From Phascolarctobacterium faecium DSM 14760 (GTDB taxonomy: Bacteria; Bacillota; Negativicutes; Acidaminococcales; Acidaminococcaceae), in assembly GCF_003269275.1 (NCBI RefSeq), contig NZ_QLTS01000001.1, forward strand, positions 372,001 to 436,000: 64,000 bases of DNA, read 5' to 3'. The number at the start of each line of letters is the position of its first letter. Within the stretch, counting starts at the first letter, position 1. The translations under genes and the position numbers were made by a program. The notes under the pieces were generated by a model. That model searched no databases, was not told the DNA's origin, and was given only the letters and a program-made list of their open reading frames with translations. This document shows positions 1-64,000 of the stretch, piece after piece.

Positions 1-382
1 GGGTCTGTTTAGCCTTTTCCATATCAGCGCAGCATCTGTCATAAAAAGCCTGGTAATCTTCGCTGAACTCTGTATAAACTACTGTAAAAGTCTCCGTATC
101 CTCGTGGAAAACATAATGCGCAGTGTTGATTTTATCAAATACGACTAACTTATCTTCCTGATACAAATACCGCATTTTGTAGTCATCTCTGGTATTCAGC
201 GCCTTGGTCAGGACATACAGAAAATTGATATAAAATTTAGTTCCAGTTTGTTTTGAATATGCAACAAGTTCACTAACATCGATCTTGGATGTAATCATAA
301 CCGAACATTTACAGTCCATCGTAAAATGCCTGTAAATATCCTTACGATAATACTTTTCCATATCTAAAACTTTATAATCCAT
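1..382 (-). CDS. CatA-like O-acetyltransferase, N-terminal part
   Basis: This gene is cut by the left edge of the window. Only the first 127 codons are visible, starting at an ATG at 382. The translation opens MDYKVLDMEKYYRKDIYRHF and continues with FYINFLYVLTKALN, then YLYQEDKLVVFDKIN and a DYQAFYDRC segment. This order matches the N-terminal half of type A chloramphenicol acetyltransferases (Pfam CAT), trimeric cytoplasmic enzymes that acetylate from acetyl-CoA. The catalytic HxxxDG motif lies in the C-terminal half, outside the window, so activity cannot be judged. Many chromosomal CatA-like proteins in Firmicutes have not been shown to confer resistance, so the substrate is open. Confidence 0.75.
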   Translation of the reverse strand, partial: MDYKVLDMEKYYRKDIYRHFTMDCKCSVMITSKIDVSELVAYSKQTGTKFYINFLYVLTKALNTRDDYKMRYLYQEDKLVVFDKINTAHYVFHEDTETFTVVYTEFSEDYQAFYDRCCADMEKAKQT

Positions 383-479
383 AATTACCACCTTTTACAC
401 AACACAAATCAACTTTGGCCGTTTAACAAGTTTGCATAAATTAAGTATTCAAATAATTCCAAAGAATCTTTTTTCCAAT

Positions 480-1286
480 TTATTGTTGACATCGCAATTG
501 CCAAAACGCCACAGCGCTTGCAGCAGCTACATTAAGTGAGTCCACATTGTACTCCATAGGGATCTTCACAACATAATCGCACGCATCAATCGCAGCCTGA
601 GATAAGCCGTAGCCCTCTGTACCAAAAACCAAAGCCAGCCTGCCCTCTGCCATCAGCGCCTGATCATCTATACTGACAGCATGCTCACACAAAGCCATTG
701 CAGCTGTTTTAAAGCCCCATTCTCCCAGCTCTTTGACATTGTTTTCTATATAAGTCCAAGGTATCTGAAATACCGTTCCCATACTGACACGTACTGCTTT
801 TCTGCATAAAGGATCACAGCAGGAGCGCATCACAAGTACCGCATCAACACCTAACGCCGCTGCCGATCGGAATATTCCTCCTATGTTGGCTGCATCCGTG
901 ATATTATCCAATACCGCCACCCGCCTGGCTTGAAAACATATCTGCTGTACTGAAGGCAGCCTGGGCCTACGCATAGCACACAGGATACCGCGGGTCAGCT
1001 TATATCCTGTCAGTCCAGCCAGCACATCCCTGTCCCCGGTATAGACTGTAACATCCTCATACCGAGCAAGAATATTTTGGGCCTGTCCCGTGATATGTCT
1101 GCGCTCCATCAACAAGGAAATCGGCTCACAGCCAGCAGCAAGCGCCAACTCTATGACTTTGCCGCTTTCAGCGATAAAGATGCCCTTTTCCGGTTCCAGC
1201 TTATGGCGCAGCTGCTTTTCAGTCAATTTTGTGAATACTTCCAGTTCAGGAGCAGAAATGTCATTTATTTCTATAATATTTGCCAT
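480..1286 (-). CDS. TrmH/SpoU-family RNA 2'-O-methyltransferase
   Basis: A 268-residue SPOUT methyltransferase that would transfer a methyl group from SAM to a ribose 2'-OH in rRNA or tRNA. The three SpoU motifs are visible: NITDAANIGGIFRSAAALG near residues 127-145, FGTEGYGLS near 221, and IPMEYNVDSLNVAAASA near 242. The Asn and Arg of motif 1 and the SLNVAAA signature are intact. The N-terminal ~100 residues (RHKLEPEKGIFIAESGKVIE) resemble the L30e-like substrate-binding domain of TrmH-type enzymes. It starts 14 nt after the radical SAM gene and is probably co-transcribed with it. The exact target nucleotide cannot be told from sequence. Confidence 0.9.
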   Translation of the reverse strand: MANIIEINDISAPELEVFTKLTEKQLRHKLEPEKGIFIAESGKVIELALAAGCEPISLLMERRHITGQAQNILARYEDVTVYTGDRDVLAGLTGYKLTRGILCAMRRPRLPSVQQICFQARRVAVLDNITDAANIGGIFRSAAALGVDAVLVMRSCCDPLCRKAVRVSMGTVFQIPWTYIENNVKELGEWGFKTAAMALCEHAVSIDDQALMAEGRLALVFGTEGYGLSQAAIDACDYVVKIPMEYNVDSLNVAAASAVAFWQLRCQQ

Positions 1287-1300
1287 TATGCCACTCTTTC

Positions 1301-2425
1301 TTAGAAAAGCATCTCTCCCGGGTTATAGCCGCTTGGCAGCTCTTCTTCAACTAAAAAATGAAATTCTTCATCACGCAGGACCGGCAAAAATACGGCATAG
1401 GGGATCTCTAAAAATTCAGACGTATAACTGCTGGCCCCGAACCATTTACCCTCTTTGGTACCTAAATTCAAATCTCTGGCAAACTTGGTATCATTAGAGC
1501 AATCATGTACAACCAAATTCCATTTCTCTTTTGCTGCGGCTGCCATAAATCTGAGTGTCAGTTCGCGGCTCCAGATTGGTGATATATATCCATGGCGGGC
1601 AATATACATTTTTTCACCCCAATAATTCTCAATATTATTGGGATTCAAATGCAGCTCCGCACAATTAATAAAATCTAATCCCGTGTCCAAAACAGCCTGT
1701 TTTTTCAAAAAGAATTTTTCAAAAAACTCATTGGTCATAGGCGTTTCAATGCCGACTTTTTTGATATACTTTTTTGCTATGCCAATATTTTCAATGACCT
1801 TATCAGCACAACCGGAAGCTCCTAAATTAAATCTAAGCTCATTCAGGCCAGCCTCCCCCAATGCTTTAAGCGTTGTTTCCGTAGCCAGAGTGCCGTTAGT
1901 ATATAGATGCTGATAAATACCAGCCTTGTTAAATTTTTGAATAATATTATAATATTTCTCGATTTCCATAAAAGGTTCTAAATATACATAGGCAACCCCT
2001 GTAGGTTTTTTATGGATTTCCAACAACAGATCAATGTCATTTTCATAAAACTTGGTCCCGCCAATGACCCAAATCCCCTCTCCTACCGGTTCAATAGCAT
2101 CCAGCTCGCCATAATTATAGCAAAACCTGCACTGCAGATTGCATTTATTGGTTTTTCTGATAGCTGTCAGCCCGCTGCCCAACAGACATGAACGGCACCC
2201 ATCAGGAAATTTTTCATCTGGTCCCACAAAAAGTGTTCTGTCCTTTAATGTTTTCAAACCGGGAATTTGTTCCATAAGCTCTTCTTTTCTTTTTATAACA
2301 ACTGCCTCAATCTGTGCGAATGTGGCATAAACAATTTCCTGCTGTTTAACCAGAAGCTGTTCCCCTGCAGGCAATTGTGCAAAAAATTCAAACCATGACA
2401 AAGCATCCTTCTTAGAAATCTTCAT
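1301..2425 (-). CDS. radical SAM protein of unknown function
   Basis: A protein of 374 residues when started at the ATG at 2425, which has GGAG about 11 nt upstream. An in-frame start at 2455 is possible but less well supported. The radical SAM cluster motif CNLQCRFC (CX3CX2C, near residues 95-102) would bind a [4Fe-4S] cluster and SAM. A second Cys pair, CRSC (near 77-80), lies just before it. Later segments (GGTKFYENDIDLLLEIHK, VYLEPFMEIEKY, LYTNGTLATE, ELRFNLGASG) follow the usual TIM-barrel order. I do not recognise a characterised subfamily. It is followed 14 nt later by the SpoU methylase, suggesting RNA modification or simple co-transcription. Confidence 0.75.
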   Translation of the reverse strand: MKISKKDALSWFEFFAQLPAGEQLLVKQQEIVYATFAQIEAVVIKRKEELMEQIPGLKTLKDRTLFVGPDEKFPDGCRSCLLGSGLTAIRKTNKCNLQCRFCYNYGELDAIEPVGEGIWVIGGTKFYENDIDLLLEIHKKPTGVAYVYLEPFMEIEKYYNIIQKFNKAGIYQHLYTNGTLATETTLKALGEAGLNELRFNLGASGCADKVIENIGIAKKYIKKVGIETPMTNEFFEKFFLKKQAVLDTGLDFINCAELHLNPNNIENYWGEKMYIARHGYISPIWSRELTLRFMAAAAKEKWNLVVHDCSNDTKFARDLNLGTKEGKWFGASSYTSEFLEIPYAVFLPVLRDEEFHFLVEEELPSGYNPGEMLF

Positions 2426-2524
2426 ATCTGTTACTGCTCCTTGTCTACAATACAATCTACTTAATCAATCCATTGCTCTCCGCTCTGCGTAAATTGCAGT
2501 GCCTGGCAACCGGGCTCCATAATT

Positions 2525-3901
2525 TTATTTTTTTACTATTGTCATCAATACAACAGTCTCTACATGATGCGTCATCGGGAACATATCTACCGGCTGGGCA
2601 ACTTCAGCCTGATAACCGTTCTGTTCCAGATAAGCCAAATCGCGGGCAAGCGAAGCCGGATTACAGGAAACATAAACTATACGCTGTGGCATGACCTGCG
2701 CAATAGCAGCCAGCACTTTTTCTTCGCAGCCAGCACGAGGCGGATCAAGCAGCACAACTTCGGGACGCACACCCTGTTCTACCAGTTCCTGCATTTTAAC
2801 AGCAGCATCCCCTAAAATAAATTCAGCATTATCACAGCGATTATCTTCAGCATTACGTTTTGCATCTTCAATAGCAGAAGCTATAATCTCAATTCCATAA
2901 ACTTTTTGGGCATGTTTTGCCAAATACAGAGAAATTGTACCGGTTCCGCAGTAACAGTCAACAACGGTTTCACCACCGCTCAAAGCCGCAAATTCAATCG
3001 CTTTGTTATAAAGTTTTTCAGCCTGGGCACTGTTTACCTGAAAAAACGACTGCGCAGAAATATTGAATTTTAAAGTTCCCAAACGGTCTTTGATCGTCGT
3101 TTTACCATATAATAAGCGTGTTTTATTACCCATCACGATATTGGTCTGTTTTTTGTTGATATTCTGCACTACACTTTTCAAGCCCGGAACAGCATCACGC
3201 AGCATTTTGACCAGCTCTTTGCCATGTGGAATATCGTAACCGGCAGTAATGATAACTGCCATAACCTCACCAGTGTTAACACCAACCCTGCCCATAACAT
3301 GGCGGACTACGCCCTTACCTGTTTTTTCATCATAAGCAGAGATTTCATACTGCCGCATCCATTGACGGACAACAGCAATAATGTCATTGTTACGCTGCTT
3401 CTGGATCAGACAGTTTTCAACGCCGACTACTTTATGTGTAGCCGCAGCATAACATCCGATTTCCAAAATTCCATTTTCAAATGCAACCGGGAACTGCATT
3501 TTGTTACGATAATGCCATGGATCTTCTTCACCGATGATCGGCAGAACTTTGACTTCCTGTAAATGCCCGATCCGAAAAAGCGCATCGCGAACCTGCTGTT
3601 CTTTAGCCTTTAATTGCCCCGTATAGTTTAAATGCTGCAGCTGACAACCACCGCAGGCTTCATAAACAGGACATAATGGTTCTACCCGCTCAGGTGATGC
3701 TTCCAGAATGGCCGTTACTTTCCCTGACGCATAATTTTTCTTCACCTGTTCCAGCTCTACTTCTACTGTCTCATCTGCTAAGGCGCCATGTGCAAAGACC
3801 GTAAATCCATCAGTCTTGCCCACACCTTCACCGCTGCTTCCTAATCCTGTTACTTTTAAAGTTATTTTATCACGCACTAAAAATTTATTATCAACGCTCA
3901 T
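2525..3901 (-). CDS. rlmD: 23S rRNA (uracil-5-)-methyltransferase, RlmD/RlmCD type
   Basis: A 458-residue SAM-dependent methyltransferase of the RumA/TrmA family, which makes 5-methyluridine in 23S rRNA. The N-terminal TRAM domain covers about residues 8-65. Cys77, Cys83 and Cys86 (CPVYEACGGC) plus a later Cys in GVENCLIQ form the iron-sulfur site of this family. The SAM site is VDCYCGTGTISLYLA. The DPPRAGCEE and YVSCNPASLARDL segments hold the catalytic and general-base region. Firmicutes often have one such enzyme acting on both U747 and U1939, so RlmCD is equally possible. The gene is isolated, with 70-100 nt gaps to its neighbours. Confidence 0.9.
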   Translation of the reverse strand: MSVDNKFLVRDKITLKVTGLGSSGEGVGKTDGFTVFAHGALADETVEVELEQVKKNYASGKVTAILEASPERVEPLCPVYEACGGCQLQHLNYTGQLKAKEQQVRDALFRIGHLQEVKVLPIIGEEDPWHYRNKMQFPVAFENGILEIGCYAAATHKVVGVENCLIQKQRNNDIIAVVRQWMRQYEISAYDEKTGKGVVRHVMGRVGVNTGEVMAVIITAGYDIPHGKELVKMLRDAVPGLKSVVQNINKKQTNIVMGNKTRLLYGKTTIKDRLGTLKFNISAQSFFQVNSAQAEKLYNKAIEFAALSGGETVVDCYCGTGTISLYLAKHAQKVYGIEIIASAIEDAKRNAEDNRCDNAEFILGDAAVKMQELVEQGVRPEVVLLDPPRAGCEEKVLAAIAQVMPQRIVYVSCNPASLARDLAYLEQNGYQAEVAQPVDMFPMTHHVETVVLMTIVKK

Positions 3902-3984
3902 AAAATTCTCCTAAATTAAATTTTCAACAACTAAATTATACCACAAATCTATACAGTTTCTTCATTTTACAGTTTAAATAAAAT

Positions 3985-4015
3985 GGCAGAAAAGCGAACT
4001 TTTTCACCTTCTGCC
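3985..4015 (-). terminator. probable rho-independent terminator of the YbaK-like gene
   Basis: An inverted repeat (GGCAGAA / TTCTGCC) with a longish loop lies 15 nt downstream of the YbaK-like stop codon on the minus strand. It is followed by ATTTTATTT. The stem is short, so this is a moderate call. Confidence 0.45.
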
Positions 4016-4029
4016 AAAATAATCAGCTA

Positions 4030-4521
4030 TTATTTAGTTGCATCTACCCAACTACCTCCAGTTACCTTTTCCAGCATTTCAGCACTGATCGGCAAAGCTG
4101 AATGAGGTGTCCCTGCAGCAATAAAAGTAATGTCATACTCTTTCAAACTATTATCCAGATAAACTGAAACCTGCTGACGCAAGGCAAACGGACATACTCC
4201 TCCGGGCGCAAAACCTGTGATTTGCATTACAGTTTCCGCATCTGCCATTTTGATTTTTTTCGCTTCGATGGCACGGCCCCATTTTTTTGTGTCTATTTTC
4301 TTATCGCCGCAGGCAACAATCAAAATCGGCTTGCCATCAGCTAAAAAACACAAGGTTTTGGCTATCTGTCCCGGCGTTGTGCCCAAAGCCTGAGCCGCCA
4401 ATTCCGCAGTATGTGTTGATCCCGGCAATATTTTTATTTCCAGTTCCGGATAAGCCTGCAGGCTTTCCTGCACTCTTTTCAAACTTGTTTCATATTCTTC
4501 TGCATGCTCTTCCATTTCCAT
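4030..4521 (-). CDS. YbaK/EbsC-family aminoacyl-tRNA deacylase
   Basis: A protein of about 163 residues of the YbaK/ProX fold, which hydrolyses mischarged tRNAs such as Cys-tRNA(Pro) or Ala-tRNA(Pro) in trans. Family hallmarks are the AAQALGTTPGQIAKTLCF segment, where the conserved Lys is expected to be catalytic, then LIVACGDKKIDTKK, the GFAPGGVCPFAL loop and the C-terminal AAGTPHSALPISAEML. The ATG at 4521 is preferred because GAGGGA lies 6 nt upstream. A GTG at 4557 also opens the frame but has no ribosome-binding site. It stands alone, with a hairpin after it. Confidence 0.85.
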   Translation of the reverse strand: MEMEEHAEEYETSLKRVQESLQAYPELEIKILPGSTHTAELAAQALGTTPGQIAKTLCFLADGKPILIVACGDKKIDTKKWGRAIEAKKIKMADAETVMQITGFAPGGVCPFALRQQVSVYLDNSLKEYDITFIAAGTPHSALPISAEMLEKVTGGSWVDATK

Positions 4522-4586
4522 CATCCATCCCTCACATTTCTTTTGCAATTCTGCCACAACTAACAGCTTTATTTTTATACTTTCTG

Positions 4587-4595
4587 TGCTATAAT
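4587..4595 (+). promoter_or_regulatory. extended -10 promoter for the DUF1858 gene
   Basis: TGCTATAAT at 4587-4595 is a perfect extended -10 element, about 95 nt before the DUF1858 start codon. No convincing -35 box is present, as is usual for extended -10 promoters. Confidence 0.55.
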
Positions 4596-4690
4596 ATATC
4601 CATACATGAAGTCATACAGGCATCTGTTGTAATTTTAACACAGACAAGTCTCTCTGACAAATCAAAGTACCTGTTAAAGGAGGTTTATCC

Positions 4691-4897
4691 ATGGATATCA
4701 TTACTAAAGATACCGGCATCATCGATGCTGTTCAACAACATCCTGAAATTTTGGAAGTGTTTGCTAAATATGGTCTGGGCTGTGTTGGCTGCATGGCAGC
4801 TCATTACGAAACCATCGGCCAGGGAGCAGGCGCTCACGGCATTGATGTTGAAGCGCTTATTGCCGACATCAACAAGGCTGTTGCTGCTGCAAAATGA
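4691..4897 (+). CDS. DUF1858 redox-disulfide domain protein
   Basis: A 68-residue protein preceded by an excellent AAAGGAGG site. It opens MDIITKDTGIIDAVQQHP and carries GLGCVGCMAAHYETIGQGA, the CxxC-containing signature of the DUF1858/hybrid-cluster-protein-associated disulfide family. That family is a small cytoplasmic all-helical domain thought to bind a redox partner or metal. The CVGC pair (near residues 36-39) is intact. It is monocistronic, with its own extended -10 promoter and a strong shared terminator. No hybrid cluster protein gene is nearby, so its partner is not indicated. Confidence 0.85.
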   Translation: MDIITKDTGIIDAVQQHPEILEVFAKYGLGCVGCMAAHYETIGQGAGAHGIDVEALIADINKAVAAAK

Positions 4898-4913
4898 TCT
4901 TCTTAATAAAAAA

Positions 4914-4946
4914 CAGTCTGACGTTTAAACGTCAGACTGTTTTTTA
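4914..4946. terminator. bidirectional terminator between DUF1858 and endonuclease IV genes
   Basis: A perfect 26-nt palindrome at 4914-4939 (CAGTCTGACGTTT and its complement) is flanked by A and T runs on the two sides. It can therefore end the plus-strand DUF1858 transcript and the minus-strand nfo transcript that stops at 4947. Confidence 0.9.
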
Positions 4947-5780
4947 TTACCACTTGTACAATGATCTCAATAAAGCTATCTCAGCTTTATACCCAGGCAA
5001 TTCATTCGGTGTTTCTAAATAAAAGGGCAAGTCTTTCAGCTGAGGATGATTAGTGACAGCGCTGAGCGCTTCCAATCCAATGTTCCCCTGACCTATTTTT
5101 GCATGCCGGTCCTTATGGCTGCCCAAAATATTCAGGCTGTCATTGATATGAACAGCTAAAAGACGTTTCAAACCAATAATTTTATCAAATTCCTCCAAAA
5201 CACTTTCCAAATCATTAACTATATCATAGCCGCCGTCAAAAACATGACAGGTATCCAGACATACCCCCAGTTTTCCCTGCAACTCCACTCTGTCGATAAT
5301 CGAACGCAGTTCCGTAAAGTTTCGCCCAACTTCACTGCCTTTACCAGCCATAGTCTCCAGCAGCACCATTGTCTGCTGCTGAGGACGCAGGATTTCATTC
5401 AGCAATTCTGCTATCATGATTATTCCCTGCTCTGCTCCCTGTTTTACATGACTGCCAGGATGGAAATTATATCTTGTACCAGGCAGCAGCTCCAGCAACT
5501 GCAAATCCTCAGTCATTACCATACGTGCAAAATCCCTTATTTTAGAATCTGCCGAACAGGCATTGAGTGTATAAGGCGCATGTGCCAGGAGCGGCGCAAA
5601 AGAATTCTCCCGCATCAGCGCCAGTAAAGCCCTGATATCCTCTGTATCGATCGCTTTGGCTCTGCCTCCGCGTGGATTACGTGTAAAAAACTGAAAGGTG
5701 TTGGCACCAAGAGCCAGTGCCTCCTCTCCCATATGCAAATAGCCTTTTGCCGACGATAAATGACAACCAATATTGAGCAT
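4947..5780 (-). CDS. nfo: endonuclease IV (AP endonuclease)
   Basis: A 277-residue TIM-barrel AP endonuclease that nicks DNA 5' of abasic sites in base-excision repair. Metal-binding segments of the family appear in order: [10 protein letters not shown] at the N-terminus, [67 protein letters not shown], and [11 protein letters not shown] near the end. These supply the His, Glu and Asp ligands of the three-zinc site. Length is normal. It is divergent from the AlkD-like gene, giving two repair genes back to back. Confidence 0.95.
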
Positions 5781-5793
5781 AGACCCTCCTAGA

Positions 5794-5823
5794 TTTACAA
5801 AGCTTTTAAAAATACGTTATAAT
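5794..5823 (+). promoter_or_regulatory. sigma-70-type promoter for the AlkD-like gene
   Basis: TTTACA at 5794-5799 and TATAAT at 5818-5823 are separated by 18 nt and lie 38 nt before the start codon. The -10 box sits in the palindrome TTATAATTATAA, so the opposite strand also carries a -10-like sequence. Confidence 0.6.
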
Positions 5824-5861
5824 TATAACATATCAAGCCTGTTGAAAGGAAAAGTTTGACC

Positions 5862-6554
5862 ATGCAAGCATTACGAGAACACCTGCTGAGCCTGCAGGAC
5901 ACCAAATATCAGAAATTTCACAGTGCCCTTTGTCCCGGTATCGATAACATCATCGGCATCCGTATCCCTGTATTGAGAAAACTGGCAAATGAAATCCTCC
6001 GGGATGGAGATTACCCTACTTATCTGCAGAAAGCCTTATACGAACCTTTTGTCTACAGTGAAGAAGCAACCTTATGCGGTATGATTTTAGGTTTACTGAA
6101 AATTGATTTTACTGAGCTGCTGGAAAATCTCAATATTTTTGTTCCCCGCATCGACAATTGGGCTGTTTGTGATGTTACCTGCGGCGGTTTGAAAGTTTTC
6201 AAAAAAAATCAGGCTCAGGGACGCGAATTTCTGCAGCAATATCTTGCTTCTCCCAGAGAATATGAACTGCGGTTTGCTGTTGTAATGCTGATGAATTATT
6301 ACAATGATGACACATATATCGACAGTACACTGAAAGAACTGAACAATGTACGACACGAAGGTTATTACGTAAAAATGGCCGTAGCCTGGGCTTTATCGCT
6401 GTGCTTCGTCAAGCAGCGAGCTAAAACAATGGTACTTTTTCAAAATAATGAACTTGATGACTTTACTTACAACAAAGCCCTTCAGAAATGTCGTGAATCC
6501 TTCCGTGTCAGCGATGCAGATAAAGCCCTGCTGCAAAATATGAAGCGTAAATAA
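5862..6554 (+). CDS. AlkD-like DNA alkylation repair protein
   Basis: About 230 residues of HEAT-like helical repeats typical of AlkD-family DNA glycosylases, which remove alkylated bases without flipping them. The family segments IGIRIPVLRKLANEI, NWAVCDVTCGGLKVF, ELRFAVVMLMNYY, HEGYYVKMAVAWALS and the final QKCRESFRVSD are present. The Trp-Asp pair in NWAVCD corresponds to the lesion-facing residues of the family. I place the start at the ATG at 5862. A TTG at 5856 is closer to the AAAGGA ribosome-binding site, so it cannot be excluded. A strong terminator follows immediately. Confidence 0.85.
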   Translation: MQALREHLLSLQDTKYQKFHSALCPGIDNIIGIRIPVLRKLANEILRDGDYPTYLQKALYEPFVYSEEATLCGMILGLLKIDFTELLENLNIFVPRIDNWAVCDVTCGGLKVFKKNQAQGREFLQQYLASPREYELRFAVVMLMNYYNDDTYIDSTLKELNNVRHEGYYVKMAVAWALSLCFVKQRAKTMVLFQNNELDDFTYNKALQKCRESFRVSDADKALLQNMKRK

Positions 6555-6559
6555 ATAAT

Positions 6560-6594
6560 AAAACTCCCGTCTTTATTCAAGACGGGAGTTTTAT
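6560..6594 (+). terminator. terminator of the AlkD-like gene
   Basis: AAAACTCCCGTCTT pairs perfectly with AAGACGGGAGTTTT across a 5-nt loop, followed by a T-rich run, directly after the stop codon. Flanking A and T tracts make it potentially bidirectional, and it overlaps the end of the degenerate gene on the other strand. Confidence 0.9.
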
Positions 6595-6894
6595 TATTTT
6601 GCCATGCTCAGCAGCATCGCTACTGCTAAAATACTCATGGGTATCAAAATCGCCAACTGACCGATTTCATTGGAATAGTTGAAGAAAAAGAATACAGAAA
6701 GCCGAGGCAACAGCTCCTAATTGCCAAACAACAGACCAAAAATCAAAGGAAATGCATTAACAGGCCTTAATTCCGTTATTGATGGTATAGGTATAATAAC
6801 AAAACCTTTAAAGAGCAGCGCCGTAACGGCAAATACTGCCGTCAGCAAAGCTGCAAATGTCAGTTTTTCTGTTTTATTTCTCTGCGCCCATCAT
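6594..6894 (-). pseudogene. decayed membrane-transporter gene remnant
   Basis: Downstream of pepT the minus strand keeps fragments of membrane protein in different frames. The first fragment starts with two ATGs at 6894/6891 but hits a stop within a few codons. The frame then shifts at an A-run and continues KLTFAALLTAVFAVTALLFK followed by ITELRPVNAFPLIFGLLFG, then stops at 6717. A third frame reads FFFNYSNEIGQLAILIPMS and ILAVAMLLSMAK to stops at 6594. The first part recalls substrate-binding (S) subunits of ECF-type vitamin transporters. The last part looks like a final transmembrane segment, perhaps of another transporter. At least two frameshifts make it non-functional. Confidence 0.6.
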
Positions 6895-6899
6895 TCCGC

Positions 6900-8123
6900 C
6901 TACTTTTGCACCAGTTTAACCAGCACTTCCACACATTTTAGCAGGGAAGGCACCGGCAAATATTCAAAACGCCCGTGGAAATTATGCCCGCCGGTAAAGA
7001 TATTGGGACATGGCAACCCCATTTCTGAAAGCCTTGCACCGTCAGTACCACCTCGTACCGGTACTAGATGCGGCTCGATTCCAGCTGCACGCATTGCATT
7101 TTCAGCCCGTTCAATTATTTCATAAACAGGCATAATATATTCCTTCATATTACAATAGACATCTTCCATTTTACAAACAACGCTGCCCGCGCCGTATTCA
7201 GCATTCAGACAATCCACCATATGCAGCAGCAGTGTTTTACGATCTTCCAGCTTCTTCCTGTCATGATCGCGCAAAATCATTTCCAGCTCAACTTTATCCG
7301 TACCGCCATTGATACGCAGACTGTGATAAAACCCTTCATACAGCTCAGTATATTCAGGACACTCGCCGGCAGGCAGCAGCATCTGCCACTTGGCTGCCAT
7401 CGTCACAGCGTTGCGCATCTTATTTTTAGCAGAACCAGGATGTACCGAAACTCCATAAAATGTCACCGTGGCATTGCAGGCATTAAAGGTTTCATAATTC
7501 AATTCACCAACAGCGCCGCCGTCAACTGTGTAGGCAAAATCAGCACTAAAATCTGTCAGAGGAAAATGCTCCGTTCCCCGTCCTATTTCTTCGTCAGGGG
7601 TAAACGCCAAAAGTATCTTGCCATGCTTGATTTCCGGATGTGCAAGTAAATACTCACAGGCTGAAACAATAGCGCATACTCCAGCCTTGTCGTCGGCTCC
7701 CAGCAAAGTCGTACCGTCCGAGGTTATAATTTCCTGTCCCAGATAATTTTTTAATTCTGGAAACTCCTTCGGGCTCAATTTAACCCCTTTGCCAAGGTCC
7801 AGCTCACTGCCGTCATAGGCAGAATGCACCTGCATTTTGATATTCGCTCCCGATGCTTCATTACTGGTATCCATATGAGCAAGCAACCCGATAACAGGCA
7901 GTTTTTCATTCGTATTAGCCGGCAATACAGCCAGTACGTAACCATATTCTGTAAGTGCTACGTCATCCAAACCCAAACCTGAAAGTTCAGACTTCAGTAG
8001 TTTTGCCAGCTTTAACTGCTTTGCCGTACTGGGCGAAGTTTCTGATTTATCATCAGAAGCCGTATCCAAAGCGACGTAGCTTCGAAAACGTTCAATAATC
8101 TTATCTTTACTGAGTTCAATCAT
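6900..8123 (-). CDS. pepT: peptidase T (aminotripeptidase)
   Basis: A 407-residue M20-family zinc aminopeptidase that removes the N-terminal residue from tripeptides in the cytoplasm. Visible signatures are FRSYVALDTASD, the metal-binding LLAHMDTSNEASG (His and Asp), TLLGADDKAGVCA, the catalytic FTPDEEIGRGTEHF, the lid-domain VSVHPGSAKNKM, and RGGTDGARLSEMGLPCPN with the final FTGGHNFHGRFEYL. All expected ligands are intact and the length is typical. It starts 12 nt after the DUF815 ATPase gene, so it may be the last intact gene of the folate operon transcript. Confidence 0.95.
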   Translation of the reverse strand: MIELSKDKIIERFRSYVALDTASDDKSETSPSTAKQLKLAKLLKSELSGLGLDDVALTEYGYVLAVLPANTNEKLPVIGLLAHMDTSNEASGANIKMQVHSAYDGSELDLGKGVKLSPKEFPELKNYLGQEIITSDGTTLLGADDKAGVCAIVSACEYLLAHPEIKHGKILLAFTPDEEIGRGTEHFPLTDFSADFAYTVDGGAVGELNYETFNACNATVTFYGVSVHPGSAKNKMRNAVTMAAKWQMLLPAGECPEYTELYEGFYHSLRINGGTDKVELEMILRDHDRKKLEDRKTLLLHMVDCLNAEYGAGSVVCKMEDVYCNMKEYIMPVYEIIERAENAMRAAGIEPHLVPVRGGTDGARLSEMGLPCPNIFTGGHNFHGRFEYLPVPSLLKCVEVLVKLVQK

Positions 8124-8135
8124 TTTTATATACTC

Positions 8136-9368
8136 CTAAGATCTGCCGTGCAGATAGTCTAACAACTGTCGCGCAATCCTGCCGTTGCGCCCGGTGTGAC
8201 TCATTTCCCACTTTACCGCAGCAGCACGCAGATCTTCTTTTGGAATATCCAGCCCTTCGGCTTCAGCTTTATTTTCCAACAAACGGAAATACTGCTCCTG
8301 ATCCATCGAATCAAAAAATAATTTTATACCGAAACGGTCAGCCAGAGAAATTTTTTCGTTAATACTGTCGCGGCTATGCAGCTCGTTCATATTCTGATCC
8401 TGCCACACTTCCTTGATAATATTACGGCGATTGGAAGTAGCATAGAACAACACATTATCAGGTTTTACTTCAAGCCCACCATCTAAAATGGATTTTAACG
8501 CTTTGTATTCCACTTCAAATTCTTCAAAAGACAAATCATCTAAAACAACGATAAATTTTTTGCCCCAACGGCTCAATTCCTGCATCACCTTTGGCAATCC
8601 GGCAAAGTCATGGCGTTTTACTTCAACCATCCGCAGACCTTTTTCAAAAAATGCATTGCCGAGAGCTTTGATAGATGATGATTTGCCAGTACCACGATCG
8701 CCAAAAAGCAATACATTATTAGCAGGCTTTCCTTCTAAAAAAGCTTCCGTATTGCGTATCAATTCTTCTTTCTGATAATCATAACCATACAGCTTATCAA
8801 AAGTCATATCAGAATAGTTTTTAGTACCAGACAGGCATTCCAGTTCGCCATTCCAGGCAAAGGCACCGTTGTCCAGCATTGCGCCATAACCATAGTCATT
8901 ATAATAACTGCATAAAATTTCTACCGCTTGCCGCCCGTTTGCATCACCTTCAGCATGCAGTAAAATTTTTTCCAGCTTACTGCGTCCCGGCAAAGGTCTG
9001 AACACTGTCGGCGTATAGTTTCCCAGCAGTGGATGGTTTTTATAACGATTAAAAACATCATCGACGAACTCGCGCATAATTACAATATCATGCGCTGCAG
9101 CTCTTGCCAGTCCTTCACCAATTTTACCGTCATTTTTTTCGGCAACAGCAGAAAACACATTCTGCTCATGCACGATTGCCGACAGCAAATACTCCAAAGG
9201 AATAATCCCTGTCAGGCCTTTTTCTTCAGCAGCAACCAGCAGCAAACCTTCCAGTTCCGGCGCAAAAAATTCTTTAGGCCTGCGCAGAGCATTTACGATC
9301 GGGTCGGATAACAGAGCTCGGTAGATCACCAGGTTACTTAAATTAGCGCAGCAATTCATCTCATTCAT
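8136..9368 (-). CDS. DUF815-family AAA ATPase
   Basis: A 410-residue P-loop ATPase of the DUF815 family, whose cellular role is not established. The ATPase core spans about residues 195-400 with Walker A FGDRGTGKSSSIKALG and Walker B FIVVLDDLSFEEFE. An ATSNRRNI segment and an arginine-rich RNGRIARQLLDYLHGR C-terminus follow. The N-terminal ~190 residues are family-specific and hold no recognisable motif. Its start codon overlaps the end of folK by 8 nt, indicating translational coupling. That shows operon membership, not a folate function. Confidence 0.85.
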   Translation of the reverse strand: MNEMNCCANLSNLVIYRALLSDPIVNALRRPKEFFAPELEGLLLVAAEEKGLTGIIPLEYLLSAIVHEQNVFSAVAEKNDGKIGEGLARAAAHDIVIMREFVDDVFNRYKNHPLLGNYTPTVFRPLPGRSKLEKILLHAEGDANGRQAVEILCSYYNDYGYGAMLDNGAFAWNGELECLSGTKNYSDMTFDKLYGYDYQKEELIRNTEAFLEGKPANNVLLFGDRGTGKSSSIKALGNAFFEKGLRMVEVKRHDFAGLPKVMQELSRWGKKFIVVLDDLSFEEFEVEYKALKSILDGGLEVKPDNVLFYATSNRRNIIKEVWQDQNMNELHSRDSINEKISLADRFGIKLFFDSMDQEQYFRLLENKAEAEGLDIPKEDLRAAAVKWEMSHTGRNGRIARQLLDYLHGRS

Positions 9369-9828
9369 CTCCGTCTGTCAAAGATTTTAGAAGGTTCTGA
9401 ATACTTTTTTTATAAACAGGGTGTATTTTATCTGCAGCAATTTCTGACAGCGGCTGCAGTACAAAAAGTCTGTTTTGCATATCAGGATGCGGCAGCACCA
9501 GTTTTTCACTATAATAGATCAGATCATCATACAAAAGTAAATCTAAATCTATATTTCTTTCACCCCAATGCCGTAATCGCACCCGACCCATTTCCAGTTC
9601 AGTATCCAAAAGCAGCTTCAGCAACTTTTCTGGTGCTAAATCAGTTTTCACACAAGCAACAGCGTTAATAAATTCAGGTTGATCTGTCACACCATAAGGT
9701 TCAGTTTTAAAAAAGCTTGATACAGACCTTATTTGCAGTCCTTTGACCAACAGCATTTTTAAAGCCTGTCTGAGATTAGCTTCCTTATCACCTAAATTAC
9801 TGCCTAAAGCTATATATGCGATGGACAT
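9361..9828 (-). CDS. folK: 2-amino-4-hydroxy-6-hydroxymethyldihydropteridine pyrophosphokinase
   Basis: A 155-residue HPPK that transfers pyrophosphate from ATP to 6-hydroxymethyl-7,8-dihydropterin in folate synthesis. It opens MSIAYIALGSNLGDKEANLR and has VSSFFKTEPYG, the FINAVACVKTDL strand, LLDTELEMGRVR, and the Mg-binding RHWGERNIDLDLLLYDD signature with PHPDMQNRLFVLQPL after it. It overlaps folP by 19 nt and the DUF815 gene by 8 nt. Its substrate would normally come from FolB, but no folB gene is in this operon. Confidence 0.95.
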   Translation of the reverse strand: MSIAYIALGSNLGDKEANLRQALKMLLVKGLQIRSVSSFFKTEPYGVTDQPEFINAVACVKTDLAPEKLLKLLLDTELEMGRVRLRHWGERNIDLDLLLYDDLIYYSEKLVLPHPDMQNRLFVLQPLSEIAADKIHPVYKKSIQNLLKSLTDGDE

Positions 9829-11003
9829 AAAATTGCCTCCAGCATCCTTATAGCCCGCAGATTTTCCTGTACATCATGCACTCGTACCATTTGAGCTCCT
9901 GCATACACAGCCTGACAACTGGCAGCAATCGTACCTTCCAGGCGTTCTTCTGCTGGAATTCCGCCGAGTACACTTCCAATAGTACTTTTGCGTGAAGCAG
10001 CAAGCAATACAGGATAGCCTAAACCTGTCAGTGATTTCAGCCCCTGCATCAATTGCAGATTTTGTTCAATATTTTTAGCAAAACCAATGCCGGGATCAAA
10101 AATTATTTTTTCTTTTGCCACGCCACGGTTTTCCAGGATTTTAGCCCGTTGCAGCAAATAAGCTGCAACCTCTGTTACTACATTTTTATACTCGCAGTTT
10201 TGCTGCATATTTTTAGGCGTGCCTCGCATGTGCATTAAAATAATCGGTACTTTACTGCCGACAACTAAGTCAGACATAGCAGCATCACCTTCCATCGCAG
10301 TAACATCGTTAATGATATCTGCGCCGGCTGCTAAAGCCGCCTCTGCCGTCGAGGCACGATAAGTATCGATAGAAATAACACAAGCCGGATAACGCTCTTT
10401 CAATGCCTTGATAACAGGAACAATGCGCTTTTGTTCCTCGTCTGCAGTTACGGCATCACTGCCAGGGCGGGTAGATTCCCCGCCAATGTCTAAAACAGCC
10501 GCCCCTTGTCTAAGCATTTCGCCTGCCTTTTCCACTACCTGTTCCAACTGCGGCACACGCGAACCTGCGTAAAACGAGTCTGGTGTAATATTTAAAATAC
10601 CCATCACCAACATTTTATCATAATTCAGTGTCCTGCCGTCAGATAAAATAGTTTGAGGAATCGGCGCATCTAATATAGCCATCAATTCACTTTTTATTCC
10701 TGCCATACCAAAATAAGGCATCTGCGTTAATTTTTCCAGCAGCCTAGCATAATGTTTATATGTTCCCAGAAGAATTACATCTACCCGTTCTTCAGCACAA
10801 ACTACACACCCGGCTGGAATTGCACAATCTCCACCACAAGCCAGCATTTCCTGTTTGATAATATTGGCAGCAGGAGTACGGATATCCAAAATTTTTAAGG
10901 GAACAATTTCACTTTTATGCAAAAAAATCGCTTCACTGGCAGGATGAATACCCAATTGACTGAATTCATTGGCCAGTGTTTGCGGTTCCAGCTTCAGAAT
11001 CAT
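9810..11003 (-). CDS. folP: dihydropteroate synthase with long N-terminal extension
   Basis: Started at the ATG at 11003, whose ATGA overlaps the folE2 stop, this is 397 residues, about 120 more than a typical DHPS. The C-terminal ~270 residues are a normal TIM barrel joining pABA to hydroxymethyldihydropterin pyrophosphate. Motifs in order are MGILNITPDSFYAGSR, DIGGESTRPGSDA, VISIDTYRAS, DIINDVTAM, ILMHMRGTPKNM, IIFDPGIGFAKN, LAASRKSTIG and the final MVRVHDV. The N-terminal domain (to about residue 125) includes a conserved-looking CGGDCAIPAGCVVC segment with four Cys. Similar extensions occur in other anaerobic Firmicutes and archaea; their role is unknown to me. Confidence 0.92.
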   Translation of the reverse strand: MILKLEPQTLANEFSQLGIHPASEAIFLHKSEIVPLKILDIRTPAANIIKQEMLACGGDCAIPAGCVVCAEERVDVILLGTYKHYARLLEKLTQMPYFGMAGIKSELMAILDAPIPQTILSDGRTLNYDKMLVMGILNITPDSFYAGSRVPQLEQVVEKAGEMLRQGAAVLDIGGESTRPGSDAVTADEEQKRIVPVIKALKERYPACVISIDTYRASTAEAALAAGADIINDVTAMEGDAAMSDLVVGSKVPIILMHMRGTPKNMQQNCEYKNVVTEVAAYLLQRAKILENRGVAKEKIIFDPGIGFAKNIEQNLQLMQGLKSLTGLGYPVLLAASRKSTIGSVLGGIPAEERLEGTIAASCQAVYAGAQMVRVHDVQENLRAIRMLEAILCPSHI

Positions 11004-11779
11004 ATCCCCACGTCCTTCCAACCCTTTTCGACACAAGCAAAAGCGTTATGATTATGGATACTTTCAATGCTTTCCACAGTTGCTTTATACCATATTATGC
11101 GTTTATCGGCTTCCAGACGCAAAGCAATTTCGCGGACCGCGTCTTCAACAAAACGCGGATTATCATAGGCCTGCTCAGTTACAAACTTTTCATCAGGACG
11201 TTTCAAAAGACCGTAAACAGGCGCGCTTGCTCCTGCATCAGCAATAGCAGCCAGTTCTTCCAGCCAAACCATTTCAGCAGATCTAATTTCCAATTTAGCC
11301 AAAGCTCTTTGGTTATGAGCGCCATAAGCGCTGATCTCTTTCGAGCATGGGCACAAGGTTTGAATAGGAATCTCCGCAGAAATGCGCAATGAAAACTGCT
11401 CATCCTTTTCAGCCGTATAAACACAATCGATATCCAGCGGTGCTCTCTGACCGCTGACAGGAGCCGTTTTATAAATAAAATATGGAAAATTTAATTGCAG
11501 AAAAGCCTTTTCTGCCTGCAGCCGGTCCTTCAAATGGTCAAGAATATTTTCTAAAGAACCTAATGTCACTGGTCCTAGCGTTTGCAGGCACTCTACAAAC
11601 CGACTCATATGCGTTCCGCGCAGATCATGAGGAAGATCAACCGCCAGGCTTACTGTAGCGACCGTGTTCTGCGTTCCCCTTTCTTTATCTTTCAATGCTA
11701 TCGGCCAGCGCAGATCTTTGATGCCAACATGCTTCAACGGTATATTACGACGATCTAATTCACCCTGTACATCCTTCAT
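11000..11779 (-). CDS. folE2: GTP cyclohydrolase FolE2 (type IB)
   Basis: A 259-residue T-fold enzyme converting GTP to 7,8-dihydroneopterin triphosphate, the common precursor of folate and queuosine. It opens MKDVQGELDRRNIPLKHVGI and has RGTHMSRFVECL, the CPCSKEISAYGAHNQRA active-site segment with the conserved Cys metal ligand and Glu, and the RFVEDAVREIALRLE and NHNAFA C-terminal motifs. FolE2 replaces zinc-dependent FolE and can use other metals. It is immediately downstream of queD, with the stop and start codons touching, so GTP cyclohydrolase and the next pterin enzyme are made together. Confidence 0.95.
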   Translation of the reverse strand: MKDVQGELDRRNIPLKHVGIKDLRWPIALKDKERGTQNTVATVSLAVDLPHDLRGTHMSRFVECLQTLGPVTLGSLENILDHLKDRLQAEKAFLQLNFPYFIYKTAPVSGQRAPLDIDCVYTAEKDEQFSLRISAEIPIQTLCPCSKEISAYGAHNQRALAKLEIRSAEMVWLEELAAIADAGASAPVYGLLKRPDEKFVTEQAYDNPRFVEDAVREIALRLEADKRIIWYKATVESIESIHNHNAFACVEKGWKDVGI

Positions 11780-12138
11780 TATAGATCACCTCGGTAAATA
11801 CAGCCGCTGGTTTTAGTTTCCCAGACTTCAACTTCATAAAGCTTATAGTTGGGCCCCTGCAGCATTTTTTGTAAACGTTGCCACACCCAAACAGAAATAT
11901 TTTCTGCTGAAGGCTGCTTTAAAATATCATTAAGACAGGCATGATCCAATTTACTTAAAACCTCTTCCTTGACAATATTCTTAAGACGGATAAAGTCGAT
12001 TACCATGCCTTCCTTATCAGGAGTTCCCTCTACTTTCACGACTAATTTATAAGTATGCCCATGCAGTCTTTCGCATTTACCATTATATTCTGGTAAATAA
12101 TGAGCCGCATCAAATTCAAACTCTTTTAAAACAAACAT
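11779..12138 (-). CDS. queD: QueD/PTPS-family pterin synthase with CExxHGH motif
   Basis: A 119-residue member of the 6-pyruvoyltetrahydropterin synthase family. Zinc ligands are His13 (FDAAHYLPEY), His26 and His28 (RLHGHTYKL). QueD proteins carry CxxxHGH, whereas PTPS-III proteins that make 6-hydroxymethyldihydropterin carry ExxHGH. This protein reads CERLHGH and satisfies both, with Cys22 and Glu23 side by side. Its operon continues with folE2, folP and folK but no folB. It could therefore make 6-carboxytetrahydropterin for queuosine, hydroxymethyldihydropterin for folate, or both. A GGAGGTGG site precedes the ATG. The family call is firm, while the dual role is inference. Confidence 0.92.
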   Translation of the reverse strand: MFVLKEFEFDAAHYLPEYNGKCERLHGHTYKLVVKVEGTPDKEGMVIDFIRLKNIVKEEVLSKLDHACLNDILKQPSAENISVWVWQRLQKMLQGPNYKLYEVEVWETKTSGCIYRGDL

Positions 12139-12156
12139 AGCCCACCTCCAAAATAA

Positions 12157-12621
12157 TTAAACTGTCAAGCCGGCAAAATCATCCTGCTGCCGCAAAGCTT
12201 CATAAGCAACGATAGCAACTGAATTTGATAAGTTAAGCGATCTTGCTTCAGCAATCATCGGGATACGCACACAGCAGTCTTCGTATTCCATACGCAGTTT
12301 CTCAGGTAATCCTGCCGTTTCCTTACCAAAAATCAACAGGCTATCCTTTTCGTAGCATACTTCAGTATACCGCTTATGTGCTTTTGTTGTCAGCAAAAAC
12401 TTAGCATTATCCTTATACTTTTCCAGCACTTCATAAACGCTGTCATAGTAGTGCACATCTACCAGGTCCCAATAATCCAATCCAGCACGTTTTAAATATT
12501 TATCTTCGACCGAAAATCCTAACGGCCGCACTAAATGCAAATGACAACCTGTCGCTGCACATAAACGTGCAATATTTCCCGTATTACCCGGAATTTCTGG
12601 TTCTACTAAAACGATATGCAT
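12157..12621 (-). CDS. trmL: tRNA (cytidine/uridine(34)-2'-O)-methyltransferase
   Basis: A 154-residue minimal SPOUT enzyme that methylates the ribose of the wobble nucleotide in certain leucine tRNAs. It is a near-complete match to TrmL/YibK. It opens MHIVLVEPEIPGNTGNIARL and has AATGCHLHLVRPLGFSVE, YLKRAGLDYWD, LIFGKETAGLP, and the trefoil-knot SAM-binding RIPMIAEARSLNLSNSVAI. It is 18 nt upstream of queD on the same strand and may head the pterin/folate operon. A hairpin separates it from the GH73 gene upstream. Confidence 0.95.
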   Translation of the reverse strand: MHIVLVEPEIPGNTGNIARLCAATGCHLHLVRPLGFSVEDKYLKRAGLDYWDLVDVHYYDSVYEVLEKYKDNAKFLLTTKAHKRYTEVCYEKDSLLIFGKETAGLPEKLRMEYEDCCVRIPMIAEARSLNLSNSVAIVAYEALRQQDDFAGLTV

Positions 12622-12657
12622 AAAATGTTCACCTCTTCAAATTTTAGAAACGCAAAA

Positions 12658-12679
12658 TGCACAGTCACCTGACTGTGCA
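12658..12679 (-). terminator. probable terminator of the GH73 gene
   Basis: TGCACAGTCA pairs with TGACTGTGCA across a 2-nt centre, 6 nt after the glucosaminidase stop codon on the minus strand, followed by TTTTGCG. The T-run is short but the stem is strong. Confidence 0.6.
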
Positions 12680-12685
12680 CTTACA

Positions 12686-13780
12686 TTATTTATTTTTCTT
12701 CAACAGTTCATCAACAAGTTCACGCATTTTATGCTGATCTTCTGTCGTATTTACTTCCTCTTTCACCTTGTTATCTTTTTTATCATGCTCATTTTTATAT
12801 TTTTCAGATTTTGTTTCTACAGCTTCTATTCCCAGCATTCTCTGCCATACTCCCATAATTTTTTCACTATAATTAGGGCTCATGGCCCAGGTACCGTTCA
12901 ACTTATACCAGGTATCACACAATCCACGCTCTAATCTGATAGCATGAGCCAAATCATAACGCGGATCAACGATCTTCGTCGAAGGATGCTTCTGCGTAGT
13001 ATAGGCTAATAAATGCTGAATATGTGCACGTACACCAATTTCAGGAGTCTTAAAATGTGCCCCTTTTACACCGCCGCCTGTAGTACCAAGTCCACAGAAA
13101 TTATTCTGTTCCGGCTTCACATCGCCGCCAAAACGGAAAAAACCTGTTTCTACAAGAGCCTGGGCAAAAGCAAGATCTTGGCGCACTCCTTCGCGACTGG
13201 CTTCCTGCCAGTATAAATCAACAATTTCTTCTGCACTGCAGGTCAATTTTAAATCCGGATTATTTTGTTTTAGCAAAGCCACAGCCTGAGATTTACTGGC
13301 GACCGCTTCTCCAAAAATACCAATTTCCTGATAACCGACCGGCAAGGCAGGACTTACAACCGTCTTAGGCAAAGTTCCTTGAGCGGTGGCAGAACTGCCT
13401 GCTTTATCATTATTTCTGTTGATTATTGGAGTCTCGTTTTTTTGCTGCTTAGTTTTATTTTTTTCTTTAGACTTCTTTTTCGCTTCTTTTTCTTTCTCTT
13501 TAGCCGCCTTTTTAGCTTCTTTCGCAGTCAACTGCGGCGCTGCCGCAATAGTACGCACCTGTACCTTAGATTGATTAGGCGTTGTAATACGCCGCGATTC
13601 GGTCGGGGTATTCTGTATCAATACCTGCTTCTGACTGCGTGGTTGCGGTACAGATGATACTACAGGCTGAGTTTCATTGGTTTTATTCTCTTTCTTCCTC
13701 GCTTCTGCCTGAAGCGGCATCACCGCAGCACAGCAAAAAGCCAAAGAAATAGCTATTAATTGTTGTTTTTTTAAGTTCAC
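12686..13780 (-). CDS. secreted GH73 N-acetylglucosaminidase (autolysin)
   Basis: A 364-residue exported cell-wall hydrolase. Residues 1-27 are a signal peptide (Lys-Lys-Gln, hydrophobic core, cleavage near QAEA). A Lys/Glu-rich low-complexity linker (AKKAAKEKEKEAKKKSKEK) runs to about residue 150. The glucosaminidase domain (about 175-320) contains AQALVETGFFRFGGDV with the catalytic-type Glu, NNFCGLGTTGG, FKTPEIGVRAHIQHL and WAMSPNYSEKIM. The family cleaves N-acetylglucosaminyl bonds in peptidoglycan. The charged C-terminal tail is unusual. Translation starts at GTG after a good AGGAG, and TATAAT lies about 20 nt upstream. Confidence 0.85.
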   Translation of the reverse strand: MNLKKQQLIAISLAFCCAAVMPLQAEARKKENKTNETQPVVSSVPQPRSQKQVLIQNTPTESRRITTPNQSKVQVRTIAAAPQLTAKEAKKAAKEKEKEAKKKSKEKNKTKQQKNETPIINRNNDKAGSSATAQGTLPKTVVSPALPVGYQEIGIFGEAVASKSQAVALLKQNNPDLKLTCSAEEIVDLYWQEASREGVRQDLAFAQALVETGFFRFGGDVKPEQNNFCGLGTTGGGVKGAHFKTPEIGVRAHIQHLLAYTTQKHPSTKIVDPRYDLAHAIRLERGLCDTWYKLNGTWAMSPNYSEKIMGVWQRMLGIEAVETKSEKYKNEHDKKDNKVKEEVNTTEDQHKMRELVDELLKKNK

Positions 13781-13884
13781 GTCACTTCTCCTGCTTATTA
13801 TATATTGATAGTTAAATTTTACCCCATTTCTACTGATACTGTAAAGTTTTATTCAGCTTCTTCACAAAAAATACGCATCTTCTA

Positions 13885-13893
13885 TGTTATAAT
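13885..13893 (+). promoter_or_regulatory. extended -10 promoter for the UPF0173 hydrolase gene
   Basis: TGTTATAAT at 13885-13893 is a perfect extended -10, 35 nt before the ATG. Upstream is A-rich sequence without a good -35 box. Confidence 0.6.
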
Positions 13894-13927
13894 ATAAATA
13901 AAGAATTTTTTAAGGAGTTGATAAATT

Positions 13928-14593
13928 ATGCCCACTACTTTTAAGTTCATCAATCATGCTTGTTTCACTATGACACATGAAGGACATACTATTATTTTTG
14001 ATCCTTATCTCGATGGCAGCACCCAGGATATCAATGATCTTAAAGTTGAATATATTTTTGTTTCTCATGGCCATTTCGACCATCTTGGCAGTGCAATAGA
14101 GCTTGCTAAAGCGTGCAATGCAACAATTATTTCCACGGCTGAGGTTTGCGGAGTTGTTAGTGAAGCCGGCGTGGAAAACCATGCTATGCATTTGGGTGGG
14201 ACGCACGAATTTCCTTTTGGTAAAGTGCGCCTTACTTTAGCATTCCATGGCAGCGGCATTCCTGGTGGACATGCCTGCGGTTTTATTGTCGATTTCTATG
14301 GTACTAAACTTTATTTTGCCGGCGATACCGCTTTATTTGGCGATATGCAGCTTTTACAACGATTGGATGCCTTTAATTATGCAGTTCTCCCCATTGGTGA
14401 TAATTTCACAATGGGACCAAAAGACGCAGCTATTGCAGCCGAATTCTTACAAGCTGAATATGTAATTCCAATCCATTATAATACATGGCCTTTGATTGCT
14501 CAGGATCCAGTTAAATTTAAAGAAGCTGTCGAAAAAAGCACTAAATCTAAAGTTTTAATTGTAGCACCAGGTGAAAGTATTGAATTAAAATAA
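13928..14593 (+). CDS. UPF0173 metal-dependent hydrolase (metallo-beta-lactamase fold)
   Basis: A 221-residue cytoplasmic metallo-beta-lactamase-fold protein of the UPF0173/YtkL group, related to UlaG. The metal-binding HGHFDH motif follows EYIFVS. The other ligands are expected in ENHAMHLGG, YFAGDTALFGDM and the late PIHYNTWPLI. The first strand KFINHACFTMTHEGHTIIFD is typical. The physiological substrate is unknown. TAAGGAG lies at good distance from the ATG. It is a lone plus-strand gene between minus-strand operons, with its own promoter and a shared terminator. Confidence 0.88.
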   Translation: MPTTFKFINHACFTMTHEGHTIIFDPYLDGSTQDINDLKVEYIFVSHGHFDHLGSAIELAKACNATIISTAEVCGVVSEAGVENHAMHLGGTHEFPFGKVRLTLAFHGSGIPGGHACGFIVDFYGTKLYFAGDTALFGDMQLLQRLDAFNYAVLPIGDNFTMGPKDAAIAAEFLQAEYVIPIHYNTWPLIAQDPVKFKEAVEKSTKSKVLIVAPGESIELK

Positions 14594-14612
14594 TTTAGAT
14601 ATAATTAAATAT

Positions 14613-14645
14613 AAAAATAACCTTGCCATAGGCAAGGTTATTTTT
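14613..14645. terminator. bidirectional terminator between UPF0173 and pilus operon
   Basis: AAAAATAACCTTGCC and GGCAAGGTTATTTTT form a perfect stem with a 3-nt loop. The two convergent transcripts stop 20 nt (plus) and 5 nt (minus) before it. Confidence 0.92.
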
Positions 14646-14649
14646 ATAT

Positions 14650-15570
14650 TCATTCTAAATACATCGCTGCAAAATAAGGTTCCAAAACATCCTCACGACG
14701 CTGCAGTGAAAAATTAACACCAATAGTTATTTCACCTCCAGCTGCTACAATCCCTTTTATTCTGCAATTAGTACCAATCCTTAAATTATTTTTCACTATC
14801 AGTAACGCCCGTTCCATTTGCACATTATCACCAATAATCAGATTATCACCAACTACTATCGTTACTCTTCCCAACAAATGTAAATTGTTTTCTATAGTAA
14901 TATTCTTTTCGGAAATCAGGAAAGCATCCCCCTTTAATGCTTCCACTATACAAGGTAACCTTGCCCCATATAAATCATCACTATAATAAATTCCCTTACC
15001 GAACCCCAACTGGCGATATTCGTCATCGGTCAAAAAACTATAGCGGCTCCATTTTTTATAAGCGCCTATGTCCAATGTCTCTAAAATATCACCTGCTTCA
15101 CCAACACAGATTAAATCATTATACTTATTGAAATCACCATTTATCTTACGACCAGCAGTTAAAGTATTTTCGTAAAACTCCTGTCCGCGTCCTAACGGCG
15201 GCTGTAAACAAACCTCTGCCAATCTTATTTGCATATCATCTGCTATTGAAATAACACTCACTTTACGCCCTGGCAGACTTTCAGCTCTTTCTAAAACAAC
15301 TTCTGTCTGCATTACTTTTTGACCAGGATATAACATTTGCTCTTCAAGCCTAAAGCTTTCTGTCAGATTACTACTCTGCTCTTTTCTCAGCACACAACTC
15401 ATAACATCACCAGTTGCAGCCTGCAGCTGATTATGTAAAACAATTTTGCTTTCAGCCTCAATTTCTTCGCGCAACGAATAATATAATGCCTGAACAGCTC
15501 CGCTCAACACAACACATGCCAACAATACAACAATGCTTACACTGCCTCTGCTATATCTGTTTATTTTCAT
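14650..15570 (-). CDS. pseudopilin-like protein with beta-helix C-terminus
   Basis: A 306-residue last gene of the pilus operon, overlapping the previous one by 4 nt. The N-terminus has a Gly-preceded hydrophobic segment (RGSVSIVVLLACVVLSG) like a prepilin, but without Glu at +5. Among type II secretion pseudopilins that is typical of the tip protein GspK; PilX/ComGG-like roles are also possible. The last ~90 residues have short repeats of the form hydrophobic-x-IG-x-N (VVGDNLIIGDNVQM, IVKNNLRIGTNCRIKG, GEITIGVNFSL), as in bactofilin-like or hexapeptide beta-helices. I do not recognise the full-length protein. Confidence 0.55.
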   Translation of the reverse strand: MKINRYSRGSVSIVVLLACVVLSGAVQALYYSLREEIEAESKIVLHNQLQAATGDVMSCVLRKEQSSNLTESFRLEEQMLYPGQKVMQTEVVLERAESLPGRKVSVISIADDMQIRLAEVCLQPPLGRGQEFYENTLTAGRKINGDFNKYNDLICVGEAGDILETLDIGAYKKWSRYSFLTDDEYRQLGFGKGIYYSDDLYGARLPCIVEALKGDAFLISEKNITIENNLHLLGRVTIVVGDNLIIGDNVQMERALLIVKNNLRIGTNCRIKGIVAAGGEITIGVNFSLQRREDVLEPYFAAMYLE

Positions 15571-16070
15571 CCTTCAATGACTCCATTACCTAAAAGCAGT
15601 ACCTTACTGCTGGTTATCCTTCTTCCGCTTTTAGTATCCTGGATTTTTATGGTCAGCATCAATTCTCTGTAATTCAAACGTTCTGCCCGAAACTCTTCGA
15701 TCTTTACAGATGCTAAAGACAAAACATTAACGCCTTTCAAAGAATTACTTTTAGTTTGACGATATAAAATATTACCACTCAGATAAAATGTTATCTGACG
15801 ACTGCCAAAAACATCCTGACAAATTATTTTACTGCTGCCTTTATACCCTGTATTACTGATTGTTACTGTTGCTGCATGTAAAAACAATTCTCTCTCAGGT
15901 AATGAGAAACTGTAATTTGCAGCCCGCCGCAGCATAATGTCAGACTGTATACGCTGCCAGCCCTGCAGCAGCTGTCGCACCCCGCCTGCAAACAGCAGGC
16001 TCGTCGTTATAATAAATATTAAAGCCAAATTTAATTCGACTAATAAAAATCCTTTATTCCGACAATGCAT
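15567..16070 (-). CDS. prepilin-like minor pseudopilin
   Basis: A protein of about 167 residues from the ATG at 16070, which follows AAGGTG. It has a canonical class III signal: NKG then FLLVEL with Glu at +5, followed by a hydrophobic helix (IFIITTSLLFAGG). The remainder is a soluble domain rich in beta strands. Such proteins are cleaved by prepilin peptidase and join a type IV pilus, competence pseudopilus or type II secretion pseudopilus. It overlaps both neighbours, so the five small genes are translated as one unit. It may correspond to GspJ/ComGF; the sequence is too divergent to be sure. Confidence 0.7.
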   Translation of the reverse strand: MHCRNKGFLLVELNLALIFIITTSLLFAGGVRQLLQGWQRIQSDIMLRRAANYSFSLPERELFLHAATVTISNTGYKGSSKIICQDVFGSRQITFYLSGNILYRQTKSNSLKGVNVLSLASVKIEEFRAERLNYRELMLTIKIQDTKSGRRITSSKVLLLGNGVIEG

Positions 16071-16377
16071 AACGCACCTTATTAACAAGCACCTTTTGAT
16101 TTCTGCATTCTCTGACTGTAATTATTTCCTGTTTAATTTGCAACTTATCAATAAATTCCTTACGTTCAATAAACAGCCCCTGCTCTGCCGCTAAAGCATC
16201 TGCCGCCTCCACGTTCCTTACTTCCAACAATTCAAATGCCAGTTCCAGCCGATTATATTGCTGCATTGCTAAAACGCAAGCCTTATAACCTGTCAATAAT
16301 GAACAGCAGGTAATACTGACAAGCAGTAAAACCATCATCACCTCAATCAACATAAATCCCTGCTTATTTAATTTCAC
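16054..16377 (-). CDS. prepilin-like minor pseudopilin (short)
   Basis: A 107-residue protein starting at GTG (16377) inside the end of the previous gene. MKLNKQG precedes the cleavage point of FMLIEVMMVLLLVSITC, with Glu at +5, then a helical stretch YNRLELAFELLEVRN and a small C-terminal domain. It fits GspI/ComGE/PilV-type minor pseudopilins in size and position. No gene for the prepilin peptidase is in the window. Confidence 0.7.
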   Translation of the reverse strand: MKLNKQGFMLIEVMMVLLLVSITCCSLLTGYKACVLAMQQYNRLELAFELLEVRNVEAADALAAEQGLFIERKEFIDKLQIKQEIITVRECRNQKVLVNKVRYALSE

Positions 16378-16867
16378 TTACAACGACCCTTCCAGTTACA
16401 GGCTGTACTTCAAACTTTTTTACCAGCTGTGGCTGCCGTCTATTTTTTATTAAAACCGAAAAATAAACCTGCGGTGCACCTTCTGCAGAAAAGCGTATTA
16501 TTGAAGTATTAGGACTGTAAAAATACAGACTTCCCTGCCCGATTTCCTGAAGCCTTACTTTTTTTACAATTTTACCTTCGCGATAAACATAATAACACTG
16601 TTGGTCTAAATCAACAGTCAACTTATTCTGTAAGCCCGCTCCCCAAAGAGCTGCCTGCTGCAACGCAGTTACTTCCGCCGCCAGTCGCTGACAAAACCCT
16701 TCCATCTCCAAACGGTTGTCTACTTTAATAATACCCTCTGCACAAGGAATCAATAATGCCATAACTAAGCCATAAAAGCTGATATAAAGCAGTATTTCAA
16801 CAAGTGTAAATCCATAATTATTACGACTGCTTGCTGCCATCTGAAACAACTTCTTTTCCTTCGGCAT
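16364..16867 (-). CDS. prepilin-like minor pseudopilin (GspH/ComGD type)
   Basis: A 167-residue protein. An alternative start at 16840 would trim nine residues. Its class III signal is NNYG followed by FTLVEILLYISFYGLVM, then a helix LEMEGFCQRLAAEVTALQQA and a beta-rich domain ending FEVQPVTGRVVVSEIK. This layout resembles GspH/ComGD pseudopilins. It overlaps the major pseudopilin gene by about 47 nt and the next gene by 14 nt. Confidence 0.7.
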   Translation of the reverse strand: MPKEKKLFQMAASSRNNYGFTLVEILLYISFYGLVMALLIPCAEGIIKVDNRLEMEGFCQRLAAEVTALQQAALWGAGLQNKLTVDLDQQCYYVYREGKIVKKVRLQEIGQGSLYFYSPNTSIIRFSAEGAPQVYFSVLIKNRRQPQLVKKFEVQPVTGRVVVSEIK

Positions 16868-17204
16868 TATTACCTTTAAGGATGTAATTCAGTCCATTAT
16901 CAGCAATGGCATAAGAAAAAACAGTATTAGTAGCATCTTGAAAACCTTTATTTCTGGCAATGTATTCACTCACCAAATCTTCTAATTTTTCTGGGCATTT
17001 ACCCTTTTCCATTTTATATAACTGAATCGCACTGTCCACTGTTAAAAGATCATTTTTCAGTTTGGCATTTTTAGCTTTTTTATTAGCTGAATCAATAGAC
17101 GGCAGAAGCATTCCAGCCAACACACCCAACATAGCCGTTACAGCCACCAGTTCAATCAAAGTGAAACCTTTTCTTCCACATAAATTTTTATAAAAATTCA
17201 TCAT
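16821..17204 (-). CDS. major pseudopilin, ComGC/GspG-like
   Basis: A 127-residue protein with a clear class III prepilin signal (GRKG, then FTLIELVAVTAMLGVLAGML, Glu at +5). The major-pseudopilin pattern follows: KNAKLKNDLLTVDSAIQLYK and KGKCPEKLEDLVSEYI. The LKNDL..DSAIQLYKMEKGKCP stretch is typical of GspG/ComGC, where it forms the helix packing into the filament. It is first of the pseudopilin genes and lies 10 nt after the GspF-like gene. Only one Cys is in the exported part, so no disulfide is expected. Confidence 0.8.
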   Translation of the reverse strand: MMNFYKNLCGRKGFTLIELVAVTAMLGVLAGMLLPSIDSANKKAKNAKLKNDLLTVDSAIQLYKMEKGKCPEKLEDLVSEYIARNKGFQDATNTVFSYAIADNGLNYILKGNNAEGKEVVSDGSKQS

Positions 17205-17214
17205 AACACTTCCA

Positions 17215-18417
17215 TCATTCGTATTCAGGTATTTCCGTTAAAAAAGTCAGTAAAGGTGACGCTACTGTAAAAATCATAGCACCAATCACTAACGATATAA
17301 TAATTAAAAGTACAGGTTCCAATAAAACTTTAAAATTTTTTAAACTTGCGGTAAAATCCTGCTCCAGTAATAATGCTGCTTCCTTAAGCATCGTTGCTAA
17401 AGCCCCTGAACTTTCTCCGACGATTAAAAATTCTATGGTCAGTGAACTAAAAAGCGGAGAAGCTAATGCTGCTGCCTTGGTAATATCGCTGCCGCGAACG
17501 ATCGCTTCTGAAAAAAGCATTGCTTTTGCAGTCATTTTTTTATCCGCACTTCCAGCAGCAGCAGTTTTTATCGACACCGGTAACGAAATTCCACTATTAA
17601 GAAGCAACGACAGTATTTTGCAAAATCGTATTTCCAAAAACGTCTGTCGATAACCTGCGATAAGAGGCAGGCAGAAGCACCATTTCAGCAGACTATACCT
17701 TCGCTGCCATAAATAATATAAAATAAATAAACTTAAAGACGCTGCTGCCTGCCAATATTTAACAGCAATTTCACGTACAAACATCATTACCTGTAAAGGC
17801 AACGTTGGAACAAGGTCAAAAGACTGATATAAGTCGGCAAACAATGGTAGTAATTTAACTACAAATAAGCAGCCAGTTACTATAGCTAATGATAATACCA
17901 AACATGGATATAAGCAGATATTCTTTAAAAATCTGTTTATTTCTTCCTTCTGCCCAAAATAAACAGCCAGTTCAGACAACATCTCCTGTAAGATGCCCCC
18001 TTGTTCTCCTGCCTCAATTACTGACACAGTAACAGGTCTAAAAATATGTACGTGTTTTTTCATCGCAGCAGACAACGCTTTTCCAGCTTGTAAATCAGCA
18101 ATCAATAAACAGCAGACATTTGTTAAAGAAACCGGGCAGCGTGTTTTTAAAAGTTCCAATGCTCTGCACAACGGAATACCGCTGCCAATCATGGCTGCCA
18201 ATTGCTGAAAAAAACGGCTGCGTTCTTTGTCATTAACTTTACCACTATTAAACAAACGGCTTATTTTAACAGTGAAACTTTGTACTTCTTCTATCCCAGT
18301 AATATAATCATAATTTTCGTGTAAAAATGCTGCTACTTCCTGTTTACTGTCAGCTAAATAACTTCCCTGGTAAAGTTTTCCTGCCATACTGCGTGCTCGC
18401 CAGCGGTACAACTGCAT
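17215..18417 (-). CDS. GspF/PilC/ComGB-like inner-membrane platform protein
   Basis: A 400-residue type II secretion/type IV pilus platform protein with two repeated T2SSF domains. The first is FFQQLAAMIGSGIPLCRALE with EAGEQGGILQEMLSELA. The second is RFCKILSLLLNSGISLPVSI with VGESSGALATMLKEAA. Three to four membrane spans are present, including YPCLVLSLAIVTGCLFVVKL and the C-terminal LEPVLLIIISLVIGAMIF. It would couple the assembly ATPase to the pseudopilins. It is the first gene of the operon (GGAGGTG before the ATG), and no GspE/PilB/ComGA ATPase gene precedes it. Confidence 0.88.
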   Translation of the reverse strand: MQLYRWRARSMAGKLYQGSYLADSKQEVAAFLHENYDYITGIEEVQSFTVKISRLFNSGKVNDKERSRFFQQLAAMIGSGIPLCRALELLKTRCPVSLTNVCCLLIADLQAGKALSAAMKKHVHIFRPVTVSVIEAGEQGGILQEMLSELAVYFGQKEEINRFLKNICLYPCLVLSLAIVTGCLFVVKLLPLFADLYQSFDLVPTLPLQVMMFVREIAVKYWQAAASLSLFILYYLWQRRYSLLKWCFCLPLIAGYRQTFLEIRFCKILSLLLNSGISLPVSIKTAAAGSADKKMTAKAMLFSEAIVRGSDITKAAALASPLFSSLTIEFLIVGESSGALATMLKEAALLLEQDFTASLKNFKVLLEPVLLIIISLVIGAMIFTVASPLLTFLTEIPEYE

Positions 18418-18512
18418 TGTTACACCTCCATTATTTTCAGGTATTCTTTATTCTTGCACTATACTCCCTCTCATTCTAATGATATTTGTGAAAAAATAGT
18501 GAACGAGAAAAT

Positions 18513-18548
18513 AAAAAAGACGTCTTTCCAAGGAAAAACGTCTTTTTT
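18513..18548 (-). terminator. terminator of the 454-residue unknown gene
   Basis: AAAAAAGACGT pairs with ACGTCTTTTTT across a pyrimidine/purine-rich loop. It lies 36 nt after the stop codon of the upstream minus-strand gene and separates it from the pilus operon. Confidence 0.85.
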
Positions 18549-18583
18549 ATTAACTATTATTTTTACCAATTCAGATATTTAAG

Positions 18584-19948
18584 CTATCTTACTTTCTCCA
18601 ACAGCTCCAGATATTTTCCCTTTACCAAATCTGGTTCAAAGACATATAGTAAATGTTTAAGCTGTTCTCTGCTTGTACGCGGCTGCTGAGAAGCCCAATA
18701 GCCCACTGTTAACTGTACCAGTCTGCGTACTCTGATCTTATTTTTTTCACTTTTAGCAGCAAATAAACCAAACTGCAGCCACTCTCCGTATACAGTCATT
18801 TCTTCCTGCATAGTCAGTCTCGCCACAGCAGTTATCAAATCCCGCTGAGTACGCAGCACCAAACTGCCTATTTGTTCCCGTTGCTGCTGACTGCGCCTGC
18901 TGGAAACAGCCTGATCAAGTAAAACCAGCATAAAATTCTGCCACGGAGCATATAATTTAAACGCGTTAGCAAAACCATCCCAGCCTGCATACATTTGAAA
19001 ATGTAAGGCAATATTCATCAGCGTACTACGCGTTAAGGCAAAATCTTTTTCACGCACCAGAAAAACAAATAATCCGTCCATTAACTGCCTGGTCTCATTT
19101 TCCCATTTTCTCCGGGCAATCTGTGCAATCAGCTGTGTCCATTCACGCACAAAATACTGTAATTCTCCTGCAGTTAATGATTTATTATTGGTCAATAACA
19201 AACTCATCCAACGCAACATTGGTAATGCATTAACATAACGTCTGTCCGAAGCCGTAAAAAATAGCGTCAGCAAAAATTCTACCATTTTAGAACCGGCATA
19301 GACAGTACTCTCTGCACTGTAACGTACAACAGCTTTGGATACAATAGCAGAAAATCTGGCTTCATCACGCATTCTAGCAGCCATAACTGCCATATCCTGC
19401 AGCATCTGCAGCAATTCCTGTTCCAAATCAGCATCTGTTTCTGTTAATTCATTGCTTACAATAACCACTATATTCGCACACTGTATCGTTACCTCCGGCA
19501 GTCCATCTTTCATTGCCAGGCAGCCAAGCATACCCAATTTACGTATGCCTTCTGCACGCAGATGCGAATTTGTCACTAAAACAGGCTGAAAAACAGCTAC
19601 TATCTCTTTTGCTAAAATTTCATGTTTAGCACGCATGAAATAGATGCAGGAGTTCTTTAATTTCTCCAAACAGGCTTCGCAGGCTATTCCTTGTTCTGCC
19701 AAAAGCTTAAAACGGCGTACTATTCGCTCAATCGTCAATGACATCTGTTCCTTGACGCTTTGCGACATAACCGCCTCAGACTGCATATCTAACGCATCCA
19801 GAAGACAACTGAGCAGATCCTGTGCCAGAACACTTTTCTCATCTGAAGACAGGTCTTTTTTCTGTGTCTGTTTTTCCAGCTTAGTTACATTATCTAAAAG
19901 ATTTTTAAACGTAGGACCATGAACTATCCTGGTTGATTCTTCAGCCAT
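18584..19948 (-). CDS. uncharacterised helical protein (454 residues)
   Basis: I do not recognise this protein. It opens MAEESTRIVHGPTFKNLLDN and is predicted by eye to be almost entirely alpha-helical, with many Leu/Ala-rich amphipathic helices (QDLLSCLLDALDMQSEAVM, ELLQMLQDMAVMAARMRDE). There is no signal peptide, membrane span or nucleotide-binding motif, and the layout recalls TPR- or HEAT-like scaffolds. It follows pyk by 18 nt with a GAGGTAGAG site and ends at a strong terminator, so it is probably the last gene of the pyk transcript. Its length and intact frame argue for a real gene. Confidence 0.7.
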   Translation of the reverse strand: MAEESTRIVHGPTFKNLLDNVTKLEKQTQKKDLSSDEKSVLAQDLLSCLLDALDMQSEAVMSQSVKEQMSLTIERIVRRFKLLAEQGIACEACLEKLKNSCIYFMRAKHEILAKEIVAVFQPVLVTNSHLRAEGIRKLGMLGCLAMKDGLPEVTIQCANIVVIVSNELTETDADLEQELLQMLQDMAVMAARMRDEARFSAIVSKAVVRYSAESTVYAGSKMVEFLLTLFFTASDRRYVNALPMLRWMSLLLTNNKSLTAGELQYFVREWTQLIAQIARRKWENETRQLMDGLFVFLVREKDFALTRSTLMNIALHFQMYAGWDGFANAFKLYAPWQNFMLVLLDQAVSSRRSQQQREQIGSLVLRTQRDLITAVARLTMQEEMTVYGEWLQFGLFAAKSEKNKIRVRRLVQLTVGYWASQQPRTSREQLKHLLYVFEPDLVKGKYLELLEKVR

Positions 19949-19966
19949 CTCTACCTCTATCCTCTA

Positions 19967-21715
19967 TTAAATATTGATAGCACCTTCATAAACGATACCG
20001 CTTACAGTATCCACAGTTACTTCCATATCGTCTTTAAGCAGGTTAAGCGCATTTTCAGCGCCAACAACTACAGGAATACTACAATTAATTGCTATGATGG
20101 CTACTGAAGATGTCAGTCCACCCTCCTCTGCAATAATAGCAGCTGCTTTAGACGCATAAGCTGCCGCTTCATCCGGCAATACTCCAACTACTAAAACATC
20201 ACCAGGTTTAAACTTTTCTTTAAAATCTGTCAATGTAACAGCAGTGCATATTTTACCTGTAACCGAACGTTTACCTATACCAACACCGCTTACTAATTTA
20301 TTTCCCACATTAACCACCTTAATCAAATTCGTTGAACCTGGTTTACCGACAGGAACTCCAGCTGTAATGACAACCGAGTCACCGTCTTTGACATAACCGT
20401 GTTCACGTGCACATTTCAATGATATCTCAATCATTTCATCAGTATTATCACTAGAAGGCCCCAAAAGCGGCCTTACTCCCCAGTAAAACTGCATCGCCCT
20501 TACCCTTGCAGGTATCCGTGAAACGCCTACAACATAACACTTAGGCCTGTATTTAGCAATCATTCGAGCCGTAAAACCAGATTCAGTAACCGTAACAATA
20601 GCGTCTGCATCCAGTTCCTGTGCAATCTGCACTGTAGCATGACTTATAGCCTCAGTAGAATGTATTTTATCACTAATCCCTTTTCCTTTAAAAATAGCGG
20701 CATAATCCAATGCCTCTTCTGTTCGCAATGCTATCTTGGCCATCGTCTGAACTGCTTCCAGCGGATATGAACCTGAAGCAGTTTCACCGCTCAGCATAAT
20801 AACATCAGTTCCATCAAAAATAGCATTAGCGATGTCACTGGCCTCTGCACGGGTTGCACGATAACTGTTGACCATGCTTTCCAGCATCTGCGTAGCTGTA
20901 ATCACAGGCTTACCAGCCTTATTACAGCGCCTGATAATTTCTTTCTGCACCAAAGGAACATATTCAGCGGGAATCTCTACTCCCAAATCACCACGCGCAA
21001 CCATCACGCCATCAGAAACTTCTATGATTTCATCAATATGCGTAAAACCTGCCTGATTCTCAATTTTGGAAATAATCCCCATCCCCGATCCTGCGGCTTC
21101 TAAAACCTTACGAATCGCAAGAACATCCTCTGCCTTTTGTACAAAAGACGCTGCAATATAATCCATATCATGTTCTATTGCAAAAGTAATATCTTTTATA
21201 TCCTGCTCAGACAAAAAAGGCAGTTTTAATTCCACACCCGGACAGGCGACTCTTTTACGTGAGCCCAGCTGTCCACCATGCACTACTTTCGTATAGATTT
21301 CAGTTCCGTTGATGCGTTCTACCTCTAAAGAAAGTAATCCATCAGCCAATAAAATAGCATCGCCTACTTTTAATTCATCAGGTAAACCTGAATAATTAAC
21401 TGAAGCAATCTGTTCATTACCGATCTGCTCCTTCGTTGTCAGACAAAAAGATTCGCCCTCCTGCAACGTAATTTTATCATGTTCAAAAATACCCAGGCGC
21501 ATCTCAGGCCCCCGGGTATCGGCAATCATAGCGATCGGTTTATTGACTTTTTCAGCCGCCTCTCTGACAAGCCCCAATCTTTGGGCATGTTCAGAATGGC
21601 TTCCATGTGAAAAATTAAAGCGGGCCATATCCATTCCCGCTTTCAGCATAGAAACTAAAAGCGGGATATTATCAGTACTGGGACCAACGGTGCAAATGAT
21701 TTTTGTTTTCTTCAT
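19967..21715 (-). CDS. pyk: pyruvate kinase with C-terminal PEP-utilising-like domain
   Basis: A 582-residue enzyme making pyruvate and ATP from PEP and ADP. Signatures are KTKIICTVGPSTDN, ARFNFSHGSHSEH, IADTRGPEMRLG, the active-site IISKIENQAGFTHIDEI, VMVARGDLGVEIPAE and ATQMLESMVNSYRATRAE. After the regulatory domain (to about residue 475) there is an extra ~100-residue PEP-utilising mobile-type domain (FKPGDVLVVGVLP, EEGGLTSSVAIIA, IPVVVGAENAL), as in Bacillus and many Firmicutes. GGAGG precedes the ATG. It is followed closely by the 454-residue unknown gene. Confidence 0.96.
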   Translation of the reverse strand: MKKTKIICTVGPSTDNIPLLVSMLKAGMDMARFNFSHGSHSEHAQRLGLVREAAEKVNKPIAMIADTRGPEMRLGIFEHDKITLQEGESFCLTTKEQIGNEQIASVNYSGLPDELKVGDAILLADGLLSLEVERINGTEIYTKVVHGGQLGSRKRVACPGVELKLPFLSEQDIKDITFAIEHDMDYIAASFVQKAEDVLAIRKVLEAAGSGMGIISKIENQAGFTHIDEIIEVSDGVMVARGDLGVEIPAEYVPLVQKEIIRRCNKAGKPVITATQMLESMVNSYRATRAEASDIANAIFDGTDVIMLSGETASGSYPLEAVQTMAKIALRTEEALDYAAIFKGKGISDKIHSTEAISHATVQIAQELDADAIVTVTESGFTARMIAKYRPKCYVVGVSRIPARVRAMQFYWGVRPLLGPSSDNTDEMIEISLKCAREHGYVKDGDSVVITAGVPVGKPGSTNLIKVVNVGNKLVSGVGIGKRSVTGKICTAVTLTDFKEKFKPGDVLVVGVLPDEAAAYASKAAAIIAEEGGLTSSVAIIAINCSIPVVVGAENALNLLKDDMEVTVDTVSGIVYEGAINI

Positions 21716-21733
21716 TGCCCGGCCTCCTTAGAA

Positions 21734-21928
21734 TTACAACTGAAACTTGTTTTCGCAAATGACCTCATACGCATCTTCAGCTTCGGAAAGCGGCACACTG
21801 ATTTCATATACGCCACCGTGCTTGGAATTCGTAGTTTTAGTCTGCGTCAAAAAACCGTTCGCGGCTAATACTTCTTTGATCCTGGCAGCCGCTTCAGCGG
21901 TCTGCGCAATGTATACTACCTTCCACAC
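21734..21928 (-). CDS. small DUF2007-like protein
   Basis: A protein of about 64 residues starting at GTG (21928), 8 nt after GGAGG. A TTG at 21943 would place the ribosome-binding site inside the gene and is rejected. WKVVYIAQTAEAAARIKEVL, LAANGFLTQTK and GGVYEISVPLSEAEDAYEVI give the beta-alpha-beta pattern and AxxIKxxLxxxGI spacing of the DUF2007 putative signal-transducing family. The function is unknown. It is 24 nt after etfA and 19 nt before pyk on the same strand, so it probably lies in an etfB-etfA-X-pyk transcript. Confidence 0.7.
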   Translation of the reverse strand: MWKVVYIAQTAEAAARIKEVLAANGFLTQTKTTNSKHGGVYEISVPLSEAEDAYEVICENKFQL

Positions 21929-21952
21929 AGGTTTTTCCTCCAAGTTTAAAGC

Positions 21953-23149
21953 TTAAGCCTCTTTAACAGCTTTGATTTTAGCGATCAGCTTGGGCAAAAT
22001 TTCACGTGCATCGCCTACGATACCATATTGAGCAACCTTGAAAATTGGTGCATTGGCATCTTTATTAATGGCAATAACAATATCAGAAGCAGACATACCA
22101 GCTAAATGCTGTATAGCACCGGAAATACCAAACGCAAAATAAATTTTAGGCGTTACAGTTTTTCCAGATTGACCAACCTGATGCGCATGATCTACCCAAC
22201 CTTCATCGACAACAGCGCGAGACCCCCCAACACTGCCATGTTCAAATAAAGCAGCCAATTCTTCAAGCATTTTGAAATTATCACAGCTGCCTAATCCACG
22301 ACCGCCTGAACAAATAATCTCCGCATCTTCTATTTTAATAGCGCCACTGGCCCCCAAAATCTCTTTGCGAACCAACTCTACCTTAGATGTAACAGCATTT
22401 TTTACAGTATAATTTACAATTTCGCCGCTTCTAGATGCATCGACATCCTTTGCCTTAAAGACCTTAGGACGTACAGTGCCCATCTGCGGACGATGCTCAT
22501 CACAGATTATCGTAGCCAGAATATTACCGCCCAAAGCAGGACGTGTCCATTCTACCAGTTCTCCATTGATATCCAATGCCGTACAATCAGCACAAAGACC
22601 TGTGCCTAAACGTGCGGCGATACGAGGAGCAAGATCTCGGCCATCTACAGTAGCTCCGCATAAAACAGCATTTGGTTTATAGGTTTCAACCAATTCACAA
22701 AAAGCATTAGTATAAATATCAGTATTATACTCTGCATACTCAGGTCCGCTGACAACATAAACAATATCAGCACCGGCTGCAAATAGTTTCTGCGGCAAGC
22801 TGCCAGCTTCTTTACAAATCAAAACAGCGCAGCATTTCTGATCTGCTTTAGCCGCCAATTCGGCGCCGACACCAAGCAATTCATAAACAACACCAACAGG
22901 CTCTCCGTCTTCTAATTCAACATTGACCCATAAATCTTTACCTTCTTTATTCTTTACCTCACGGACAATCTCTTCACGTTCAATTGCCTCAACAGGGCAT
23001 TCCCCTATGCAGGCGCCACAGGCGATACAGGTGTCCTGATCGATATTAGCCTTACCGTCAACCATATTGAGCGCGCCAACCGGGCATACTGCTATACAGG
23101 ATTCACAGCCGATACATTTTTCTCTATCTACACAAATAGCCATCTTCAT
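21953..23149 (-). CDS. etfA: electron-transfer flavoprotein alpha subunit with N-terminal ferredoxin domain
   Basis: A 398-residue protein. Residues 1-60 hold two [4Fe-4S] motifs ([12 protein letters not shown] and [12 protein letters not shown]). The rest is EtfA, with FAD-binding signatures [46 protein letters not shown] and the final [22 protein letters not shown]. Ferredoxin-EtfA fusions are known from anaerobe complexes such as CarE and LctC, where the ETF bifurcates electrons between ferredoxin and NAD. It is paired with etfB 5 nt upstream. No acyl-CoA or lactate dehydrogenase is adjacent. Confidence 0.93.
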
Positions 23150-23154
23150 TCACC

Positions 23155-23952
23155 TCAATGAGTAATAATTTTCGCTTGTACCAATTTTTCGATCAGCATA
23201 TCAACAGCTTTGTCTGTATCTTCTTCATTGATTATTTCGCTTTCGATCTGTGGTACGGACGGGGTGAAGATTTTCAAAACTTTAGTCGGAGAACCTGATA
23301 ACCCTATCACTTTCGGATCAATCTCCAACTCAGCCGCACCCATTACGGGAATCTCTGCTTTTCTTGCTTTCATTTTTCCTTTGATACTGGCAAAACGAGG
23401 TTCTTTTTCAGATTTAGTAACAGTAACTACAGCCGGCAATGTAACAGCCAAAGTCTGGCAGCTGCTTTCATTCTCTCGTTCAACAAGCAGTCTTCCATCT
23501 GCTCCCAACGCTACTTTTAAAGCCCCGGTAACCTGTGGAATGCCAAGATGTTCGGCCATTTCAGGTCCAACTTGAGCAGTATCACCATCAATTGCCTGTT
23601 TACCGCATAAAACCAAATCGCACTCTCCTACCTTACGTACAGCAGCTGCTAAAGCAACACTTGTAGCCAGAGTATCAGAACCAGCCAAAGCCCTGTCACT
23701 GATTAAAACAGCGTCGTCAGCGCCCATCGCAATGGCCTCTTTCAAAATATCCGTCGCCTGCGGCGGTCCCATCGAAACGACGGTAACCTTCGCTCCGCTG
23801 GTGTCCTTAAGGATCAAGGCAGTTTCCAATGCCTGACGGTCAAAAGGATTCATAATATTTTCAACACCATCGCGAATAAGTGTGTTGGTTTCAGGATTAA
23901 TTTTTACCTCTGCCGTATCAGGAACTTGTTTGATACATACTACGATATTCAT
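23155..23952 (-). CDS. etfB: electron-transfer flavoprotein beta subunit
   Basis: A 265-residue EtfB. MNIVVCIKQVPDTAEVKINP, the asparagine-rich IRDGVENIMNPFDRQALETA, VSMGPPQATDILKEAIAMGA, VLISDRALAGSDTLATSVAL and CGKQAIDGDTAQVGPEMAEHL are all typical. The VENIMNPFD and DGDTAQVGP segments form the flavin/nucleotide-binding region seen in NAD-using, bifurcating ETFs. The heterodimer would pass electrons from a dehydrogenase to NAD and ferredoxin. A TTGCCA/TACAAT promoter and GGAGGG site precede it, so it heads the transcript. Confidence 0.94.
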   Translation of the reverse strand: MNIVVCIKQVPDTAEVKINPETNTLIRDGVENIMNPFDRQALETALILKDTSGAKVTVVSMGPPQATDILKEAIAMGADDAVLISDRALAGSDTLATSVALAAAVRKVGECDLVLCGKQAIDGDTAQVGPEMAEHLGIPQVTGALKVALGADGRLLVERENESSCQTLAVTLPAVVTVTKSEKEPRFASIKGKMKARKAEIPVMGAAELEIDPKVIGLSGSPTKVLKIFTPSVPQIESEIINEEDTDKAVDMLIEKLVQAKIITH

Positions 23953-24001
23953 GTGAGCCCTCCTCTATATTTATGCCAAAGGTTTTAACTACATATTTAT
24001 T

Positions 24002-24031
24002 ATTGTAACATTCTTTACTTGACTGTGGCAA
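24002..24031 (-). promoter_or_regulatory. promoter of etfB-etfA
   Basis: On the minus strand TTGCCA (24031-24026) and TACAAT (24007-24002) are separated by 18 nt. They lie about 50 nt upstream of the etfB start. Confidence 0.65.
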
Positions 24032-24057
24032 GCAAAACCCTGTTTTTCAACAAGGTT

Positions 24058-27000
24058 TCACCCCTTTAAATACCAATTTTCTCCCAATAAATCATCTAAA
24101 GCCTGGTAAACACCGGCATTCTTCCCATCCACCCAAAAGCAGCGCTCCACTTTGATCATCTTTCCTGAATCTATCAGATGCAGATAGACAGGTGTATCGC
24201 CCGAAAAACTTTCAAAAATCTGTTTTAAGCCTTTTTGGACAATACCATTTTCATCCTTTTTCATGATCTTTATATGTAAATCAGGAGGCACTTCCTGCAG
24301 AGGTTTAATCTTTAACGCCTGAATTTTTCGTTCACGTTCATCGATACTGAGTTTTCCTTCCACGCTGATTGCATTCTCCTGATAAAGCAGCCTGGCAGCG
24401 TCACGGTAAACTTTTGGAAAAACCACAATCTCCATCTTTCCGTTAAAATCTTCTAATGTTAAAATCGCCATACTGTCACCCTGACGCGTATTTCTTATCC
24501 GGCAATCCGAAATTATGCCGGCAACACTGAAATATTTACCGTCAAGCACTTCACTGGCATCTGATATTTTACGCAATGGAGTGTAATAATACAAGGAACC
24601 GACATAAGCGTCTAAAGGATTACCGGTTACATAAAAACCGATCAGTTCCTTCTCATATTGCAAAATCGTGCGTTTGGGGATTTCTTCCAATTCAGGTATT
24701 CTTAGCTCATTAACATCAGCAAAACTGTCATCACCAAATAGCCCCATCTGTCCGCTCTGATAATCTTTTTGATAATTACTGCCCATGTCCATAGCCTGTT
24801 CTGCAACGGCTAACAACTCGGAACGTTTATAACCAAAGGAATCCATCGCGCCACATTTTATTAAATTTTCCAACATTCGTTTATTAACAGCTCTATTATC
24901 CACCCGTTTACAGAAATCCATCAAAGATTTAAAAGGTCCCTCTTTACGTGCCTGTAAAATGCTGCCGATCGCATTTTCACCTACATTTTTCACACCTGCT
25001 AAACCAAAACGGATAACCCTGTCTTTATTTACAGAAAAGCTTCGGCCACTTTCATTAACATCCGGCGGTAAAATCTTCAGCCCCATACTGCGGCACACAC
25101 TTATATACCAGCTCAGCTTTTCGCTGTCACTGATGACACTGGTCAAAAAAGCTGCCATAAATTCTGCAGGCCAGTGTGCTTTAAGATAAGCAGTCTGATA
25201 AGCAACTAATGCGTACGCGGCAGAGTGCGATTTATTGAACCCATAACCGGCAAAATGCTGTAGGAGAGCAAAAATTTCACTGCTCAGCTGCGGGCTGATA
25301 CCATGTTTTTGTTGAGCTCCATCAATAAAGGCTTCACGCATAGAATCCAGTTCCTTAGCCTTTTTCTTGCCCATAGCCCGCCGCAGAATATCTGCCTGCC
25401 CGAGGCTGAAGCCTGCCAGAACGGAAGTGATCTGCATAACCTGTTCCTGATAAAGAATAACGCCAAAAGTATCTTTTAAAACCGGTTCCAATAAAGGATG
25501 CAGCATCTCTGCAGTTTTTTCACCATGACGTCCTGCAATAAAATCTTCTACCATTCCCGTTCCTAATGGTCCAGGACGATACAATGCAACTAAAGGAATA
25601 AGATCTTCAAAACTTTCCGGTCCCAAATCCATAACCAGTTTCGTCATTCCGCCTGATTCAAGCTGAAATACCCCTTGAGTATCGCCCTTTCTCAGCATGC
25701 TGCACGTTGCTTCATCATCAAGAGGAATTTTATCAATATCAAGTTTATCACCAGTAGTTTCATAAATAAACTTGATTGCATCACCAATTACTGTCAAAGT
25801 ACGCAGCCCTAAAAGATCCATCTTTAAAAGTCCGAGACTTTCAATCTTATCTTTATCATATTCAGTTGTAATAAAATTTTCATTCGACAACTGCAGCGGC
25901 ACATACTTTTTCAAATCATCCGGGGCAATAACAACTCCCGCCGCATGAGTACCTGAATTACGCGGCATGCCTTCCACGCTTTGAGCAAGATCAATCAGGC
26001 GTTTGATGTTCGCATCGTTTTCATATAAACTTCTCAGCTCATTACTGGCCTCCAGCGCTCTCTCTAATGTAATACCCAAATCACGCGGAATAAGTTTTGC
26101 TACATTATCCACCATGCTGTAAGGCATTTCCAACGCTCTGCCAACATCACGAACCGCCGCGCGAGCCTGTAAGGTACCAAAAGTTATGATCTGGGCAACC
26201 TTCTCCTGTCCATAACGATTAATAATGTAATCCAGAACCTGCTGCCTTTTTTCATAACAGAAATCTGTATCTATATCAGGCATACTTACACGTTCAGGAT
26301 TTAAGAAACGTTCAAACAGCAAATCATATTTCAGCGGATCAATATTAGTAATCCCTAAAAGATAAGCGACAATACTGCCTGCCGCACTTCCGCGGCCAGG
26401 TCCTACAGGTATGTCATTTCTGCGGCTGTAACTTATAAAATCCCAAACAATCAGAAAGTAACAGTCATAGCCCATTTTATTGATAATACCTAATTCATAT
26501 TCCAGCCTATCTAAAACCTGCTGCGTCGGCTCAGGATACCTCCCCGGCATCCCATCTAAACACAGCTTACGCAAATATTCCTCTGCCGATAATCCATTTG
26601 GAATAGGGAATTCCGGCAGCAATAAATGACCAAAACTCAATTCCACGTTGCAGCGCTCTGCTATCTTCGCTGTATTTTCTAAAGCTTCAGGACAATCACC
26701 GAACTTTTCGCGCATCTCAGCTTCACTTTTTAAATAAAATTGATCATTAGGAAATTTCATTCTTTTAGGATCATCTACAGTACTTGTTGTCTGAATACAC
26801 AGCAATACATCCTGTGCATCTGCATCTTCGCGCTTCACATAATGAGAATCATTAGTAGCCACTAAACCAAGATCATATTTTTTTGCCAGGCGTTTCAGTT
26901 CAGTATTAACAGTATGTTCTTCTTCAAGGTCATGATCCTGAATTTCCAGAAAAAAATTGTCTTTCCCGAAAATGTCCAGATAATCCTTTAAACTGTTTTC

Positions 27001-27462
27001 AGCTCCTTCTAAATTGCCTCGCAGTATTTGCACAGGAATCTCACCGGCAATGCATGCGCTCATGCAGATAATACCTTTACTGTATTGTCTTAGAATATCT
27101 TTATCAATTCTAGGTTTATAGTAAAACCCTTCTAAATGTCCAAGTGAAACCAGCTTCATCAGATTGTGATAACCTTCGTCATTCTCTGCCAGTAAAATCA
27201 AATGGTACATCCCATCACGGTTAGTTTTTTCAAATCGTGATCCATTTGTCAAATATACTTCACAGCCTATAACAGGCTTGATTCCCTGCTTCATTGCCTC
27301 CTGATAAAAATCAACGACACCATACATTACACCATGATCTGTTATCGCCAGGCTCTTCATTCCGATTTCTTTAGCATAAGCAACCAGATCACTTATTTTT
27401 GCGGCACCGTCAAGCAGGCTGTATTGAGTATGGACATGCAGATGTGTAAAATTTACGCTCAC
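24058..27462 (-). CDS. dnaE: DNA polymerase III alpha subunit
   Basis: A 1134-residue replicative polymerase of the DnaE type. The N-terminal PHP domain (HLHVHTQYSLLDGA, SLAITDHGVMYG) keeps several metal-binding His residues. The catalytic palm has GPGRGSAAGSIVAYLLGIT, MPDIDTDFCYEKR with the catalytic aspartates, and FGTLQARAAVRDVGRALEM. The fingers region includes PLVALYRPGPLGTGMVEDF and AGYGFNKSHSAAYALVAYQ. A helix-hairpin-helix and a C-terminal OB domain (VAGIISDCRIRNTRQGDSM) follow. Translation starts at GTG after GGAAGGAGG. It is monocistronic, with an extended -10 upstream. Confidence 0.97.
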   Translation of the reverse strand: MSVNFTHLHVHTQYSLLDGAAKISDLVAYAKEIGMKSLAITDHGVMYGVVDFYQEAMKQGIKPVIGCEVYLTNGSRFEKTNRDGMYHLILLAENDEGYHNLMKLVSLGHLEGFYYKPRIDKDILRQYSKGIICMSACIAGEIPVQILRGNLEGAENSLKDYLDIFGKDNFFLEIQDHDLEEEHTVNTELKRLAKKYDLGLVATNDSHYVKREDADAQDVLLCIQTTSTVDDPKRMKFPNDQFYLKSEAEMREKFGDCPEALENTAKIAERCNVELSFGHLLLPEFPIPNGLSAEEYLRKLCLDGMPGRYPEPTQQVLDRLEYELGIINKMGYDCYFLIVWDFISYSRRNDIPVGPGRGSAAGSIVAYLLGITNIDPLKYDLLFERFLNPERVSMPDIDTDFCYEKRQQVLDYIINRYGQEKVAQIITFGTLQARAAVRDVGRALEMPYSMVDNVAKLIPRDLGITLERALEASNELRSLYENDANIKRLIDLAQSVEGMPRNSGTHAAGVVIAPDDLKKYVPLQLSNENFITTEYDKDKIESLGLLKMDLLGLRTLTVIGDAIKFIYETTGDKLDIDKIPLDDEATCSMLRKGDTQGVFQLESGGMTKLVMDLGPESFEDLIPLVALYRPGPLGTGMVEDFIAGRHGEKTAEMLHPLLEPVLKDTFGVILYQEQVMQITSVLAGFSLGQADILRRAMGKKKAKELDSMREAFIDGAQQKHGISPQLSSEIFALLQHFAGYGFNKSHSAAYALVAYQTAYLKAHWPAEFMAAFLTSVISDSEKLSWYISVCRSMGLKILPPDVNESGRSFSVNKDRVIRFGLAGVKNVGENAIGSILQARKEGPFKSLMDFCKRVDNRAVNKRMLENLIKCGAMDSFGYKRSELLAVAEQAMDMGSNYQKDYQSGQMGLFGDDSFADVNELRIPELEEIPKRTILQYEKELIGFYVTGNPLDAYVGSLYYYTPLRKISDASEVLDGKYFSVAGIISDCRIRNTRQGDSMAILTLEDFNGKMEIVVFPKVYRDAARLLYQENAISVEGKLSIDERERKIQALKIKPLQEVPPDLHIKIMKKDENGIVQKGLKQIFESFSGDTPVYLHLIDSGKMIKVERCFWVDGKNAGVYQALDDLLGENWYLKG

Positions 27463-27515
27463 AACAGTCCTCCTTCCGAAAAAGCATCGATTTTTTTATT
27501 AATTTTATACCATAT

Positions 27516-27524
27516 ATTATACCA
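27516..27524 (-). promoter_or_regulatory. extended -10 promoter for dnaE
   Basis: TGGTATAAT reads on the minus strand from 27524 to 27516, about 55 nt upstream of the dnaE GTG. A second TATAAA-like box follows, so the precise start site is uncertain. Confidence 0.5.
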
Positions 27525-27576
27525 CAACAGATATAGGCAAACACCAGTTGCTTTAAGGATGCACTGCTACTCAAGC

Positions 27577-27612
27577 AAAAGCATCACCTGCCAATAGCGG
27601 CAAAGTGATGCT
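27577..27612 (-). terminator. probable terminator of the SSS transporter gene
   Basis: AGCATCAC pairs with GTGATGCT across a loop that can itself fold (GCC..GGC), followed by TTTTGCTT on the minus strand. It lies just after the transporter stop codon. Confidence 0.65.
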
Positions 27613-27617
27613 GAACA

Positions 27618-29012
27618 TCAAACTCTCCTATCTTTATTTTTATATAAACTCCATAATACTCCCGGTACTAAAAACAACAAATTAAAAGCCAAGCTTGGGA
27701 ATAAGGCATTTGCCGAATCCGGGAAAATAAACGGCCAAAGGCAGGCTACCATTATACCAGCAATCATTGCGGCAAAGCCAGCCTCTTTTTGCACTAAGCC
27801 TTTAAAAAACACAATAAATGTCAATGGTAAAAATATTCCTGCCCCCCGCAATGCCATTGACAAATAATTCCAATGCAAAACCAGTGAATCAAGATAATGA
27901 AAAACGAATATTACTGCGCCAAATGTAACTGCCAGCACTGAAAATCTACTAATCCACAATAATCTTTTTACATCGCGAAGACCGAATAAATCATTAAAAA
28001 TATCTCGTGAAATCATCGTCCCAATTCCTAATGCAAGACCAGAAATAGAACCAAGCGAAGACAGCAGCAATGCTGCAATACCAATGCCCCCCAGCCATTC
28101 AGGCAAATATATACATAGATAAAACGGCAGTGCATCAATAGCGTTAATCTCCGGATGCATCGCGTGCATATACATACCTATCATCACTGACGGTAACCCG
28201 ACAGGAATAACAATCAATGCAGCTGTGACACAGCCTGCTGCTGCCGTTGCACTATCCTTGGCCGAAAACAGAGCCTGTACATAGGTCTGTGTAGAAATAA
28301 CCCCAATCACCATAGAAAATAAACTAAAAAGACTGTCTTCAATGCCCTTACCAAAAAGACTGAGCCATGGAAACGCAGGAAAACTTTCACGAATTCCCGT
28401 CAATCCTCCCAAATCATTATAAGAAAGAATGCCTCCTACAAAAACAGTTGCAAAAACCAGTAATATTTTAAAAATACCAGCCATTCCAGAACTGTTGATA
28501 CCGCCAAAAAAAACCAGTGCCGCAACAATAACAATTATTATTGACGCAGCAGCCACCAGGCTTACATGAAAAAGGCCCACTATTAAATGTATTGACGTAA
28601 GCATGCTTGCAACAATACTGAAAAATATACCTGCCGTAGCCGATAAACTCGCTATCGGACCAGCTTTCTTCCCGAAGTTTACAACTAAAAACTCAGAAAT
28701 CGTCATCAGACCGCTATTACGCAGCGGACGGGCATAAAACAGTCCCATGATGATAAACCCAATGCCAGATCCTAAAGTAAACCACCAAGCGGTTAGTCCC
28801 AGCTGAAAGCCTAACTGTGCTGTGCCTATGGTAGCAGCACCGCCAACAATAGTTCCTATAATACTGCCTGCGACCATACCAATCCCGGCACTGCGTCCAC
28901 CTAAGGCATAGTCATCAGCAGATTTTATTTTACGACCGGCATATATACCTGGCAAAATCGTTAAAACCAGTGTTATAACTATACTCACAAGTTGTACTGT
29001 TGTTAACTGCAT
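27618..29012 (-). CDS. sodium:solute symporter (SSS family)
   Basis: About 464 residues with 12-13 hydrophobic spans. Family hallmarks are ILPGIYAGRKIKSADDYALG near the N-terminus, GGAATIGTAQLGFQLGLTAWW in the sodium/substrate region, and the LLLSSLGSISGLALGIGTM segment with ISRDIFNDLFG. It would import a solute with Na+. The solute cannot be assigned from sequence; pantothenate-, proline- and acetate-type relatives all share these motifs. The ATG at 29012 is preferred over a GTG at 29021 because AAGGG sits better for it. It is divergent from the substrate-binding lipoprotein gene. Confidence 0.85.
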   Translation of the reverse strand: MQLTTVQLVSIVITLVLTILPGIYAGRKIKSADDYALGGRSAGIGMVAGSIIGTIVGGAATIGTAQLGFQLGLTAWWFTLGSGIGFIIMGLFYARPLRNSGLMTISEFLVVNFGKKAGPIASLSATAGIFFSIVASMLTSIHLIVGLFHVSLVAAASIIIVIVAALVFFGGINSSGMAGIFKILLVFATVFVGGILSYNDLGGLTGIRESFPAFPWLSLFGKGIEDSLFSLFSMVIGVISTQTYVQALFSAKDSATAAAGCVTAALIVIPVGLPSVMIGMYMHAMHPEINAIDALPFYLCIYLPEWLGGIGIAALLLSSLGSISGLALGIGTMISRDIFNDLFGLRDVKRLLWISRFSVLAVTFGAVIFVFHYLDSLVLHWNYLSMALRGAGIFLPLTFIVFFKGLVQKEAGFAAMIAGIMVACLWPFIFPDSANALFPSLAFNLLFLVPGVLWSLYKNKDRRV

Positions 29013-29021
29013 ACCTTCCAC

Positions 29022-29376
29022 ACCCTTGTTAAAATATTGCTTTCATCTTTGAATATATATTGTTTTATAAATCTTAATTCGCTGTTAAATATTTAAATCC
29101 TGCCGTAAATCTGGTAATTCATTATACTATTCTGATATGGAAACTATACCTTTGTTTACACTTTTCTTCATTTTTTATGCTTTATCAAGTTTTTCTTGCT
29201 TTTTGCTTTTTTGCAAAGTACAATTATCTCATCGAATAGTATCAAGGTACTTTTATCGTACTGTTTTCCAGTACTGCAGCTTCGAGAAGTCAAAGCTTTT
29301 AATTCGACTTTTTCTCTCCAGTACAATACCTTGTTGTTCTTCGTAATTATTAATTTATTTATGAGGGGGATTTATC
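29022..29376. other. 355-nt AT-rich divergent intergenic region
   Basis: This gap separates the divergent SSS transporter and LivJ-like genes. It holds no plausible gene. GTAC occurs five times between 29218 and 29324 (29218, 29247, 29258, 29271, 29321). The last occurrence overlaps TACAAT at 29322-29327, a -10-like box 50 nt before the lipoprotein start, although the matching -35 (TTAATT) is poor. GAGGGGG at 29363 is the ribosome-binding site of the lipoprotein gene. Confidence 0.5.
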
Positions 29377-30555
29377 ATGAAATTTACTAAGAAAAAACTG
29401 GCTCTTGCCATAGGCGGTGCCCTTATAACCATGTCAGTTTTAGTCAGCGGCTGCAGTACAGGCAGCGACAAGAAAGCAGACACTATTAAAATAGGCGTTG
29501 TTGCTGAGCTGACAGGTAATAACGCTACTTACGGAACATCCATTACAAATGGAATCAAACTTGCCGTACAGCAGCTAAATGATACCGGTGGTCTGCTTGG
29601 CAAAAAAATTGAACTGGTCGTTGCCGATAATAAATCTGAACCTGCAGAAGCTGCTAATGCAATGAGTAAACTGGTCAATCAGGATAAAGCTCCCGTTGTT
29701 ATGGGATTATTTGCCAGTTCCAGTGCCATAGCTGCCTCTAACGTAAGTGAAGCCGCTAAGGTTCCTTTTCTTGCAGTTGGAGCCACTAATCCAAAAGTAA
29801 CCTTAGATGAAAAAACAGGTAAGGTAAAACCAAATACCTTCAGAGTTTGCTTCATCGATCCGTTTCAGGGTACTGTCGGTGCTAATTTTATTTTAAATGA
29901 ACTGAAGCTCCAAAAAGCTGCTGTTTACATTGATAACAGCAGTGACTATGCCAAAGGTCTGGCTGAATTTTTCAAAAAAGCTTATACAGAAAAAGGCGGT
30001 ACAGTTGTCATTGAAGAATCATATCTGCAAAAAGATTCGGACTTTAAAGCTGTTTTGACAAAAATAGCTGCGGCAAAGCCTGAAGTAATTTATGTACCTG
30101 GTTATTATGAAGAAGTAGGTAAAATATGCAAGCAAGCCCGTGAACTAGGTATTACTGTTCCTATTATCGGCGGTGACGGCTGGGATAGTCCTAAATTAGT
30201 CGAAATAGCAGGTGCATCATCTCTTAACAATACCTATTTCACAAACCATTACAGCCCGGATTCTACCAATGAAGCTTCCAAAGCTTTCGTAGATACTTAT
30301 GCTAAAACTTATAAGCAAAAACCTGACGCGCCCGCAGTGCTTGGCTATGATGGAGCCATGCTTTTAGCCGACAGCATCAAACGCGCAGGTGTCTATGAAT
30401 CAGCAAAAGTAGCAGAAGCATTAGCTGCTACCAAAGATTTTCAGGCAGTAACAGGCAAAACCTCTTTAGACGCTTCCCACGATGCAGTAAAAAGTGCTGT
30501 TATAGTTGGATTTAAAGATGGCAAACAGGTTTACCGCGCAACAGTTAATCCTTAA
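29377..30555 (+). CDS. branched-chain amino acid-type ABC transporter substrate-binding lipoprotein
   Basis: A 392-residue LivJ-like periplasmic/lipid-anchored binding protein. Residues 1-26 form a lipoprotein signal (LALAIGGALITMSVLVSGC, lipobox VSGC). The mature protein starts IKIGVVAELTGNNATYGTSI and has GIKLAVQQLNDTGGLLGKKI, ELVVADNKSEPAEAANAMSK, VYIDNSSDYAKGLAEFFKKA, VIYVPGYYEEVGKICKQARE and GGDGWDSPKLVEIAG, all typical of the family. The ligand is probably an amino acid or amide. It ends at a strong terminator, with no permease or ATPase gene following, so it is an orphan binding protein in this window. Confidence 0.92.
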   Translation: MKFTKKKLALAIGGALITMSVLVSGCSTGSDKKADTIKIGVVAELTGNNATYGTSITNGIKLAVQQLNDTGGLLGKKIELVVADNKSEPAEAANAMSKLVNQDKAPVVMGLFASSSAIAASNVSEAAKVPFLAVGATNPKVTLDEKTGKVKPNTFRVCFIDPFQGTVGANFILNELKLQKAAVYIDNSSDYAKGLAEFFKKAYTEKGGTVVIEESYLQKDSDFKAVLTKIAAAKPEVIYVPGYYEEVGKICKQARELGITVPIIGGDGWDSPKLVEIAGASSLNNTYFTNHYSPDSTNEASKAFVDTYAKTYKQKPDAPAVLGYDGAMLLADSIKRAGVYESAKVAEALAATKDFQAVTGKTSLDASHDAVKSAVIVGFKDGKQVYRATVNP

Positions 30556-30575
30556 ACATTGTTTTATAACCTCCT

Positions 30576-30605
30576 AAAAACAGACTCTTACGAGTCTGTT
30601 TTTTT
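30576..30605 (+). terminator. terminator of the LivJ-like gene
   Basis: AAAAACAGACTC pairs with GAGTCTGTTTTT across TTAC, followed by a long T-run, 20 nt after the stop codon. Confidence 0.92.
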
Positions 30606-30623
30606 ATTTGTTCATACTTTCCT

Positions 30624-30652
30624 TTGCCATCCCTGCAGGCTTAGAGTATAAT
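30624..30652 (+). promoter_or_regulatory. promoter of the acyltransferase-3 gene
   Basis: TTGCCA at 30624-30629 and a perfect TATAAT at 30647-30652 with a 17-nt spacer, 38 nt before the start codon. Confidence 0.75.
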
Positions 30653-30690
30653 ATATAAATCAATAAATCTACTTTCAAAAGGAGTATCTT

Positions 30691-31830
30691 ATGCCGGAAC
30701 GCAATCAAATAATTGACGACCTGCGCGGTATCTGTATGCTTGGAGTCATCGGTATCCACGTTGGTTCTTTTGTCCTAGAAGCACCTTATCCCAATAGTTT
30801 CTTATATATGCTGCTGGAAATACTTTCACGCTATAGTGTTCCCGCATTCTTTTTTATCTCCGGTTATGGTTTATTCTGCCAATACCGACCAGAAACTACT
30901 ATAGCTTATCTGCCTTTTTTAAAAAAACGGCTGCAAAGTGTCGGACTTCCCTATGTTATCTGGTCACTGTTTTATCTGCTTTACTTTTCTGCTGTTATGC
31001 CAGGATGTATAAACTGGCAGCCAGCAAATATCCTTTTCCTGCTCTTTTATGGTTTAGCCTGCTACCACTTATATTTTATGGTCATACTGCTATGGTTTTA
31101 TTTTACTTTCCCATTATGGCATAAATTATTTTCTTTTTTCCAAAACAGCAGTCTTAAACTTGGTTTTATGCTGCTGTTCTTACTGCAGATCGTCTTCAAC
31201 TACTGGACCTGTCATCCCAATCTTAAAAGTACTGACTTACCAGTATTTTTACAAAACCTTTTTAACTATCGTCTAAATTACCTGCCTCTGCATTATTTAT
31301 TTATTTTTATGTCAGGCGGCCTGGCAGCAGTTTATTATAATACTTTTATAAAATTTATTATCAGACATTTCACAAAAGTAAGTGTCTTCTACATCTTTAC
31401 GCTCTTGTTTATCGGGGGCAGTTATTACTATTATTATTTTTATCATAATTCCAGTCTGATCATTCTGGTAAACACTCTTCAGCAATTAAGTCTGCAGGGG
31501 TTCCTTTACACAATAGGTTCTCTGATTTTTTTCTGTGCAGTCTTTGCCAAAACAAGTCTTTCGAATCCTATCAGAAAGTTTATTCATCTCTTATCAGTAA
31601 ACTCGCTTATTGTTTATCTTATCCATCCCTTTTGGATGGATATCATCAGCAGGCTTTGTCACGTTGGCGGAATTGTTATGACAAGCAAAAAAATTCTTTT
31701 GATCTACTGTCTTCTTGTCACTTTATCTGTACTCTCAAGTATTATCATAACTAAATTAGGAGGTAAACTTCCTTGGTTAGGTTTATTATTAACAGGAAAA
31801 CGAACTACCTCTACAAAAAAAGCATCTTGA
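30691..31830 (+). CDS. acyltransferase-3 family membrane protein
   Basis: A 379-residue integral membrane protein with about ten hydrophobic spans. It opens RNQIIDDLRGICMLGVIGIH, the LRGxxxxxVxxxH signature containing the catalytic-type Arg and His of acyltransferase-3/OafA-like enzymes. PAFFFISGYGLF and LPYVIWSLFYLLYF follow as in the family. Such proteins O-acetylate or succinylate surface polysaccharides or LPS. The last gene portion is positively charged (GKRTTSTKKAS). It has its own promoter, and its terminator overlaps the stop codon. No glycan-synthesis genes are near, so the acceptor is unknown. Confidence 0.85.
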   Translation: MPERNQIIDDLRGICMLGVIGIHVGSFVLEAPYPNSFLYMLLEILSRYSVPAFFFISGYGLFCQYRPETTIAYLPFLKKRLQSVGLPYVIWSLFYLLYFSAVMPGCINWQPANILFLLFYGLACYHLYFMVILLWFYFTFPLWHKLFSFFQNSSLKLGFMLLFLLQIVFNYWTCHPNLKSTDLPVFLQNLFNYRLNYLPLHYLFIFMSGGLAAVYYNTFIKFIIRHFTKVSVFYIFTLLFIGGSYYYYYFYHNSSLIILVNTLQQLSLQGFLYTIGSLIFFCAVFAKTSLSNPIRKFIHLLSVNSLIVYLIHPFWMDIISRLCHVGGIVMTSKKILLIYCLLVTLSVLSSIIITKLGGKLPWLGLLLTGKRTTSTKKAS

Positions 31831-31847
31831 AAATTCAAGATGCTTTT
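31815..31847 (+). terminator. terminator overlapping the acyltransferase stop codon
   Basis: AAAAAAGCATCTTGAA pairs with TTCAAGATGCTTTTT. The TGA stop (31828-31830) lies inside the left arm, so the ribosome must clear the stem before it can fold. Confidence 0.88.
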
Positions 31848-31878
31848 TACTTTCATTTCATTCTAAGTTCACAAACAA

Positions 31879-31907
31879 TTTACAAAAATCAGATTCTTTT
31901 GTATAAT
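31879..31907 (+). promoter_or_regulatory. promoter of the NSS transporter gene
   Basis: TTTACA at 31879-31884 and TATAAT at 31902-31907, spaced by 17 nt, 65 nt upstream of the chosen ATG. Confidence 0.7.
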
Positions 31908-31972
31908 TGTTTTTACTATAATTATTATTTTATCATATGCTGTGTATGCAGAGTGAAAGGACTTTTATTACT

Positions 31973-33340
31973 ATGGAACGTGAAAATTTCTCATCCCGAC
32001 TTGGCTTTATCCTTATTTCTGCAGGCTGTGCTATCGGCCTTGGTAACGTATGGCGTTTTCCATTTATTACAGGCATGTACGGAGGCGCCTCTTTCGTACT
32101 TATCTATCTATTTTTCCTGCTCATTCTAGGATTGCCTATCATGGTAGCAGAATTTTCAGTAGGCCGTGCCAGCTGCCGTAGCGCTGCACTTTCATTTGAT
32201 GTTTTAGAACCCAAAGGAACTAAATGGCACCTTTATAAATACGGAGCTATTGCCGGCAACTATATCCTGATGATGTTCTACACAACAGTTGCTGGTTGGA
32301 TGCTGTATTATTTTTATAAAATGGCTGTTGGTGACTTCGCAGGGCTTGATGCTAATGGTGTAGGCGCTCTTTTTGGTAGCCTGCTTGGTGATCCGCTGAC
32401 TATGACTTTCAATATGGTCCTGACAGTCCTGGTTTGTTTTGGTGTTTGTCTTTTAGGTTTACAGGCCGGTGTAGAAAAAATCACAAAAACAATGATGTTA
32501 TGCCTGCTCATCCTCATGTTAGCCTTAGCTGCAAACTCCATGTTCTTACCAGGAGCGGAAGCTGGTCTTAAATATTACCTCTATCCTGATTTCAATAAAG
32601 TCTTTGAAAAAGGTGTTTCCGAAGTTATTTTCGCCGCTATGGGACAGGCTTTCTTTACACTCAGCCTTGGTATAGGTGCTCTGGCTATCTTCGGAAGCTA
32701 TATTGCCAAAGAACGTTCTCTAACAGGCGAGGCAGTATTTATCACTATTTTGGATACAGCCGTAGCACTTATTTCAGGCTTGATCATTTTTCCAGCCTGC
32801 TTTAGTTTTGGTGTTAATCCGGACAGCGGACCTAACCTCCTTTTTGTAACTTTACCTAACGTTTTTAACGCAATGCCATGGGGTCAATTTTGGGGAGCAT
32901 TATTCTTCCTCTTCATGATATTTGCCTCTTATTCTACTGTTATTGCAGTCTTTGAAAATATAACTGCCTGCATCCGCGATCTTACTGGCTGGAGCCGCAG
33001 TAAAACTATTTATATCAATATAGTGCTGATAACAATGCTTTCTATGCCCTGTATACTTGGTTTCAATGTCTGGAGCCATATCCAGCCGTTAGGTCCTGGA
33101 AGCTGTATCCTTGATTTAGAAGATTTCTTTATCAGCAACAATCTACTGCCATTAGGCAGCCTCGTTTATCTGCTATTTTGCACACAGCGTTATGGCTGGG
33201 GCTGGAACAATTTTATCAAAGAAGCTGATACCGGCAACGGTCTTAAATTTCCTAAATGGATGCGGTTTTATGTCACTTATATTTTGCCTCTGATCGTTCT
33301 TGGAATTTTTATCAACGGTTATTTCGCTCTATTTAAATAG
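31973..33340 (+). CDS. neurotransmitter:sodium symporter (NSS/SNF family)
   Basis: About 455 residues with 11-12 membrane spans. The first helix ENFSSRLGFILISAGCAIGL with GNVWRFPFITGMYGGASFVL is the classic Na+/substrate-binding TM1 of LeuT/MhsT-like transporters. GIGALAIFGSYIAKE and the ASYSTVIAVFENITACI segment correspond to TM6 and TM8. Bacterial members usually carry hydrophobic or aromatic amino acids. I start at the ATG at 31973 because it begins the conserved region and follows GAAAGGA. An upstream in-frame ATG at 31937 would add twelve residues. It is monocistronic. Confidence 0.9.
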   Translation: MERENFSSRLGFILISAGCAIGLGNVWRFPFITGMYGGASFVLIYLFFLLILGLPIMVAEFSVGRASCRSAALSFDVLEPKGTKWHLYKYGAIAGNYILMMFYTTVAGWMLYYFYKMAVGDFAGLDANGVGALFGSLLGDPLTMTFNMVLTVLVCFGVCLLGLQAGVEKITKTMMLCLLILMLALAANSMFLPGAEAGLKYYLYPDFNKVFEKGVSEVIFAAMGQAFFTLSLGIGALAIFGSYIAKERSLTGEAVFITILDTAVALISGLIIFPACFSFGVNPDSGPNLLFVTLPNVFNAMPWGQFWGALFFLFMIFASYSTVIAVFENITACIRDLTGWSRSKTIYINIVLITMLSMPCILGFNVWSHIQPLGPGSCILDLEDFFISNNLLPLGSLVYLLFCTQRYGWGWNNFIKEADTGNGLKFPKWMRFYVTYILPLIVLGIFINGYFALFK

Positions 33341-33440
33341 CCGCTTCAAAAAACGAAATCTATTTCTGAGTACTATCAAGCATTTTTATGAAAAAAGATC
33401 TCATTTTTGTATCAGTACAATACTATTCACAGATAAATGA

Positions 33441-33472
33441 AAAATCCCCTGTGCTTTGCACAGGGGATTTTA
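33441..33472. terminator. bidirectional terminator between NSS gene and secF
   Basis: AAAATCCCCTGTGC pairs perfectly with GCACAGGGGATTTT around a 4-nt loop. It serves the plus-strand NSS gene and the minus-strand sec operon, whose last gene ends at 33481. Confidence 0.9.
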
Positions 33473-33480
33473 TTTACTCA

Positions 33481-34356
33481 TCAAATGCCAATTTTCTTAT
33501 TTTTCAAGAACATCCACATCGGACCAGCCAGAAAAATCGAAGTATAGGCACCACTGGCAAAACCTACCAGCATAGCGAAAGAAAAATTATGTATAGTCTC
33601 TCCGCCAAAAAGGAAGATTGACACTATAGCAAACAATGATGTTGCCACAGTATAAATTGTCCTCGTCATACACTGCCAAATGCTGTTATCGACCATCTCG
33701 CCCAGGCTTTCACTGCGTCGATGTATTTTCAGATTTTCACGAATACGGTCAAAAATAACGATCGTACCGTTAACAGAATAACCGACTACCGTCAGCAGTG
33801 CTGCAACAAACGAAGAATCCATTTCCATTTGGAACAATGAGAAATAACTCAATACTACCAAAACATCAATAATAAGTGCTATAATTGCCGCTATTGCAAA
33901 TTTAAACTCAAACCTAAAGGTAATATAAGCAATCATCAATACCCAGGAAAGAACTATTGCCATAGCCGCCTGCTGTACCAGTTCTGAACCGATTGTAGCG
34001 CCAACCTGCTCAACACGCTGTATCTGATAATTGCCAAGCTTGCTTTGCAGATCATTCATCGTAGCTCTTAATTCAGTATCCTCCACAACACCAGTACGAA
34101 TCAATACACTGTTGGCTTCAGTTTTGCCATCACTGTTTTCCAGTTGGATGATACTATTGCCCATATCATGTTCTTTCAGGACATCCCGAACCTGTGCCAC
34201 ATTGACTGGATTTTCAAAAGTCAAATCAACAATACTGCCGCCTGTAAAATCAATTCCAAGATTGAAACCACGGGTAACAATAGAACCAAAGCCGATCAAC
34301 AGAAAAATAATGGTGATGGAAAAGAAAATTTTATAATTCTTTACGATCGAAAACAT
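33481..34356 (-). CDS. secF: protein translocase subunit SecF
   Basis: A 291-residue inner-membrane RND-type protein that works with SecD to use the proton-motive force in pulling exported proteins across the membrane. It opens with TM1 (YKIFFSITIIFLLIGFGSIV) and the conserved RGFNLGIDFTGGSIVDL. The periplasmic P1 domain and the five remaining spans include VGYSVNGTIVIFDRIRENL and the end GGETIHNFSFAMLVGFASGA with TSIFLAGPMW. It is the last gene of the sec run; its start directly abuts the secD stop. Confidence 0.95.
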   Translation of the reverse strand: MFSIVKNYKIFFSITIIFLLIGFGSIVTRGFNLGIDFTGGSIVDLTFENPVNVAQVRDVLKEHDMGNSIIQLENSDGKTEANSVLIRTGVVEDTELRATMNDLQSKLGNYQIQRVEQVGATIGSELVQQAAMAIVLSWVLMIAYITFRFEFKFAIAAIIALIIDVLVVLSYFSLFQMEMDSSFVAALLTVVGYSVNGTIVIFDRIRENLKIHRRSESLGEMVDNSIWQCMTRTIYTVATSLFAIVSIFLFGGETIHNFSFAMLVGFASGAYTSIFLAGPMWMFLKNKKIGI

Positions 34357-35585
34357 TATTTATTCACCTCCTTCGGAGCAGAAACGCCAAAGAAAGCGGG
34401 ATTTTTAGTGAAATTGCTTGAAATCAAAAAGCGCAGCAAAAATTTAGTCACAGTAATAGCCGAGAACATACTCAAAATAACACCAATAGCCAATGTTACT
34501 GCAAAGCCTTTAATCGGTCCAGTACCAAGATAGAAAAGAATAACGGCAGCCATTAAAGTCGTTACGTTAGAGTCAAAAATAGTTACAAACGCACGATTAA
34601 ATCCTGCATCCATTGCTGAACGTAAAGTTTTACCATTGCGAATTTCTTCTTTAAATCGTTCAAAAATCAAGACATTAGCATCTACTGCCATGCCAATAGA
34701 CAGGATGATACCAGCTATACCAGGCAGAGTCAGCGTCGCATTCAGATACCGCATCACTAAAAGCAGCATCATTACATAAAGCAGTAATGCAATACAAGCT
34801 ACAATACCTGACAAACGGTAAAACAGAATCATAAATACAAAAACACCGATAACACCGATTCCAAAAGCTTTAATACTTTTTTCTTTAGAATCCTGACCTA
34901 ATGTAGGTCCAACAGTCCGGTTTTCCATAACCTCAATTTTCACAGGCAAAGAACCACTACGCAGTAAAATAGCCAAATGCTCAGCCTCTTCCATAGTACG
35001 TGATCCTGAGATTTGAGCTCTGCCGCCAGTTATAGCTTCCTGTACTACAGGATTGGTAAGCACTTCACCATCTAACACAATAGCAATCGGTTTACCTATG
35101 TTACGTGCGGTAAGATCAGCAAGCTTTTTGCCGCCTTCATCACTGAACTCCAAACCGACAACAGACTGGTTGCCCTGAGAAATTTGCGCTTTAGCATCCT
35201 TTAAGTCTTTACCTGTCAGAACAGTTTTCCCGCTGACATCTTTAAATTCCAAAAGTGCGGTACGTCCGAGCATCGCAATCGCTTTATCAGGATCTTTAAC
35301 TCCAGGAAGCTCAACAATAATACGATCCTTACCCTGACGCTGTATAACCGGTTCAGTCAATCCAAGTTCATTGACACGGCGTTCAATAATTTTCACTGAA
35401 CGATTAACTGCATCATCATCAACCTTTAACTCAGGTGTATCAACAGCCTGAAGCACAACATGTGTACCACCCTGCAGATCAAGTCCCTGTTTAATGGAAT
35501 TTGACAAAGGCGAAATATAAACACAGAAACCCCCGATTATCGCCAACGAGATAATCAAGAATTTGCCTAATTCATTCCATCTCAA
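34356..35585 (-). CDS. secD: protein translocase subunit SecD
   Basis: A 409-residue SecD, short as in Firmicutes. TM1 is followed by IKQGLDLQGGTHVVLQAVD, then the P1 region (VNELGLTEPVIQRQGKDRII), PGVKDPDKAIAMLGRTALL, the KPIAIVLDGEVLTNPVVQ segment, and the C-terminal membrane block GIAGIILSIGMAVDANVLIF with ERFKEEIRNGKTLRSAM. The conserved membrane Asp in MAVDANV and the D/R network residues are present. Translation seems to begin at TTG (35585), 9 nt after GGGGG. It follows the 5-formyl-THF cyclo-ligase gene by 47 nt. Confidence 0.95.
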   Translation of the reverse strand: MRWNELGKFLIISLAIIGGFCVYISPLSNSIKQGLDLQGGTHVVLQAVDTPELKVDDDAVNRSVKIIERRVNELGLTEPVIQRQGKDRIIVELPGVKDPDKAIAMLGRTALLEFKDVSGKTVLTGKDLKDAKAQISQGNQSVVGLEFSDEGGKKLADLTARNIGKPIAIVLDGEVLTNPVVQEAITGGRAQISGSRTMEEAEHLAILLRSGSLPVKIEVMENRTVGPTLGQDSKEKSIKAFGIGVIGVFVFMILFYRLSGIVACIALLLYVMMLLLVMRYLNATLTLPGIAGIILSIGMAVDANVLIFERFKEEIRNGKTLRSAMDAGFNRAFVTIFDSNVTTLMAAVILFYLGTGPIKGFAVTLAIGVILSMFSAITVTKFLLRFLISSNFTKNPAFFGVSAPKEVNK

Positions 35586-35632
35586 AATTAGCTGCCCCCT
35601 TTAGTAAGTTCATCAAAACTTTTATAAACAAG

Positions 35633-36193
35633 CTACTCACAAAGAGTAACGTTTGTTTCAGTAACCAGATACTGCACCGGTTTATCATAATAATCTACTG
35701 GTATTTTACTGCATAACAGGGCATTATAAGTCACACCCATCAGCACAGCTTTATCAACCTGTGCCAAGAAGCGGTCATAATAACCTGCACCCATGCCTAT
35801 TCGGTTGCCATTTTTAGCAAACCCAACTCCAGGCACCAATACCAAAGCTATTTCATGTGGATTTATCACAACATCTGTACCACTAACACTGCGGATTCCG
35901 TAACGGTCAAGTGATAACTGACCAAAACCTTCAAACCGCACCGCACAAATCTCTGTTTCTGAAATTATCTGCGGAACACAAACCGTTTTACCAGCGAGTC
36001 TAGCCTGCTCTAAAACAATGTCTATATTCGGTTCGTTTCCGAATGCCAGATAACCAAAAATGACGTCAGCATGACGATATTGTGGCGAAAGCATAATATT
36101 TGCACAGATTTTTTTGCTCCAGCGGTCAACCTGATCCCTAGAAAGCTGATTGCGCAAAGATTTTAACTCCTTGCGCAATTGTTGTTTCTTCAT
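35633..36193 (-). CDS. 5-formyltetrahydrofolate cyclo-ligase
   Basis: A 186-residue ATP-dependent enzyme (MTHFS/YgfA family) that converts 5-formyl-THF to 5,10-methenyl-THF and returns it to one-carbon metabolism. The N-terminal KKQQLRKELKSLRNQL, the VIFGYLAFGNEPNIDIVL strand-helix, LVPGVGFAKNGNRIGMGAGY and YYDRFLAQ are diagnostic. The Gly-rich segment binds ATP and folate. It sits between yajC and secD, with its start overlapping the yajC stop, so a folate-salvage enzyme is embedded in the sec operon. Confidence 0.92.
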   Translation of the reverse strand: MKKQQLRKELKSLRNQLSRDQVDRWSKKICANIMLSPQYRHADVIFGYLAFGNEPNIDIVLEQARLAGKTVCVPQIISETEICAVRFEGFGQLSLDRYGIRSVSGTDVVINPHEIALVLVPGVGFAKNGNRIGMGAGYYDRFLAQVDKAVLMGVTYNALLCSKIPVDYYDKPVQYLVTETNVTLCE

Positions 36194-36495
36194 TATTTTT
36201 CTGCCATTTCCTGCTTAACGGGATCTTGAAAAGCACTGATAGCGGAACGTGCAAAATCAACTTCCACGTCTTCAGCCAGCTTTAAGGTAACCTTTTTTTC
36301 ACTGATAGCGGTAATCACACCAAACATACCGCCAATAGTCACTACTTTATCGCCTTTTTTCAAAGAATCAAGCATTCTCTGACGTTTTTGTTGTTCTTGT
36401 TTCTGAGGACGATACAGCATAAAATAAAAGATACCGCCCATTAAGATAAACGGCCAGATCGCATTGATCATCGCCATAGTATCTCCACCTTGCAT
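36193..36495 (-). CDS. yajC: preprotein translocase subunit YajC
   Basis: A 100-residue single-span membrane protein of the SecDF-YajC complex. One helix (INAIWPFILMGGIFYFMLY) is followed by RPQKQEQQKRQRMLDSLKKG, then DKVVTIGGMFGVITAI, matching the family exactly. Two starts are possible: the ATG at 36495 with GGAGGTG, and the ATG at 36477 with GGTGGAG. It lies between tgt and the 5-formyl-THF cyclo-ligase gene, its usual position downstream of tgt. Confidence 0.94.
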   Translation of the reverse strand: MQGGDTMAMINAIWPFILMGGIFYFMLYRPQKQEQQKRQRMLDSLKKGDKVVTIGGMFGVITAISEKKVTLKLAEDVEVDFARSAISAFQDPVKQEMAEK

Positions 36496-36563
36496 GGGAA
36501 CACCTCCTTCATAATTCTCCCCTATCTGGGATTATATTCGCCATAAAAACGAAAAATCCTGTT

Positions 36564-37691
<1,128 letters not shown>

Positions 37692-38720
37692 TTATTTATT
37701 CAAATCAGTAATAAACATAGCATCACCAAAAGAAAAGAAACGATAATGTTCGCGTACAGCTTCAGCATAAGTCGACAGCATAATCTCACGTGTTGACAGG
37801 GCTGATACCAACATCAAAAGCGTGCTCTGCGGCAAATGAAAATTAGTTATCAATGAATTTACCAGTCGAAAGCGATATCCAGGATAAATAAAGATATTTG
37901 TCCAGTTCCCGCCAGCTTTAATCACACCACTTTCACCCGCAGCTTCTAAAGTACGTACCGCAGTAGTTCCTACAGCAACGATACGCCGACCTTCAGCTTT
38001 AGCCTTATTAATAGCTTCAGCCGCTTCAGGTGAAACAGAGTAAAACTCTCTGTGCATCACATGATCTTTGATGTCATCAACACTGACAGGGCGAAAAGTG
38101 CCAAGACCAACATGCAGTGTTACAAAAACCTCTTCGCAGCCAATATCCCTAATCTTTTGCAAAAGTTCTTTGGTAAAATGCAATCCGGCAGTTGGTGCTG
38201 CAGCACTGCCATTCTCTCTTGAATAGACTGTTTGATAACGTTCCTTATCTTCCAGTGGTGCCGTAATATACGGAGGCAGCGGCGTTTCACCCAAACGATC
38301 CAAAATCTCTTCGAATACGCCATTATAATAAAAACGCGCTATTCTTCCGCCAAAATCCGTATCAGCAATAATATCACAGGACAACTCATCACTAAATTTT
38401 ATTTTTGCCCCAACGCGCAGTTTGCGACCAGGTTTAACCAAAACTTCCCAATCCGTACTGTTTAAACGAGTCAGCAAAAATACCTCAACTCTTGCACCAG
38501 TATCCTTCACGCCATGCAGACGTGCCGGAATAACACGTGTATCATTAAAAACCAGTAAATCATCATGCCGCAAATATTCACATAAATCATAAAAATATCT
38601 GTGTTCTATTGCTCCCGTATTTTTATCTAAAACAAGCAATCTTGAGTGATCGCGCGGTTCCAACGGATACTGCGCAATCAATTCCTGCGGCAATTCATAA
38701 GTAAAATCTTTTACCTGCAT
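37692..38720 (-). CDS. queA: S-adenosylmethionine:tRNA ribosyltransferase-isomerase
   Basis: A 342-residue enzyme that transfers the ribosyl moiety of SAM to preQ1 in tRNA to make epoxyqueuosine. Family motifs include FTYELPQELIAQYPLEPRDH, SRLLVLDKNTG, DLLVFNDTRVIPARL, LPPYITAPLEDKERYQTVYS, GSAAAPTAGLHFTKELL, VTLHVGLGTFRPV, DHVMHREFYSV and NSLITNFHLPQSTLLMLVSA. Length is normal and GGAG precedes the ATG. It forms, with tgt and queH in the same run, most of the tRNA-level part of the queuosine pathway. Confidence 0.97.
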   Translation of the reverse strand: MQVKDFTYELPQELIAQYPLEPRDHSRLLVLDKNTGAIEHRYFYDLCEYLRHDDLLVFNDTRVIPARLHGVKDTGARVEVFLLTRLNSTDWEVLVKPGRKLRVGAKIKFSDELSCDIIADTDFGGRIARFYYNGVFEEILDRLGETPLPPYITAPLEDKERYQTVYSRENGSAAAPTAGLHFTKELLQKIRDIGCEEVFVTLHVGLGTFRPVSVDDIKDHVMHREFYSVSPEAAEAINKAKAEGRRIVAVGTTAVRTLEAAGESGVIKAGGNWTNIFIYPGYRFRLVNSLITNFHLPQSTLLMLVSALSTREIMLSTYAEAVREHYRFFSFGDAMFITDLNK

Positions 38721-38734
38721 CTTAATCTCCGGTT

Positions 38735-40045
38735 TCAGTAAATTTTTTCAACCCTGGTATCTGTATAATAATGAGTTAAAATTTCTTTATAATAGTCCCT
38801 GCTGCGTGGCGGCGCACTATTTGCCATCCCACGTGCTCCCCACTGGGAAAGCCCCAGTCCGGACCCCTGCCCACGGCCTTTAAAAGTTACCATCTCACCT
38901 TTTTCACCGCTGACAAAATGCAGATCCTTTAAAATATCTTTAAAACTAATACTACGTTCGCTGACTTTTATCGGGACTTCCTTCCTGCCAATTTCTATTC
39001 CATAAGGATTTTCAATAGGAATCTCAATAGAATTTGGTACAGGACGGTTGACTTCCACTTCAAAAAAAGTACTGTTGAGCCCTAATATTTCCTGCACCTG
39101 CTGTCCTGTAAAAAGAAATGTCCCGCCGCTGCCGCTGAATAGCATTTCCTGCACCCGTCCGCTGGCAGTGCGATCATTTCCAAACATTTTGCTACTGCCT
39201 TCCAGCGGTGATAAACGTATGCTTTCAAGTTTGCCGACAGCATATCCACGCGTCGATAAACGTCGTTCGATCTCACTTGCAGGCAAAGCTTTTTCCCAGT
39301 TATACATAGGTGCATCCCAGTCGTAATCCTTCACACTGCGCAGATAAGGTACATATCTACCCCACACATCGCGGCTGTTTTCCGTCTGCCCGCCACCACT
39401 TTGGTGATAAACAGCTTCAATTGGCTGCCCGTTATAAGTGACTACCATTCCCGCTGTGACATCGACCAGTTTATTAATAGCCTGCTTTTCTGTTGTCAGT
39501 CCATAATAATCCTGCCCTTCTTCACTGGCTTTCAGATCATAACCTAAACGACTGCGGTTTCCAAGCCTGTTATAAGCCAGCGACCTTGCTGCTACAGCCT
39601 GGGCCTTAATTGCCTCATCAGGGAAAATCACAGGTATTTCTTCGCCCACAACACTATATAAATACTGCTCTAACGGCAGTACATTGACCACATCTAAAGT
39701 CTTTCCGTCAGCGGAAATACGTACCTCAAAGCTGCCACGGTAAGCTTTTTTATTTACTTCAATGGGCTTGCCATTTTCTTTTACCACAAAACGTAACGTT
39801 TTGGCGCCAAACTTCTGCGCACCCAAATTGACAGTACCACCCTCAGCATTTACAAAATACCTATCCGGTTTCAAAACCATTTCCTCTCCGGTATCCGGTA
39901 CTCTTACCATCAGTTCATCCTCACAGCTAAGCTCAGCTGCAAACTGACCATGTACGACAGCAACAGCAATATCAGGCGATGAAGCCATTACTATGCCACA
40001 ATTGATACAGAATACCCACGCGACAAGCAGCAGCAGTTTTTTCAT
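38735..40045 (-). CDS. SpoIID/LytB-domain peptidoglycan-active protein
   Basis: A 436-residue exported protein with a signal peptide (KKLLLLVAWVFCINCGIVMA). An N-terminal SH3-like/amidase-enhancer region is followed by the SpoIID domain: LPLEQYLYSVVGEEIPVIFP, EAIKAQAVAARSLAYNRL, AVYHQSGGGQTENSRDVWG and GRGQGSGLGLSQWGARGMA. The Glu in VVGEE corresponds to the catalytic acid of SpoIID lytic transglycosylases, which cut denuded glycan strands during engulfment. Here it sits between queH and queA in a housekeeping operon, so a sporulation role is not implied by context. It may act in general cell-wall or outer-membrane remodelling. Confidence 0.85.
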   Translation of the reverse strand: MKKLLLLVAWVFCINCGIVMASSPDIAVAVVHGQFAAELSCEDELMVRVPDTGEEMVLKPDRYFVNAEGGTVNLGAQKFGAKTLRFVVKENGKPIEVNKKAYRGSFEVRISADGKTLDVVNVLPLEQYLYSVVGEEIPVIFPDEAIKAQAVAARSLAYNRLGNRSRLGYDLKASEEGQDYYGLTTEKQAINKLVDVTAGMVVTYNGQPIEAVYHQSGGGQTENSRDVWGRYVPYLRSVKDYDWDAPMYNWEKALPASEIERRLSTRGYAVGKLESIRLSPLEGSSKMFGNDRTASGRVQEMLFSGSGGTFLFTGQQVQEILGLNSTFFEVEVNRPVPNSIEIPIENPYGIEIGRKEVPIKVSERSISFKDILKDLHFVSGEKGEMVTFKGRGQGSGLGLSQWGARGMANSAPPRSRDYYKEILTHYYTDTRVEKIY

Positions 40046-40067
40046 GAGGACGCCCCCTTCTCTAAAA

Positions 40068-40616
40068 CTAGTCTAACTTTACCTTAGGCTTCTTCTCATA
40101 ACGGTCCCTTTCACTGAATACGCAGCCACAGTATGGCTGACGATATAACTCCAGCTCTAGGCTTATATCAACACCACGCTGATAACCTTTGCGAAAATCC
40201 TCATAGTAAAACGGGATATCAAATTCCTTCCCAGCTTCTTCAGCCATTTGTATGATCAGTTCATGCTTCTGATACGGACTGACTAATAAAGTCGTTGAGA
40301 AAGCATCATAACCATTTTCTTTGGCATACTGAGCTGCATAACGCATCCGCACTCTGTAGCAGTAAGCGCAGCGTATTACAGGTTCATCCAGCATCCCTTG
40401 CACACAAGTTTCCAGAGGGTAGCTTTTATCTACAATCAGCTTATAACGTTTTTTCTCGCATAACTCTCGTAAAGCATTTAATCGCCGTTTAAATTCCTTA
40501 TATGGATGGATATTTGGATTAAAATACAAAATATCAAAAGCCTTGCCGTCAACCAACAGCTTCTCTGCAGGATAGCATGCACAAGGTCCGCAGCAGGCGT
40601 GCAATAGCAGTTTCAT
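40068..40616 (-). CDS. queH: epoxyqueuosine reductase QueH
   Basis: A protein of about 182 residues started at the ATG at 40616, four nt after the ruvB stop. Longer frames run into ruvB and are unlikely. It opens MKLLLHACCGPCACYPAEKL and has YFNPNIHPYKEFKRRLNAL, RCAYCYRVRMRYAA, AFSTTLLVSPYQKH and the final YRQPYCGCVFSERDRY. The CC, CxxC and CxC cysteines are the iron-sulfur and catalytic ligands of QueH (formerly DUF208), a non-cobalamin enzyme that reduces epoxyqueuosine to queuosine. No queG is needed if this works. It completes the queA-tgt-queH set. Confidence 0.92.
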   Translation of the reverse strand: MKLLLHACCGPCACYPAEKLLVDGKAFDILYFNPNIHPYKEFKRRLNALRELCEKKRYKLIVDKSYPLETCVQGMLDEPVIRCAYCYRVRMRYAAQYAKENGYDAFSTTLLVSPYQKHELIIQMAEEAGKEFDIPFYYEDFRKGYQRGVDISLELELYRQPYCGCVFSERDRYEKKPKVKLD

Positions 40617-40620
40617 CACA

Positions 40621-41628
40621 TCATCCCTTTTCCGGGAAAGGCACTCCCAAATAACGATACGTTTCACGTGTGGCAATCCGCCCCCGCGGTGTACGCTGAA
40701 GCAGCCCCAATTGCATAAGATATGGCTCAATTACATCCTCAATAGTATCTGTTTCCTCACTTACTGCAGCCGCAATGGTTTCAATACCAACAGGTCCACC
40801 GCAAAATGTTTTAACAATCGTTTGAAGAATGCGTCGATCATTGCGGTCAAGGCCATAACGATCAACCTCTAAGCGTGCTAAAGCTTCATCTGCCATTTGT
40901 CCAGTAATAACCGCAGCACCTGACACCTGTGCAAAATCGCGCACGCGCTTTAACAAACGATTCGCTACACGCGGAGTTCCGCGACTGCGACGTGCAATTT
41001 CCTCTGCTCCGTCAGCAGCGATCTCAACACCTAAAATCTCAGCAGCACGTGTAATAATAAACTGTAATTCATCAGGCTTATAAAATTCCAACCGGCACTG
41101 TACACCAAACCGATCACGTAAAGGAGCCGCAATGGCTCCTAAACGTGTCGTAGCACCAATAAGCGTAAATTTTGGCAAATCTAACCGCACGCTGCGCGCA
41201 CTCGGGCCTTTACCGATAATGATATCCAAAGCATAATCTTCCATTGCTGAGTACAAGATTTCTTCCACTGTTTTGGATAAGCGGTGAATCTCGTCAATAA
41301 AAAGCACGTCATTATCACCTAAATTAGTCAAAATCGCTGCCAGATCACCCTGTCGTTCAATAGCAGGTCCTGACGTAACACGAATATTAACATTCAATTC
41401 ATTGGCAATAATATTTGCTAATGTGGTTTTCCCCAGACCAGGCGGCCCAAATAAAAGCACATGATCTAGCGCTTCTTTCCTGTCGGCAGCAGCCTTGATG
41501 AATACTTCCATATTCTGTTTTACCTGATTCTGCCCGATATATTCGGCCAGGCGGCGAGGACGCAGGCTGTATTGCCATACATCGGCGTCCTGCTCCTGTC
41601 CGGTAATAATTCTTTCTTCCGGCTGCAT
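40621..41628 (-). CDS. ruvB: Holliday junction branch-migration helicase RuvB
   Basis: A 335-residue AAA+ motor. Visible are [20 protein letters not shown], Walker [20 protein letters not shown], Walker [21 protein letters not shown], the sensor-1 [20 protein letters not shown] with the Arg finger, [20 protein letters not shown], and the winged-helix C-terminus [20 protein letters not shown]. Two hexamers flank RuvA on the junction and pump DNA. The start abuts the ruvA stop, and the genes are in the ruvC-ruvA-ruvB order. Confidence 0.97.
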
Positions 41629-42236
41629 TATTTCCTCCCGGCAAACAATTTGAGAGCCTGCTTAATAATTACCTCACTGCTAAGTTCTGCATAATTCGGA
41701 ATCTGTTTTAAAGCAGGCATGATTTCCGAATTAGAGTATCCTAAAGCACACAATGCTTCAATAGCTTCATCCACAGCAGCACTACCGCCGCCAAATGCAG
41801 TATCGGCAAAACCGCTGTCGCTGTCACCGCCTATACCGCCTACTTTATCTTTTAATTCTAAAAGTAACCGTTCAGCGGTCTTTTTACCAATCCCTGGCAA
41901 CTTTGTTAAAACCTTAAGGTCACGGCTTTGCACTGCCAGATAAAAATCATCCGGCTTAACGGCAGACAAAATGCCTAATGCAACCTTAGGACCAACACCG
42001 CTGACCCCAAGAAGAAGTAAAAATAAATTATAGTATTCCTGATTCAGAAAGCCAAACAGTAAAATAGCATCCTCGCGCACAGCCATATAAGTGTGCACTC
42101 TAGCTTCCATTCCTACAGCAAGTTGTCCCAAATGAGCCGCAGGCATAAAGACCCTGTAGCCAACACCGCTGTTAGTTTCCAACAAACAATATTCATTTGC
42201 CAGATAGGCCACCTTTCCTTTAATTGATCCAATCAT
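41628..42236 (-). CDS. ruvA: Holliday junction-binding protein RuvA
   Basis: A 202-residue protein binding the four-way junction as a tetramer. Domain I is an OB fold ([35 protein letters not shown]). Domain II has tandem helix-hairpin-helix motifs ([18 protein letters not shown] and [20 protein letters not shown]). A flexible linker leads to domain III ([18 protein letters not shown]), which contacts RuvB. Its ATG overlaps the ruvC stop. Confidence 0.96.
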
Positions 42237-42731
42237 TTACTTCAACTCCTGCCATCGTCTTGTCGCTGCCGTATGCAATCCGCAAATCGCCACTGCCAAA
42301 GCATCAGCGACATCGTCTGGTTTAGGTTTTGTACGAATATTCAAGAGCTTCTGCACCATAAAAGTCACCTGCTCTTTGTTAGCGCCGCCATAACCTACAA
42401 CAGCCTGCTTGATCTGCATCGGTGTAAATTCCGTGATCTGGATACCGCGGTTAGCTGCTGTCAAAAGTGCCACACCGCGAGCCTGACCAACGCTTATTGC
42501 TGTCGTTACATTGCGGTTAAAAAACAATTGTTCCACACTCATCACATCCGGACGATATTCATCCAATAAGACGCTCAGTTCATCGTAGATTTTTTTCAAC
42601 CTGAGTTCAGGCAGCATATCCTTATCCGTAAACACAGCTCCATAATGGATAGGAGTCAGTTTATTCCCTACCATTTCCACCAGGCCAAAGCCGCAGATAG
42701 CAGTACCAGGGTCAATTCCAATTGCCAGCAT
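42237..42731 (-). CDS. ruvC: crossover junction endodeoxyribonuclease RuvC
   Basis: A 164-residue RNase H-fold resolvase. The four acidic residues are recognisable: Asp in LAIGIDPGTAICGFGLVE, Glu in SVEQLFFNRNVTTAISVGQA, and two Asp in KPDDVADALAVAICG. It cuts Holliday junctions symmetrically. It leads the ruvC-ruvA-ruvB group and is separated from yebC by a hairpin, so it may have partly independent transcription. Confidence 0.97.
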   Translation of the reverse strand: MLAIGIDPGTAICGFGLVEMVGNKLTPIHYGAVFTDKDMLPELRLKKIYDELSVLLDEYRPDVMSVEQLFFNRNVTTAISVGQARGVALLTAANRGIQITEFTPMQIKQAVVGYGGANKEQVTFMVQKLLNIRTKPKPDDVADALAVAICGLHTAATRRWQELK

Positions 42732-42764
42732 CTCTTCGTGCTCCCTCCTGATTATGATAGAAAG

Positions 42765-42790
42765 CAGGCAGGCCTTGGTGAGCCTGCCTG
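42765..42790 (-). terminator. terminator or attenuator between yebC and ruvC
   Basis: CAGGCAGGC pairs with GCCTGCCTG across 8 nt, 10 nt after the yebC stop on the minus strand, followed by CTTTCTATC. The GC-rich stem is strong but the T-run is weak, so partial read-through into ruv is likely. Confidence 0.6.
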
Positions 42791-42799
42791 TCGCACAAT

Positions 42800-43540
42800 T
42801 TATTCTTCGTCTTCTTCCGGCAGGTCTGCGTTTGTATAAACATCCTGCACATCGTCTAAGTCCTCCAATGCCTCAAGCATTTTCCTGACTTTAACAACGT
42901 CTTCGTCAGACAGTTCTGCCATTGTGTCAGGGAGCATTGCGATCTCAGACATCATGACTTCGATATTATTATCAGCAAGAGCTTTTTCAACAGCATCAAA
43001 ATCCTCAGGCTCGGTAACTATCTCAAAACCTTCTTCCTCAGCTTTAACATCTTCAGCACCTGCCTCTAACGCTATCAACATCAAATCATCTTCCGTATAG
43101 CCGGCTTCACTGTCGATACTAAAAACGCCTTTGCGTTTGAACATCCAATTTACACAACCAGTCTCGCCCATGTTCCCACCGTATTTAGAAAATACGTGAC
43201 GAACATCGGCAGCAGTACGGTTACGGTTATCAGTCAAAGTGCTTACCATTACAGCAACACCAGCAGGACCATAACCTTCGTAAGTAATTTCCTCATAATT
43301 AGAAGCATCTGCAGCACCCTGCCCTTTTTGGATAGCGCGCTGAATGTTATCTTTAGGAACATTATTGGCCTTAGCTTTTGATAAAGCCAATTTCAATTTC
43401 ATATTGCCGGTAGGGTCAGGGCCACCCATTCTTACCGCAATCGTAATCTCGCGGCCGATTTTGGTAGTAATCTGACCGCGTGCTGCGTCAGCTTTACCCT
43501 TTTTGTGTTTGATGTTTGCCCATTTCGAATGTCCGGACAT
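42800..43540 (-). CDS. YebC/PmpR-family DNA-binding protein
   Basis: A protein of about 246 residues starting MSGHSKWANIKHKKGKADAA (ATG 43540), with the family segments GGPDPTGNMKLKLALSKAKA, NVPKDNIQRAIQKG, YEGYGPAGVAVMVSTLTDNR, FSKYGGNMGETGCVNWMF and a very acidic C-terminus. YebC proteins act as transcriptional regulators or, as shown for some members, help ribosomes through polyproline stretches. Position before ruvCAB is conserved in many bacteria. It has its own strong promoter. Confidence 0.95.
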   Translation of the reverse strand: MSGHSKWANIKHKKGKADAARGQITTKIGREITIAVRMGGPDPTGNMKLKLALSKAKANNVPKDNIQRAIQKGQGAADASNYEEITYEGYGPAGVAVMVSTLTDNRNRTAADVRHVFSKYGGNMGETGCVNWMFKRKGVFSIDSEAGYTEDDLMLIALEAGAEDVKAEEEGFEIVTEPEDFDAVEKALADNNIEVMMSEIAMLPDTMAELSDEDVVKVRKMLEALEDLDDVQDVYTNADLPEEDEE

Positions 43541-43598
43541 TGTCATATTCCCCCTAAATCTTTAAACCTTACAAATCGCAAGATATTTTTACCATAAT

Positions 43599-43627
43599 AT
43601 TATACTATAGAGCCATTATTTATTCAA
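43599..43627 (-). promoter_or_regulatory. promoter of yebC (and the ruv run)
   Basis: On the minus strand TTGAAT (43627-43622), a 17-nt spacer and TATAAT (43604-43599), about 58 nt before the yebC start. Confidence 0.7.
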
Positions 43628-43664
43628 ACTATTTTCGATGCCACTATTTAACATTAAGATATAT

Positions 43665-43698
43665 AAAACGCAGCCGAAGTCATCCCCGGCTGCGTTTT
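43665..43698 (-). terminator. terminator of the fabK-like gene
   Basis: AAAACGCAGCCG and CGGCTGCGTTTT form a strong stem 17 nt after the minus-strand stop codon, with A/T-rich flanks. Confidence 0.88.
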
Positions 43699-43714
43699 CA
43701 ATTAATCACTATGC

Positions 43715-44659
43715 TTACAGCACAATATTTTTCGCATTAGCTAAAGTATCTCTTGCTTCAGCTATCAATCTTTCCATCACTTCAGCACAAGGCAGAATGT
43801 CGTTTAAAACGTTCAGACTTTGCCCTACTAAAACAGCTCCGTGGACAATATCGCCTTCCACCGCACCTAAACGGTTAGTTCCCGTAGCAAAATCGTTTAA
43901 TTCCTGCTGCGGCGCACCGCTGCATTCTTTTTCTAAATATTCTTTGGTAAACTCATTTTTCAGGCAACGCACAGCATTATTGCGCGAAAAACCAGTTACA
44001 GCAGAATCAGTATCAGTAGCCTTAATAATGGCTTCTTTAGCTTTAGGATGGGTAGGACATTCGTCCGTCAGAATAAAACGTGATCCCATCTGTACACCGT
44101 CAGCCCCCATCATAAGCGCTGCCGCAATTCCACGTCCATCTGAAATACCACCTGCTACCAAAACCGGTACTTTTTTGATTAGCGGCAGTACGTTTGTCAT
44201 TAAAGCCATAGTAGTTTGCTGACCTATATGCCCGCCACCCTCCATACCTTCGATGACCATGGCATCAACACCTGCTTCTTCAACACGCTTTGCCAATTTG
44301 ACACTTGGAACTACAGGAATAACTTTAATTTCTGCAGCATGAAATTTTTCGATATGAGGAACAGGATTGCCAGCGCCCAAAGTTACAAAGGCAACTTTTT
44401 CTTCACAAACCACATCAATAATCTCTGCAATATTAGGAGCCATCAGCATGATATTGACGCCGAAAGGTTTAGCGGTCAAATCTTTGGCTTTTCGGATTTC
44501 ATCGCGGGTCCACTCTACAGTGCGGCCACCTGTAGCAATAATACCAGCGCCGCCGGCATTGGAAACAGCAGCTGCCAGATTTGCATCTGAAGTCCAGGCC
44601 ATGCCACCCTGAATGATAGGATACTTGATTCCTAAAAGCTCAGTGATCTTTGTTTTCAT
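43715..44659 (-). CDS. FabK-like enoyl-ACP reductase II / nitronate monooxygenase family
   Basis: A 314-residue FMN-dependent TIM-barrel protein. MKTKITELLGIKYPIIQGGM, NAGGAGIIATGG, KPFGVNIMLMAPN, AFVTLGAGNPVPHIEKFH, IPVVPSVKLAKRVEEAGVDA, IEGMEGGGHIGQQTT, LVAGGISDGRGIAAALMMGA and GVQMGSRFILTDECPTHP follow FabK of streptococci closely. FabK reduces enoyl-ACP in fatty-acid elongation using NAD(P)H and FMN; related proteins oxidise nitronates. The HIG motif with the catalytic-type His is present. It stands alone rather than in a fab cluster, so FabK versus a sibling flavoenzyme is not settled. Confidence 0.82.
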   Translation of the reverse strand: MKTKITELLGIKYPIIQGGMAWTSDANLAAAVSNAGGAGIIATGGRTVEWTRDEIRKAKDLTAKPFGVNIMLMAPNIAEIIDVVCEEKVAFVTLGAGNPVPHIEKFHAAEIKVIPVVPSVKLAKRVEEAGVDAMVIEGMEGGGHIGQQTTMALMTNVLPLIKKVPVLVAGGISDGRGIAAALMMGADGVQMGSRFILTDECPTHPKAKEAIIKATDTDSAVTGFSRNNAVRCLKNEFTKEYLEKECSGAPQQELNDFATGTNRLGAVEGDIVHGAVLVGQSLNVLNDILPCAEVMERLIAEARDTLANAKNIVL

Positions 44660-44803
44660 ATATCACACCTCTTAACTTAAATTTTATTATGTAAACCTGT
44701 TGCTTTTATATTATATAATAATCTTCTGTTCCTTGGCTACCTAAAAAGTCCCTTATCCTGTAAAAAAACGGTGAAATCATAGCTTACACAATTATCTGTT
44801 AAA

Positions 44804-44832
44804 TTGACATTTTTCGTAAAATACCGTAAAAT
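44804..44832 (+). promoter_or_regulatory. strong promoter of ilvD
   Basis: Perfect TTGACA at 44804-44809 and TAAAAT at 44827-44832 with a 17-nt spacer, about 73 nt before the ilvD ATG. The leader is short and A/T-rich, with no visible T-box or leucine leader. Confidence 0.8.
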
Positions 44833-44905
44833 TTTTTTAATATCCTTATACTTGGATAGACAGACAGATAAAAGAGACATTTAAGGGAAAGAGGTTATTA
44901 AAATT

Positions 44906-46582
44906 ATGCGTAGTGAAGAAGTAAAGCTTGGTTCAACCAGAGCAGCTCACCGCTCTTTATTTTATGCGATGGGTTACACCGAAGAAGACTTAAAAAAACC
45001 GCTTATCGGCGTAGTTAACGCCCAAAACGAAATAATCCCCGGACATATGCACCTCGACCAGATTGCCAAAGCTGTTAAACATGGTATTTTAGCTGCTGGC
45101 GGAACTCCGATCGAATTCCCTGCAATCGGTATCTGCGATGGCATTGCCATGGGCCATAACGGTATGAAATATCCTCTCGCCAGCCGCGAACTTGTAGCCG
45201 ACAGTATTGAAGCTGTAGCTAACGGTCACGCGTTCGACGGTCTTGTACTCATTCCTAACTGTGATAAAATCGTGCCGGGTATGCTTATGGCAGCCGCACG
45301 TCTTAATATTCCCGCAATCGTTGTCAGCGGCGGGCCTATGCTTCCCGGACGTCTTAACGGAACCGACATCAGTGTTTCCACTGTTTTTGAAGCCGCCGGT
45401 CGTTTTGAAGCAGGAAAAATCGACAAAACAGAACTCAGCATCATCGAACATGCCGCATGCCCAGGCTGCGGCAGCTGTTCTGGTCTGTTCACTGCTAACA
45501 CTATGAACTGCCTTACTGAAGTACTTGGTATGGGCTTACCCGGTAACGGTACTATACCAGCAGCTTACCAGGGTGCCCGTATCGCTCTTGCCAAACATGC
45601 AGGTGCTAAAATCATGGACCTTGTTGCTCAAAACCTGTGTCCGCGTGATATTATGACAATGGACGCTTTCGAAAATGCCATAACTGTTGATATGGCAATC
45701 GGAGGTTCTTCCAATACTGCCTTACATTTACCCGCGATTGCCCACGAAGCAGACTTAGAATTACCATTAGAATTATTTGATGAAATAAGCAAAAAAACTC
45801 CTTATCTGACTAAACTTAGCCCTGGTGGCAGCCATCATATCATTGACCTTAATGAAGCTGGCGGAATCAATGCCGTGATGCATGAACTCAGTAAACTCAA
45901 CCTGATTCATAAGGAAGCAAAATCAGTAACAGGTCAGACTATGGGCGAAAATTTTATTGATGCTGTTATCACCCGTCCTGATGTTATTCACAGCGTTGAG
46001 AATCCTTATCGCAAAACAGGCGGCATTGCTGTACTCAAAGGCAATATCGCCCCCGACTGCAGCGTAGTCAAAGAAAGTGCCGTCGCCGAAGAAATGCTTG
46101 TACATTCTGGCCCTGCTAAAGTCTACGATTCAGAAGATGAAGCTATTGCGGCAATCTGCGGTAAACAAATAGAAAAAGGAGATGTCGTAGTCATTCGTTA
46201 TGAGGGACCCAAAGGCGGACCAGGTATGCGCGAAATGCTCAATCCCACATCAGTACTGGCCGGTATGGGACTTGATAAAGATGTGGCGCTCCTTACGGAT
46301 GGGCGTTTTTCCGGTGCAACCCGCGGGGCCTGCATCGGTCATATTTCCCCTGAAGCACGTGAAGGCGGTAATATTGCACTTATACAAAACGGTGATATCA
46401 TCGAAATCGATATTCCCAACCGCACACTTAATGTTAAAGTTTCTAACGAAGAACTGTCCAGACGTCGTGAAGCGTGGATATGCCCGCCTCCTAAAGTAAC
46501 CAGCGGTTACTTAGCTCGCTATGCAGCCTTGGTTTCTTCAGCAGCAACAGGCGCTGTACTTAAAGTCCCTGATCAAAAATAA
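44906..46582 (+). CDS. ilvD: dihydroxy-acid dehydratase
   Basis: A 558-residue iron-sulfur enzyme of valine, leucine and isoleucine synthesis, dehydrating 2,3-dihydroxy-isovalerate and -methylvalerate. Conserved elements are [38 protein letters not shown], the cluster ligand [72 protein letters not shown] and [20 protein letters not shown] with the catalytic-type Ser. The three cluster cysteines (CDK, CPGCGSC) are present. GGGAAAGAGG precedes the ATG. It is monocistronic here, with no other ilv or leu gene nearby. Confidence 0.97.
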
Positions 46583-46594
46583 AATTTATATAGT

Positions 46595-46650
46595 AAAAAT
46601 ATCAATAAACCCCTGTCGTTTTAAAACGACAGGGGTTTATTGATATTTTT
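46595..46650 (+). terminator. 56-nt perfect palindromic terminator of ilvD
   Basis: The left arm (46595-46622) and right arm (46623-46650) are exact reverse complements of 28 nt, with the core CCCCTGTCG/CGACAGGGG and A/T ends followed by TTT. It begins 13 nt after the ilvD stop. The symmetry lets it act in both directions. Confidence 0.9.
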
Positions 46651-46828
46651 TTAGTTATTCCTAAACCGACATTTCTTCTTAAAATTATACAGTGCTTTCT
46701 TATTACATATGCTCAGTTATTTAATAACTATCTGGCAATTCAAACATTTCATATATCATTAACTCTATTACTTCCACCATCGTAAAATCTCCCTATTCTA
46801 CAATAATAACAGAAAGAAGATGATAGTT

Positions 46829-47032
46829 ATGGACACTTTAACCTTTAATAGCAACACTTATAGCGGTACCTACACTACTGGTAATAACGGAGTTCCATGC
46901 ACATTTACGGTGGTGGTTGGAACACTGTCGCCTACTGTAGGCGACAATTTGACGTTAGCTAGAATAAATAATCGAAATGTTTATATTCAAGATAGCGCAA
47001 ACAACAACCAGTACATTGTAACCCTTGCCTAA
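46829..47032 (+). CDS. small protein of unknown function
   Basis: A protein of about 67 residues (70 from an alternative ATG at 46820). I do not recognise it. It reads MDTLTFNSNTYSGTYTTGNN, then VPCTFTVVVGTLSPTVGDNL, TLARINNRNVYIQDSANNNQ and YIVTLA. It is rich in Thr, Asn and Val in alternating patterns that suggest an all-beta fold, with a single Cys and no signal peptide or membrane span. A weak AGAAAGAAG precedes it and TACAAT lies about 25 nt upstream. It is boxed between the ilvD palindrome and a dedicated terminator, which supports it as an independent gene. Confidence 0.55.
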   Translation: MDTLTFNSNTYSGTYTTGNNGVPCTFTVVVGTLSPTVGDNLTLARINNRNVYIQDSANNNQYIVTLA

Positions 47033-47052
47033 ATTCCTCTGTATTATAAAAT

Positions 47053-47080
47053 AAAAAGAATACCATATGGTATTCTTTTT
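47053..47080. terminator. palindromic terminator after the small protein gene
   Basis: A 28-nt perfect palindrome centred on CCATATGG, with AAAAAGAATA and TATTCTTTTT ends. It separates the plus-strand small gene from the minus-strand small membrane gene and can stop both. Confidence 0.85.
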
Positions 47081-47083
47081 ATT

Positions 47084-47269
47084 TTACTTTTGATTCTCAT
47101 CCGAATTATTTTTATCACTATAAATTCTAAAGGCACTACGAAATACCAGAAAGAAACATAATAAAAGCGTTACTATATCCCCGCTGTCAGAGATATTGAA
47201 ATTTAAACGCCGTAACACGAAAATATAAAGAAAAATTACAAAAATTATAGTATAATCCTGCTGCTTCAT
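47084..47269 (-). CDS. small two-span membrane protein, unknown
   Basis: A protein of about 61 residues from the ATG at 47269, with another ATG at 47278. Two hydrophobic segments, YTIIFVIFLYIFVL and IVTLLLCFFLVFRSAF, flank a short polar stretch RRLNFNISDSGD, and the C-terminus is charged (SDKNNSDENQK). This looks like a hairpin membrane protein. I cannot name a family. It has no strong ribosome-binding site but lies against a terminator. Confidence 0.4.
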   Translation of the reverse strand: MKQQDYTIIFVIFLYIFVLRRLNFNISDSGDIVTLLLCFFLVFRSAFRIYSDKNNSDENQK

Positions 47270-47344
47270 TATCTTCACCCCAATATATTATACCCCGCTG
47301 ATTTTATTATACCATCTCCTGATATTAGTGCTGTATTTTATTAT

Positions 47345-47983
47345 TTACAAAATAAAATACAGCACAAAAAAATAATGCAAAACACTGCCAGTCATCACAA
47401 ATAAATGCCATACTGAATGCATAAATTTATGTTTTTTATCAGCATAGAAAAAAATTCCTATTGTATAAGCTAATCCACCACTTACTAACAACATTAGACC
47501 ATCTGCAGGCAACATTTTCCACAAATACGGCAAAGCAATAATAACAGACCATCCCATAAGCACATACATCAGCAACGACAGTTTTTCCCACCTGCTGAGA
47601 CTTATCGCATTGAGAGTGATCCCTACAACTGTCAGCAGTAAATTTATCCCCAATAACTTCCAACCTAACTCAGGCGGTAATAAAACAATACAAATAGGTA
47701 CATAACTACCTAAAATCAAAAGAAAAATCGAACAATGATCAAGCACCTGAAAAATCTTTTTCGCGGTACTGTTTGTTATAGCATGATATATTGTAGACAT
47801 CAGATAAAGAAAAATCAGGCAAAAACCATATATCGCCGCACTGACAATACCGCTGACACTGCTGTTATAGGATGCATAAACGATCAAAACAACAGTACCA
47901 AGAACAGCCAACAGTGCGCCGATGCCATGTGAAACGGCATTAGCTATTTCCTCACCTAAAGACTGCCTGTTTAAACTGCTCAT
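47345..47983 (-). CDS. hemolysin III family membrane protein
   Basis: A 212-residue seven-span protein of the hemolysin III/PAQR superfamily. The conserved LGEEIANAVSHGIGALLAVL, STIYHAITNSTAKKIFQVLD, HCSIFLLILGSYVP and the C-terminal KFMHSVWHLFVMTGSVLHYF supply the Ser, Asp and three His that form the zinc site of the superfamily. The role in bacteria is unclear; the haemolysin name comes from an early report. GGAGG precedes the ATG, with an extended -10 upstream. Confidence 0.9.
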   Translation of the reverse strand: MSSLNRQSLGEEIANAVSHGIGALLAVLGTVVLIVYASYNSSVSGIVSAAIYGFCLIFLYLMSTIYHAITNSTAKKIFQVLDHCSIFLLILGSYVPICIVLLPPELGWKLLGINLLLTVVGITLNAISLSRWEKLSLLMYVLMGWSVIIALPYLWKMLPADGLMLLVSGGLAYTIGIFFYADKKHKFMHSVWHLFVMTGSVLHYFFVLYFIL

Positions 47984-48344
47984 ATAATCAACCTCCAGTC
48001 TTACGTAGTAAATTATAGCACTATCCGTTAAAAAAAGTGTGACAATAAAGTTAACCTCTTACTTTATTTTCAAAATATTTTCTAAAAGTAACTATTATCA
48101 ACATTTTCCAAAATATAATCGAAACAATTAGTAAAAAGCATTTTAGATTCGATATAAGGAGTAATAACGCTTCTAAACAAGCCATTCCCTCTAAAAACAA
48201 TTATTTTAAACTTTTTTTCAAGTTTTTTAGCATTGCTTAATTCATATTTCTTTAATATGATTAATTCAGAAAGTAAAATTAAACTTCAAGAAAATCATTG
48301 GAATTCTTATGAAGCTATTTTTTTACAAGAAAGGACTGATTTTT
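47984..48344. other. 361-nt AT-rich divergent intergenic region
   Basis: It lies between divergent hlyIII and pirin genes and contains the hlyIII promoter at its left end. The remainder is A/T-rich, with no convincing ORF, hairpin or repeat. The pirin ribosome-binding site (AGAAAGGA, near 48329-48336) is at its right end. Confidence 0.5.
48012..48020 (-). promoter_or_regulatory. extended -10 promoter of the hemolysin III gene
   Basis: TGCTATAAT read on the minus strand, about 30 nt before the ATG. The -35 region is poor. Confidence 0.55.
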
Positions 48345-49196
48345 ATGACTACAAGAAAAATAAAAAAATTAACTACAGGACAACGTACAATTGATGGCGC
48401 AGGCGTACATCTGGTCCGTGTACTTGGCCACGATACAGTAATGGACTATGACCCGTTTTTAATGCTGGATTCTTTTGACTCACATAATCCTACCGACTAC
48501 ATTAAGGGTTTTCCAATCCATCCTCATAGAGGTATTGAAACTATTTCTTATCTTGTTCAAGGCGAAATGACACACCAGGATAGTTTAGGCAATAAAGGAA
48601 CAATCAGCAGCGGCGAAAGCCAATGGATGACTGCCGGCAGTGGTATCATGCACCAGGAAATGCCCCAGGCCAGCAAACATATGCTTGGCGTACAGCTTTG
48701 GCTGAACCTGCCCCAAAAAGAAAAAATGACTGATCCAACCTATTTTGACATTACCGGAAATATGATAGGCAGTAAAAAAACAGATAATGCTATAATACAT
48801 GTGCTTGCAGGTGAATATGACTCTATAAAAGGTGTTGAACCACCTCATATCAAGGCAACTATCTATGATGTAGAACTACAGGCAGGCAAGTCAATCACAC
48901 TGCCAACTAAAACTGAGGATAATGTTTTTATCTTTTTGATTGAAGGCAATGCTATAATAGACGGCACCAATATTCCAGAAAAAACTGCAGTGCTCTTTAG
49001 TGAGGGCGATGAAATATCTGTCAGTTCTGAATCAGATAAACAATTACGTTTTATGTTCTGTTCTGCTAAGCCTTTAAAAGAACCTGTATCTTGGGGTGGA
49101 CCAATTGTGATGAATACGCGCGAAGAGCTAAATGAGGCTTTTAAAGAACTTGACAAAGGAACTTTTATCAAACATAATGCAGCCCATCTTGATTAA
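48345..49196 (+). CDS. pirin family protein
   Basis: About 283 residues from the ATG at 48345, which begins the conserved MTTRKIKKLTTGQRT. It is a bicupin of the pirin family: DPFLMLDSFDSHNPTDYIKG, FPIHPHRGIETISYLVQGEM with the metal-binding His residues, THQDSLGNKGTISSGESQWM, TAGSGIMHQEMP and the C-terminal cupin. Bacterial pirins have been linked to quercetinase activity or to modulation of metabolic enzymes; no substrate can be assigned here. A strong shared terminator follows. Confidence 0.92.
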   Translation: MTTRKIKKLTTGQRTIDGAGVHLVRVLGHDTVMDYDPFLMLDSFDSHNPTDYIKGFPIHPHRGIETISYLVQGEMTHQDSLGNKGTISSGESQWMTAGSGIMHQEMPQASKHMLGVQLWLNLPQKEKMTDPTYFDITGNMIGSKKTDNAIIHVLAGEYDSIKGVEPPHIKATIYDVELQAGKSITLPTKTEDNVFIFLIEGNAIIDGTNIPEKTAVLFSEGDEISVSSESDKQLRFMFCSAKPLKEPVSWGGPIVMNTREELNEAFKELDKGTFIKHNAAHLD

Positions 49197-49240
49197 TCAG
49201 TAATACTATCCAAGAGCTGTTAAATATTAAAAAATACACA

Positions 49241-49276
49241 AAAAAGCCGCAACCAAAGGTTGCGGCTTGCTTTTTA
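49241..49276. terminator. terminator shared by pirin gene and tRNA
   Basis: AAGCCGCAACC pairs with GGTTGCGGCTT across AAA, with A-run and T-run flanks. It follows the plus-strand pirin gene and lies just 3' of the minus-strand tRNA. Confidence 0.9.
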
Positions 49277-49278
49277 TT

Positions 49279-49353
49279 TGGTGGGCCCAGCTGGGTTCGA
49301 ACCAGCGACCAACCGGTTATGAGCCGGTGGCTCTACCACTGAGCTATAGGCCC
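49279..49353 (-). tRNA. tRNA with CAT anticodon (elongator Met or Ile2)
   Basis: A full cloverleaf of 72 nt plus encoded CCA. The acceptor stem GGGCCTA pairs with TGGGCCC (one T-G pair), the D arm reads AGCTCAGTGGTAGAGC, and the anticodon arm is ACCGG-CTCATAA-CCGGT. The T arm is GCTGG-TTCGAAC-CCAGC, discriminator A. The anticodon CAT allows Met or, after lysidine modification by TilS, Ile2 (AUA). The GGTCGCTGGTTC segment resembles tRNA-Ile2 of other bacteria. An initiator is ruled out because position 1 pairs with 72. Confidence 0.92.
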
Positions 49354-49389
49354 ATAGTACCATGCGTTGTCTCAATGGTCAACAGTAAT

Positions 49390-49418
49390 ATTCTAAACAA
49401 ATTTGGTCGAGTTGTCAA
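49390..49418 (-). promoter_or_regulatory. promoter of the tRNA gene
   Basis: Perfect TTGACA (49418-49413), a 17-nt spacer and TAGAAT (49395-49390) on the minus strand, 11 nt beyond the rpoD stop and 36 nt before the tRNA 5' end. This makes the tRNA independent of rpoD transcription. Confidence 0.8.
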
Positions 49419-49428
49419 GCTAAACCGA

Positions 49429-51012
49429 TTATTCCAAGAAGTCTTTTAACCGTTTACTGCGGCTTGGATGACGCAGCTTATGTAAAGCTTTGGCCTCGAT
49501 TTGACGAATACGTTCTCTGGTTACACCAAAATGCTGCCCTACTTCTTCCAGGGTACGTGAACGCCCGTCTTCCAAACCAAAACGCAGTTCTAAAACCTTC
49601 TTTTCACGCACAGTCAGTGTTTCCAAGACTTCTTCCAACTGCTCACGCAATAAAGTGAACGAAGCAGCATCAGCTGGTGCCGGTGCATCATGATCTTCAA
49701 TAAAATCCCCCAAATGCGAATCTTCTTCTTCACCGATAGGAGTTTCCAATGATACCGGTTCCTGTGCGATTTTCATAATCTCACGAACACGATCAACAGT
49801 AGTATCCATTTCCTTTGCAATCTCTTCCGGCATAGGTTCCCGCCCAAGTTCCTGCAGCAGTTGACGTGATACGCGAATCAGTTTATTGATTGTTTCAACC
49901 ATATGCACAGGTATACGAATGGTGCGGGCCTGGTCAGCAATAGCGCGTGTAATAGCCTGACGAATCCACCAAGTGGCATAAGTACTGAATTTAAAGCCTT
50001 TATTATAATCAAATTTTTCTACTGCTTTGATAAGACCAAGGTTACCTTCCTGAATAAGGTCTAAAAAGAGCATTCCCCGGCCAACATAACGTTTTGCAAT
50101 GCTGACAACCAAACGAAGATTAGCTTCCGATAAACATCGTTTTGCGGCTTCTCCTTCTTCAAAAACTTCTTCCAAAAGTTTTCCGTAATCTTCTTCCAAC
50201 GTCATATAGCTATCAAAAACAGCAGCATCATTTTCTTCTGGTAAGCGGCGCTTGATCTCGTCAAGTAAAGTCTTGATCTCAAACAGCGCATGTACTTCTT
50301 TATCACTGGTCTGACGATCGACTACCATTTTATCACAGTCTGGGATCATCACATTGTGTTCCTGCATCATACGTTGTAAATGCAAACGCTCATCTTTAGT
50401 AAACTCAACAATAAGATCCTGATATTCAGACAATGTACAGGGAGTACCCGCTGCAGCCGCCCTCGCAATAATTCCAAGCACTTTTTCAACATTGCGCAGT
50501 TCACAGCTTTTATGTTCCTGTTCCAAATGCTTCTTGATTTTTTTGATCAGAGTAGCAGTTTTTTCTTTACCGCTGTAAGCAGGAACCAAAGCTGCAGGCA
50601 ATGACGAATTCATCAGCCTTTCGGCCTGTTTTCCCTTATCCATACGTTTAGCAAGCTTGATTTCATCTTCGCCGATCAAAAGCGGTACACGGCCGATCTC
50701 CTTAAGATACATCCTGACCGGATCATCAATGCTTACCCCTTCAGGCACACTGAGATTAGCCAGCTCTGCTTCATTGATTTCTTCCGTATCATCATCGTTG
50801 ACCGGCAGTACATCATCATCGCTGTTTTCGTCGACTACGTCGATGCCTTTTTGGGCAATCAACTCATACATACTGTCCATATCGTCCGGAGTCATATCTT
50901 CTACGTTTTGCATAGAATCCATAATTTCACGATAAGTGAGAACACCGCCGTGAGATTTGCCTTTAAGTAATAATTCCTCTACCTGGTCGGCAGAAATTTT
51001 AGTATTAGCCAT
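49429..51012 (-). CDS. rpoD: primary sigma factor RpoD (sigma-70/sigma-A)
   Basis: A 527-residue housekeeping sigma factor. Region 1.1 ([20 protein letters not shown]), an acidic linker, region 1.2 ([17 protein letters not shown]), a ~130-residue non-conserved insert rich in charged residues, region 2 ([40 protein letters not shown]), region 3 and region 4 ([29 protein letters not shown]) are in order. The recombination of a long spacer between 1.2 and 2.1 is larger than in Bacillus SigA. It is the last gene of dgt-dnaG-rpoD. Confidence 0.97.
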
Positions 51013-51053
51013 GGTGTTCCCTCCTTTCGTTGCTTAATATCTGCTGTTGTTTT

Positions 51054-52835
51054 TTAATATAATTTTTTGATTTCATCTTTAATTTTCTGGCTTTCCGCAA
51101 GTTCCTGCAAAAAGCGGTCATCCCCCAAACGTTCATATTCGTCGGCGCGCAGACGGTGCTCTTCATAGCTACGTTCCAAAGCGCCCCTGCGCATCTGCCG
51201 CAGGCAATCATCTACTAGTTTTTCACCGTTTTCTTCCGCAAGATCTTTTGTCATAATCTGCGCCAGCTCCGTGGCCGCTTCATTTGACAGTTCTGTAAAA
51301 AGCTTATCAGCAGCACTCTGATTGCCAGCATCAAGCTGCTTCAGCAATCCTTCATAGATTTCTCCGCGAAATTTTGACATAAAACCGACACTATCAATTT
51401 TATCTCTGTAAACAAGCGCCAAATCGGTATTTTTTAAAATAACGTAAAGCAAAAGCTGCTCTGCTAAATCTTCAGCTGAAAGTACGTTGGGCTGTACCTG
51501 CCATTTAGACACGGCTTCCCTACGATCATTTTTACGGCTTAGCTTACGATATTCACTCATGATGAGCCCTTCGTCAATTGTCAAACGTTGGGCCAGCGTT
51601 TTGATATGCTGTGCAACCTCAATTTCATTTTTGCACTCTAGTAGGAATGGTAGTATATTCGACACAGCTTCAACTTTTCCTGCTAAATTTGAAACATTAT
51701 TTTGAGAAATGACATACTGCATCTGAAATTCTATACCTGAAACAGCTGTTTCAATCAGCCGTAGATAAGCATCTTTACCGTGCTTACGCACAAATTCATC
51801 AGGATCTTTCCCATCAGGCACTATGAGCACTCTGACTTTAAGCCCGGCTTCTTTAGCAATGCTTACTGCCCTTACAGTGGCCCGTTGTCCAGCTGCGTCG
51901 CTGTCATACGAAAAAACTACTTCATCAGCGGCACGAGCTAAAAGTTTAGCCTGCTCCTGCGCAAAAGCCGTCCCCATTGAAGCAACAGCCCAATCGATAC
52001 CAGCAGCATGTAAACTGATTGCATCCATATAACCTTCAACAATCACGGCCTGCCTGCGTTTCTTTATTTCCTTTAAAGCCACATTCATCCCGAACAGAAG
52101 AGTTCTTTTGTTAAACCACTCTGTTTCACCAGTATTCATGTATTTTGCCATCTGTTGAGAATTTTGCTCTAAAATACGACCGCCGAAACCAACTACATGA
52201 CCACGTGGATCCTGAATAGGTATCATCACTCTGCCACGGAACTTATCCATCGGCCCACGGTCATAGTTTACCGCCAGCCCGGCCTGCACCAACAGTCCAG
52301 CACTACATCCACGTTTTCCAAGTGCTGAAAGCAATGCGTTATAGTTCGGCAGTGCCACCCCGATTGAAAACCGCTCGATAATCTCAGGTGTAATGCCGCG
52401 TCCTGTGAGATACTCCTGTGCTTTAATTCCATAATCAGTCTTCGTCAAACAGGCCTGAAAAAAACGCGTCGCCAGTTCATTAGCGGCAATAACCTGTTTT
52501 GCCTGTTTCTCACGTTCCAGTTCAGCTTTAGTCTTTTCCTTTTCAGGAACAGCAATACCCAATTTATTTGCCAGAAGCTTTAAAGCCTCTGGGAACGTGC
52601 AATTTTCCATTTTCATCACAAAGGTAAAAACATCACCGCCAACATGACAGCCATAACAATAAAAAAAGTTCTTGTCCGGCGTTACGGAAAAGGACGGTGT
52701 TTTTTCTCCGTGGAAAGGGCAGCAGCCCCAAAAACTGCCGCCGCGCTTTTTTAGCGGTACATATTCAGAAATTATCTCGACGATATTAGCTTGGGAGCGA
52801 ACCTGCTCTTTAAAATCATCAAACATACCACTCAT
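51054..52835 (-). CDS. dnaG: DNA primase
   Basis: A protein of about 593 residues from the ATG at 52835 preceded by CAGGAG. A longer frame to 52883 is not supported. The N-terminal zinc ribbon has CPFH...FYCYGCHVGGD. The TOPRIM core has VIVEGYMDAISLHAAG and FSYDSDAAGQRATVRA with catalytic acidic residues, and GRVMIPIQDPRGHVVGFGGR precedes it. The C-terminal helicase-binding region is helical. It synthesises RNA primers for replication. It is followed 41 nt later by rpoD, as in many Firmicutes. Confidence 0.96.
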   Translation of the reverse strand: MSGMFDDFKEQVRSQANIVEIISEYVPLKKRGGSFWGCCPFHGEKTPSFSVTPDKNFFYCYGCHVGGDVFTFVMKMENCTFPEALKLLANKLGIAVPEKEKTKAELEREKQAKQVIAANELATRFFQACLTKTDYGIKAQEYLTGRGITPEIIERFSIGVALPNYNALLSALGKRGCSAGLLVQAGLAVNYDRGPMDKFRGRVMIPIQDPRGHVVGFGGRILEQNSQQMAKYMNTGETEWFNKRTLLFGMNVALKEIKKRRQAVIVEGYMDAISLHAAGIDWAVASMGTAFAQEQAKLLARAADEVVFSYDSDAAGQRATVRAVSIAKEAGLKVRVLIVPDGKDPDEFVRKHGKDAYLRLIETAVSGIEFQMQYVISQNNVSNLAGKVEAVSNILPFLLECKNEIEVAQHIKTLAQRLTIDEGLIMSEYRKLSRKNDRREAVSKWQVQPNVLSAEDLAEQLLLYVILKNTDLALVYRDKIDSVGFMSKFRGEIYEGLLKQLDAGNQSAADKLFTELSNEAATELAQIMTKDLAEENGEKLVDDCLRQMRRGALERSYEEHRLRADEYERLGDDRFLQELAESQKIKDEIKKLY

Positions 52836-52939
52836 AATTATTGCTCCTGTCACCTCGAATACCATCTGATTTATTATATTCAATATTTAACAAAAAAATC
52901 CTCTTTTTAACGGTAGATAATTTTAGCATTACGACAAGT

Positions 52940-53926
52940 TTATATTATGGGAATGTAATGTTTATTAAATAGCTGCACAGCTCCTGCATCTGTCAGTCCA
53001 CCCACAAAATCGACTACAGTCTGCTGCAATCCGAAACGATCTGCCAGTTCCCCATATTCTCTTGGCAACAGCTGCGGATACTCCATATATAAATCCATAA
53101 GAGTCCTAACAACATGTTCTGCCTTGTTATGTTCAACCGTCAGCTGGGGCGAACAGTAAATATAATCAAACATAAAATTGCGAAATTCTTCAACAGCTTC
53201 TTCATAATATTTATCAATAATAATTTGCGGCTGATTCAGTGATAACTCCACAATATTATGAACAAGCACATCCAATATCTGGCTTGGTTCTGTTCCTAAG
53301 CGCATAGCGACGATACCTGGCAATTTTTCAGGACCGATGATGCCAACTTTGCATCCATCATCGAAATCATGGCACAGATAAGCGATACGATCACAACGCC
53401 GCACCACTTGCCCTTCAAGCGTCTTTGGCATCGTACTGCCTGTATGGTTAACAATAGCATCACGAACTTCACGGGTCAGATTCAGCCCTTTCCCCTTCCG
53501 CCCATACAATTCTACGAGACGAAGGCTCTGTTCATTATGTTTAAAATGTCCAGTATAAGAATTAATTGCCCGCTCCCCTGCATGTCCAAAAGGAGTGTGC
53601 CCAAGATCATGCCCTAAAGCAGCAGCTTCTGTAAGATCCTCGTTTAATCTCAATGCTCTGGCAATAGTCCTGGCAATCTGCGACACTTCCATGCTATGAG
53701 TAAGACGCGTACGGTAATGATCACCCGGACATAAATATACCTGTGTTTTATGTTTTAACTTACGAAAAGGAGTACTGTGGATGATCCGGTCCCGATCACG
53801 CTGGAAAGCCGTGCGCAGATCATCGGCAGCCTCCTCACTATCACGTACTGCCTGCGAACTTTTAGCCGCCCAGGGTGCCAGTGTTTCCTGTTCTATATTC
53901 TCGCTTATTTCTCTAACTGATAACAT
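52940..53926 (-). CDS. dgt: deoxyguanosinetriphosphate triphosphohydrolase-like protein
   Basis: A 328-residue HD-domain dNTPase. Key segments are RDSEEAADDLRTAFQRDRDR, IIHSTPFRKLKHKTQV, the HD signature LTHSMEVSQIARTIARAL with ALGHDLGHTPFGHAGE, and the late RIAYLCHDFDDGC. The His/Asp metal ligands are intact. It would hydrolyse dGTP, or other dNTPs, to the nucleoside and triphosphate. It is upstream of dnaG on the same strand and divergent from the LptA-like gene. Confidence 0.92.
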   Translation of the reverse strand: MLSVREISENIEQETLAPWAAKSSQAVRDSEEAADDLRTAFQRDRDRIIHSTPFRKLKHKTQVYLCPGDHYRTRLTHSMEVSQIARTIARALRLNEDLTEAAALGHDLGHTPFGHAGERAINSYTGHFKHNEQSLRLVELYGRKGKGLNLTREVRDAIVNHTGSTMPKTLEGQVVRRCDRIAYLCHDFDDGCKVGIIGPEKLPGIVAMRLGTEPSQILDVLVHNIVELSLNQPQIIIDKYYEEAVEEFRNFMFDYIYCSPQLTVEHNKAEHVVRTLMDLYMEYPQLLPREYGELADRFGLQQTVVDFVGGLTDAGAVQLFNKHYIPII

Positions 53927-53956
53927 TATTCTTCACCTTTATTTCACTTTCAAGCA

Positions 53957-53985
53957 TTGTCACCAGGCACATTAAGTAATATAAT
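53957..53985 (+). promoter_or_regulatory. promoter of the LptA-like gene
   Basis: TTGTCA at 53957-53962, 17-nt spacer, TATAAT at 53980-53985, 21 nt before the ATG, with TGAGGTGA as ribosome-binding site. Confidence 0.75.
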
Positions 53986-54006
53986 TACTCATGTGAGGTG
54001 AACTGA

Positions 54007-54468
54007 ATGAAAAAAATTTTTATCTTTGTTTTACTGTTGCTCTTAGTTCCTGCAATTTGTCTGGCAGAGCCGCAGGTAACCAGTGATAAACAAACTTTTA
54101 ACCCTTTTACAGGAGTTTATGATCTGCAGGGCAACGTCCATGTTGAAATTGGTGACAGAATCATCACCGGCGATGCCGCACAGGTAAGTATGTATAAACT
54201 TGAGGTACATGGACAAGGTAATATTACCCTGCGCGAAGGAGATATCACCTTCGATTGTGATACAGTCGATGTATACGGTAAAGAAAAAACTGCCTACGTA
54301 GCAGGTAATATGAACTTTACTCAAGGTGATATGATCATCAGCGCCGATACCGGCAGCTTTAACTGGAGCACAAAAAATGCTGTTTTTAACGGTAATGTAA
54401 TCGTCAACGGTGAACCTAAAAATGGCGAAGTCATTTACAATGTCCGTGAAAAAGTTTTTGTAAATTAG
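54007..54468 (+). CDS. LptA/OstA-like periplasmic protein
   Basis: A 153-residue exported protein with a clear signal peptide (KKIFIFVLLLLLVPAICLAE). The mature part is a run of short beta strands typical of the OstA/LptA jellyroll: FNPFTGVYDLQGNVHVEIGD, RIITGDAAQVSMYKLEVHG, FDCDTVDVYGKEKTAYVAG and NAVFNGNVIVNGEP. LptA forms the periplasmic bridge carrying LPS to the outer membrane. Here there is no lptB or lptC next to it, so it could be an accessory OstA-like protein. Its presence supports a diderm envelope. Confidence 0.82.
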   Translation: MKKIFIFVLLLLLVPAICLAEPQVTSDKQTFNPFTGVYDLQGNVHVEIGDRIITGDAAQVSMYKLEVHGQGNITLREGDITFDCDTVDVYGKEKTAYVAGNMNFTQGDMIISADTGSFNWSTKNAVFNGNVIVNGEPKNGEVIYNVREKVFVN

Positions 54469-54480
54469 TTTTACAGTTTA

Positions 54481-54514
54481 AATAACCCTCGCTTAAGCGA
54501 GGGTTATTTTTATT
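54481..54514. terminator. bidirectional terminator after the LptA-like gene
   Basis: AATAACCCTCGCTT pairs perfectly with AAGCGAGGGTTATT, followed by a T-run. It also touches the stop codon end of the PPDK regulatory protein gene on the other strand. Confidence 0.9.
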
Positions 54515-55332
54515 TAGCGGCGGTCTTTATTTTTCTGCACATACTCTAAGATCATACCTGCTGTTTCTTCGATCGCACGGTTAGATACATTGATAATAGT
54601 ACAATGCAGACGACGCATAATACCTTTTGCATATTCAAGCTCTTCATTAATCCGTTTAACATCAGCATAAGCGGCACCATCTGTCAGTCCCATAGTTTTC
54701 AAACGTTCGCTGCGGATCTCATTAAGTTTAAACGGATCAATAAGCAGGCCAATGATTTTATGCGGAGGAACTTTAAATAATTCTTCAGGAGGCATGATTT
54801 CCGGTACCAGCGGTACATTGGCAACTTTTATTTGTTTGTGTGCCAAGTACATGCTGAGCGGAGTTTTAGAAGTTCTTGAAACACCTATGATAACAACATC
54901 TGCTTTGGCCAGTCCCAAAGGATTTTTGCCATCATCATATTTAACAGCAAATTCTACGGCTTCGATACGTTTAAAGTATTCATGATCTAAAGCATGGATC
55001 AATCCGGCCTGGTTTTTAGGCAGCAGTCCGGAAGTTTTTTTAATAGCCTTAAGCATCGGTCCTAAAACATCAACAACCTCTACATCATGCTCCATTGCTT
55101 TATGCGCAATATGTTCACGCAATTCAGGTGAAACTACGGTATAACAGATAATACCATTATTTTCCTTAGCCTCTTCAATAACCTTTTCAACCTGCGCCTT
55201 ATCTTTAACATAAGGAACACGGATCACATCAAATTTTTCCTGTACAAATTGGCTGGTAGTAGCCTTTACAACAGACTCAGCGGTTTCACCAATAGAATCA
55301 GAAACTGCATAGATAATCGGTAATTTAGCTAT
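54514..55332 (-). CDS. pyruvate, phosphate dikinase regulatory protein (PSRP), apparent ATA start
   Basis: A bifunctional kinase/phosphorylase of the DUF299 family that switches PPDK or PEP synthase off and on. The P-loop-like GVSRTSKTPLSMYLAHK and KIIGLLIDPFKLNEIRSER are intact. The first in-frame GTG (55227) would cut off the conserved N-terminal YAVSDSIGETAESVVKA, which is plainly encoded upstream in the same frame. Between that segment and the upstream in-frame stop there is no ATG, GTG or TTG. The best start is ATA at 55332, 8 nt after GGAGG, giving 272 residues, the usual size. It overlaps the CcpN-like gene by 8 nt. Confidence 0.85.
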   Translation of the reverse strand: MAKLPIIYAVSDSIGETAESVVKATTSQFVQEKFDVIRVPYVKDKAQVEKVIEEAKENNGIICYTVVSPELREHIAHKAMEHDVEVVDVLGPMLKAIKKTSGLLPKNQAGLIHALDHEYFKRIEAVEFAVKYDDGKNPLGLAKADVVIIGVSRTSKTPLSMYLAHKQIKVANVPLVPEIMPPEELFKVPPHKIIGLLIDPFKLNEIRSERLKTMGLTDGAAYADVKRINEELEYAKGIMRRLHCTIINVSNRAIEETAGMILEYVQKNKDRR

Positions 55333-55987
55333 GATAATTGCCTCCTTTGCCCTCTGCCAGATCCACTAACAGACGGGTAAAATTCGTTTTAGTGATACGT
55401 CCCACTACTTCGTAACTGCGCTTATCCTCGCCCACACATCTAATAACAGGCAGACAATCAATCTCATTATCAATAATTTTACGTGCTGCCGAAGCTACAG
55501 AATCTTCCTGTTTGACTACAATAAGTTTAGACAGTGGTGTCATCACCATTACAACAGGAATTTCACGCAGATCGCTGCCATTATTGATAGCAGCTTTAAG
55601 CAAGTCTTTACGCGATACCACCCCTACCAAAAGACCAGCCTCATCAAGAACAAATACTGTCCCTACATCCTCCAGGAACATAGTTACAACAGCTTCATAG
55701 GCGCTTTTATCCTGATTGACTGCTACAGGCACAGACTGCAGATCACGTACAAGGATGCCGGAAATTTCTTCCATCAACATTCCCAGCGTATTCTTGCCGG
55801 TAAAATAATAACCAACTTTAGGACGCGCATCTAAAATACCGCCCATAACTAAAATCGCCAGATCTGATCGTAAAGCCGCACGAGTTACATTCAGACGTTC
55901 AGCAATATGTTCGCCCGTGATCGGCCCATCCTGGCGCACGATCTCGGCAATACGTTTTTGTCTGTTACTTAAAGAAATTGTCCTCAC
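55325..55987 (-). CDS. CcpN-like transcriptional regulator with HTH and CBS domains
   Basis: A 220-residue regulator. Residues 1-65 form a winged helix-turn-helix (NRQKRIAEIVRQDGPITGEH, IAERLNVTRAALRSDLAIL). Two CBS motifs follow (KSAYEAVVTMFLEDVGTVFV, LDEAGLLVGVVSRKDLL and VVKQEDSVASAARKIIDNE, IDCLPVIR), which in this family bind adenine nucleotides. CcpN of Bacillus represses gluconeogenic genes and is also next to the PPDK regulatory gene (yqfL), matching this arrangement. It probably senses energy state and acts on pyruvate/PEP genes. Its stop overlaps the PSRP start. Confidence 0.9.
   Translation of the reverse strand: MRTISLSNRQKRIAEIVRQDGPITGEHIAERLNVTRAALRSDLAILVMGGILDARPKVGYYFTGKNTLGMLMEEISGILVRDLQSVPVAVNQDKSAYEAVVTMFLEDVGTVFVLDEAGLLVGVVSRKDLLKAAINNGSDLREIPVVMVMTPLSKLIVVKQEDSVASAARKIIDNEIDCLPVIRCVGEDKRSYEVVGRITKTNFTRLLVDLAEGKGGNYHS
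55330..55345 (-). promoter_or_regulatory. ribosome-binding site and ATA start of the PSRP gene
   Basis: GGAGG (55345-55341), 8 nt (CAATTATC) and ATA (55332-55330), followed by GCT. The context GGAGG-N2-ATTATCATAGC is the same as at the atoD gene. The upstream gene's TAA lies at 55327-55325, so reinitiation by terminating ribosomes may help. Confidence 0.6.
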
Positions 55988-56090
55988 ACCCTTCCGAACT
56001 TACATTAATTTTTCCTATATTTATATAGTGTACGCTATTTTATGCAAAATCCCTGCTTCCGGTCATAAATATTTTTAAAAGTATACAAAA

Positions 56091-56120
56091 ATAACAGGGC
56101 CAAAATTTCGGCCCTGTTAT
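56091..56120 (-). terminator. terminator of the PucR-type regulator gene
   Basis: ATAACAGGGCC pairs with GGCCCTGTTAT around AAAATTTC, with T-run on the minus side, 12 nt after the stop codon. Confidence 0.9.
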
Positions 56121-56132
56121 TTTCATATATTT

Positions 56133-57653
56133 TCATAACTGCTCATGTTCCATTCTCTGGATCATAATACACAGCAGCAAAAAATAACGGTCTGTCATTT
56201 TAAAATAATTTTTTTGTGTTATTTCTTTGATTTTCCCCAACCGATAACGTAGAGTATTAATATGTATATGCTGTCTTTCAGCTGCATCCTCTAAACTGTT
56301 TTCCCGCAAAGCCGCTGAAAGTGTATCCAAAAGGCTCGATTGATAGCGTCTGTCATATTCCTGCAGTTTATCAAGCACCGTCGTCTTAATAAAATTATAC
56401 TCCGAAGTATTGCGGCAGTGCATCAGCAAACTGAACGGCAGCCATTCTTCAGCCTTACGTACTCCTGAAATATGCAATTTATATAAAAGTCTGATAACGT
56501 TTACCGACATCTCATAATGCTCTTTAATTCGCTCCAGTTCTGTAAATTCAGGAGATATTACAGCTGCAGCTATTTTATTCTGTTCCTTATTATATTTTTT
56601 GAATATATTAATGCTCGTAAGAGCTTCTTTACTGCTGCATAACAAGATATAAAATTTTTCCTCTTCAATTAAAAATCTATCAATCAAATAATTGCTTATA
56701 TTATGGCTTCCTTTAGAAAATAAAATCAAATTATATGCTTTTTGCTGCACAAATCCCAGATTAGCAAGCTTTTCAGCAATAACTTCTCCACTTTTGATTT
56801 CACCATTTTTTATTTCTTTCCAAAAACGTTCCACTGTTTTCTGCAGCGTTTCATAATGGTCCCACAGCTTGATGGCTAAAAAAGAAGCTCCCTGTTGCCC
56901 AATCAACCGTTCTTTTTCCGTTAACTGCCCCTCAGCAACAATAATAAACCTCCCAATAAGCTGACTACGGGCATAGCATTCGAAAATATGCAGCTCATTG
57001 ATAAAAAAGCCCGCATCAGTATATATTCTTTCATTAAAACCAGTTTTAATTTTTTCTGTCCAATCAAGAAAATCCTGTTTACGAGTACCTCGTCTGCTCC
57101 AGGAAGCAAGTATCTTCCCTTCATGATTCAGGCAAAAACAATTCTTGTGAAGCTGATTTCCCAAAACATTCACCAGCGAAGCCAGATCATCTGAATTCAG
57201 TGAAGTATGAATAAGTTTTTGATAGTTTTTTTCTACTTCAATCAACATATTGGTTTGATAATTCTGGATTTCAGAAGTGATTGTCTGCACCAGTTCTCTA
57301 AACTTGACTGCAGTTTTCACTTCAAATACCGGCAGCCGGTACTGATCTGCCAACTGCAGTATTTTCAGCGGGATCTTATTGATAAAACGGCCTGTTTTGA
57401 TACCTATCGCTGATATTCGCGGAGCAAGCTTTTTAAAACCATCTTCCTGCAGGTCAGGACTTTTACTGAAGGCATACCAGGTAGTTAAAACAAACTCACC
57501 TCCTGTTACCCATTCGTGCAAATCAGGCCCTTCCATAATTGTTACATGTGTTATCTGATTGTTTAAGTTCCCATGCTTATTAACCAATGTCACACGTTCG
57601 GCAAAATCTTTGATTTCCAATAATTCATTTAAGGTCACCATTTTCTTGGACAT
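56133..57653 (-). CDS. PucR-family transcriptional regulator
   Basis: A 506-residue regulator. The N-terminal PucR domain (about 1-125) has VTLNELLEIKDFAERVTLVN, VTIMEGPDLHEWVTGGEFVL and PRISAIGIKTGRFINKIPLK. A long middle region is GAF- or GGDEF-like. The C-terminal HTH_30 reads LLDTLSAALRENSLEDAAER and HIHINTLRYRLGKIKEIT. PucR proteins are ligand-responsive, often for purines or small acids. It is convergent in orientation with, and directly downstream of, the ato operon, so it plausibly controls it, although nothing in the sequence proves this. Confidence 0.85.
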   Translation of the reverse strand: MSKKMVTLNELLEIKDFAERVTLVNKHGNLNNQITHVTIMEGPDLHEWVTGGEFVLTTWYAFSKSPDLQEDGFKKLAPRISAIGIKTGRFINKIPLKILQLADQYRLPVFEVKTAVKFRELVQTITSEIQNYQTNMLIEVEKNYQKLIHTSLNSDDLASLVNVLGNQLHKNCFCLNHEGKILASWSRRGTRKQDFLDWTEKIKTGFNERIYTDAGFFINELHIFECYARSQLIGRFIIVAEGQLTEKERLIGQQGASFLAIKLWDHYETLQKTVERFWKEIKNGEIKSGEVIAEKLANLGFVQQKAYNLILFSKGSHNISNYLIDRFLIEEEKFYILLCSSKEALTSINIFKKYNKEQNKIAAAVISPEFTELERIKEHYEMSVNVIRLLYKLHISGVRKAEEWLPFSLLMHCRNTSEYNFIKTTVLDKLQEYDRRYQSSLLDTLSAALRENSLEDAAERQHIHINTLRYRLGKIKEITQKNYFKMTDRYFLLLCIMIQRMEHEQL

Positions 57654-57836
57654 TATCTCACCTTCTTTTCTAATGCCATATATTTCTTTTTCTCCAGAAT
57701 ATCCTGATTACGATTTTACTATTTAGTTATTTTTTTAGCAAATCCAAAGATTTCAAAAACTGTTATACTAAAAAGCTGAACTTTACCCATCGTAAAACCT
57801 TCTTGATTTTAAACCAGCGCCTTATTTTTCATTCCG

Positions 57837-57878
57837 GTAAAAAAATCTTGAGGCAACTATAAAAGCAGCCTCAAGATT
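57837..57878 (-). terminator. terminator of the ato operon
   Basis: AATCTTGAGGC pairs with GCCTCAAGATT across a 13-nt loop, followed on the minus strand by seven T residues, 22 nt after the atoE stop. Confidence 0.9.
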
Positions 57879-57899
57879 ATCAAATCTTCCATTAATCAT

Positions 57900-59219
57900 T
57901 CACATAAAACTAAGTATTACAAAAGTTCCACTGATGATAACGCCGGAAACAATTGTCCAAATAACGCAATATCCCATAATATCACGCGCCGATAATCCCG
58001 CAACTCCTAAAAGCGGCAATGCCCAAAACGGTTGAATCTGATTAGTCCAGCCATCTCCCCAAGCAAAAGCCATAATTGTCTGCGGAATGTTCGCCCCCAA
58101 TGCCTCAGCAGCCTTCATCATGATTGGTCCCTGGATAGCCCATTGCCCGCCTCCGGAAGGAATAAAAATATTTACCAGCCCTGCCGATAAAAATGTATAA
58201 AGAGGGAAGGTATGTGCTGTAGAAATTTCCACAAACCACATGGAAATCATATCAACCAGACCAGAAGCAGTCATCATCCCCGACATACCAGCATAAAGCG
58301 GAAATTGCAAAATAATACCGCGGCTGGCACCGATTCCCTGTGCCACAGCCTTTAAAAAGCCGTTAGGACTGCTGTGCAGATATAAACCCAATGTTAAAAA
58401 AATCAAAATGACCAAATTCAAATTCAGGTCAAAACCAATCTTAGAAAAATTAGCTCCCAGATAAATCAATGGGAACAAACCAAACAAAGCGTTGAGCCAA
58501 TAAGCATTTTCCAATCTTTCGGCAAATGTCATATCTTTTTTAGCAATTCTTATATCTGGTTTTTCTTGTTCTTTTTCACTGTATTCCACTATTTCATTAG
58601 CAGGAGGTTTCATATTAAAATACACGATAAACAGCATAATTACGATGATAGCCGTCATTACCAGATTCCAGTAAGAATACAGCGTATCACCAACCGGTGT
58701 CAGTGGCAGTCCGAGCTTCTCCATAAAATTGCCTGGTGTTGCTGAAACAAGCGGAATCGAAGAAGACGGCCCGCGAATAATCTCACCGCCATAAGCCGCA
58801 GCTACCAACAGCGGAAAATGCAGGCCTTTAACCTTTTTGCCTACCTCTTTCGCAAGAACTGCACCTATAACAAGCCCAAATCCCCAGTTTATATAGCAAG
58901 ACGCAATAGATACTAATGCAGTCAACCCAAGAGCCTGCTGTGGAGTTTTAGGAATACCTGTTACCTTGTTCAAAATCTTTTTAGCCAAAGGTGTCAATGC
59001 CAGTACATAACCTGTCAATAAAACTAAAACCATCTGCATCCCAAAAACAAACATCGATGAGTACCCTCTGCCCCAATATTCTATCATTTGCAGAGCACTC
59101 TTGTTCATTAAAAACATTCCGCCGCAAAATACAACAAATGTTAAGAGAATAGCCAAAATAAAAGCATCCGGAAGATAATTCTGCACCATCTTCAGACAGA
59201 ACTTTGTTACAGTCTTCAT
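57900..59219 (-). CDS. atoE: short-chain fatty acid transporter AtoE
   Basis: About 439 residues from the ATG at 59219, which follows GGAGG. A longer frame to 59303 overlaps atoB and is unlikely. It has about 11-12 hydrophobic segments. It opens MKTVTKFCLKMVQNYLPDAF and has GRGYSSMFVFGMQMVLVLLT, SCYINWGFGLVIGAVLAKEV, PSSSIPLVSATPGNFM, FIPSGGGQWAIQGPIMMKAA and WGDGWTNQIQPFWALPLLG, all typical of AtoE. It would import acetoacetate, butyrate or similar acids. It is last in the atoD-atoA-atoB-atoE operon. Confidence 0.92.
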   Translation of the reverse strand: MKTVTKFCLKMVQNYLPDAFILAILLTFVVFCGGMFLMNKSALQMIEYWGRGYSSMFVFGMQMVLVLLTGYVLALTPLAKKILNKVTGIPKTPQQALGLTALVSIASCYINWGFGLVIGAVLAKEVGKKVKGLHFPLLVAAAYGGEIIRGPSSSIPLVSATPGNFMEKLGLPLTPVGDTLYSYWNLVMTAIIVIMLFIVYFNMKPPANEIVEYSEKEQEKPDIRIAKKDMTFAERLENAYWLNALFGLFPLIYLGANFSKIGFDLNLNLVILIFLTLGLYLHSSPNGFLKAVAQGIGASRGIILQFPLYAGMSGMMTASGLVDMISMWFVEISTAHTFPLYTFLSAGLVNIFIPSGGGQWAIQGPIMMKAAEALGANIPQTIMAFAWGDGWTNQIQPFWALPLLGVAGLSARDIMGYCVIWTIVSGVIISGTFVILSFM

Positions 59220-59254
59220 AAAAATCCGCCTCCTTTTCCCATTTTCTTTTTCAT

Positions 59255-60442
59255 TCACACCAGCTCTAAAACCGTAGCTGATCCTAGCCCTCCAGCAATA
59301 CATAAAGTAGCCAAGCCATATCTTACCTGTCTTTTCTGCATTTCATGCAATAAAGTTACTAAAATCCTTGCTCCAGAGCAACCAATCGGATGCCCCAGAG
59401 CAATTGCACCGCCATTTACATTGACCCTGGTCAGATCAATTTCCAGCTCCTGTATGACCGCTAATGATTGTGCTGCAAATGCTTCATTGATTTCTATCAG
59501 TCCAATATCTTCGATCCTTAGCCCTGCCCTTTTCAGTGCCAACCTTGTTGCAGGCACAGGCCCCATTCCCATATATGCCGGCGAAACACCTATTGAAGCC
59601 TGGCTGATTATTTTAGCCATAGGCTTTAACCCTGCCTTTGCAGCCGCACTTTCTTCAGCAATCAGCAACATGGCTCCACCGTCATTTCGTCCTGATGCAT
59701 TGCCTGCCGTTACGCTGCCGTCCTTTTTAAAAGCAGGCTTCAATTCTGCAAGTTTTTCTATCGTTGACAAACGTGGATGCTCATCAGCAGCAAACATCAA
59801 AATCTCTTTTTTCTTTTTTACTGGCAAAGGTTCAATCTCATCATCAAAGCGTCCGCTTTTTATTGCAGCCTGAGCTTTTTCCTGACTTTCGCAGGCAAAA
59901 TAATCTTGTGCCGTTCTGCTGATAACATATTTTTCAGCAATATTCTCTGCAGTCATACCCATTGTCAGGACTCCATACTGGTCAGCAGGCTGTGACCGTG
60001 GCTGACTTTCGGTATTAGGATCCAGCAAAATCCCGTTACCTACTGCATAACCCCTCCGTGCCTCTCTGAGATAATATTGGGCATTACTCATACTTTCGAT
60101 ACCACCAGCTAAAACGAAGTCAGCATAGCCGCACATAATCTCCTGTGCCGCATTCTGGACAGCCTGCATACCAGAACCACATTGTCTGTGTACTGTATAA
60201 GCCTGTACTTCAAGCGGAAATTTTGTCATCAATGCAGCTAATCTTGCAATATTAGGCTGGTCGCTGCTCTGCTTTGCCTGCCCTAAAATTACTGCATCCA
60301 GAAGTCTGATATCAAAATGACTACGTTCACATATTTTCTGCAACAAAAAGGCAGCAATTTCCTCCGGCTGTATGTCCTTCATTGCTCCGTTCAGTTTTCC
60401 TATAGGCGTCCTGATTCCATCTATGACTACCGGCTGCAGCAT
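59255..60442 (-). CDS. atoB: acetyl-CoA C-acetyltransferase (thiolase)
   Basis: A 395-residue thiolase. Active-site motifs are VHRQCGSGMQAVQNAAQEIM with the nucleophilic Cys, GGIESMSNAQYYLREAR, MGMTAENIAEKYVISR, EINEAFAAQSLAV, NVNGGAIALGHPIGCSGARI with the catalytic His, and the final CIAGGLGSATVLELV with the second Cys. It would cleave acetoacetyl-CoA to two acetyl-CoA, or condense them for butyrate formation. It lies 2 nt after atoA. GGGAGG precedes the ATG. Confidence 0.95.
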   Translation of the reverse strand: MLQPVVIDGIRTPIGKLNGAMKDIQPEEIAAFLLQKICERSHFDIRLLDAVILGQAKQSSDQPNIARLAALMTKFPLEVQAYTVHRQCGSGMQAVQNAAQEIMCGYADFVLAGGIESMSNAQYYLREARRGYAVGNGILLDPNTESQPRSQPADQYGVLTMGMTAENIAEKYVISRTAQDYFACESQEKAQAAIKSGRFDDEIEPLPVKKKKEILMFAADEHPRLSTIEKLAELKPAFKKDGSVTAGNASGRNDGGAMLLIAEESAAAKAGLKPMAKIISQASIGVSPAYMGMGPVPATRLALKRAGLRIEDIGLIEINEAFAAQSLAVIQELEIDLTRVNVNGGAIALGHPIGCSGARILVTLLHEMQKRQVRYGLATLCIAGGLGSATVLELV

Positions 60443-60444
60443 AT

Positions 60445-61119
60445 CTATACCTCCCTTATACTAATTTTTTCAGCCAGCTCATAATGAGCAGATGTCATTG
60501 CTGCAATTTCTTCCAATGTAACATCAGAAGTATGTTCCAGTAAAAACATCATTCCGTCCTTAAACTTAAATACAGCATATTCTGTGACTAAAGTATTAAC
60601 TACTTTCCGCCCAGTCAGCGGCACAGTACAATCCTTTACCAGTTTATGCCTGCCATTTTTTGCCGTATGAGATGTCGCAACGATCACCTCTTTTACTCCA
60701 ACGACCAGATCCATTGCTCCCCCTGGTCCTAAAACACCTTTGCCCGGCAAAGCCCAATTTGCCAGGTCTCCCGCTTCATTTATCTGTATGGCTCCGATAA
60801 CTGTAGCATCCATACGCCCACTTCTGATCATTGCAAAAGATGTAGCACTATCAAAATAACAGCATCCGGGCGTTTCAGTAACCGGTGTACGACTGGCATT
60901 AATGAGATTAGGAATTATTGCCTCCCCGCTAAGTTGTTTAGGCCCAACACCCAGCATTCCATTTTCCGTCTGAATGTAAATATGTTTATCTGCTGGTAAA
61001 TAATCAACCGCCATTGTGGGAATACCTACACCTAAATTGACAAAACCACCGTCAGGCAGCATTTCCGCAACTCTTTTAGCAATTCTTACTTTTGTTTCCG
61101 CTTCTGACATGTTTCTCAT
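60445..61119 (-). CDS. atoA: acetoacetate/3-oxoacid CoA-transferase subunit B
   Basis: A 224-residue CoA-transferase beta subunit. VAEMLPDGGFVNLGVGIPTM and the glutamate-containing IYIQTENGMLGVGP (the catalytic Glu that forms the CoA thioester is the ENG motif) are diagnostic. GAIQINEAGDLANWALPGK, GGAMDLVVGVKEVIV and VKDCTVPLTGRKVVNTLVTE also fit. With subunit A it would move CoA from acetyl- or succinyl-CoA to acetoacetate or butyrate. The start overlaps the atoD stop by ATGA. Confidence 0.95.
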   Translation of the reverse strand: MRNMSEAETKVRIAKRVAEMLPDGGFVNLGVGIPTMAVDYLPADKHIYIQTENGMLGVGPKQLSGEAIIPNLINASRTPVTETPGCCYFDSATSFAMIRSGRMDATVIGAIQINEAGDLANWALPGKGVLGPGGAMDLVVGVKEVIVATSHTAKNGRHKLVKDCTVPLTGRKVVNTLVTEYAVFKFKDGMMFLLEHTSDVTLEEIAAMTSAHYELAEKISIREV

Positions 61120-61781
61120 TTAACTGCACCCCGATTCTGCGGTACCAAAACATCCACATAAATATAAGGTGTTACAATCTCTTCCGGCGAAAGCATACCG
61201 GTTTCTACAATCTCATCAACCTCCACAATCGTCAAAGCGGCTGCTGTTGCCATAAGCGGATTAAAATTTCTTGCTGTTTTTTCATAAACTAAATTCCCCA
61301 TAGCATCCGCTTTTCTGGCATGTAACAAGGCTACGTCTGCTTTCAAAGGATACGCCAAAACATAGGCTTCGCCGTCAATAACTTTTGTTTCACAATGCGC
61401 AGTCAGCTCTGTGCCAGCTCCAACCTTTGTATAAAACCCGCCAATTCCGCAGCCTCCTGCACGGATACTTTCTGCAAATGTGCCCTGTGGCATCATCTCT
61501 AAATTTAACTTTCCATCAAAATATAATTCTGCAGCTTCAGTATTATAGGTAAAATAGGTACCTATAGCTTTTTTCAGCATCCTATTCCTTACCCACCTTC
61601 CCAAGCCTACATTAGGAGTACCAAGATCATTGGCAATAACAGTCAAATCATGTATGTCTGTATCTGCCAGTAAATCAATCAGCCTCTTTGGATTACCGAC
61701 ATTTCCAAAACCTCCGATCATAACAACATCACCTGACCTGACAAGCTTAACAGCTTCCACAGCTTCTACAATCTTTGCTAT
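61116..61781 (-). CDS. atoD: acetoacetate/3-oxoacid CoA-transferase subunit A, apparent ATA start
   Basis: A protein of 221 residues if translation starts at ATA (61781), the size usual for the alpha subunit. MAKIVEAVEAVKLVRSGD, VMIGGFGNVGNPKRLIDLLA, VIANDLGTPNVGLGRWVRN, YFDGKLNLEMMPQGTFAESI, RAGGCGIGGFYTKVGAGTEL and KADAMGNLVYEKTARNFNP are family motifs. GGAGGTGAT, an almost ideal Shine-Dalgarno, lies 8 nt before ATA. In-frame ATG (61796) and GTG exist upstream but lie on or before this ribosome-binding site. It leads the atoD-atoA-atoB-atoE operon. Confidence 0.88.
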   Translation of the reverse strand: MAKIVEAVEAVKLVRSGDVVMIGGFGNVGNPKRLIDLLADTDIHDLTVIANDLGTPNVGLGRWVRNRMLKKAIGTYFTYNTEAAELYFDGKLNLEMMPQGTFAESIRAGGCGIGGFYTKVGAGTELTAHCETKVIDGEAYVLAYPLKADVALLHARKADAMGNLVYEKTARNFNPLMATAAALTIVEVDEIVETGMLSPEEIVTPYIYVDVLVPQNRGAVK

Positions 61782-61794
61782 GATAATCACCTCC
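61779..61794 (-). promoter_or_regulatory. ribosome-binding site and ATA start of atoD
   Basis: GGAGG (61794-61790), 8 nt (TGATTATC) and ATA (61781-61779), then GCA AAG. Spacing and the ATTATCATAGC core are the same as at the PSRP gene. Confidence 0.6.
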
Positions 61795-61893
61795 ATATTT
61801 AGTTCTTTGATTTCAGTATACAAAGCTAAAGACGAGCCTAATATGTAGAAACCTACAAAAATAATCTGATTTTTTTGCATTTTTGCACAAAAA

Positions 61894-61931
61894 TAGCCCT
61901 TATAACAGTTAGATAACTGTTATAAGGGCTA
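61894..61931 (-). terminator. second, tandem terminator after yqeY
   Basis: An exact 17-bp inverted repeat (AGCCCTTATAACAGTTA and its complement) with a GA centre, extended by one T-A pair. It is followed on the minus strand by TTTTTG, and lies 30 nt downstream of another hairpin and about 110 nt upstream of atoD. Confidence 0.75.
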
Positions 61932-61939
61932 TAAAAAAT

Positions 61940-61965
61940 AACAGGACCGAATATTCGGTCCTGTT
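61940..61965 (-). terminator. first terminator after yqeY
   Basis: A 26-nt perfect palindrome (AACAGGACCGAAT and its complement) 15 nt after the yqeY stop, followed on the minus strand by a T-rich run (ATTTTTTAT). Confidence 0.88.
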
Positions 61966-61979
61966 AAGTTAATTATTCA

Positions 61980-62429
61980 TTATTGAAGCAGTTCGCGTAC
62001 CATTTGATTGATACGTTTACCGTCGGCTCGGCCCTTAGCCTTCGCCATAACAGCAGGCATTACTTTACCAATCGCTTTCGGTCCTTCGGCACCAGTCTCG
62101 GAGATAGCTTCAGCAACCATAACACGCAATTCTTCATCGCTAAGCGGTTCAGGCAGATATTTTTTGAGAATCTCAATTTCTGCTTTAGCCTGCTCGGCTA
62201 ATTCACTGCGTTCGGCTTTTTCGAATTCTACCAAAGAATCCTGCCGCATCTTGACCTCTTTCAGCAAGATAGCCAGAACCTCATCATCATTCAGTTCCTT
62301 CTTCTCATTGATTTCGACATTTTTAATATTAGCACGCACCATACGAATAACCGATAAACGCAGCTTACCTGCTTCACGGTCCTTCATGGCCTGTTTCATA
62401 TCTTCTGTCAATTGGTCTTTAATAGACAT
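61980..62429 (-). CDS. GatB/YqeY domain protein
   Basis: About 149 residues from the ATG at 62429. MSIKDQLTEDMKQAMKDREA, GKLRLSVIRMVRANIKNVEI, LAILLKEVKMRQDSLVEFEK, EIEILKKYLPEPLSDEEL and AIGKVMPAVMAKAKGRADG are the YqeY pattern. The protein is related to the tRNA-binding tail domain of GatB, but its free-standing role is not established. It lies 15 nt after rpsU, a pairing conserved in Firmicutes. Confidence 0.93.
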   Translation of the reverse strand: MSIKDQLTEDMKQAMKDREAGKLRLSVIRMVRANIKNVEINEKKELNDDEVLAILLKEVKMRQDSLVEFEKAERSELAEQAKAEIEILKKYLPEPLSDEELRVMVAEAISETGAEGPKAIGKVMPAVMAKAKGRADGKRINQMVRELLQ

Positions 62430-62443
62430 ACAGCACGCCCCCA

Positions 62444-62620
62444 TTATCTGGTTTTACGTTTTCTGGCTGCTTCGGATTTTTTCTTACGTTGAACGCTCGG
62501 TTTTTCATAATGTTCGCGCTTTCTAACTTCAGAAAGAATTCCGGCCTTTTGGGTTGCTCTTTTAAATCTGCGCAGCGCACTGTCCAATGTTTCGTTTTTG
62601 CCAACTTTAATTTCTGCCAT
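62444..62620 (-). CDS. rpsU: 30S ribosomal protein S21
   Basis: A 58-residue basic ribosomal protein starting [19 protein letters not shown] at the ATG at 62620, after [28 protein letters not shown] and the Lys/Arg-rich tail [13 protein letters not shown] are typical. A longer frame to 62683 lacks support. It is followed by yqeY, and the two probably share a transcript. Confidence 0.96.
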
Positions 62621-62765
62621 CTGATCTCCCTCCCTCCACACACTTAGGGAAGTGTATATATGCATTTCATGCGTTTTTTGCACTATTGCTGACTATCGTC
62701 AGACCGCAATTACCGCACAATATTACCAGTAAATTATATCTTATGATAGGCCTTTTGTCAAGGTA

Positions 62766-63101
62766 TCAGCAGGGTGGCCACCCCAATGCTTTACCGCCTA
62801 AAAGATGGATATGCAAATGCTTAACGGTCTGCCCTCCATCATCACCGGTATTGGCAACGATGCGAAACCCTTTTTCATTAACACCAAGTTTCTCAGCCAG
62901 TTCCTTAACTTTCCCAAACATATACAGGAGCAGCTCCGGTTCTGCAGTAATAATATTTTCAGTATGAGCTTTCGGTATCATTAAAACGTGTACCGGAGCA
63001 GCAGGAGCCACATCACGGATTACGATCATTTTGTCATCTTCATAAACTCTTTCAGACGGGATCTCTCCGGCAATAATTCGGCAAAAGATACAGTCGTTCA
63101 T
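62766..63101 (-). CDS. HIT-family nucleotide-binding protein (HinT-like)
   Basis: A 111-residue protein. NDCIFCRIIAGEIPSERVYE supplies the CxxC of bacterial HinT, followed by APVHVLMIPKAHTENI and the histidine triad HLHIHLLGG near the C-terminus. These enzymes hydrolyse nucleoside phosphoramidates and aminoacyl-adenylates. GGGGGG precedes the ATG. It lies 145 nt before rpsU, with A/T-rich sequence between. Confidence 0.95.
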   Translation of the reverse strand: MNDCIFCRIIAGEIPSERVYEDDKMIVIRDVAPAAPVHVLMIPKAHTENIITAEPELLLYMFGKVKELAEKLGVNEKGFRIVANTGDDGGQTVKHLHIHLLGGKALGWPPC

Positions 63102-63234
63102 TTCTTTCCCCCCTTAGTGATCCTAATTCTTATAATATTCGTCAGAAAATTTAAAAGTCCTTTTTCTATTTATTCTGTTCACAATTTATTTTCAAACTGT
63201 AACTAACAAAGTAAAAAAATCTTTAATAAAACGC

Positions 63235-63265
63235 TTGACTTATAGTCAACTCCAGCCATTATACT
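63235..63265 (+). promoter_or_regulatory. MerR-type promoter with 19-bp spacer before the DUF362 lipoprotein
   Basis: TTGACT at 63235-63240 and TATACT at 63260-63265 are spaced by 19 nt, longer than the usual 17. The spacer and -35 hold a dyad: CTTGACTTATAGTCAACTC resembles the operator CTTGACTTAGAGTTAACTC of MerR-family regulators, which untwist such over-long spacers. This is a sequence resemblance, and no MerR gene is in the window. Confidence 0.55.
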
Positions 63266-63312
63266 GAACTTAAAGTATTTTTAATCATTTATCTAAGAAA
63301 GGAGAGTTTACA

Positions 63313-64000
63313 GTGAAAAAATTTTTATCAACATTACTTTATACCGCTGCCGCAACTTTATTATTCAGCGCTTGTGGAATGACTGCCAATACAGTTTCTT
63401 CTCCTGTTGAACCAACTGTTAAAAGTAATGAAAAAACAGCAGTAAATAATAAAGCTCTCGTTTATTTCAGCAAGGATATCAGCCCTGTAAGTCTGATCAA
63501 ACTATATGATAAAATCAACCAGGATATACATGGTAAAGTAGCTATCAAAATCCATACAGGAGAAAAGAACGGTCCCAATATACTCCCACGGGAAATGGTG
63601 ATGGCTTTGCAGCAGCATGTACCTGACAGTAATTTAGTCGAAACCAACACTTTCTATAAAGGTGACCGCTATACCACCGCCGGCCACCGCGAAACATTAA
63701 AAGTTAACGGCTGGGATTTTTGTACTGTAGACATTATGGACGAGGAAGGAGCAGTAATGCTGCCAGTAAAAGGAGGCAAACATTTTCAGGAAATGTCGAT
63801 CGCTAAAAATATGCTTAATTATGATTCCATGATCGTTTTGACGCATTTTAAAGGACACACTATGGGAGGATTTGGCGGTTCAATGAAAAATATAGCAATT
63901 GGCAACGCAGACGGCAGGATCGGCAAAGCCATGCTGCATACCTCTGACCCATCCAACCCCTGGGAATATAGCCAAGAGCGTTTTATGGAAAATATGGCTG
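63313..64000 (+). CDS. DUF362 lipoprotein, partial
   Basis: Translation from GTG at 63313 after AAAGGAGAG runs to the window edge (229 codons). Residues 1-21 are a lipoprotein signal ending in LLFSAC. The mature part has ALVYFSKDISPVSLIKLYD, VAIKIHTGEKNGPNILPRE, DSNLVETNTFYKGDRYTTAG, YDSMIVLTHFKGHTMGGFGG and SMKNIAIGNADGRIGKAMLH. These features, notably HFKGHxxxGFGGxxKN, match DUF362, often found with a [4Fe-4S] domain further on. Any ferredoxin part would be beyond the window. The function is unknown, but a MerR-like promoter suggests induction by a stress or ligand. Confidence 0.82.
   Translation, partial: MKKFLSTLLYTAAATLLFSACGMTANTVSSPVEPTVKSNEKTAVNNKALVYFSKDISPVSLIKLYDKINQDIHGKVAIKIHTGEKNGPNILPREMVMALQQHVPDSNLVETNTFYKGDRYTTAGHRETLKVNGWDFCTVDIMDEEGAVMLPVKGGKHFQEMSIAKNMLNYDSMIVLTHFKGHTMGGFGGSMKNIAIGNADGRIGKAMLHTSDPSNPWEYSQERFMENMA

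Follow-up and report, generated by a model that had tools for sequence, protein, structure and literature searches.

A probable AUA start codon at atoD and a recurrent, lineage-wide class of AUU/AUA starts in Phascolarctobacterium faecium

Introduction

Does the atoD gene of Phascolarctobacterium faecium DSM 14760 start at an AUA codon, and if so, is this start an isolated accident or one of a set? Starts at AUA, AUU or AUC (AUH) are an already known kind, represented by infC and pcnB and by infC, ccpN, citZ and cvfC1 of Staphylococcus aureus. In Escherichia coli, AUU starts are known at two genes, infC (IF3 autoregulation) and pcnB. The autoregulation of E. coli infC is cited in a study of S. 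aureus, in which AUA starts at infC, ccpN and citZ and an AUU start at cvfC1, with extended Shine-Dalgarno sequences (SDs), were mapped by ribosome profiling (PMC13009471). In poor medium, reporters for cvfC1, ccpN and citZ were expressed at about 10% of the AUG level; in rich medium, the ccpN reporter reached as much as 30% (PMC13009471). Furthermore, a Streptomyces report describes a GTC start of sigR that is repressed by IF3 (PMC5472188).

The window analysed here is a stretch of 64 kb, to which all coordinates refer except those marked C1. In this window, the first-pass annotation had pointed to ATA starts in a near-identical context at atoD and at ppsR, the gene for a PSRP-type regulator, and had read them as a recurrent, perhaps regulated or lineage-specific, start signal rather than as two errors.

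Results

The gene atoD occupies 61116..61781 on the minus strand and encodes subunit A of 3-oxoacid CoA-transferase, with 221 aa plus stop (TIGR02429, 227.5 bits against a cut-off of 128.5; PF01144). On that strand, the start region reads ...AAAT ATG GAG GTG ATT ATC ATA GCA AAG ATT GTA GAA.... An extended SD, GGAGGTGAT (61786..61794, minus strand), read from the sequence and SD-scored, precedes the proposed start codon ATA (61779..61781, minus strand), from which GGAGG is separated by 8 nt. This spacing, already noted in the first-pass annotation for the ATA at 61781, is confirmed by the sequence and lies within the modal range of the genome. SD-led canonical starts peak at 7–8 nt (66 and 56 of 234) in a 464-kb sample comprising the window and 400 kb of adjacent stretches (20% of the genome, the rest being covered by pattern search only). 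The SD scorer assigned 10.7 to ATA and 9.95 to ATC, and at most 4.5 to every other canonical or AUH codon at the locus. Folding of the atoD leader RNA was unremarkable (z −0.13).

A rival reading would place the start at the in-frame ATG at 61794..61796 (minus strand; MEVIIIAKIVEA...) and make GGAGGTGAT a coincidental piece of coding sequence. This ATG is a canonical codon in the reading frame, and no stop intervenes before atoD; it sits on the SD, however, has none of its own upstream and scores low. A protein starting there would carry five extra residues that are not in the homologues, the ATG is missing in the G013 homologue, and the presence of a 9-nt SD at the modal distance from the homologous start would need to be put down to chance; such a start is considered quite unlikely. 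The GTG at 61790 likewise overlaps GGAGGTGAT, so that the earlier statement that the upstream in-frame ATG and GTG lie on the SD is correct for both codons.

Homologues of atoD were found in only 3 of 59 family genomes. Those aligning to residue 1 carry a canonical codon in the ATA column, namely GTG in G013 and in G037 and ATG in both copies of G038; the G013 homologue is 74% identical, and its GTG is preceded by GAGGAGGTGGTTGTT. The ATA is thus located at the usual family start, as had been proposed. When the same SD procedure was applied to atoD homologues, canonical starts were called in 25 of 28, providing a negative control for the AUH calls.

The alignment also bears on AUC at 61784, which would still be an AUH start. 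This codon lies 5 nt from GGAGG and scores nearly as high as ATA; a protein with one more residue is what E. coli-type profiles suggest, and the alignment with some family profiles likewise extends one residue beyond atoD from ATA. However, ATA is favoured because SD spacing in this genome peaks at 7–8 nt rather than 5 nt. In addition, the nearest homologue, that of G013, has GTT in the ATC column and GTG in the ATA column, and at ppsR it is ATA, not ATC, that is substituted by ATG, so initiation at AUC appears very unlikely. Three features of AUH-initiated genes are found at atoD: the strong, extended GGAGGTGAT stands at the proper spacing of 8 nt, the competing canonical codons ATG 61796 and GTG 61790 lie on the SD, and an AUH codon occupies the homologous start position, aligned with GTG or ATG in homologues. 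As judged from its sequence, atoD probably starts at AUA.

Downstream, atoD is followed on the minus strand by atoA (CoA-transferase subunit B, 60445..61119; TIGR02428 above cut-off), a thiolase gene (acetyl-CoA C-acyltransferase, 59255..60442; TIGR01930 above cut-off) and a gene for an AtoE-like short-chain fatty acid transporter (57900..59303; TIGR00366, E 2.8e-134, below the curated cut-off), which together form the ato operon. The ATG of atoA overlaps the atoD stop codon (ATGA), and coupling between atoD and atoA is therefore likely.

The atoD ATA is known from one genome and one assembly, the genus being represented by a single genome, and the only close relative has GTG. This distribution would suit a reading in which ATA arose from GTG or ATG through a recent, mildly deleterious mutation or an assembly error and has no regulatory meaning, with only the other AUH genes forming a selected set; the AUA of S. 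aureus citZ is likewise confined to one lineage (PMC13009471). Against it, atoD has an SD of unusual strength, like the conserved AUH genes, both it and its operon are intact, and the assembly, of only 21 contigs, has a completeness rating of 100%. Such an origin is a less likely but appreciable possibility, and a genuine AUA start remains the preferred reading of atoD.

For ppsR, the case for AUA is, on sequence grounds, much stronger than for atoD. This gene (54514..55332, minus strand) encodes a pyruvate phosphate dikinase / PEP synthase regulator (NF003742, 337.8 bits against a cut-off of 225; PF03618). Its start site reads GGAGGCAATTATCATAGCT, with ATA at 55330..55332 (minus strand) and the SD AAAGGAGG at 55341..55348 (minus strand), inside the 3' end of ccpN. 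No ATG, GTG or TTG occurs between the upstream in-frame stop and this ATA in the source genome. Gene finders restricted to these three codons misplace or truncate AUH starts, and would call ppsR from a GTG 35 codons inside the gene.

The ppsR ATA is conserved across the family, being found in the majority of some 51 distinct sites; the family is identified as Acidaminococcaceae from its named loci (Phascolarctobacterium, Acidaminococcus, Succiniclasticum and further genera). Two loci have ATG at exactly the ATA position and one has ATC in that place; in five others the ATA is lost and a nearby canonical start is present instead (GTG in one, TTG in two, ATG in two). In other Bacillota, AUA, AUU or AUC was the best-scored start of ppsR in 27 of 62 cases with the SD scorer. 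Examples include Sporomusa malonica, with ATA where S. acidovorans has ATG, as well as Pectinatus frisingensis, Desulfofundulus and Tepidibacillus.

Since the ppsR start overlaps the ccpN stop, the ATA bases might have been kept for CcpN instead. This is argued against because the CcpN residue after His in the overlap varies (S, T, K, N or R) while its codon stays A-first wherever ppsR has ATA. Where Ser is encoded, the codon is always AGY and never TCN; it is codons beginning with G (GGC, GAC) that give ppsR an ATG.

The overlapping ccpN gene, for a transcriptional regulator (55325..55978, minus strand; NF053704, 280.5 bits against a cut-off of 260), itself has a proposed ATT start (55976..55978, minus strand), from which residue 1 matches profile position 1, so that the adjacent ccpN and ppsR are both AUH genes. 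This ATT lies three codons after the usually called GTG at 55987, which is in frame but sits within the SD. The aligned column holds ATT, ATC or ATA, or else ATG, GTG or TTG, in relatives, with ATT in 17, ATA in 12, ATG in 6 and TTG in 2 within the family. According to the SD scorer, an AUH codon was best in 27 of 35 family members and in 39 of 61 other Bacillota.

Similar starts were found outside the window. In the source genome, infC starts with ATT behind TGGAGGTGA, and AUH was best-scored in all 28 relatives, whose context is often very like that of atoD (TGGAGGTGAATTGTCATAGCA); at many infC loci the SD contains an in-frame TGA immediately ahead of the AUH codon. The 464-kb scan for an SD plus ATH added two further cases. 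One is rny, encoding RNase Y (C1:152977, minus strand), with ATT behind AAGGAGGTGA and AUH best-scored in each of 30 relatives across Negativicutes, one of these calls being weak. The other is an LPG_synthase_C gene (PF09924; C1:39958, plus strand), with an ATT start and AUH best-scored in 26 of 30 relatives; the ATT is retained in relatives, and a distant one has ATG instead. At ppsR, ccpN, infC, rny and the LPG_synthase_C gene, AUH occupies the homologous start position and is conserved lineage-wide in relatives.

The genome therefore holds at least six AUA/AUU-start genes, namely infC, ccpN, ppsR, rny, the LPG_synthase_C gene and atoD; ccpN, ppsR and atoD lie inside the 64-kb window. A very large number of AUH starts was rejected: genome-wide, GGAGGTN{4,8}ATH gave 152 matches against 149 for the reversed control, and, as there is no excess, AUH starts are a small minority. 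The scan also yielded a HemW-like ORF at C1:445446 and ORFs at C1:313566 and C1:79544, which were discarded as coding coincidences, the latter two with ATG nearby. With regard to the reading proposed at the outset, recurrence at the level of the lineage, as opposed to two errors, holds because the ppsR AUA is conserved family-wide, recurring in other Bacillota, and at least four further AUU/AUA starts exist in the genome; the lineage-level claim does not extend to the atoD AUA, for which a single genome is the source.

The near-identity of the atoD and ppsR contexts fared less well as a signal. Within the window, GGAGGNNATTATCATAGC with up to 2 mismatches occurs at exactly 2 sites, atoD and ppsR, against 0.09 expected, which could suggest a 16-nt recruitment motif, GGAGG-N2-ATTATCATAGC, common to these genes and specific for them. 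However, the genome-wide search for GGAGG, a spacer and ATAGC that the first-pass annotation had proposed (GGAGGN{5,10}ATAGC) returned 7 matches against 14 for the reversed control, and ATTATCATAGC is carried by only the two known sites among these 7. The motif is thus found twice in 2.3 Mb, its looser forms are rarer than the control, ppsR relatives differ around the AUA, and infC, rny and the LPG_synthase_C gene lack it. At ppsR, moreover, the shared context is in part the 3' end of the overlapping ccpN. A dedicated 16-nt signal is accordingly rejected as highly improbable; what the sites have in common is their overall arrangement, in which an AUH codon stands about 8 nt from a strong extended SD, as at infC.

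The first-pass annotation had also raised an unusual IF3 or CAT-anticodon tRNA set. On inspection, IF3 of the source genome reads as an ordinary IF3. The window holds one CAT tRNA; the remaining 400 kb of the 20% genome sample holds none.

Discussion

Altogether, the AUH class is real, recurrent and lineage-wide, and points to deliberate low-level, possibly IF3-sensed, translation of these genes and not to sequencing errors. It is likely that atoD belongs to this AUU/AUA set, together with infC, ccpN, ppsR, rny and the LPG_synthase_C gene, and is initiated at AUA 61781 by formyl-Met tRNA via its extended SD, with initiation predicted to be weak and IF3-sensitive. In such a mechanism, the near-perfect extended SD would guide the initiator tRNA and position the start codon, and the third-base mismatch would keep initiation weak. 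IF3 would reject AUH codons, as at E. coli infC, so that output would be low except when IF3 is limiting. Since the start codon of atoA falls within the atoD stop (ATGA), weak initiation at atoD would limit both subunits of the CoA-transferase, and the atoD start probably sets the output of the pair. Re-initiation may contribute at ppsR through its overlap with the ccpN stop (ATAGCTAA); atoD, as the first gene of its operon, would have only its SD to rely on. We infer initiation at AUA in cells, its low efficiency, its dependence on IF3 and any advantage that it may confer at atoD.

The proposed set resembles E. coli infC and pcnB in combining AUH starts with IF3 discrimination, which is predicted here, and infC has an AUU start in the source genome too; in E. 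coli two AUH genes are known, against at least six here. The S. aureus set likewise combines extended SDs with AUA or AUU, and ccpN and infC belong to both; citZ, a metabolic enzyme gene with a lineage-restricted AUA, parallels atoD (PMC13009471). Those starts were mapped experimentally; the present set comes from sequence analysis. RNase Y, pyruvate or phosphate dikinase and yqfL are not mentioned in that paper, and ppsR and rny are not discussed there (PMC13009471). In Streptomyces, sigR shows a likeness in its rare start and the IF3-based repression of a regulator, but differs in that the codon is GTC, not AUH, and the organism an actinobacterium (PMC5472188). A non-exhaustive literature search for AUU at RNase Y or for the ppsR start returned nothing relevant; within that search, the known AUH kind appears to gain four undescribed members in ppsR, rny, atoD and the LPG_synthase_C gene.

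Where AUH starts are conserved, they make translational throttling visible, and the set offers a concrete candidate IF3 regulon that links IF3, RNase Y and the ccpN-ppsR metabolic switch, with atoD extending it to a catabolic operon. Tentatively, Acidaminococcaceae and Bacillota may hold an unrecognised, IF3-sensed set of conserved AUH genes covering IF3, RNase Y, the ccpN-ppsR gluconeogenesis switch, a lipid-modification-like enzyme and, here, the ato operon, through which the supply of an initiation factor could co-tune mRNA turnover with pyruvate, PEP and acyl-CoA metabolism.

Two further elements flank the ato operon. Directly downstream (56133-57653, minus strand) lies a gene for a PucR-type regulator, a candidate regulator of the operon. 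A perfect inverted repeat of 19 nt with a T-run after it (61893-61932, minus strand) lies in the interval from the yqeY terminator to the atoD leader and can be read as a candidate tandem terminator or regulatory hairpin.
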